From a virus: a DNA stretch of 24,700 nt. How positions within the stretch are numbered: the first letter of the stretch is position 1; each line of letters opens with the position of its first letter. The DNA is taken from the IMG/VR virus record IMGVR_UViG_3300017989_006435, positions 1 to 24,700 of that record. The stretch is one strand, 5' to 3'. The position numbers and the translations under genes are program-made. Of this stretch, positions 1-24,700 are shown in pieces. A model generated the notes under the pieces. It was not told where the DNA came from. It was given only the letters and a program-made list of their open reading frames with translations, and made no database searches.

Positions 1-876
1 TCATAATTTCCCCTCTTTCATTTTCTTGATCTTCTTAGCAAAGTCGGGATCATGACCAGATTTAAACGAGAGTTTTCGTCTCAAAGGTTGACGAACGAAG
101 ACGTCATAAGCCTTCTTCCAATTAAACTTAATCTTCTTGTCACGAACTCTTCGTTTTTGTCTTTCAGCAATAATCATGAAGAGCTCTAGTTCATCTTCCC
201 GACGTTTAATTTTTCTCGATAATCGGCGATACTCAGCAGGATCTTTGAGAACCTTCCTTGTATTTCGCCTTTTGATAAGACGATCAATTTCTTGCTGCAT
301 TTCTTTGATAAGCTTATTTCTTGTTGCTTTAGCCTTCTTCTTCTCTTGAGGGGAAGCTAATGAATCTGGATGTAGAACCATATCTGGTGCATCAAACCAT
401 TCATTGAGTTTTGGTCCAATAAAGATTTGAATTTTGTCTAATACTGGTTCGACAAAATCTTCTAAAACATGTTCCTCAACTTGATTCATAATCCAGAATT
501 TTGGTAGGACAAATGGAGAAACAATTGTGATTGCATTAGATTTATCAATATCATATAGGAGATGATCTAGATAATCCCATTTGTCGCTGGACGTCTTTTC
601 CTGTGTAATTTGCACAGAACCCATTTGAACCAGATCAACCACAACACCATCTGGTTCATTTTCCTCTTCTGATTCAGTGGTCCTATGATCAAAAGGGACA
701 AAATCAGTTTTGGTAAGATCAAAATCCGGAGATGTCCTGAATTGCTCTATGTGTCTTTTCTTTGCTTCCCAGTAGTCCCAACCTTCATCAGATTTGAAAT
801 ATAGGACAAACCGTTCAGCAAATTCGCCAGCATGGTCAGAATCCATGACGTCGAGTACTCGATTAATCAATCCCAT
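1..876 (-). CDS. Hypothetical protein, charged coiled-coil C-terminus
   Basis: About 291 residues; I do not recognise the family. The start is the ATG at 876-874, because an AAAGGAGG ribosome site lies 6-7 bases upstream (881-890); the longer GTG reading at 894 would place that site inside the gene. The N-terminal half is mixed and acidic. The last third (after about residue 190) is rich in Lys, Arg and Glu and looks helical or coiled-coil. No signal peptide or membrane segment is visible. The TGA stop is at the window edge (1-3), so the protein is complete. It is transcribed leftward, opposite to the main block. Confidence 0.75.
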   Translation of the reverse strand: MGLINRVLDVMDSDHAGEFAERFVLYFKSDEGWDYWEAKKRHIEQFRTSPDFDLTKTDFVPFDHRTTESEEENEPDGVVVDLVQMGSVQITQEKTSSDKWDYLDHLLYDIDKSNAITIVSPFVLPKFWIMNQVEEHVLEDFVEPVLDKIQIFIGPKLNEWFDAPDMVLHPDSLASPQEKKKAKATRNKLIKEMQQEIDRLIKRRNTRKVLKDPAEYRRLSRKIKRREDELELFMIIAERQKRRVRDKKIKFNWKKAYDVFVRQPLRRKLSFKSGHDPDFAKKIKKMKEGKL

Positions 877-919
877 CTTGAACCTCCTTTCCACAAATAC
901 AATTTTTTAGTTTTCTAGT

Positions 920-936
920 AAGTAATATATATAGAA
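920..936 (-). promoter_or_regulatory. Putative leftward promoter motif
   Basis: On the minus strand this reads TTCTATATATATTACTT. Almost the same string (TTCTATATATATTAATT) lies upstream of the other leftward gene at 1406-1422. Shared position and sequence suggest a phage promoter element. The surrounding AT-rich stretch (905-980) shows nothing else. Confidence 0.35.
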
Positions 937-1004
937 CCGAACTATATATATAAACTAATTATTTTATAAAATAATTTTCATTTTAACAACAAAAAATTTG
1001 ACCG

Positions 1005-1037
1005 AAAAATTGAGACTCGCGTAAGCAGAATCTCAAT
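1005..1037 (-). terminator. Intrinsic terminator of the 1064-1342 gene
   Basis: On the minus strand, ATTGAGATTC pairs with GAGTCTCAAT (10 bp, one G-U) around a 9-base loop, and TTTTT follows directly. It lies about 27 bases past the stop of the leftward gene. A second small hairpin (cgacct/aggtcg, 1041-1055) sits between the two. Confidence 0.65.
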
Positions 1038-1063
1038 CTTCGACCTATAAGGTCGCGAAATTG

Positions 1064-1342
1064 TTAGGCGTCGGTTTTCCCGAACGGACCGAACTTGTAA
1101 ACTGCACCACCGATACCGGCGAGAGCGACAGCACCAAAAGCTTTCCCGTGGTCTTTCACAAAACCAGGAGTAGCTTTGATACCACCCCACGTTCCTTTCA
1201 GGCCGCGCATGATGTAGCCGTCGCCCTTTTTGGTCTTTCTCTTTTTCTTTTTCTTGGCACCAGTCTTGGACTCGTTCTCCATCCTGGTCACTCGACGTTT
1301 GAGATTCTTGAGTTCCTTTTCCAGTTCTTTGTTCGTTGGCAT
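1064..1342 (-). CDS. Small basic protein, coiled-coil plus glycine-rich tail
   Basis: 92 residues from the ATG at 1342, chosen because AAAGGAGATG sits 7-8 bases upstream; an upstream ATG at 1381 has a poorer site. The N-terminus (PTNKELEKELKNLKRRV) is a short heptad-like coiled coil. A run of Lys/Arg follows (about residues 29-40). The C-terminal half is Gly/Ala-rich (AFGAVALAGIGGAVYKFGPF) and could lie at a membrane. Family unknown. It has its own terminator and is separate from the downstream leftward gene. Confidence 0.65.
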   Translation of the reverse strand: MPTNKELEKELKNLKRRVTRMENESKTGAKKKKKRKTKKGDGYIMRGLKGTWGGIKATPGFVKDHGKAFGAVALAGIGGAVYKFGPFGKTDA

Positions 1343-1405
1343 GATTACATCTCCTTTCGCGAGAGGATTATATTTGGGCATTGCAAACAATCACCCTTTA
1401 TTGAG

Positions 1406-1422
1406 AATTAATATATATAGAA
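1406..1422 (-). promoter_or_regulatory. Putative leftward promoter motif
   Basis: The minus strand reads TTCTATATATATTAATT, matching the motif at 920-936 in 15 of 17 positions or better. It lies 64 bases before the start of the 1064-1342 gene. Confidence 0.35.
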
Positions 1423-1467
1423 ATAGTTTCTATCCCAAATCTCGAATGAGTTCTTTTCTGTATGTAT

Positions 1468-1493
1468 AAGAACAAATAATAAATTAAACGTAT
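1468..1493 (+). promoter_or_regulatory. Putative rightward promoter motif AGAACAAATAATAAAT
   Basis: AAGAACAAATAATAAATT followed by AAACGTATG lies 21-45 bases before the ATG at 1514. A near copy with the same trailing ACGTATG occurs at 21393-21423 before a small gene, and shorter copies occur at 8772-8787 and 21749-21770. All four are intergenic and upstream of a gene or tRNA, which fits a phage promoter. Confidence 0.45.
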
Positions 1494-1513
1494 GATGAAA
1501 GGGGAATTTTAGA

Positions 1514-2065
1514 ATGTCTGAAGATTTGGTAATACTATTTAGCGGTGGTGCTGATAGTCGGTTAATGATAGAAATGGCTCTCAAAGCAGGGAAGAAACCT
1601 TATGGTGTTCTTGTTGATTATGGGCAACTTCATGCTCAAGAACTAGAGTCGGCTTCAGCACAATTGAATAAATTGCAGATTCCTCATCGAGTTGTGTCGA
1701 TTCAAAATCTTGGAGTTAATAGTGGGTTGACAGGAAGCGGGGAAAAAGGAATGTACGAAGGTGTGCACGAAATGCATGTGCCAGCAAGAAATATGATGTT
1801 TGTTGGGATTGCTACTTCAATTGCTGAAAGTATGGGGATTGACACAATTTGGTATGGGGCGGATTGGAGTGACTACTTGAACAAGTTTCCAGATTGTATG
1901 CAAGAATGGTTTGGACGAATGAATACAGTATTAGAGATTAATGGTCCGAATCCTATTAAACTAGAAGCCCCTATCTCTGGATTATCAAAAGAAATGGTTG
2001 TGGCTATTCTTAAAGGTTTAGGTGTATCAGAAGACGAAATTTTTAGCGGTTATGGTGAATTGTAA
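1514..2065 (+). CDS. QueC-like 7-cyano-7-deazaguanine synthase, C-terminal zinc site absent
   Basis: 183 residues. The adenine-nucleotide PP-loop motif SGGADS is at 10-15, VDYGQLHAQEL matches the QueC YGQ motif, HVPARNMMF matches VPgRN, and KFPDC matches YPDC. QueC converts 7-carboxy-7-deazaguanine to preQ0 with ATP and ammonia, feeding queuosine or 7-deazaguanine DNA modification. Bacterial QueC is about 230 residues and ends with a Cys cluster (SCY...CgxCxxC) that binds zinc; here the protein stops at IFSGYGEL without it. No downstream frame restores it. AAAGGGG precedes the ATG. The stop overlaps the next start by one base (TAATG). Alternative: another PP-loop ATPase with changed substrate. 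Confidence 0.8.
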   Translation: MSEDLVILFSGGADSRLMIEMALKAGKKPYGVLVDYGQLHAQELESASAQLNKLQIPHRVVSIQNLGVNSGLTGSGEKGMYEGVHEMHVPARNMMFVGIATSIAESMGIDTIWYGADWSDYLNKFPDCMQEWFGRMNTVLEINGPNPIKLEAPISGLSKEMVVAILKGLGVSEDEIFSGYGEL

Positions 2066-2598
2066 TGATTTACTGTAATACAACATCCAAACACAAAACA
2101 CATTTTTTAGCGGGTGTTGAGTTGGTAAAACGAGCAACAGAACAGTTTAATTTGTGTTCTGAAAACTGGCCGTATCCTTCCGGTTTGAGATTTGGTGATC
2201 CAACAGATAAATATTATGCTGAAATCTGGGTTAATGGGATGGATTGGCAGAGAAATCATTGGGTCATTGAAACAGTGAGTTTTGGTGAACCTAGAATTGG
2301 TCCTCTGATTGTTTTTGATGATCATTCCGAGGAACATATGTTCAACCAACACGATTTTGAAGAGTTGATTAATGCTTTGTTGTGGTGCAGAAGAGAAAAA
2401 TTTTTCGATAATGATCCAGATATGGGAAGATTCAATGATACAATATTTCCATTTCTCTGGTATCACACAGATCCAGTCACAAAACATCGAATATGGAAAG
2501 AGGGATGTCAGTTATTTCTATCAAAATATTCTTTTCAACACGCATCTCAACCAAAAGTGACGTTTTGGTTGAACCCTGAATATACATACGGAGGTTAA
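2065..2598 (+). CDS. Hypothetical protein
   Basis: 177 residues, no family recognised. The start overlaps the QueC-like stop by one base, so the two are probably translationally coupled. The protein is rich in aromatic residues (Trp, Phe, Tyr) with no membrane segment or signal peptide, suggesting a compact soluble fold. Its last codons contain GGAGG, which serves as the ribosome site of the next gene. Confidence 0.75.
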   Translation: MIYCNTTSKHKTHFLAGVELVKRATEQFNLCSENWPYPSGLRFGDPTDKYYAEIWVNGMDWQRNHWVIETVSFGEPRIGPLIVFDDHSEEHMFNQHDFEELINALLWCRREKFFDNDPDMGRFNDTIFPFLWYHTDPVTKHRIWKEGCQLFLSKYSFQHASQPKVTFWLNPEYTYGG

Positions 2599-2599
2599 A

Positions 2600-2929
2600 G
2601 TGAATTTTCAAGAATATCAGGTCGAATGTTTAAAAACGGCTGAATATCCCGATATTGGAAGTAATTTTGTTTATCCAACATTAGGACTAACTGGGGAGGC
2701 TGGGGAAGTTTCAGAAAAGATTAAAAAAGTCATACGCGACAATGGAGGTAAAGTCGACGGTGTGCGGAGGTTAGAGCTCAAGAAAGAATTGGGTGATGTA
2801 ATGTGGTATATTGCTATGTTAGCGACGGAACTTGACATTAACCTTAATGATATCGCTGAAACGAATATCAAGAAACTTAAAAGTCGAATAGAAAGGAATG
2901 TTATAAAGGGCGACGGAGATGATAGATAA
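2600..2929 (+). CDS. MazG-like nucleotide pyrophosphohydrolase
   Basis: 109 residues starting with GTG at 2600, 6 bases after GGAGG. The MazG fold signature is visible: GLTGEAGEVSEKIKK (acidic residues E33, E36, E39) and KKELGDVMWY (E63, D66), the Mg-binding residues of all-alpha NTP pyrophosphohydrolases. These enzymes hydrolyse (d)NTPs to (d)NMPs plus pyrophosphate. In phages they adjust nucleotide pools or remove unwanted dNTPs, and some target ppGpp. Single-domain length is usual for phage members. Its neighbours are other nucleotide enzymes. The substrate cannot be told from sequence. Confidence 0.88.
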   Translation: MNFQEYQVECLKTAEYPDIGSNFVYPTLGLTGEAGEVSEKIKKVIRDNGGKVDGVRRLELKKELGDVMWYIAMLATELDINLNDIAETNIKKLKSRIERNVIKGDGDDR

Positions 2930-3207
2930 TGGATCTGTTCACGTACCTTGATAAACATGCTTATGTTGGCTTTATTTTTATGTGTGTAGTAATTCCGGCT
3001 ATGGCTTGGCCGATAACAATTTTGATTAATAAGTTTTTTATTTTATGCAGTCGTGTTTTAAGAACAATCAACATTGCAACGCAAGGTTGGCCTCCTGAGT
3101 ATTTAGATGCTGATGGAGATCAGTGGCAACCCGAAGACGGAGATGATGTAGAATTTGAGTTAGAGGGTGACGAAGACGACGAAAGTGAGAAGAAGGATAA
3201 TGTTTGA
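2929..3207 (+). CDS. Small membrane protein with acidic tail
   Basis: 92 residues. One hydrophobic segment at about 12-40 (VGFIFMCVVIPAMAWPITI and following) is predicted to span the membrane. The C-terminal 40 residues are strongly acidic (many Asp/Glu) and probably cytoplasmic. The start overlaps the MazG stop by one base (TAATG). Function unknown. Confidence 0.6.
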   Translation: MDLFTYLDKHAYVGFIFMCVVIPAMAWPITILINKFFILCSRVLRTINIATQGWPPEYLDADGDQWQPEDGDDVEFELEGDEDDESEKKDNV

Positions 3208-3385
3208 AGAATTATTTTTTCTATTTAAAGAATATTTGTGGATATTTGCCGCAGTCGCGTGCGTAATGTTCAAATCAGATTGTGAAAAAAATAGAAGATT
3301 TCTTACAACACCATCGGATTATTTTGCTTGGGGTATTGCAACTGTTTTTATTATGCAGTTGTGTCAACGGATACCAATGGGGTGA
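3200..3385 (+). CDS. Small two-segment membrane protein
   Basis: 61 residues from ATG 3200, preceded by AGAAGGAT; it overlaps the previous gene by 8 bases. Hydrophobic stretches at about 6-22 and 44-55 suggest two membrane passes. A longer start at 3167 is possible but lies deep inside the previous gene. Function unknown. Confidence 0.5.
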   Translation: MFEELFFLFKEYLWIFAAVACVMFKSDCEKNRRFLTTPSDYFAWGIATVFIMQLCQRIPMG

Positions 3386-3389
3386 GTCT

Positions 3390-3668
3390 ATGACTGAAGA
3401 AAGAGATAAAAAATCTCTTGACGAGGACTTATCTTACGAAGTAAAAGTGCTGGTTGTGATTGCAGAAACGTTAATTGAAATTAGAGATGGGTTGAAAGAT
3501 ATGAGAAAAAAAGAAGAGATTTTGAGAAGCGCTAGTAATGATATTACAAAACCGACATATTTGTTTGCTGAATTATTAACTGACATACGAAACACATTAG
3601 TTAGTATTGACAAGAAACTTGGGGATTCGCCCAAGAAAAGAAATAAGAAAGGAAGTGGACCTAGATGA
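3390..3668 (+). CDS. Small helical charged protein
   Basis: 92 residues from ATG 3390, preceded by GGGGTGAG. Two amphipathic helices with heptad-like spacing (around 18-45 and 60-80) suggest a coiled coil. The tail is basic (KKRNKKGSGPR). An upstream GTG at 3282 would add a lipoprotein-like leader (FLLCSC) but lacks a ribosome site and overlaps the previous gene by 104 bases, so it was not used. The stop overlaps the dCMP deaminase start (ATGA). Confidence 0.55.
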   Translation: MTEERDKKSLDEDLSYEVKVLVVIAETLIEIRDGLKDMRKKEEILRSASNDITKPTYLFAELLTDIRNTLVSIDKKLGDSPKKRNKKGSGPR

Positions 3669-4207
3669 CTTGGGATGAATATTATTTAGAATTGTGTAAA
3701 ACAGTAGCGAAGAACACTAAATGTTTATCGCGTCAAATTGGCGCTATACTCGTCAGAGACAAGAGTATTGTTTCAACAGGATATAATGGTCCACCTCGTG
3801 GAGTTATGACATGTCAGGACCGTTGTAGGGAAGATCAGACACTTAAAGAATGTTTATGGGAACATAACATTGATCCTGAGAATGCTTATGTAATGAATCA
3901 ATGTCCAAGACAAATTCTTGGTTTTAAATCAGGAGAAGGTCTTGAATGGTGTGTTGCTGGACACGCTGAAAGAAATTGTTTGATTAATGCAGCGAGAGAA
4001 GGAGTCAAAACAAAAGGGACAATACTCTACTGTGACTGTGGAATTCCTTGTGGGGATTGTTATATTGAATTGATAAATGCAGGAATTGTTGAAATTGTAT
4101 GCACAAAGTTAACATATTATGATCACAAGTCAGAATACCTCCGCAACAACTCAAATATAAATGTTCGAGTTTTTGAACACTTAAAGTTAGAAGATGAAAA
4201 ATACTAA
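3665..4207 (+). CDS. Deoxycytidylate (dCMP) deaminase
   Basis: 180 residues. The zinc-dependent deaminase site is intact: H100-A-E102 (GHAERNCLINA) and P128-C129-G-D-C132. The N-terminal LSRQIGAILVRDKSIVSTGYNGPP is typical of the dCMP deaminase/ComEB family, and the inserted Cys-rich segment (about 50-80) matches the extra structural zinc site seen in phage dCMP deaminases. It turns dCMP into dUMP for dTMP synthesis. It overlaps the preceding gene by four bases and the downstream homing endonuclease by 14. Confidence 0.9.
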   Translation: MTWDEYYLELCKTVAKNTKCLSRQIGAILVRDKSIVSTGYNGPPRGVMTCQDRCREDQTLKECLWEHNIDPENAYVMNQCPRQILGFKSGEGLEWCVAGHAERNCLINAAREGVKTKGTILYCDCGIPCGDCYIELINAGIVEIVCTKLTYYDHKSEYLRNNSNINVRVFEHLKLEDEKY

Positions 4208-4931
4208 CGAACTTTCACTATGTGCATGTGGTTGCGGACATAAAGTATCTAAACCAGGTAATAAGTTTATCAATCATCATCATGTAAGATTGAATAATCC
4301 AATGAAACAACCTGATATTGCAGAAAAAGTTCGAATAAAAAATACAGGTAGACAAAAAACAAAAGAAGAGATTGAAAAAATAAGAAATTCTTGTATTGGA
4401 ATTAATAAAGGTCGTAATAACGGGATGTATGGTAAGAGGCCGCATACATATGGAAAATCTCTTTCAAAGAAGACAAGAAATAAGTTAAGTGAAGGTATGA
4501 AAGGTAGATTTTCTGGAGAGAAAAATCCAAGATATGGAATCAAATTGTCACCAACTATAAAACAGAAAATTAGTAAAGGTAATACTGGTAAAGTTAGAAC
4601 AGAAGAATTTAAACAAGCAGTTAGTAAAAGAATGTCAGGGAAAAATCATCCAAATTGGCGAGGTGGTTGTACTAAGGATGGTTATTGCGAGCAATGGAGA
4701 ACCAAAGAGTTAAAAGAATTTATAATGGAAAGAGATGGATATAAATGTATGAACCCGCAATGTAAATGTATTACAAACAGGTTATGTATTCATCATATTG
4801 ATTATAATAAAAAGAACTGTGAGCATACGAATTTAATTACCTTATGTTTTAGTTGTAATAGTATCGCTAATTTTCAAAGAGGGTGGTGGAAATCTTTTTA
4901 TAGGATTGTTTTTGAGAGAATTTATTCATAG
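4194..4931 (+). CDS. HNH homing endonuclease with NUMOD3-like repeats
   Basis: 245 residues. An N-terminal zinc-like motif (CACGCGHKV) is followed by several NUMOD3-type DNA-binding repeats (GKSLSKKTRNKLSEGMKG and GIKLSPTIKQKISKGNTG). The HNH nuclease core (residues about 176-225) has C185, C190, H200-H201-I-D, N214 and C218/C221. It is a free-standing selfish gene that cuts alleles lacking it. Its start lies 14 bases inside the dCMP deaminase gene, so insertion probably replaced the intergenic junction. It is AT-rich relative to its neighbours. Confidence 0.85.
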   Translation: MKNTNELSLCACGCGHKVSKPGNKFINHHHVRLNNPMKQPDIAEKVRIKNTGRQKTKEEIEKIRNSCIGINKGRNNGMYGKRPHTYGKSLSKKTRNKLSEGMKGRFSGEKNPRYGIKLSPTIKQKISKGNTGKVRTEEFKQAVSKRMSGKNHPNWRGGCTKDGYCEQWRTKELKEFIMERDGYKCMNPQCKCITNRLCIHHIDYNKKNCEHTNLITLCFSCNSIANFQRGWWKSFYRIVFERIYS

Positions 4932-4945
4932 AAAGGGAATCAAAA

Positions 4946-5131
4946 ATGTACACAAGAGATCATCGTGAAATACCAGACGATTTGGATTGGTTTGGAGTTT
5001 GGAAAGAATGGGTGAAAAAAGTTCGATTTTATGCGTTCGAGAAACCCCTTCCATTTATTGGTTGGATTATTGGGTTGTTATTTGGTTCAGTGATTTTCCT
5101 GAAAGTTTTTTATATCTTAATGATACTATAA
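4946..5131 (+). CDS. Small single-pass membrane protein
   Basis: 61 residues. GAAAGGGA precedes the ATG. The N-terminal half is polar and aromatic; residues about 36-60 (FIGWIIGLLFGSVIFLKVFY and following) form one membrane segment at the C-terminus. The stop overlaps the next start (TAATG). Function unknown. Confidence 0.55.
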   Translation: MYTRDHREIPDDLDWFGVWKEWVKKVRFYAFEKPLPFIGWIIGLLFGSVIFLKVFYILMIL

Positions 5132-5802
5132 TGTTACAAGAAATCCCATTACTAAAAGAGGATATGACTCCTGAGCATTTTGCATTATGTAAAAAAGCAA
5201 AGAAGGAATTCATAAAACAAATTGGTCCTCTTACTGACTTACCACTCGTGCGAGCAGTCCATAAGCAAGCTGACGAATATAATGATTTATGGTTAGAATT
5301 CAATGAGGTTGCATGTGGGTCAAGATGTGCAGCTTGTTGTCATCAGCTCGTGCCTTGTATAACTCTTGAAATGGAAAACATTGTGGCATACGTTTCTGGT
5401 ATGTCACGAAAAGGTCAAAGAACCCTTAAAAAGAAAGTAGGCAAAAAAGCTCTAAAATTTTACAAAAAAACAGAGCGGCTTTTTGAATCAGAAGAGAATT
5501 GGGATAAAGTTAGGAAGGGTATTGAAGAAGATAATTATGGAAACCCCTGCCCATTTTTAAACTCCAAGAAACGTTGTAGTATTTATCCAGTAAGACCAAT
5601 GATATGTCGAGCGGCAAGAAGCAGAATTAAGTGTGGTCAAGGGATAGAGCCTGAACCTGTTAGAATTGTGTCTGATTATGTAGCTCTGGAAATATTACAA
5701 GAAGAAGAGAAGAAGGTGCACACTGAAATGCAACTTGTTCCGTTGACTATGTGGCCTGCTAGTGCAGAATTTGGTGAATTTTTCATGGAAGGAATTTTAT
5801 GA
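5131..5802 (+). CDS. YkgJ-type zinc/iron-chelating Cys-cluster protein
   Basis: 223 residues from the ATG at 5131, coupled to the previous stop. The first Cys group is C62-x3-C66-x2-C69-C70, the second is PCPFL (C140), RCSIYPVRPMICR (C149, C159) and C168. This is the conserved metal-binding pattern of the YkgJ/UPF0153 family (PF03692), proposed to bind zinc or an iron cluster. The biochemical role of the family is not settled. Its place between nucleotide enzymes does not define the function. The stop overlaps the next start by ATGA. Confidence 0.75.
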   Translation: MLQEIPLLKEDMTPEHFALCKKAKKEFIKQIGPLTDLPLVRAVHKQADEYNDLWLEFNEVACGSRCAACCHQLVPCITLEMENIVAYVSGMSRKGQRTLKKKVGKKALKFYKKTERLFESEENWDKVRKGIEEDNYGNPCPFLNSKKRCSIYPVRPMICRAARSRIKCGQGIEPEPVRIVSDYVALEILQEEEKKVHTEMQLVPLTMWPASAEFGEFFMEGIL

Positions 5803-6341
5803 TGGAAACAAGAATGAGTAAGGATGAACCAGGGCAGAAATTTGATTACGGTAAACAACGATATGATTTAATACCAGGAGATTCTCTAGATCAATTAGCT
5901 AACGTCTATACTTATGGTGCTAGCAAATATGATGACAATAATTGGCGAAAGGGAATGTCGTGGAGTCGTTGTTTTGGTGCTATGATGCGACATGCTTGGA
6001 AATGGTGGAGGGGTGAAACATATGATGATGAAAGTGGATGCCATCATTTAGCAATGGCGGCTTGGTATTGTTTCTCATTAATGAATTATGAAAAAACACA
6101 TTCCGACAAGGATGATCGGGTTAAAGATTTGTTTGATCCAACAGTTGAGGCTGAGGATTTGGGTTTTGAGTTTGAAATCGAAGATATTGTGCTACCACCT
6201 GGCTCAGAACCTTTAGATGAAGAAAAACTGGAGCAAATAAAAGAAAGTGCTAAACGTCTTATGACATTTATTGAAACACAAGACAAAAAACACAAAGAAC
6301 AATCGTTTAAAGAAATTCGAAAAAGTAACGGACAACTGTAA
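5799..6341 (+). CDS. DUF5664-type dATP/dGTP diphosphohydrolase
   Basis: 180 residues. The N-terminal ~110 residues match the family pattern: RYDLIPGDSLDQLANVYTYG, ASKYDDNNWRKGMSW, AMMRHAWKWWRGE and ESGCHHLAMAAWY, an all-alpha MazG-related fold with His/Asp/Glu metal ligands. The family is annotated as dATP/dGTP diphosphohydrolase (recalled name). It would remove deoxypurine triphosphates or shape the pool. The C-terminal 70 residues are acidic and then coiled-coil. AAGGA lies 5-8 bases before the ATG at 5799; ATG 5802 is an alternative start. Substrate is not proven. Confidence 0.75.
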   Translation: MMETRMSKDEPGQKFDYGKQRYDLIPGDSLDQLANVYTYGASKYDDNNWRKGMSWSRCFGAMMRHAWKWWRGETYDDESGCHHLAMAAWYCFSLMNYEKTHSDKDDRVKDLFDPTVEAEDLGFEFEIEDIVLPPGSEPLDEEKLEQIKESAKRLMTFIETQDKKHKEQSFKEIRKSNGQL

Positions 6342-6352
6342 GGAGAAGAGCC

Positions 6353-6790
6353 ATGTTGAAAGTATATCTTGCGGGTAGCGTACATGAGAAAGAATATCGA
6401 GCTCAGGTTGCAAAAGATTATTCTGGTCGATTGAATATTTTCGACCCAATGAAAGAAATTGAACCTGATATTATTGAAATGGACCCAAATGATGTTGAAG
6501 ATTTGAAAGCTGTTATTTTTACACCAGAACAAAAGAAACAAATTGTAGAACAGGATAAAGAAGCTGTTGCTACATGTGATATTGTAGTTGCATATGTAAG
6601 GAAATTTTCAGCAGGGACCATCATGGAAGTCCTTCATGCTTGGAATCATCAAATACCAGTATATACTATTGTTGAGCCTGGTAGCCAAATTGAGCATGAT
6701 GTTTGGTTGACTTATCATACATCAAAACTCTTTTACGACATTGAATCATGTTTTGAACACATTATGTCGACTCTTGAATATGAAGAATAA
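6353..6790 (+). CDS. Nucleoside 2-deoxyribosyltransferase-like protein
   Basis: 145 residues, preceded by AAGGAGAAGAGCC. The start VYLAGSV, the D68 and CDIVVAYV (D76) segments and the SAGTIMEVLHAW motif with E92 fit the nucleoside 2-deoxyribosyltransferase/Rcl fold, where this Glu is the nucleophile on the deoxyribose. Members exchange bases between deoxyribosides or hydrolyse dNMPs to base plus deoxyribose phosphate. Last gene of the nucleotide block; a hairpin region follows. Could also be a non-catalytic relative. Confidence 0.7.
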   Translation: MLKVYLAGSVHEKEYRAQVAKDYSGRLNIFDPMKEIEPDIIEMDPNDVEDLKAVIFTPEQKKQIVEQDKEAVATCDIVVAYVRKFSAGTIMEVLHAWNHQIPVYTIVEPGSQIEHDVWLTYHTSKLFYDIESCFEHIMSTLEYEE

Positions 6791-6821
6791 CTATATATAT
6801 AATTTATTGAGAAGTCCCTTT

Positions 6822-6886
6822 GTCCAGCCTATTCTATTATGAATGGGTTGGACATATTGGGTTATTAATGAAACCTTTTTTGTTTA
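6822..6886 (+). terminator. Possible terminator: 13-bp stem-loop, then T-run
   Basis: 6822-6834 pairs with 6841-6853 (13 bp with two G-U) around the loop TATTAT. A weak ggtt/aacc stem (6860-6863/6872-6875) then runs into TTTTTTG. The T-run is not directly after the strong stem, so termination is only possible. It separates the nucleotide operon from the gene at 6901. An AT-rich ctatatatataat string at 6791-6803 may be a promoter for the same gene. Confidence 0.4.
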
Positions 6887-6900
6887 GAGGAGGAAAGTGA

Positions 6901-7503
6901 ATGGCTGGTCCAGAGAATTGTAAATGTGAGGTATGTAGCAAAGGAAACCCGGTTGTAACAGTAACTGATGTTGAGGGAATGACTCAGGAAGAGGATTTCA
7001 ATGAATTGTTTGAATCTGATGAAGAATTCATGCCGAATCCAAGAGTCATTGCTGAAAAATTGATTGGAGAACGACAGTTAGCTGGTAAGCGTATGGGCAT
7101 GAATGATGATGGGTGCAATACCAATCTCATTTCAAAGAATTATAGTCCTATGTTTATTCGAAAATTTAATGCAACTGCTGTAACAAATTGGCCGATGTAT
7201 ATATCAATGATTTGTGATGAAGATGTCAGTGATATTGATATGGTGGTCAATGGTGCATTGGATGCATACGAAGAAGCCGGTTTAATTGGAAATGATCTCC
7301 AAGCAATGCGAAACCTTACAGGCATCGTCTCTGAGACTCTATCAAGATACTATAACGCAAAGAAAAAGAACTGCGTCGAAGGAATTGCAATTACTCTATA
7401 TGTCGATAAAGCATATATACAGAGTCTGAGCGGTGATTTTATGAACCACGGACAGTGTCGAGCAGAGTATACAGCAGCTCTGAATATGATGACACAGATT
7501 TAG
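6901..7503 (+). CDS. Hypothetical protein
   Basis: 200 residues, with a strong GAGGAGGAAAG site before the ATG. A CKCEVC motif at residues 8-13 could bind metal. The middle (about 75-150) looks alpha-helical with conserved-looking NWPMYISMICDED. No membrane segment and no family recognised. It is the first gene after the likely terminator at 6822-6886 and ends 12 bases before the NADAR gene. Confidence 0.7.
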   Translation: MAGPENCKCEVCSKGNPVVTVTDVEGMTQEEDFNELFESDEEFMPNPRVIAEKLIGERQLAGKRMGMNDDGCNTNLISKNYSPMFIRKFNATAVTNWPMYISMICDEDVSDIDMVVNGALDAYEEAGLIGNDLQAMRNLTGIVSETLSRYYNAKKKNCVEGIAITLYVDKAYIQSLSGDFMNHGQCRAEYTAALNMMTQI

Positions 7504-7514
7504 GAGGGAATTCA

Positions 7515-8243
7515 GTGGCAACTAAGAAATCGTTTTGGGTGTGTAGCAAATGCGGTGCGTTGCATGATGAAGAAAGAGAAGCAAAAGAATGCGAACAAAT
7601 ACACGCATTTGAAGAGAAGATGGAAGTTATTGAAGTTAGTCAATGCTCTCATAATTGGCGATACCCAGATCGTATTCTTGTTTCTGATGGTTCTGGAGAT
7701 GCTGCTGAATATGAGATAAGGGGTGAACATTCCTACGAGGAGTTTTACCAAAGCAAAGACTGGTATTTTGAGTGGAATGGTTATAGGAAGAAAGAAAAAA
7801 TGATTAATGACTTTCGTGGTGATAATGCGTTTCTGAGTAATTTTTATCCATGTGAGGTTGTGTATGAAGGTTTAACATTTATCTCAGTAGAACATGCATA
7901 TCAAGCCGCCAAAACCTTAGAGCTTGATTTAAGAAAAATGATTCAGATTGCACCCACGCCAGGAGAAGCGAAGAAAGCAGGACAGAAAGTCCCGTTAAGA
8001 CCTGGTTGGGAAGAAGGTCTTAAATTTGATGTCATGAAAGAACTCCTTCTGCAAAAGTTTCAAATGCCAAAATTAAGAGAGAAGCTTCTTGAAACTGAGA
8101 ATAAATATCTAGAAGAAGGAAATTGGTGGCATGATAACATTTTTGGTAATTGCACTTGTATGAAATGTGAGAACGTGCATGGACAAAATGTGCTCGGGAA
8201 ATTGTTAATGGAAGTTCGTAATGAACTGCAGGAGGAAGAATAG
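7515..8243 (+). CDS. Zinc-finger / NADAR (YbiA-like) protein
   Basis: 242 residues from GTG 7515, 7 bases after AGGAGG. The N-terminus has a likely zinc knuckle (C10-x2-C13 with Cys/His further on, ...CEQIH). From about residue 96 there is a NADAR domain (YbiA/DUF1768): FRGDNAFLSNFYPCEV, FISVEHAYQAAKTLE, the GWEEGLKFDVMKELLLQKF helix and the closing HGQNVLGKLLMEVR. NADAR proteins are N-glycosidases; published members remove ADP-ribose from guanine in nucleic acid or cleave riboflavin-pathway intermediates. In a phage it could reverse a DarT-like defence (inference). A CTCMKC insert near residues 213-219 is unusual. Confidence 0.8.
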   Translation: MATKKSFWVCSKCGALHDEEREAKECEQIHAFEEKMEVIEVSQCSHNWRYPDRILVSDGSGDAAEYEIRGEHSYEEFYQSKDWYFEWNGYRKKEKMINDFRGDNAFLSNFYPCEVVYEGLTFISVEHAYQAAKTLELDLRKMIQIAPTPGEAKKAGQKVPLRPGWEEGLKFDVMKELLLQKFQMPKLREKLLETENKYLEEGNWWHDNIFGNCTCMKCENVHGQNVLGKLLMEVRNELQEEE

Positions 8244-8524
8244 TGCAAGATTTGCGAAAGATGGATGATTTTGAGGTTATTGAACACATCAAAAAACGAA
8301 GATTATATATGATGGAACTAACAATGGAACAATATATGAATCTTCCAGGTATTAATATTACTGAACTAGAAGAACAACAAGATGGGACATATCGTCTCCA
8401 TGAAGCATTAATTTCAAAAGCTGGACTAACCAGAATTGGAGTTCGTTTTAACAATGAAACTTTTTTAGAACGAGCACAAATTGTTGATAAAAATGATATA
8501 GGAGAACCAAGTGCCTTACATTGA
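8243..8524 (+). CDS. Hypothetical small protein
   Basis: 93 residues starting with GTG, overlapping the previous stop by one base, with GGAGGAAG 8 bases upstream. Mostly helical in the first half, mixed later. No motif recognised. The next gene starts inside its last codons. Confidence 0.6.
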   Translation: MQDLRKMDDFEVIEHIKKRRLYMMELTMEQYMNLPGINITELEEQQDGTYRLHEALISKAGLTRIGVRFNNETFLERAQIVDKNDIGEPSALH

Positions 8525-8765
8525 ACCTAAACGGAGAGGGAACTTTGACGGTCCCTTGAATCAGTTGGCTACGTTTGTTTCTAATGGAGGAGATCTCAAC
8601 TATTGCTTCTCTATGTTATGTAAACACTTCATAGATTGTTTCGGAGAGTCGTATAAGAATTATGCGGAATGTATCTCAGCTCTTGAAGCAGCTAAATTGG
8701 AGTTTTATAGGCGTAGAGTTGCTCCTTATGAAGATACCAAGATTGAGGAAAACGGAGATTTGTAA
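8511..8765 (+). CDS. Small conserved phage protein (DUF6899-like)
   Basis: 84 residues from GTG 8511 after AGGAG. The pattern MPYIEPKRR, the GGDLNYCFSMLCKHFI stretch, then LEAAKLEFYRRRVAPYED resembles a short family I recall as DUF6899, common in phages and some bacteria, with unknown function. It overlaps the previous gene by 14 bases. A promoter-like motif and the tRNA block follow. Confidence 0.6.
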   Translation: MPYIEPKRRGNFDGPLNQLATFVSNGGDLNYCFSMLCKHFIDCFGESYKNYAECISALEAAKLEFYRRRVAPYEDTKIEENGDL

Positions 8766-8771
8766 TTTCTA

Positions 8772-8787
8772 TTAGAACAAATAAACG
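8772..8787 (+). promoter_or_regulatory. Putative promoter motif before the tRNA block
   Basis: TTAGAACAAATAAACG shares AGAACAAATAA with the motifs at 1468 and 21749. It lies 18 bases before tRNA-Trp. Confidence 0.35.
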
Positions 8788-8804
8788 AGGATACATTCTT
8801 AAGT

Positions 8805-8878
8805 GGGTCTGAGGCGATGGTTGCCGCGTGGTCTCCAAAACCACGGTCGACAGGGTTCGATTCCTTGCAGGCCTGCCA
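8805..8878 (+). tRNA. tRNA-Trp(CCA)
   Basis: The 7-bp acceptor stem (two G-U pairs) has an encoded CCA. The anticodon stem gtggt/accac holds loop ctCCAaa and the T-arm is caggg-ttcgatt-ccttg. Reads UGG. Confidence 0.9.
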
Positions 8879-8885
8879 CTTTTAA

Positions 8886-8959
8886 GGATCCGTAGGACAA
8901 TGGCAGTCCAGCCGGCTCATAACCGGTATATGTTGGTTCGATTCCAGCCGGATCCACCA
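8886..8959 (+). tRNA. tRNA-Met(CAT), elongator type
   Basis: Acceptor ggatccg/cggatcc, D-stem ggac/gtcc, anticodon stem gccgg/ccggt with loop ctCATaa, T-arm gttgg/ccagc, CCA encoded. Position 1-72 is paired and the anticodon stem lacks three G-C pairs, so it is not an initiator. It could be an Ile(CAU) tRNA if modified by host TilS. Confidence 0.85.
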
Positions 8960-8974
8960 ATAGAATCTACCAAA

Positions 8975-9172
8975 ATGAAATATAAAAAAATAGACAAAGA
9001 GATTAAAAAACTTCTACCAAAAGGAACTCAGTTTTATATTTTAACTTGTATTGAATGTAATTGTAAATTCGAAGCTACCGAATTTTTTATCAAAAAAGGT
9101 TTGTCTGTTAAATGTCGTGATTGTCAACTCGAATGGTGTGAAGCGATTGGTAATAAATATGGATGGTACTGA
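8975..9172 (+). CDS. Small zinc-ribbon-like protein
   Basis: 65 residues from ATG 8975, just after tRNA-Met. An upstream start in the same frame would lie inside the tRNAs and is rejected. C-x2-C (CIECNC) and C-x2-C (CRDC) about 20 residues apart suggest a zinc ribbon. No clear ribosome site. Function unknown. Confidence 0.5.
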   Translation: MKYKKIDKEIKKLLPKGTQFYILTCIECNCKFEATEFFIKKGLSVKCRDCQLEWCEAIGNKYGWY

Positions 9173-9174
9173 CC

Positions 9175-9558
9175 ATGAAAAAGCGCAAAGAATTTCTCGT
9201 GAGGTCAAAGAAAGAACGAAGTAAAGACTTTGCGTATATTTCGGTAGAAAAACTCAAGGATGGATATCTTTACAAAATCCATGCCAGAAATGCAGAGTAT
9301 GGTATATGGGTTGCTGCATGTGGGCACTTTATTATTTCTCGTATTAAATACACGACAAATTATTTATTTGAAGAAATTCACTGGGATTTAAGTACCCACT
9401 TTGGAACAGTAAGACCCATAGAAGAGATTGAAAAATCACCTTTTGACCCTAAAGATATGAAAGAAAGAGTTCTTATTAAAGGAGAAGAAAGAGAGTATCT
9501 AGCATACAAAGACGACGATCAGATTTTGGAGTATTTAAATCAATGGGAAGAAAATTAA
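9175..9558 (+). CDS. Hypothetical protein
   Basis: 127 residues from ATG 9175 (9163 is possible in the same frame). A basic N-terminus is followed by a beta-rich middle (YISVEKLKDGYLYKIHARN) and an acidic tail. No recognised family. Its 3' end overlaps the homing endonuclease start by 16 bases, so the native C-terminus may have been altered by that insertion. Confidence 0.6.
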   Translation: MKKRKEFLVRSKKERSKDFAYISVEKLKDGYLYKIHARNAEYGIWVAACGHFIISRIKYTTNYLFEEIHWDLSTHFGTVRPIEEIEKSPFDPKDMKERVLIKGEEREYLAYKDDDQILEYLNQWEEN

Positions 9559-10361
9559 GTCAAGAGACTAAACAAAAAATAAAAGACAGTCTTAAGAAAG
9601 TTAAGTTAAAAGAATGTCCGAAATGTGGTCGAAAATGTAGACCTTCAAATATACAAAGACATGTAAAATCTTGTGGTAAACATATTAAGAAATTTTCTCC
9701 GAAGGATGAATGGAAAGTTGGAGAGAATAAATATGAATGTCCTTACTGTAAAAAACAATTTAAGAAACTTGGCATCGGAAATCATATTTTTCGACAACAT
9801 ACAAAAGAAGGTCGTTCTATTAAAATACCATCTTGGAATAAGGGGTTAACACAAGAAACAGATGATCGTGTCGCAAGAGTCACAAGACGTTTACAACGAA
9901 CAATGAAAGAAAAGGCAGAAAATGGAGAACTTAGAGGTTGTTTTTCCAAAGAATATTTTGGCTCTAATGAACATTTAAAAAATTCAGCAAAAGGTGGGGG
10001 TTATCATAAAAATTTAGGTCGAGGAAGACAAGGATCTTATAAAGGAATATGGTGTGACTCAAGTTGGGAACTTGCTTTTGTGGTATATCATTTAGAGCAT
10101 GGTATTCCTTTTGAACGAAATTGGAAAAAATTTAAGTATATTTTTGATGGGGTGACACATACATATATACCCGACTTTGTTTATCCTGATGGAACATATA
10201 TAGAAGTCAAAGGTTATTTTGATAAAAGAAGTCAAGAGAAATTAAAACAATTTCGAGGAAAGATTTCATTACTTCAACACAAAGATATGGAGAATATGCT
10301 CTATTATACAACATTGAAGTATGGAAAAGACTTTATTCATTTATATGATACTCCGGAGTAG
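9543..10361 (+). CDS. Homing endonuclease, Vsr-like/PD-(D/E)XK type with zinc fingers
   Basis: 272 residues. Two Cys/His fingers (C25-C28...H40...C44 and C66-C69...H81...H86) are followed by a nuclease core with E176 (SSWELAFVVYHLE), D211 (YIPDFVYPDG) and E221-x-K223 (YIEVKGYF). This resembles the I-Bth0305I/Vsr-like group of phage homing endonucleases. The frameshifted gene at 21781-22699 is a relative. It overlaps the previous gene by 16 bases, and its TAG stop (10359-10361) lies inside tRNA-Asn. Confidence 0.8.
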   Translation: MGRKLSQETKQKIKDSLKKVKLKECPKCGRKCRPSNIQRHVKSCGKHIKKFSPKDEWKVGENKYECPYCKKQFKKLGIGNHIFRQHTKEGRSIKIPSWNKGLTQETDDRVARVTRRLQRTMKEKAENGELRGCFSKEYFGSNEHLKNSAKGGGYHKNLGRGRQGSYKGIWCDSSWELAFVVYHLEHGIPFERNWKKFKYIFDGVTHTYIPDFVYPDGTYIEVKGYFDKRSQEKLKQFRGKISLLQHKDMENMLYYTTLKYGKDFIHLYDTPE

Positions 10362-10437
10362 ACTAATGGCAAGTCAGTGCGCTGTTAACGCACCGTGAGA
10401 AATCACACTGGTGGTTCGAGCCCTGCTCTCGGAGCCA
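10352..10437 (+). tRNA. tRNA-Asn(GTT), atypical or decaying
   Basis: Anticodon stem gtgcg/cgcac with loop ctGTTaa, D-stem gact/agtc, discriminator G and encoded CCA. The acceptor has an A6-C67 mismatch and two wobbles. The T-stem has two mismatches (positions 50-64 and 51-63). The variable region is 16 bases with a gtga-gaaa-tcac hairpin, unlike normal short-armed tRNA-Asn. The upstream endonuclease gene ends 10 bases inside it. Confidence 0.65.
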
Positions 10438-10458
10438 ACTCCATAAGGAGAACTGCCT

Positions 10459-10671
10459 ATGAAGAGTCCGTGTAAGACTTGTGATCGACATAGTAGTGAA
10501 TTTCCAAATTGTTTAGAAGGTTGTGTAGACATTGCTGAGTTTCAGCAAAGTTTATTAACACCGAAAGAACGCTCTTTGGAGCAAGAATTATACACAGTAT
10601 TTTCTGAGTTTCCTGTTGCCCCATTTCCAAGAAGTAGGGGTTATATGGAACTCATAAGAAGCCAAAATTAA
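10459..10671 (+). CDS. Small Cys-rich protein
   Basis: 70 residues, AAGGAG before the ATG. The N-terminus CKTCDRHSSEFPNCLEGC contains a four-Cys pattern (C5, C8, C18, C22) that probably binds zinc. The protein at 23567-23755 has a similar PCKxC...C.EGC pattern and also lies beside a tRNA. The TAA stop directly abuts the first base of tRNA-Gln. Confidence 0.6.
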   Translation: MKSPCKTCDRHSSEFPNCLEGCVDIAEFQQSLLTPKERSLEQELYTVFSEFPVAPFPRSRGYMELIRSQN

Positions 10672-10750
10672 AGGCGGGTAGCTCAACTGGTAGGGCACCA
10701 GAATTTGACTCTGGGATATTTTGTGGGTTCAAACCCCACCCCGCCTTCCA
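10672..10750 (+). tRNA. tRNA-Gln(TTG)
   Basis: Acceptor aggcggg/cccgcct, anticodon stem ccaga/tctgg with loop atTTGac, T-arm gtggg-ttcaaac-cccac, CCA encoded. Variable region is 8 bases, a little long. It starts with zero gap after the previous stop codon. Confidence 0.9.
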
Positions 10751-10757
10751 ACTTTCT

Positions 10758-10862
10758 GGGAGTAGGTATGTCTTAACGACATCAGTTGAATGGGTAGTGG
10801 AGTAACTGCTGGCAGAGCCGTTAAATATTCACCCATGAATTTGCAGGGGCTCCCCTACTCCC
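10758..10862 (+). ncRNA. Structured RNA with possible pseudoknot
   Basis: gggagtag (10758-10765) pairs perfectly with ctactccc (10855-10862). Inside are atgtc/gacat (10768-10772/10778-10782) and cagtt/aactg (10783-10787/10804-10808). Loop bases atgggt (10790-10795) can pair with acccat (10831-10836), making an H-type pseudoknot. There is no T-arm, anticodon arm or CCA, so it is not a tRNA. It lies between tRNA-Gln and a coding gene in the same orientation. Function unknown; it may be a 5' leader element of the gene at 10876. Confidence 0.45.
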
Positions 10863-10875
10863 AATCCTTTTAAAA

Positions 10876-11133
10876 ATGAAAAAGACATTATACCAACTCA
10901 CAACTACATACGCTTGTGGAGGTATTGTCGTTGTGAATGGTAAAATTGTCGAGACTTGTCCAATATATAAATGGATGAGAGGTAAGACAGTGAGATATGT
11001 CGTAGACTATCTTAATAGGAAACGCAAATTTAGAAGAAAGGAATTGGTATGTTCGTTTGTAAGAAATGCGGAAGAATCTGCACAACACAAAGCGGTTTTA
11101 CAATGCACAAACGAAAATGCCATAAAATTGTAA
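10876..11133 (+). CDS. Small phage protein, tail overlapped by HNH gene
   Basis: 85 residues. The N-terminal ~55 residues (YQLTTTYACGGIVVVNGKIV, then PIYKWMRGKTVRYVVDYL) look like a compact conserved module. The last 28 residues share DNA with the start of the HNH gene (85-base overlap), so the native C-terminus was probably replaced when that gene inserted. The ribosome site is weak. Function unknown. Confidence 0.55.
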   Translation: MKKTLYQLTTTYACGGIVVVNGKIVETCPIYKWMRGKTVRYVVDYLNRKRKFRRKELVCSFVRNAEESAQHKAVLQCTNENAIKL

Positions 11134-11759
11134 CAGACAAAAACGGTTATCAGTATTACATGGGTAATGAAAGAAAAGAAAAACCTGTTCATAGAGCAGT
11201 AGTTGAATCTCATCTTAAAAGAAAACTCTCAACAAATGAGATCGTACATCATAAAAATCAAATCCCTAGTGATAACCAATTAGAAAATTTAGAAGTAGTT
11301 TCCAGATCAGAACATATGAAAATACATCGTTCTCTTCTGACAAAAGGAGAAATGAAACTAGACCGAGAACGAGCTTTTCAAACGGCTAAACACAGAGGAA
11401 CTAATAGTAGAAAATTAACAAAGAAAGATGTTAGAAAAATAAAAGAAAGACTACGAGATGGAGAACTGCATTCAGTTTTATGTAAAGAATATGATGTTTC
11501 CGGAACTGCTATCGCTAGTATTAGTTCTGGTGGTTCATGGAACCATATTGAAGTAAGCGGATTTCAACCTGGAACGAATAGTATAAAATTTGGTGAGAAA
11601 AATTCTAACGCCAAACTAACTGAGAAGCAAGTAATAGAAATCAAATATCGACTTGCTGAACAAGAAGGATTAAAAACTATAGCAAGAGACTATAATGTTT
11701 CTGCAGCCACGATTTATGATATCAAAACAGGTAGATCGTGGAAACATGTGGAGGTCTGA
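11049..11759 (+). CDS. HNH homing endonuclease with zinc finger and two HTH modules
   Basis: 236 residues. Residues 3-24 form a C2H2/C2HC finger (FVCKKCGRI, then H20, C24). The HNH core is VHRAVVESHLKRKL, then EIVHHKN (H67-H68-K-N70), NLEVV and HMKIH. Two C-terminal repeats each combine a recognition helix and a GxSWxHxEV ending (residues about 115-170 and 195-236), likely DNA-binding modules that set the target site. The gene at 14767-15258 is a paralogue with one such module. Free-standing. Confidence 0.85.
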   Translation: MFVCKKCGRICTTQSGFTMHKRKCHKIVTDKNGYQYYMGNERKEKPVHRAVVESHLKRKLSTNEIVHHKNQIPSDNQLENLEVVSRSEHMKIHRSLLTKGEMKLDRERAFQTAKHRGTNSRKLTKKDVRKIKERLRDGELHSVLCKEYDVSGTAIASISSGGSWNHIEVSGFQPGTNSIKFGEKNSNAKLTEKQVIEIKYRLAEQEGLKTIARDYNVSAATIYDIKTGRSWKHVEV

Positions 11760-11760
11760 A

Positions 11761-12270
11761 ATGAATAGAGTAATTTTATTAAATGCAGACTACAGTTTCT
11801 TGAACACAATTAGTTGGCAAAAGGCGATGTGTCTTATCGAAAAAGGGAAAGTTGAAATTATCAAAGCTTCGGAAAAAATCATCCGTGGATTTGAAAAAAC
11901 GTGGGAAAGGGTCGTTCCAAAAGTTCTCCGCCTTATACATCTGGTCCGGACGGTCTACCGGAGCAAAGTTCCCTTCAGTAAAAGAAATGTCCTATACAGG
12001 GACAATTTCACTTGTCAATATTGTGGCACAAAGAAACGAAAATTGACTATTGACCACGTTGTACCAAGAGGACAAGGCGGGATTTCTTCTTGGGAAAATT
12101 GCGTGGCTGCTTGTAAACCATGTAACAACGATAAAGGTAATAGGACTCCAAGTCAAGCAAAGATGAGATTACCAAGACGGCCAATTCAACCAACTATTAT
12201 GGAATTCTTAATGTTGAGAATGAGACGTTTTGGAATTGACGACATCTTGAGAGAATTGGGGGTTTTCTAA
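11761..12270 (+). CDS. HNH endonuclease (zinc-bound, YSFLNTISWQKA type)
   Basis: 169 residues. GAGG lies 6 bases before the ATG. The N-terminal NADYSFLNTISWQKAMCLI is typical of a bacterial/phage HNH family. The core has C85-x2-C88, TIDHVVPR (D98-H99), N113 and C118-x2-C121-NN. The architecture is closer to cellular HNH proteins than to the homing type with NUMOD repeats. It starts two bases after the previous HNH stop, so two nuclease genes are in tandem. Confidence 0.82.
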   Translation: MNRVILLNADYSFLNTISWQKAMCLIEKGKVEIIKASEKIIRGFEKTWERVVPKVLRLIHLVRTVYRSKVPFSKRNVLYRDNFTCQYCGTKKRKLTIDHVVPRGQGGISSWENCVAACKPCNNDKGNRTPSQAKMRLPRRPIQPTIMEFLMLRMRRFGIDDILRELGVF

Positions 12271-12437
12271 TGACCAAAGATCAAGCAGAAGCATTAGTTG
12301 AAAATGTAATTAATGCTGCAATAAACGTCGGTGTTCATTTTCATAAACCTGATGGAGATTCCGAGAAAGAACATTTTGAGAATCTCCTCAGATATAATGA
12401 AAAGAAATTATATCGACGAATCATAACAAAAGAGTAA
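12270..12437 (+). CDS. Small hypothetical protein
   Basis: 55 residues, starting at the TAATG overlap with the HNH gene. One helix (DQAEALVENVINAAINVG) and a charged tail. The TAA stop directly abuts the first base of tRNA-Ser(TGA). No family recognised. Confidence 0.55.
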   Translation: MTKDQAEALVENVINAAINVGVHFHKPDGDSEKEHFENLLRYNEKKLYRRIITKE

Positions 12438-12521
12438 GGAGAGGTCATCCATGGGGATAACGAGGTTTGAATTCTCGGGCGTGTCAAAGCGTAGCGGGTT
12501 CGATTCCTGTCCTCTCCGCCA
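12438..12521 (+). tRNA. tRNA-Ser(TGA)
   Basis: Acceptor ggagagg/cctctcc, anticodon stem cgagg/tctcg with loop ttTGAat, discriminator G, CCA encoded. The D-arm is unusually short (atc/gat) and the variable region has only a weak gcg/cgt stem. It is closely similar to tRNA-Ser(CGA) at 20874-20958. A T-run (12522-12527) follows the CCA. Confidence 0.8.
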
Positions 12522-12532
12522 TTTTTTATTTA

Positions 12533-12606
12533 TGTGATAGCGAGGGGGTTGTGGTGAGGAAGTCGCTAGCTAAGCCGGTGGACGACGTGTAGCTATCACA
12601 TTTTTT
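12533..12606 (+). ncRNA. 68-nt structured RNA ending in a T-run
   Basis: tgtgatagc (12533-12541) pairs perfectly with gctatcaca (12592-12600), followed by TTTTTT (12601-12606). The 50-base interior is G-rich on its 5' side and has gtcg/cgac (12562-12565/12583-12586). It is longer and more complex than a plain terminator hairpin. It may be a small phage RNA with a built-in terminator. Confidence 0.45.
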
Positions 12607-12622
12607 AGCGAATAGGTGAATA

Positions 12623-12784
12623 ATGAATATTGACAACGTGCAAGTCAAACTTACCGAGAAAGAAACCGGAGAAGTAAAAACATTAAGACCTGGGAGAGAT
12701 ACGTTGATTTTGACCGTTATCCAATCTAAACCATTGAGATTATTAGATTGGCATCAATATGACGTTGAACTAGTGGAGGAATAG
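12623..12784 (+). CDS. Small hypothetical protein
   Basis: 53 residues from ATG 12623; AGGTG lies 5-8 bases upstream. The sequence alternates polar and hydrophobic residues (VQVKLTEKETGEVKTLRPGR), suggesting a small beta-fold. No family recognised. Three bases separate it from the next gene. Confidence 0.5.
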   Translation: MNIDNVQVKLTEKETGEVKTLRPGRDTLILTVIQSKPLRLLDWHQYDVELVEE

Positions 12785-12787
12785 GAA

Positions 12788-12946
12788 ATGTGTGGACCAC
12801 CAGCAGAACAATGTTTTGAAGAAGAACCAAGAAATAGAGGTCAAAACCATTATCCATATGATCCAGAAACAGGTTGTTATGATCTTGATGCTGACGATCA
12901 AGCAATGATCCGAGAAAAAGAAAAACATTTGATTCAAGATGATTAG
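12788..12946 (+). CDS. Small acidic protein
   Basis: 52 residues (MCGPPAEQCFEEEPRNRGQN start) with GAGGAATAGG just upstream. The middle YPYDPETGCYDLDADD is acidic. The G of its TAG stop (12946) is the first base of tRNA-Ser(GGA), so RNase P maturation would cut the stop codon. Function unknown. Confidence 0.5.
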   Translation: MCGPPAEQCFEEEPRNRGQNHYPYDPETGCYDLDADDQAMIREKEKHLIQDD

Positions 12947-13033
12947 GTGGGGTGGCCGAGCGGTCGATGGCACTGTCCTGGAAAGGCAGCGAGTGTAACA
13001 GCTCCCTGAGTTCGAATCTCAGTCCCACCGCCA
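12946..13033 (+). tRNA. tRNA-Ser(GGA)
   Basis: Acceptor ggtgggg/tcccacc (one G-U), anticodon stem ctgtc/ggcag with loop ctGGAaa, long variable arm, T-arm ctgag-ttcgaat-ctcag, discriminator G, CCA encoded. Reads UCC/UCU. Confidence 0.9.
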
Positions 13034-13048
13034 TAGAAAGGAATAGGA

Positions 13049-13642
13049 ATGGGAGATAGAGTAGCTCTATTTGATATGGATGATACTCTCGTAGATTTTG
13101 ATATTAAAATGTTGAGAGATCTCCAATCAATTCAAGGACCTGGTGATGCAGAACCGATCGCTGCGCATGTTCCTGATTTACCGATTTATATGCAAAGGCG
13201 AAAACATCTCATTATGCAACAACGAGGTTGGTGGAGAGATTTGCCAGAAAAGAAACTCGGATTTCAGATAATGAACATTGCAACTCAGGTCGGTTTTACT
13301 GTGAACGTTTTAACAAAAGGACCATCCACAAAACCCCATGCGTGGTTGGAAAAAGTGGAATGGTGTAAGAAACATTTGGGTAACACGCCAATAACCATTA
13401 CTGAGAACAAGTCATTGGTTTATGGACGCGTCCTAGTTGATGACTATCCCCAATATATGGATGGATGGTTAGAATGGCGTAAAAGAGGTTTTGGGATAAT
13501 GCCGTGGACAAGCACCAATAAAGATTACTATAATCCACAGGTTTTAAAGACTGATGGAACCAATTTGGAGCATGTTCGTGAATTATTAAAAGCAGCATAT
13601 GATAGAGAATCTGGACAGGCTGCAGACTACCAATTAAAATGA
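13049..13642 (+). CDS. HAD-family 5'(3')-deoxyribonucleotidase-like phosphatase
   Basis: 197 residues, AAAGGAATAGG before the ATG. HAD motif I is FDMDDTLVDFD (D9, D11, T13). Motif II is VLTKGP (Thr near 91), and motifs III/IV are the Lys in ENKSLVYG and LVDDYPQY. This resembles 5'(3')-deoxyribonucleotidases, which dephosphorylate dNMPs, and would extend the nucleotide theme of the left block. Phosphatase against another small substrate is possible. It lies directly upstream of the metacaspase gene (6-base gap). Confidence 0.75.
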   Translation: MGDRVALFDMDDTLVDFDIKMLRDLQSIQGPGDAEPIAAHVPDLPIYMQRRKHLIMQQRGWWRDLPEKKLGFQIMNIATQVGFTVNVLTKGPSTKPHAWLEKVEWCKKHLGNTPITITENKSLVYGRVLVDDYPQYMDGWLEWRKRGFGIMPWTSTNKDYYNPQVLKTDGTNLEHVRELLKAAYDRESGQAADYQLK

Positions 13643-13648
13643 GAGGTA

Positions 13649-14602
13649 ATGATGAACAAGGATATCATTCTTCAAAAACTTGAGGCAGCTCGACAACAAC
13701 TAAATGAAGCCATGGAAATGATGAAGAGTGAAACTGTTGTTGAACCTCCAGAGACGATAATTGTATCACAACCTGTTGAGGAACCACCAACAAGATCTCC
13801 AGAAAAACGCGCATTAATTGTTGGTATAAACAAATATGATCCAGCACTTAATTGTGATCTAAGCGGGTGTGTTAATGATGCTAACAACATGAAGAGTATT
13901 TTAGAATCCAGATATGGTTTTACAAAAATAGTAATGCTAACTGATTTTGAAGCAACTCAAAAGAATATTTTAGCCTCACTCGGCGATATGATTGACGGCG
14001 CTATTGCTGGTGATCAGTTGGTTTTTACATTTTCAGGTCATGGTTCTCAGGTTCCGGATGCAAATGGTGATGAAACTGATTCTTATGACGAAATACTTTG
14101 TCCTACAGATTTGAATTTTGATGCACCTCTGTCAGATGATGTGTTGGCTACATATTTCAAAAGAGTTCCTGATGGTGCTCAATTAACTTTTTTATCTGAT
14201 TCATGTCATAGCGGAACTGTTTCTAGGGGATTAAATCTTATTAACAAACATCAAAAAAGAACAATGAGATATCTGCAACCACCACTTAGTATATTAGAGA
14301 AACTGAAAGGAAAGAAAAAAGCAAATCGTATTGGTCAGAAAGCTGTGGTTGAAGCAGCTCAAAATATCATTCTTTTCGCGGGGTGTAAAGAAGACAACTA
14401 CTCTTATGAGGGTTATTTCAATAATATAGTTCAAGGCGCATTTACTTGGAACTTCTGTAAAATGTGCCGACAAAATCCACAAAGAACATGGCGAGAGGCT
14501 GAGGATATAGTCAGAAATAAATTGATATCTTATGGTTATCCTCAAGAACCTCAATTAGTAACCAGAGCAGAAAATTTTGATTTGCTGCTGTTTGGGGGTT
14601 AA
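13649..14602 (+). CDS. Metacaspase-like cysteine peptidase (caspase fold, C14)
   Basis: 317 residues with GAGAGG before ATG 13649 (13652 also possible). Residues 1-28 form a coiled coil and 30-52 a Pro-rich linker. The caspase domain starts at RALIVGINKY (54-63), contains DLSGCVNDANNMKSIL, the catalytic His in FTFSGHGSQ (H131), and the catalytic Cys in LSDSCHSG (C186). DxxDEILCPTDL between them is typical of metacaspases, which cleave after Arg/Lys. No signal peptide. Caspase-fold genes are common in bacterial defence and rare in phages. Possible roles are attack on a host protein, maturation of a phage protein, or interference with host death. Target unknown. Confidence 0.88.
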   Translation: MMNKDIILQKLEAARQQLNEAMEMMKSETVVEPPETIIVSQPVEEPPTRSPEKRALIVGINKYDPALNCDLSGCVNDANNMKSILESRYGFTKIVMLTDFEATQKNILASLGDMIDGAIAGDQLVFTFSGHGSQVPDANGDETDSYDEILCPTDLNFDAPLSDDVLATYFKRVPDGAQLTFLSDSCHSGTVSRGLNLINKHQKRTMRYLQPPLSILEKLKGKKKANRIGQKAVVEAAQNIILFAGCKEDNYSYEGYFNNIVQGAFTWNFCKMCRQNPQRTWREAEDIVRNKLISYGYPQEPQLVTRAENFDLLLFGG

Positions 14603-14603
14603 A

Positions 14604-14765
14604 ATGAATTGGATAGGCTGGTTAGTTATTATTCTTATAATCTTATATGTTGCTTTTGGTTTCTTTCTAGGATCTGCTCTAGGAGGCATTAGTTCAGCGG
14701 AGATAACGTTTGCAGAAAGACTAAAATTTGCATTGACCTGGCCGCTGATGTTTTTAGGAAGATAA
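14604..14765 (+). CDS. Small membrane protein
   Basis: 53 residues from ATG 14604, preceded by GGGGGTTAAA; it starts 1 base after the metacaspase stop. Residues 5-30 (WLVIILIILYVAFGFFLGSA) form a membrane segment, and a second weaker one is near 40-51. It may be co-expressed with the metacaspase. Function unknown. Confidence 0.55.
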   Translation: MNWIGWLVIILIILYVAFGFFLGSALGGISSAEITFAERLKFALTWPLMFLGR

Positions 14766-14766
14766 C

Positions 14767-15258
14767 ATGTTTGAATGTAATTGCGGAAGAAAATTTAAAC
14801 GACAATGTGATATGTTGTTTCACAGACAATTTTGTGGAAAAATATTCGACTATAATGGTTATGATGTTTTCATTGGAGATGATGGTCGAGAGGTTTTTGT
14901 CCATAGATTTATTATGGAACAGATATTAGAAAGAAAATTAGAGAAGTGGGAAGATGTTCATCATAAAGATGGAAATAAAAAGAACAACCACCCAGACAAT
15001 CTTGAAGTTCTTTCTAAATCAGAACATACAAAACTTCATTGGGAGAAATTAACAATAGAAGAAAGAAAATGCCGTTCAAGAAAAACGAGGTATGTTCGAA
15101 GAAAACCACCAATAGGAAAGAAATTAACGGCGGAAAAAGTTCTTTCTATCAGAGAACAACTAAAACAATTAACTCCATCAACAATCGCAGAAAAATATGG
15201 GGTTAATATAAGAACAATTACCGAAATTAGAGACAGAAGAACGTGGAAACATATTTAA
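14767..15258 (+). CDS. HNH homing endonuclease with zinc finger and HTH tail
   Basis: 163 residues, TTAGGAAG before the ATG. An N-terminal C-x-C...C...H...C finger (4-23) precedes the HNH core: VHRFIMEQILERKL, EDVHHKDGN (H65-H66, N70), NLEVLSKSEH, H91. The C-terminus has one recognition module (SIREQLKQLTPSTIAEKYGV, then RRTWKHI). It is paralogous to 11049-11759. It ends 4 bases before the tmRNA 5' end, so the tmRNA locus is probably its protected target. Confidence 0.85.
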   Translation: MFECNCGRKFKRQCDMLFHRQFCGKIFDYNGYDVFIGDDGREVFVHRFIMEQILERKLEKWEDVHHKDGNKKNNHPDNLEVLSKSEHTKLHWEKLTIEERKCRSRKTRYVRRKPPIGKKLTAEKVLSIREQLKQLTPSTIAEKYGVNIRTITEIRDRRTWKHI

Positions 15259-15262
15259 TATT

Positions 15263-15644
15263 GGGCGTGAATTTGGTATCGACGGGGATGAGGAAGTGAA
15301 GGTTGCGTTCCGTAGTTAGTCAAGTGGCTACGTTAAAAATTGACTACTAAACATAATTGCAGATGACTATCATCAAGCAGTTCAACTCGCTGCTTAAAGC
15401 GGGTTCGTCTAACCTGGGACTACTCTCTACCAGGATCTAGGCGTCGACTAGAGAGATAAGGGAGTTTGGGCTACAGGTGTACATGTCTTTTACCTGCTGA
15501 ACTCTTCGAAAACAAAAAAGAAAACGAGACATCTCTAACAACCTGTCATTCGGTTAAAGTTAGGGGACTTATAGAATGACTACGAACGTAGATACTGACA
15601 TGGAACATCGTCGGACGCGGGTTCGACTCCCGCCACGTCCACCA
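15263..15644 (+). ncRNA. ssrA: tmRNA (ssrA), tag ADDYHQAVQLAA
   Basis: 382 nt. The 5' end gggcgtg pairs with cacgtcc near the 3' end (one G-U); discriminator A and CCA are encoded. The conserved 5' segment ...tatcgacggg... and the 3' T-arm gcggg-ttcgact-cccgc form the tRNA-like domain. The resume codon is GCA at 15359; the tag ORF (15359-15397) reads ADDYHQAVQLAA and stops with TAA. The LAA end is the usual ClpXP degradation signal. It frees ribosomes stalled on mRNAs without stop codons. SmpB is not in the window, so host SmpB is probably used. Phage tmRNAs are known but uncommon. Confidence 0.93.
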
Positions 15645-15673
15645 TACCGAATAACGAAAGGAGCATTGGAAAA

Positions 15674-16306
15674 ATGCCTGCGGCAAATGTAGTACCGACA
15701 GAGGTAGGTGAATTGAAAGACCATCTGTATCAGATTCTTCAGGATACAAATGCACCACCACCAGCCGAACAAAGTGACAAAAAAGTGTCATTAAGACAGG
15801 ATCTTGGAGTAAACTTGTCTCCTACGATAAAGAAAGATGGTGTTAATATTATCCAGCTTCAAAGTGTTGATAATCGACACTTAACCGTTAACGTCATTGA
15901 AGCATTAAAGACCTTGGATAGTCTACATGAGGTCTTATTAACAGGACAATGTAAAATACGTCCTGCTAAAATGCTCGAATATGAAAAAGAAGTCAATGGT
16001 CTCAAACAACAGCTCAAAGATGCTGAAACAAAACTTCTTGAATATGACGGTGACGTTCAAGATGCTGAATTTGAAGAATCGGGAGAACAACCGGTAAGTG
16101 GTGTTACTATCGAATCTCTTTTTGGTGAAATATTTCAACAAGGCACAACTTGGAGTGATTTTCAAGATTTAATGAAAAAGAAATATGCAGAGGTTGCATT
16201 ATCTCAAACAACAACAATACGAGAAGCAGCACAAATCCTCGACTTACAACCATCATATTTTAGTACGATCTTGAAAAAACTTGGGATTGGTAACGGACAG
16301 GAATAA
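15674..16306 (+). CDS. Coiled-coil protein with C-terminal HTH
   Basis: 210 residues, GAAAGGAG before the ATG. The N-terminal ~45 residues are polar and Pro-rich. A coiled coil spans about 90-130 (MLEYEKEVNGLKQQLKDAET). The C-terminus (TTIREAAQILDLQPSYFSTI, then LKKLGI) is a helix-turn-helix of the Fis/AraC-like short type. It could be a DNA-binding regulator; the family is not recognised. Its stop lies one base before tRNA-Leu(GAG). Confidence 0.65.
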   Translation: MPAANVVPTEVGELKDHLYQILQDTNAPPPAEQSDKKVSLRQDLGVNLSPTIKKDGVNIIQLQSVDNRHLTVNVIEALKTLDSLHEVLLTGQCKIRPAKMLEYEKEVNGLKQQLKDAETKLLEYDGDVQDAEFEESGEQPVSGVTIESLFGEIFQQGTTWSDFQDLMKKKYAEVALSQTTTIREAAQILDLQPSYFSTILKKLGIGNGQE

Positions 16307-16307
16307 T

Positions 16308-16396
16308 GGCCGAATGGCGTAATTTTGGCAGCCGCGCAAGACCGAGGATCTTGTGAGCACTAGCTCGTGTGGGTTCGACTCCCACTTCGGCCACCA
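16308..16396 (+). tRNA. tRNA-Leu(GAG)
   Basis: Acceptor ggccgaa/ttcggcc, anticodon stem caaga/tcttg with loop ccGAGga, long variable arm, T-arm gtggg-ttcgact-cccac, CCA encoded. Reads CUC/CUU. Confidence 0.92.
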
Positions 16397-16415
16397 TTCT
16401 TGTAAGGGAGAGTTT

Positions 16416-16700
16416 ATGCAGAGAGATGTCTTTGAAGAGATGGACTTTAGAATAAATCATTGTTGGATAGAAGGTGAATTCGACGACATAGAAGTGATCT
16501 GTTTCATTGATCTCAATGGTCATGAACCTGAAGAAAAGAAATATACAAGGTCTGATTGCTGTCATTGCGGAGCGGTTTTCTCAATAAGAAAACTCAGAGT
16601 ACGACACAAAGAATATGAAGTTTGTAGCAGTTGCGGAAAGACACCAATGGGTGTACAATGGACAAGACCGAAGTTTCCTGTACATGTAAGATGGGAGTAA
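16416..16700 (+). CDS. Small zinc-ribbon protein
   Basis: 94 residues from ATG 16416 after AAGGGAG; an earlier in-frame start lies within tRNA-Leu(GAG) and is rejected. The N-terminal half is acidic. CCHCGAVF and CSSCGKTP near residues 48-76 form a four-Cys zinc ribbon. Function unknown. Confidence 0.6.
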   Translation: MQRDVFEEMDFRINHCWIEGEFDDIEVICFIDLNGHEPEEKKYTRSDCCHCGAVFSIRKLRVRHKEYEVCSSCGKTPMGVQWTRPKFPVHVRWE

Positions 16701-16704
16701 AAAT

Positions 16705-16806
16705 GTGAAATTTGTATATTCTGCAGGAGCAATGGGTTATTACGGCGAAGGATATATATTGAATATATTGGAGTTAAAGAAATCGCTATTGGTTCAATTA
16801 TGTTAA
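16705..16806 (+). pseudogene. Truncated or frameshifted small gene (KFVYSAGAMGYYGEG)
   Basis: GTG start at 16705 with GGGAG about 9 bases upstream gives 33 residues before TAA. The opening KFVYSAGAMGYYGEGYI looks like the conserved N-terminus of a longer small protein. The -1 frame continues open past the stop (through IEYIGVKEIAIGS into the ORF at 16800), so a one-base indel near 16745-16765 may have broken one gene. It could also be a genuine short peptide. Confidence 0.4.
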
Positions 16807-16934
16807 TTAATCCTAATCTTGTTGAAAAGATTGAGGAGATTTGTAGCAAGATTGTTCGTGATAAAGAAAGTCAAGATTTTATCAATCATATGCGGAGACA
16901 AGACGATGCCCTTCTCAAAAGAGTGGTTTCCTAA
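16800..16934 (+). CDS. Small helical protein or 3' fragment of the preceding gene
   Basis: 44 residues (MLINPNLVEKIEEICSKIVR...) with no ribosome site. The frame is open upstream to at least 16740 without a start, which suggests it is the C-terminal half of a gene split by a frameshift. If real on its own, it would be translated by coupling to the stop at 16804. Confidence 0.4.
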   Translation: MLINPNLVEKIEEICSKIVRDKESQDFINHMRRQDDALLKRVVS

Positions 16935-17042
16935 TGCTGTATCATGAGTAGCAAATAATATTCTTTTGCCTCCCGTAAAATTATTACATCGAATCGTATT
17001 TTTCTGGTTAGACTACGGACTGGAGGATAAGAAAAAGAAGAA

Positions 17043-17294
17043 ATGAAAAAATTTATAATTGTAGTCGTGATGCTCCTGACATTTTCTGGTATGTATCTTA
17101 TGGATTACGGTCCAAGAGCAGGATATGCACCAGAAGAACAACAACAGCAAGTTTATAGACAACCAGTTGAGGTTCCTCAAGAAGACGATAGTTGGACAAA
17201 TGAGATTATCGCAATCTCAGCCTTGATTAGTGCTATTGGTGGTGCTGTGGCTGTTTGGATTCAATGGAGAAAGAGAAAAGAAAAATCTAATTAA
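17043..17294 (+). CDS. Small membrane protein, two hydrophobic segments
   Basis: 83 residues. GGAGGATAAG lies 10-14 bases before the ATG. An N-terminal hydrophobic stretch (FIIVVVMLLTFSGMYLM) could be a signal anchor. A Gln/Pro/Glu-rich middle (30-50) is followed by a second segment (IIAISALISAIGGAVAVWI) and a basic tail. The layout resembles phage spanin- or holin-like accessory proteins, but nothing proves this. The 108 bases before it (16935-17042) hold no gene I can support. Confidence 0.55.
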   Translation: MKKFIIVVVMLLTFSGMYLMDYGPRAGYAPEEQQQQVYRQPVEVPQEDDSWTNEIIAISALISAIGGAVAVWIQWRKRKEKSN

Positions 17295-17300
17295 CTTAAT

Positions 17301-17386
17301 GGGCGAGTGGTGAAACTGGCAAACACATGAGCTTTAAACGTTCACGGGTCTAACCCTTGGGGGTTCGATTCCCCCCTCGCCTACCA
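17301..17386 (+). tRNA. tRNA-Leu(TAA)
   Basis: Acceptor gggcgag/ctcgcct (one G-U), anticodon stem tgagc/gttca with loop ttTAAac, variable arm gggtctaaccc, T-arm ggggg-ttcgatt-ccccc, CCA encoded. Reads UUA/UUG. Confidence 0.92.
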
Positions 17387-17457
17387 CTTAGAAGGTTTGA
17401 CGAATTACTAAAGCAAGTTGAAAAAGAAATTGAGAAAAGAGATAAGGAGACCGAATA

Positions 17458-18078
17458 GTGGATATTACCCATCAGACAATCGAGGACTTTGATTTATTAC
17501 AATTTGGTACTGACATTCAAATGTCAGGTATTATGCTTTCTGATAACGATAACACCTTTCTAGTTCCTCTACCCGAACTACAACTCAACCATTTAGTATG
17601 GTTAGAGTTTACGTATGAGGACTGGAAAGCATTTTTACGCCAGAGCGATCTCCAAGAAACAGAAGTATTAGCAGAGGACAAGGGCAAACTCAAAAAGATT
17701 ATCCTTAGAAAATCCGCAAGACAAATTGACCAACGTGTTTCCTGGAGAGTATATAAACGCGATGGTTACAGATGTCGATATTGTGGAAGTGATGACAAAC
17801 CCTTAACTGTGGACCATTTAGTTCTGTGGGAGGATGGTGGACCCAGTATTGAAGCAAACCTTGTTGCCGCTTGTCGACAATGTAACAAGACAAGAGGTAA
17901 TATGAAATATGGTGAGTGGTTAGATTCTTCAGAATATCAAAAATGTTGTAAGGATCTTGACCCAGCAGTTTACAAACAAAACATGGAAGTCTTACATACG
18001 CTTGGCGACATCCCAATCAGACTCCACATTCCAAGTAGAGGCGGAAAAGGAAAGAAAAAGAAACGTCAAAGAAGATAG
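17458..18078 (+). CDS. HNH endonuclease
   Basis: 206 residues from GTG 17458; AAGGAG is 11 bases upstream. The N-terminal ~85 residues are a separate unknown domain. The HNH core reads WRVYKRDGYRCRYCG (C106, C109), LTVDHLVLWEDGG (D119-H120) and ANLVAACRQCNKTRGN (C139, C142). The tail is basic (GGKGKKKKRQRR). It is flanked by tRNA-Leu(TAA) and a second HNH gene. Confidence 0.82.
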   Translation: MDITHQTIEDFDLLQFGTDIQMSGIMLSDNDNTFLVPLPELQLNHLVWLEFTYEDWKAFLRQSDLQETEVLAEDKGKLKKIILRKSARQIDQRVSWRVYKRDGYRCRYCGSDDKPLTVDHLVLWEDGGPSIEANLVAACRQCNKTRGNMKYGEWLDSSEYQKCCKDLDPAVYKQNMEVLHTLGDIPIRLHIPSRGGKGKKKKRQRR

Positions 18079-18126
18079 AGTTCGAAGACCCCCTCACACC
18101 TAGTCTTCCTAGTTCAAACTCCGAAC
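18078..18126 (+). other. Imperfect stem-loop between two HNH genes
   Basis: gttcg (18080-18084) pairs with cgaac (18122-18126), and aagac (18085-18089) with gtctt (18103-18107), leaving a 14-base bulge. The 3' side (ctagttcaaactc) looks like a degraded T-arm, so a tRNA relic is possible. Evidence is thin. Confidence 0.25.
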
Positions 18127-18148
18127 ATATATCAAAAAGGAGTTTGTT

Positions 18149-18913
18149 ATGTATTGTGAAAATTGCGGCTGTGAACATAATGGATCATATGGTTCTGGAA
18201 GATTCTGTTCAATAAAATGTGCAAGATCCTTCTCTACAAAGAATAAACGAAAAGAAATTAACAAAAAAGTCTCAAATTCTTTGAAGGGTTTTAAAACAAT
18301 ACCAGGAGGTAAAGTAAGAGTATGTGCATACGGGTGTGGAAACAAAGCTAAATTTCAACTCCCAAACGGTAAGTGGTGTTGTAGTTCGGCTTATAATAAA
18401 TGTGAACGAGTCAGAAAAAAGAATTCTGTCGGTCTTAAAAAAGCGTATAGAGAAAATAAAAGAACGTATACGTTAAATCAAGAAGGATGGAAAAAATCAT
18501 TCAAAAGAAGGATGGAAAATTTACAAGAACAATATAACTCGTTGCCTTTTCTTGATAAACCATACCGTGAACGACGTCGTGTTATTTTAGAAGAACAGGA
18601 GGGTAAATGTCTGATCTGTGGTATTCAAACATGGAATGGAAAATCTATAACATTCCATTTAGATCACATAGATGGAAACAGGAAAAATAATTCCAGAAAG
18701 AATTTGAGATTAATATGTCCAAATTGTCATAGTCAAACTGATACATATTGTCGGGGTCATTCAAAACCTGTTTCTAATAAAAGAATTATTAAAGCTCTTA
18801 AAAAACACAACGGTGTGATTGAACATGCTTTGGTATCTTTGAATCTGGTTCCTGGTGGTACAAATTGGCGACGAGCTAGAAAACTACTAGGGGGAATTGA
18901 CGAATTGGTCTAG
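18149..18913 (+). CDS. HNH homing endonuclease with zinc clusters
   Basis: 254 residues, AAAAAGGAG before the ATG. Two N-terminal Cys clusters (CENCGCEH...CSIKC and CAYGCG...CC...C) are probably zinc-binding. The HNH core: C154-x2-C157, HLDHIDGNRKNNSR (D172-H173, N180), NLRLICPNCHSQT (C190, C193, H194). The C-terminus (IIKALKKHNGVIEHALVSLN, then NWRRARKLL) looks like an HTH. The last 24 bases of the gene are the first 24 of tRNA-Leu(TAG). Confidence 0.85.
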   Translation: MYCENCGCEHNGSYGSGRFCSIKCARSFSTKNKRKEINKKVSNSLKGFKTIPGGKVRVCAYGCGNKAKFQLPNGKWCCSSAYNKCERVRKKNSVGLKKAYRENKRTYTLNQEGWKKSFKRRMENLQEQYNSLPFLDKPYRERRRVILEEQEGKCLICGIQTWNGKSITFHLDHIDGNRKNNSRKNLRLICPNCHSQTDTYCRGHSKPVSNKRIIKALKKHNGVIEHALVSLNLVPGGTNWRRARKLLGGIDELV

Positions 18914-18974
18914 TCACTGGTCTTAGGAACCAGGTCCACGCGACGTCCCGGTTCGAGTCCGGGTTCCCCTACCA
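18890..18974 (+). tRNA. tRNA-Leu(TAG)
   Basis: Acceptor gggggaa/ttcccct (one G-U), anticodon stem ctggt/accag with loop ctTAGga, T-arm cccgg-ttcgagt-ccggg, CCA encoded. Reads CUA/CUG. The HNH gene stop lies at tRNA positions 22-24. Confidence 0.92.
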
Positions 18975-18979
18975 TAACA

Positions 18980-19035
18980 GGTGTAAATACACCCCTTAAC
19001 TCAGAAACATCGGGTTAAGGGGTGTTTTTCTCCCC
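18980..19035 (+). terminator. Terminator hairpin H1, first of a palindrome array
   Basis: acaccccttaac (18989-19000) pairs perfectly with gttaaggggtgt (19014-19025), followed by TTTTTC. The left arm also contains ggtgt-aaat-acacc (18980-18993), which could fold on itself instead. It is a likely terminator for the tRNA-Leu(TAG) transcript and the first unit of the array that runs to 19250. Confidence 0.65.
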
Positions 19036-19067
19036 ATTAACCTATGTTAAGGGGGAGTATACTCCCC
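19030..19067. repeat. Hairpin H2 and a perfect 16-bp palindrome
   Basis: ctccccattaac (19030-19041) pairs with gttaagggggag (19046-19057; one mismatch). The right arm runs into GGGGAGTATACTCCCC (19052-19067), a perfect 16-bp palindrome that looks like a dimeric-repressor operator. Confidence 0.6.
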
Positions 19068-19077
19068 ATTTCGAAAT

Positions 19078-19086
19078 TGTTATAAT
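19078..19086 (+). promoter_or_regulatory. Extended -10 promoter TGTTATAAT
   Basis: TGTTATAAT is a perfect sigma70 extended -10 element (TGnTATAAT). It lies between the palindrome at 19052-19067 (around -35) and the inverted repeat starting at 19084 (around +1). This placement suits operator control. It would drive the gene at 19265. Confidence 0.5.
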
Positions 19087-19146
19087 GGGAAATATATTTC
19101 ACATTAACATATAAAATTGGCTTTAATGTGAAATATATTTCCCATT
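19084..19146. repeat. Hairpin H3: perfect 24-bp inverted repeat
   Basis: 19084-19107 is the exact reverse complement of 19123-19146, with a 15-base loop (19108-19122). Each arm carries a quasi-palindromic core (gggaaatatatttcac and gtgaaatatatttccc). In RNA this is a very stable stem; in DNA it offers two facing operator-like sites. Confidence 0.75.
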
Positions 19147-19193
19147 AGAAAGGGTGAATTATGATTGGGACATCTTCGAACCTTGGCTATTTT

Positions 19194-19250
19194 AAAATGG
19201 GTCATGTATGACCCATAAGACCACTTCATGGGTTATATATGACCCATTTT
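19194..19250. repeat. Hairpin H4: 23-bp inverted repeat of palindromes
   Basis: 19194-19216 pairs with 19228-19250 at all 23 positions if two G-U pairs are allowed, loop 11 bases. Each arm is itself palindromic (gggtcatgtatgaccc, 19199-19214; gggttatatatgaccc, 19230-19245). The two arms differ only at positions that keep RNA pairing. It ends 15 bases before the start codon at 19265, next to its ribosome site. Confidence 0.7.
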
Positions 19251-19264
19251 GAAAGGAGGCCGAC

Positions 19265-19462
19265 ATGGAAGAAAAACTCCCGGTAGTAGATGAGTGTAAT
19301 GGTTGTGTCCGAATCGCCGAAGGATACTGCTCTGTCTACTTATACCCAAACGCAAAATGGCGACTCGGAAAATGTAACATGGCTACTCACGTACACTTAG
19401 AAGAAGAGAAAAAAGGGAAAGTCCGTGTTGGACAACAAAAACAAAAGAAAGGCAGGAGATAA
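19265..19462 (+). CDS. PxxKW-type cysteine-rich protein
   Basis: 65 residues, GAAAGGAGG before the ATG. VVDECNGCVRIAEGYCSVYL followed by PNAKWRLGKCNMATHV matches the pattern of the PxxKW cysteine-rich family, which I recall from Desulfobacterota. Four or five Cys (residues 11, 14, 22, 37) probably bind a metal. The tail is basic. First gene after the palindrome array, so its expression is likely controlled by it. Confidence 0.65.
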   Translation: MEEKLPVVDECNGCVRIAEGYCSVYLYPNAKWRLGKCNMATHVHLEEEKKGKVRVGQQKQKKGRR

Positions 19463-19662
19463 TGGAGCAATCTCATTGGATTGTCGAACCAACATGTCAC
19501 AAGTGTAATGGAATTGCAGAAACGTTAGAAGATGGTCCACTTAAGAAAGTTACTACCTGTTTTGAATGTGGGTGGGTTAGAGTGGAAGAATTGAAAACCT
19601 GGGAAGTGACTGAAGAATATGTAGATCCTAATTTCTCCAAAGTGAGAATGAAAGCGAGGTAA
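19462..19662 (+). CDS. Small zinc-ribbon protein
   Basis: 66 residues; start overlaps the previous stop by one base (TAATG), with GCAGGAG upstream. CHKCNG and CFECGW about 19 residues apart form a zinc ribbon. The tail is charged. Function unknown; probably in one operon with 19265. Confidence 0.6.
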   Translation: MEQSHWIVEPTCHKCNGIAETLEDGPLKKVTTCFECGWVRVEELKTWEVTEEYVDPNFSKVRMKAR

Positions 19663-19664
19663 TT

Positions 19665-19913
19665 GTGAAATATGTATTGTTAGCGGTTTTATGTATGAGT
19701 TTGCCAATGATTGCAGCATGCTCAGTTGAACCTTCAAAAATTGAGGGAAGTCACGCTGCAAAGATGTCCACCGAACTAACATATTTTAAAGATACAAGAA
19801 CTGGTTTGTGTTTTGCAACTATCGCAAGTAGAAAAACGGGCGATGCGAGTCAATCTGGTCTTGGTCTTACTTGTGTTCCGTGTGAAAATTTGAAGAGGGT
19901 AACAGTCCACTAA
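19665..19913 (+). CDS. Small lipoprotein
   Basis: 82 residues from GTG 19665, GAGG upstream. The N-terminal signal (KYVLLAVLCMSLPMIAAC) ends with lipobox IAAC at Cys 19, so the mature protein is likely lipid-anchored in the envelope. The mature part TYFKDTRTGLCFATIASRK and TCVPCE keeps three Cys. A phage lipoprotein may alter the cell surface or block superinfection, but the function is unknown. Confidence 0.65.
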   Translation: MKYVLLAVLCMSLPMIAACSVEPSKIEGSHAAKMSTELTYFKDTRTGLCFATIASRKTGDASQSGLGLTCVPCENLKRVTVH

Positions 19914-19932
19914 AAGAAGGGAGAAACACAAA

Positions 19933-20187
19933 ATGGGTACACAGGCTGACTTTGCAACAAGAATGGACAAAGAAGGATTTACAGAAATACCTCCTGATAA
20001 ATCTACAGTGAATTGTGATCATCCAGGTATGAGGTGTTGGGAAAATCCAGAGAAGGGGAAAGAATCTCTTTGTGACGAAAACGGTCATTACATTATATGG
20101 AAAGATCCAGAAGAACGCAAAACTGCAATTGCAATGTTGGATCGTGGTGAATTTAACTGGACAGGTGTTCGAATCAAACAAGGCTGA
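19933..20187 (+). CDS. Hypothetical protein
   Basis: 84 residues, AAGAAGGGAG before the ATG. It has three Cys (C28, C35, C47) and a charged helix at 60-72. No family recognised. Its TGA stop (20185-20187) is inside tRNA-Leu(CAA), which starts at 20182. Confidence 0.55.
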   Translation: MGTQADFATRMDKEGFTEIPPDKSTVNCDHPGMRCWENPEKGKESLCDENGHYIIWKDPEERKTAIAMLDRGEFNWTGVRIKQG

Positions 20188-20268
20188 GTGGCGGAACTGG
20201 CAGACGCGCTAGATTCAAAATCTAGTGTCCATTAGGGCGTGAGGGTTCGACTCCCTCCTTAGCCACCA
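20182..20268 (+). tRNA. tRNA-Leu(CAA)
   Basis: Acceptor ggctgag/cttagcc (one G-U), anticodon stem ctaga/tctag with loop ttCAAaa, long variable arm, T-arm gaggg-ttcgact-ccctc, CCA encoded. Reads UUG. Confidence 0.92.
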
Positions 20269-20280
20269 AGGAAAAAAGTG

Positions 20281-20598
20281 ATGGATAATCTAGAAGCTAG
20301 AAGAGAGAATCTTAAAATTAGGCGCAAAGGAGCACAATTAGTAAGCGCCTATTGGAAAGCAGAAACTGAAGAAGAGAGGGAAGCTATTAAAGCAAAACAT
20401 GATGCATTATTTAAAGAAATAGACGATTTGGAAATCGCATGTTTTGGAACTCTCAATGGCATTCCAGTAAAAAGAGAAGTGGTTAAGGAAGGTCAAGAAA
20501 TATGGAAACCTGGCAAATTGTTTTACTCTGTATTGGTTCGTTCCTTATTGGCGGCGTTGGTGTTGGTTGGTATTTACTTTACACTTTCGGCAAGTTAG
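20281..20598 (+). CDS. Helical protein with C-terminal membrane anchor
   Basis: 105 residues from ATG 20281, AAGGA 8 bases upstream (GTG 20278 also possible). Residues 1-55 are charged helices (NLEARRENLKIRRKGAQLVS and onwards). A C-terminal hydrophobic segment (LFYSVLVRSLLAALVLVGIY) suggests tail anchoring. A second open frame with its own ribosome site (20502-20624) overlaps the membrane part. Confidence 0.6.
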   Translation: MDNLEARRENLKIRRKGAQLVSAYWKAETEEEREAIKAKHDALFKEIDDLEIACFGTLNGIPVKREVVKEGQEIWKPGKLFYSVLVRSLLAALVLVGIYFTLSAS

Positions 20599-20624
20599 CA
20601 GAACCAGTTGTTGGCGCTTTTTGA
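20502..20624 (+). CDS. Small glycine-rich membrane protein, overlapping frame
   Basis: 40 residues (METWQIVLLCIGSFLIGGVG...). AAGGAAGG lies 9 bases before the ATG. The single membrane segment has a GxxxGxG pattern typical of helix packing. It overlaps 97 bases of the preceding gene in another frame, and both frames encode a membrane helix. Confidence 0.45.
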   Translation: METWQIVLLCIGSFLIGGVGVGWYLLYTFGKLAEPVVGAF

Positions 20625-20630
20625 AAGCGC
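20614..20630 (+). other. 7-bp hairpin gcgcttt/aaagcgc
   Basis: 20614-20620 pairs with 20624-20630 around the loop ttg. No T-run follows. It lies at the end of the overlapping small gene and 15 bases before the next start, so it may affect translation. Confidence 0.35.
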
Positions 20631-20644
20631 TTTGGAGATGACCA

Positions 20645-20815
20645 ATGTGTTTATGTGGTTGTGAAGATAAACTGTTAGGAGATTACGAGAAATGGAAAAG
20701 AAGAAAAATGTTTGATAACCTTACACCAGTCGCTTGGTTTATTGTAGGAGTTATATTCGGTTCTGGTCTTACATTTCTTTTATTCCAAATCCTTAACGGA
20801 TGGAAAGGGTTTTAA
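20645..20815 (+). CDS. Small Cys-rich membrane protein
   Basis: 56 residues, GGAG 7 bases before the ATG. MCLCGCED at the start, a basic linker, then a membrane helix (AWFIVGVIFGSGLTFLLFQI). Function unknown. Confidence 0.5.
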   Translation: MCLCGCEDKLLGDYEKWKRRKMFDNLTPVAWFIVGVIFGSGLTFLLFQILNGWKGF

Positions 20816-20816
20816 A

Positions 20817-20932
20817 ATGGGTTGAGTTAATGGTTTTTTAACCGACCTACCTGAAGATTACATAGCAAAATATGGTGGGGACACCAATGGTGGTAACGAC
20901 TCTCGAAAGGTCGGGCGTGATTAAAGCGTAGC
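20817..20932 (+). pseudogene. Small ORF broken by TGA at codon 3
   Basis: ATG GGT TGA, then an open frame VNGFLTDLPEDYIAKYGGD that reads into tRNA-Ser(CGA) and stops at a TAA inside it. A single TGG to TGA change would explain it. AAAGGG lies 9 bases before the ATG. It could instead be chance open sequence. Confidence 0.3.
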
Positions 20933-20958
20933 AGGTTCGATTCCTGTCCCCACCGCCA
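20874..20958 (+). tRNA. tRNA-Ser(CGA)
   Basis: Acceptor ggtgggg/ccccacc, anticodon stem cgact/ggtcg with loop ctCGAaa, T-arm gcagg-ttcgatt-cctgt, discriminator G, CCA encoded. Short D-arm (acc/ggt) and a variable region almost identical to that of tRNA-Ser(TGA) at 12438, so the two are recent duplicates. Confidence 0.85.
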
Positions 20959-20968
20959 AGGAGAAATA

Positions 20969-21076
20969 ATGAATTTAGATACAATCTTTTCAATAGTCTG
21001 GGCAGTTGGATTTGTTATTTTCGTGTTAGTTCCGGATATCAAAAAAGAGGTAAAGAAATGGCGCTCATCCAAGTGA
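20969..21076 (+). CDS. Small single-pass membrane protein
   Basis: 35 residues (MNLDTIFSIVWAVGFVIFVL...), AAGGAG before the ATG. One membrane helix and a basic C-terminus. It overlaps the next start by 19 bases. Confidence 0.5.
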   Translation: MNLDTIFSIVWAVGFVIFVLVPDIKKEVKKWRSSK

Positions 21077-21378
21077 AATTGAAAATTGTTGTGTTGATGA
21101 CAGAAAATGATAGATCACCACATTATCGTTACCACTTTGTGAAACACGATAAATTTCTCTATCAACCAACACCAGGAATGGTATTGCTTTTAGATTCAGG
21201 TGAAGATTTTAGAATTGAAAGTTGTGTATACGATACTCAAAATGAAAGATTCATTCTTTCTCGATATTATTATGTTTCATATTATAACGATCATGATTCT
21301 GAGCATAATAAGATTAAAAAGCAGTTTGAAAAACTCGGTTGGAAACTGGTAGAGCCTGAGAAACAAACTGAAGTGTAA
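21058..21378 (+). CDS. Hypothetical protein
   Basis: 106 residues, GAGG 8 bases before the ATG. Beta-rich (LIQVKLKIVVLM, then FLYQPTPGMVLLLDSGEDFR) with many Tyr and His. No signal or membrane segment. Family not recognised. Followed by a promoter-like motif. Confidence 0.65.
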   Translation: MALIQVKLKIVVLMTENDRSPHYRYHFVKHDKFLYQPTPGMVLLLDSGEDFRIESCVYDTQNERFILSRYYYVSYYNDHDSEHNKIKKQFEKLGWKLVEPEKQTEV

Positions 21379-21392
21379 TAATCATTTCAAAC

Positions 21393-21423
21393 AAGAACAT
21401 ATAATAAATATAATTACGTATGT
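21393..21423 (+). promoter_or_regulatory. Putative promoter motif AAGAACATATAATAAAT
   Basis: AAGAACATATAATAAATA followed by ACGTATG is a near copy of 1468-1493. It lies 11-41 bases before the ATG at 21434. Confidence 0.4.
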
Positions 21424-21433
21424 GGAGGTAGTA

Positions 21434-21559
21434 ATGCAATCGTTAAAACCGCGATCACCGAGATGGTTTTATGAGAACGCCTGCGCACATACCGGTTATA
21501 TGGTTCCAGCAACAGATAGTATTGATGAACCAACAACCCACGAAGGAAGCACATCATAA
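21434..21559 (+). CDS. Small hypothetical protein
   Basis: 41 residues (MQSLKPRSPRWFYENACAHT...) with a perfect GGAGG 6 bases before the ATG and a promoter-like motif upstream. Basic and Pro-rich start, acidic end. Its own promoter and strong ribosome site suggest it is really expressed. Confidence 0.5.
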   Translation: MQSLKPRSPRWFYENACAHTGYMVPATDSIDEPTTHEGSTS

Positions 21560-21569
21560 CACGTTTTTG

Positions 21570-21593
21570 ACTTCCTTCTGGTAAGAGGGAAGT
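21570..21593 (+). other. 10-bp hairpin acttccttct/agagggaagt
   Basis: 21570-21579 pairs with 21584-21593 (one G-U), loop ggta. No T-run follows on either strand. It lies between the small gene at 21434 and tRNA-Asp. Possibly an RNA stability element. Confidence 0.4.
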
Positions 21594-21635
21594 AGAAAAC
21601 TCCCCTCCTTATCAAGTAATCCTAATATTCAAAAT

Positions 21636-21711
21636 GCCCGTATAGTGACAATGGCTAACACGTTGGATTGTCGATCCAAAAATAGGGATTCGAATTCCCT
21701 TACGGGCGCCA
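21636..21711 (+). tRNA. tRNA-Asp(GTC)
   Basis: Acceptor gcccgta/tacgggc, anticodon stem ttgga/tccaa with loop ttGTCga, T-arm aggga-ttcgaat-tccct, discriminator G, CCA encoded. Confidence 0.92.
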
Positions 21712-21748
21712 TTTCTGTAATACGATTCCATGAAGGATCGCCATTTTT

Positions 21749-21770
21749 ATATAGAACAAATATAAAAAGG
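21749..21770 (+). promoter_or_regulatory. Putative promoter motif TATAGAACAAATATAAAAAGG
   Basis: Shares AGAACAAAT with the motifs at 1468 and 8772. It lies 11-32 bases before the start of the frameshifted endonuclease gene. Confidence 0.35.
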
Positions 21771-21780
21771 CGGAGAAATT

Positions 21781-22699
21781 ATGGAATTATGTGATTATGG
21801 TTGTGGTCAAGAAGCTAAATACTTTTTCAAAAATGGAAAAAATTGTTGTTCTAAAAATCATGGAAGCTGTCCAAATAGAAAAAAGAGTATTTATAACAGA
21901 GATGAATGTGAAGGATTTAAAAAAATAAAATGTAGTTATTGTGACAAAACGCTTCTGAGAAGCAATATTCAAATACATGAGAATAGTTGTCGATTCAATC
22001 CCGTCAATAAGAAGTATTGTTTGAATTGTGGAAAATTGATAACAAGTATTGATGCAAAGAAGTTTTGTTCGAGAAGTTGTTCTGCATCATATACTACAAA
22101 GGGAAGAAAACATTCACGAAAAACAAAAAAGAAAATATCAAAATCAGTAACAGAAACAACTGAAAAAATATTATCTTTAAGAACCCCTATAATTAATTGT
22201 TCAACAACCATGTCCAATTTGTGGAGAAATAATAGAACATGAAACATTTAATCCGAATTTTTATCCCAGACAATCTTGTTCGAAAAAATGTCTGAGTAAG
22301 TTATTATCCATAAAATCTATTGAAAGTGGGTGTGGTGGTTATAGGGAAAATGCGACACGAGGAAAATCTGGGTGGTATAAAGGATTCTTTTGTGCTAGTA
22401 GTTATGAATTGATCTTTGTAGCATATCATCTAGAAATTGGTTCCAATATATCTCCTTGTAAGTTGAAAATTCCATATATTTATAAAAATAAAAAACATCA
22501 TTATCATCCTGATTTTATGATTGATGGAAAGATATATGAAACAAAAAACTATCATTCAGAAATTGTTGATATAAAAACACAAGCGGCTAAAGATTCCGGT
22601 TATGAAATTGATGTTTTATATTTTGAAGAACTTGAACCCATGTTGGAATATTTAACAGCTAAACTTAAAATAGAAGATATATTAGAACTATATGAATAG
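21781..22699 (+). pseudogene. Frameshifted Vsr-like homing endonuclease
   Basis: GGCGGAG precedes the ATG. Frame 1 (21781-22242) gives three Cys clusters (CDYGCG...CC, CSYCDKTL...H...C, CLNCGKL...CSRSC). A second frame, open from 22193 to 22699, continues with QPCPICGEIIEHETF and the nuclease core SSYELIFVAYHLE, HHYHPDFMIDGKIYETKNYH. Together they match the layout of 9543-10361. A one-base indel near 22193-22207 splits them. The usual E-V-K is E-T-K-N here. Decayed gene or sequencing error; programmed shift is less likely. Confidence 0.7.
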
Positions 22700-22767
22700 A
22701 AAGGTAAGTTATGTTCAGATATAAAATTTGGGACTCATGGTCAGTCACTCAAACAGGAGGAAACACC

Positions 22768-23295
22768 ATGAGTAAGAAAACAAAAGATCAAGCACGCAAG
22801 TCAGATCCAAACGATGGACTCGTAGCTTTTGATCGTTTTGATGACATCTTTGCATCAATGGATAGTTTTTTCGAGACCGTTGGTGATGCATTTGGAAGCA
22901 TCTTCGATGAAGGGTGGGCAACACCGCCAGTCAGTAAAAGAATGTTTAACCGTATGCAACCAAAGACGTCCCTACCAAAAGGGAACATTCGAGAAACTGA
23001 TACCAAGTATATTGCTGAATTTGCACTTGCTGGTTTCTCAAAGGATGACATCAGTGTTGAGCTCAAGGATAATGTATTATTCTTGCAGGCAACAAAAGAC
23101 GATCAAATAGAAGAGAAGGGAAGATATCTCATGCAAGAGGTTGCTAAAAGAACCTTTAAACGTGTTATCAAATTCCCTGAGAAAATCAACACTGACGCTG
23201 TCACCGCATCATTCGAGAACGGCATCTTGACGCTTATCCTTGAGAAAGAGAAAGTTGAGCCAGCGGATGACGTATTACAAATTGACATCAATTAA
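22768..23295 (+). CDS. Small heat shock protein, Hsp20/alpha-crystallin
   Basis: 175 residues from ATG 22768, with AGGAGG 6-7 bases upstream (an in-frame ATG at 22711 also has a weak site). The N-terminal ~65 residues are a variable arm. The alpha-crystallin domain (about 72-165) has IRETDTKYIAEFALAGFSKD, KRTFKRVIKFPEKI, and the consensus GILTLILEK (152-160). No clear I-x-I tail besides QIDIN. It holds unfolded proteins without ATP. Phage copies are known in large phages and may protect virion or host proteins. Confidence 0.9.
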   Translation: MSKKTKDQARKSDPNDGLVAFDRFDDIFASMDSFFETVGDAFGSIFDEGWATPPVSKRMFNRMQPKTSLPKGNIRETDTKYIAEFALAGFSKDDISVELKDNVLFLQATKDDQIEEKGRYLMQEVAKRTFKRVIKFPEKINTDAVTASFENGILTLILEKEKVEPADDVLQIDIN

Positions 23296-23323
23296 CATCT
23301 AATCTGATCTGACCGTGGGTCCC

Positions 23324-23467
23324 ATGTTTAAATTACTTGAGTTGTATTACTGGAAGTTGATGCGGTTATGGTGGCTAGCAATTAGAAATACAATGGTTGC
23401 TGGTATTAATCCGGAAATGTTTTTATGGCTGTTAGTTTTAATAGCTTTTGCTTTATCAATGAGGTGA
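23324..23467 (+). CDS. Small membrane protein ending inside a tRNA
   Basis: 47 residues (MFKLLELYYWKLMRLWWLAI...), Trp-rich first half and a membrane helix (MFLWLLVLIAFALSM) at the end. The ribosome site is weak (GTGGG). The TGA stop (23465-23467) lies inside tRNA-Ser(GCT). Confidence 0.45.
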   Translation: MFKLLELYYWKLMRLWWLAIRNTMVAGINPEMFLWLLVLIAFALSMR

Positions 23468-23551
23468 GGTGGCCGAGTCGGTAAAGGCGTCAGTTTGCTA
23501 AACTGATTGAGTTAACAGCTCTTGCAGGTTCAAATCCTGTCCTCACCGCCA
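23463..23551 (+). tRNA. tRNA-Ser(GCT)
   Basis: Acceptor ggtgagg/cctcacc, anticodon stem tcagt/actga with loop ttGCTaa, long variable arm, T-arm gcagg-ttcaaat-cctgt, discriminator G, CCA encoded. Reads AGC/AGU. Confidence 0.92.
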
Positions 23552-23566
23552 TAGAAAGGATTTCAT

Positions 23567-23755
23567 ATGAGATTTAGAGATCCGTGTAAATGGTGTATTG
23601 TCTCACCAACCTGTCGAGAAGGTTGTGATGAAAATAAAGAATATCACAATACTATAAAGAAGATTTGGATGGCTACAGGAGATAAATTTATTAGAGGACT
23701 CCCAGTTATTTGTCTGTCTATTATCTGGATCATAGAATGGAAATGGGGGTGGTAA
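23567..23755 (+). CDS. Small Cys-rich membrane protein
   Basis: 62 residues, GAAAGGA before the ATG. PCKWCIVSPTCREGC has the four-Cys pattern also seen at 10459-10671. The C-terminus (LPVICLSIIWIIEWKWGW) is a membrane segment. It is placed just after a tRNA. Confidence 0.55.
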   Translation: MRFRDPCKWCIVSPTCREGCDENKEYHNTIKKIWMATGDKFIRGLPVICLSIIWIIEWKWGW

Positions 23756-23768
23756 GGAGAACTGGCGA

Positions 23769-24473
23769 ATGAGTAAAAAATATGGAATGGAAGTGAATGA
23801 TGAAACATTTTGGTTAAGGTCGATGTATTTGTGGGATGGAAAGTCAGTTGAGCTTGATGAAATTCAATCTCGTAACATTAAGTTCGATGTTAAAGACACG
23901 AAAGGAAAAAGAACATTCACTGTTCCGATTGGTACAGTACATGGTATTGTTATACAAGTTCTTGATGCTCTTGGACACATGGACGGTTGTGAAGAGTTCT
24001 TAGAGAGCAGTCTTACTGTGGACCCTTATCATGACTGGAACCATAAAATTGAGCTGACTTTCAAATACGACAAGCCGAAACCAAAACCAACAAATTGGTG
24101 CATTTTTGAAAAGCTCAATAGCTGGGCAATATGTGAAATTTCTCATAAAAAACTTGACGGAAAACAATGGTGTCGGTTTAGTAAATACATTGCTGACAAG
24201 AAACAAGTGGTTGTCTCAACTACCATTCAAGAAAAAGTTACAATGGGTATGGGGAAGGAACAACGTTCTTGGGCGAGTGACAAAAAAATTGAATTGACAA
24301 TACCTGTCAAGAATGTTCATCAGGTCAAAAGACAATGTCCTATTTGTCGAGGTAGTGGACGCGTGTTTGCTTTACGACAATTCTTTGATTGTGGTGAATG
24401 TAGTGGCTCAGGTCGAGTCATTGTCAAACCAAAAGACTATTACAAAAAAGTTACGGCTGAGGTAAAATCATGA
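23769..24473 (+). CDS. Protein with DnaJ-type CxxCxGxG zinc motif
   Basis: 234 residues, AAGGAG upstream. The first ~185 residues are an unrecognised beta-rich region. Residues 190-216 hold C190-PIC-RGSG and C208-GEC-SGSG, a pair of CxxCxGxG repeats as in the DnaJ zinc domain (which has four). There is no J-domain (HPD). It may bind unfolded chains or RNA. It lies near the Hsp20 gene, which may be coincidence. The stop overlaps the next start by ATGA. Confidence 0.65.
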   Translation: MSKKYGMEVNDETFWLRSMYLWDGKSVELDEIQSRNIKFDVKDTKGKRTFTVPIGTVHGIVIQVLDALGHMDGCEEFLESSLTVDPYHDWNHKIELTFKYDKPKPKPTNWCIFEKLNSWAICEISHKKLDGKQWCRFSKYIADKKQVVVSTTIQEKVTMGMGKEQRSWASDKKIELTIPVKNVHQVKRQCPICRGSGRVFALRQFFDCGECSGSGRVIVKPKDYYKKVTAEVKS

Positions 24474-24700
24474 GAAAAATGTCAGACCTTGTAAAGGATA
24501 AAAAGTGGCAGGCAGTCAGAAAAAAGTTACTCGGTCAATGGAGTAAAAAACCCGAATGGTGCTGCACTCAACTAAAAAAATATCTTGGTCCTATACATAA
24601 AACAAGTAATGACAAGATCAAGATAACAATGAACTACTTAACCGGGTCTGGTTTTAGAACTGGTAAAATTAAACATCCTTGCATTACAAAGTTAAGATTA
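24470..24700 (+). CDS. Partial hypothetical protein, runs off the window
   Basis: At least 77 residues (MRKMSDLVKDKKWQAVRKKL...), open to the window end. Basic and Lys-rich with WCCTQLKKYLG. No ribosome site other than AGGTAAAATC; translation is probably coupled to the previous stop. No family recognised. Confidence 0.6.
   Translation, partial: MRKMSDLVKDKKWQAVRKKLLGQWSKKPEWCCTQLKKYLGPIHKTSNDKIKITMNYLTGSGFRTGKIKHPCITKLRL

Follow-up and report, generated by a model that had tools for sequence, protein, structure and literature searches.

On the basis of sequence comparison and structure modelling, the DNA analysed here (the window, a 24.7-kb virus record) is shown to encode a complete metacaspase of prokaryotic type, a member of a phage protein family that is diverse and kept by selection. 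The protein is predicted to be active and to cut after Arg or Lys, and the best explanation for the family, to which we give somewhat less than an even chance, is that it acts in lysis of the host or in connection with it. We favour this role for the family; it is weaker for the window itself, because the gene stands there among tRNA and nucleotide-metabolism genes and its product begins with a coiled-coil-like helix.

The metacaspase gene and its product

The gene is a complete open reading frame of 317 codons on the plus strand (13649..14602; all coordinates below are on this strand). A GAGG motif at 13643–13646 lies 5 nt from the second ATG (13652) and only 2 nt from the first (13649), and the start of the orthologue on contig L002 (see below) aligns with the second; the ATG at 13652 is therefore the likelier start. 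The codon use and GC content of the gene agree with those of the remaining window genes. When its surroundings were scanned for promoters and terminators, the results were no better than those from shuffled sequences. In Pfam, the product matches Peptidase_C14 (PF00656; E = 3.5e-29; score 102.6 bits, cut-off 21.4), whereas its sole NCBIfam match stays below the threshold (27.6 bits; cut-off 140).

The AlphaFold2 model, made with an alignment of 43 sequences, has a full caspase fold (pLDDT 88.4, pTM 0.79). The nearest folds found with VIA-align are those of Arabidopsis metacaspase 4 (Z 29.1) and Geobacter GSU0716 (Z 27.1); plant metacaspases 4 and 9 score 28–29 and animal caspases clearly lower, about 21. 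A sequence search of the PDB at E ≤ 0.001 finds metacaspases and GSU0716 and nothing else; yeast-type metacaspase-1 is the best match among the solved structures, and GSU0716 the best of the bacterial ones. These results (Z 27–29 to metacaspases) bear out the original prediction of a full caspase-fold domain with H131 in FSGHGSQ and C186 in SDSCHSG, both of which are present.

Residue conservation was counted in a first set of 35 phage and 61 bacterial rows. The catalytic H131 (14039–14041, within the SGHGS codons S129–S133 at 14033..14047) is found in every row of both groups, and C186 (14204–14206, within the DSCHSG codons D184–G189 at 14198..14215) in 35 of the 35 phage rows; a second phage set also keeps both dyad residues. 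The S1 pocket of TbMCA2 consists of Cys92, Asp95, Ser156 and Asp211 (PMC4357240), which align with C74, D77, S129 and D184 of the window protein. D77 (GCVND; codon 13877..13879) is invariant (35/35 phage and 61/61 bacterial rows), and the other three positions are conserved in the phage rows for D184 (35/35), C74 (34/35) and S129 (33/35). Since the S1 residues match those of TbMCA2, Arg/Lys specificity is predicted, and the window protein is a putative Arg/Lys-specific cysteine protease. The caspase fold with its His/Cys dyad and the acidic S1 pocket place it in C14B; the basic S1 pocket of animal caspases (C14A), which cut after Asp, is not seen, the corresponding positions being acidic.

The Ca2+ site of TbMCA2 is formed by four aspartates, Asp173, 189, 190 and 220 (PMC4357240). 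The alignment keeps three of the four ligand positions in the window protein (D147, D163 and D164, the last two encoded at 14135..14140), and Asp220 is replaced by R193. D163 is present in 35 and D164 in 28 of the 35 phage rows, and the fourth position is Arg or Lys throughout the prokaryotic rows. Judged from this alignment, the window protein does not have the four-Asp site of eukaryotic-type Ca2+-activated metacaspases.

Among known systems, the bacterial orthocaspases or metacaspases (C14B; GSU0716, PDB 3bij) share the fold, the dyad, the S1 acids and the Arg/Lys at the fourth ligand position, but they have at most 39 per cent identity to the window protein and are carried in bacterial genomes. 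The near bacterial kin are compact caspases of Geothrix, Accumulibacter and Variovorax; unlike the window protein, most compact bacterial rows have no N-terminal extension. The type I metacaspases of eukaryotes (yeast Yca1, Candida glabrata MCA-I and TbMCA2) resemble it in the p20→p10 order, a basic linker, an N-terminal extension, the S1 residues and three of the four Ca2+ ligand positions, but they differ at TbMCA2 Asp220 and their N-terminal regions show no visible similarity to that of the window protein. In CgMCA-I, cleavage occurs at Arg/Lys within the linker equivalent to the p20–p10 loop (PMC9622860). The Lys/Arg-rich loop of the window protein (residues 190–238, 14216..14362; low pLDDT at 189–197 and 227–231) is a candidate self-processing region, and cleavage within it may switch the protease on.

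The BFVD fold search matched mainly giant-virus caspases and one ascovirus caspase; of its 26 matches at E ≤ 0.001, none is named as a phage protein and one carries no name. The giant-virus metacaspases (medusavirus, Clandestinovirus and Heterosigma akashiwo virus) are among the best of these matches and are also virus-encoded, but they belong to viruses of eukaryotic hosts; they are absent from the trees presented here. Those of medusavirus and HaV01 were reported as the first in cultured viruses (PMC6450098).

Distribution and relationships of the phage family

A syntenic orthologue is found on L002, a contig of 149 kb that also carries the terminase of a tailed phage, in support of the proposal that the gene is phage-encoded. 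The best GenBank matches of this terminase are to Flavobacterium phages (31%), followed by cyanophages. The two caspases are 64 per cent identical, with dN 0.28, dS 1.11 and dN/dS about 0.25, a ratio that indicates purifying selection, although dS is high. The nucleotidase gene precedes the caspase gene in both genomes (7389–7991 in L002), and Hsp20 and HNH genes follow it.

The gene is rare among catalogued phages, in agreement with the earlier view that a phage metacaspase is unusual; this view has to be qualified by the relatives present in uncultured viral contigs. Only one of 50,697 GenBank phage records carries a relative, which is unannotated, and the same single record was returned by two other phage queries. 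In this record, the huge uncultured phage LR745208 (485 kb), the relative has 33 per cent identity, falls in a different subclade and has different neighbours. Profile scans of IMG/VR yielded 40 and 73 loci, the union of which is about 93 contigs as counted by listed names, including some near-duplicates and a few weak matches that may be non-phage. No PHROGs family matched at E ≤ 0.001. In a library with few subscription journals and no bioRxiv preprints, searches for phage metacaspases turned up eukaryotic-virus cases, reviews and papers on unrelated matters, and none that describes this protein.

The best bacterial matches to the window protein have 39 per cent identity. The first tree groups the window with phage rows only, in a clade of nine (94/89); a tree made by a quick method after addition of the second set does so in a clade of 21 rows (SH-aLRT 99). 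The structure prediction and the tree against bacterial caspases that had been suggested thus gave a confident metacaspase fold and a phage-only clade. Compact bacterial caspases nest amid the phage caspases, and a single origin of all phage caspases was rejected with the first tree (AU test, p = 3.6e-30); phage and compact bacterial lineages have therefore probably exchanged the gene.

The original prediction named a recent, unexpressed host passenger among the findings that would overturn it; a recent host passenger is rejected by the L002 orthologue, the composition and the tree. An orthologue in the same place, purifying selection and a phage-only clade are instead the marks of a resident phage gene. 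A neutral passenger gene without function, which the absence of the caspase from nearly all GenBank phages could suggest, is very improbable in view of the dN/dS ratio, the invariant dyad, the position kept with the nucleotidase and the phage-only clade.

Several family members have peculiarities of their own. Two phage metacaspases (L040:4450-6594 and L039:4621-6615) contain in-frame, HNH-containing inteins (PF14890) at one identical site, between SGHG and SQV by the catalytic His. Since no intein is present in L121, which is closely related, the insertion is recent or mobile. AlphaFold2 without an alignment gave an unusable model of the L040 protein (pLDDT 34). In the caspase open reading frame L042:1837-2748, the His-motif segment (SSHGSYTYDKNGDEEDGQDE) is C-terminal, after the p10 part, which points either to permutation of the gene or to a faulty assembly. 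An OmpA-like gene (L008:7373-7909, PF00691) is found shortly downstream of another phage caspase.

Gene neighbourhoods and alternative roles

The window contains 13 tRNA genes and a tmRNA gene, which make a bacterial host likely. The tmRNA gene (15263..15644; ARAGORN; Rfam RF00023, 162 bits) has the predicted tag ADDYHQAVQLAA and stands among the tRNA genes and many HNH genes. Directly upstream of the caspase is an NT5C-like HAD nucleotidase gene (13049..13642), which is separated from the caspase ATG by 6 nt and is barely above the cut-off (PF06941, 25.5 against 24.8 bits); directly downstream is a 53-amino-acid open reading frame with a single membrane span, recognised from its sequence (14604..14765), whose place is taken in L002 by a different gene. 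The neighbours described earlier, a nucleotidase and a membrane protein, are thus roughly in place, the first with a marginal assignment and the second not conserved. The wider neighbourhood holds NADAR, MazG, dCMP deaminase, QueC and HNH genes. The NADAR-domain gene lies at 7455-8243 (PF08719, 75.8 bits), and NCBIfam names some NADAR members anti-phage. An Hsp20-type small heat-shock gene lies at 22711-23295 (PF00011) and is common to L002.

Peptidoglycan-hydrolase genes are found near caspases elsewhere in the family. Among the matches listed, Pfam peptidoglycan hydrolases account for five of the 88 genes within two positions of a caspase and for none of the 142 control genes at positions three to six (Fisher p = 0.008); these counts are from the top 25 families and weak control matches may be hidden, a limit that does not affect the contig-wide test. 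In this test, 70 caspase contigs were searched with six families (Amidase_3, Phage_lysozyme, Muramidase, M15, SLT and Amidase_2), and of the 16 hydrolase matches above the family cut-off, nine share the strand of the caspase and are no more than 1 kb from it, where chance alone would give 0.75. The families were picked partly after the pattern in the first set had been seen, and only the second locus set, fetched afterwards, is independent: in it, three of six hydrolases are within 1 kb (0.26 expected; p = 0.001). In L125 the TAA of an amidase gene overlaps the caspase ATG, in L132 a lysozyme and the caspase reading frame overlap, and in L022 a holin-like gene is just upstream of the caspase. 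Mapped on the tree, the lysis label requires eight changes for nine rows; it is scattered, and the adjacency is therefore not one inherited arrangement.

The hydrolase genes beside family caspases suggest that phages may use the caspase in or around host lysis. The adjacency could also reflect a common insertion spot and not a common function. Most caspase phages have no lysis neighbour from the six families searched, many of the records being fragments. No lysis gene, neither endolysin nor holin, was found adjacent to the window caspase, and the single hydrolase detected in the 149-kb L002 record (Amidase_2) is 61 kb from the caspase. The timing of lysis, one of the roles proposed at the outset, is thus favoured by gene order in the family, but not by the window's own neighbourhood.

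That auxiliary neighbourhood suits host takeover or counter-defence almost as well as lysis. The protease would then cleave a specific host protein in the early or middle phase of infection, such as an effector of defence, as had been proposed, or a housekeeping factor. This is the main rival to a role in lysis, though rather less likely than not. The nucleotide- and tRNA-related genes around the window caspase, the strong variation of caspase neighbours from phage to phage and the patchy phyletic distribution of the caspase all agree with it; patchily distributed phage peptidases, as Iyer et al. 2021 argue (PMC7824862), are the ones deployed against the host. However, it leaves the endolysin neighbours in many lineages and the anchor-like N-termini (see below) unexplained, and no defence-system partner genes were recognised.

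Bacterial caspase homologues have roles in defence and death pathways (PMC8195603, PMC12805718), and the generic 'caspase' model of PADLOC matches the window protein; both are in line with a kept bacterial death protease that kills or sterilizes cells infected by rival phages. Such superinfection exclusion is nevertheless quite unlikely: the protein has a single domain, no sensor domain, NTPase or partner gene was seen among the window genes examined, and the gene neighbours are unlike those of defence modules.

Maturation of phage proteins had also been proposed. Read as the processing of capsid, tail or internal virion proteins, it is unlikely, although some caspases stand beside tail or connector genes (L016, L028) and although an S77 prohead protease was undetected in 31 of the 32 caspase phage records and an S78 protease in all of them, absences that may reflect divergent proteases or fragment records. 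The L012/G007 phage has, besides the caspase, its own T4-gp21-type protease (PF03420) together with gp23 and gp20, which makes this role less likely, and in L002 some 120 kb separate the caspase gene from the terminase/tail block. The window protein itself has a C14 fold, with neither S77/S78 homology nor a portal or capsid neighbour; as a maturation protease it would be a non-homologous analogue.

N-terminal segments and the proposed role in lysis

N-terminal extensions are present in the window's clade and absent from most other phage and bacterial rows. In the window protein, residues 4–26 (13658..13726) form a helix that is modelled with high confidence by AlphaFold2 and kept in L002; I7, L11, A14, L18, A21 and M25 constitute a 3–4 heptad pattern, which together with the hydrophobic moment makes it a candidate coiled coil. 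A Pro/Glu-rich linker follows (residues 27–52, 13727..13804), unstructured in the model. The N-terminal coiled coil proposed earlier is therefore plausible as regards the helix and its heptads, and any oligomer is a prediction.

Ten other members of the clade have anchor-like N-termini (L003, L006, L008, L009, L010, L013, L120, L122, L134 and L143), as judged from sequence alone, by eye and with simple moments. Those of L003, L010, L120 and L122 show an apparent membrane span with positive residues behind it, an arrangement that under the positive-inside rule would place the protease in the cytoplasm. Those of L006, L008, L009, L134 and L143 have a short hydrophobic segment rich in Trp and Phe. 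The window protein and its L002 orthologue differ from these: both carry a charged helix whose heptad pattern is good. The N-terminus of another phage caspase (L160:3995-4864) resembles a lipoprotein signal (MTRFTQLMVMMGFCAVMVGC), which implies that this protein is located in the envelope.

For a role in lysis, we envisage the following course. The protease of the family would be produced alongside the late, cell-opening functions. In the closest relatives of the window protein, the N-terminus would serve as an anchor in the membrane or as an amphipathic segment, the protease being predicted to lie on the cytoplasmic side, and in the window protein the N-terminal helix would hold the protease together. 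The active enzyme, cutting after Arg or Lys, would cleave a protein of the host or of the phage, at the inner membrane or close to it, and this cut may trigger, time or complete lysis. For the window, this role is an extrapolation, because the helix is soluble and coiled-coil-like and no endolysin is adjacent. It is possible, though rather less likely than not, that the family represents an undescribed lysis component of uncultured tailed phages: an endolysin-linked, membrane-tethered or coiled-coil metacaspase that cuts a membrane protein of host or phage and thereby triggers or completes the bursting of the cell, and of which the window protein would be a relocated, soluble form.

Bacterial caspase-like proteases have been discussed mainly as proteins of defence and death. 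If the role proposed here is true, phages wield the same class of enzymes themselves, possibly to control the time at which the host bursts.
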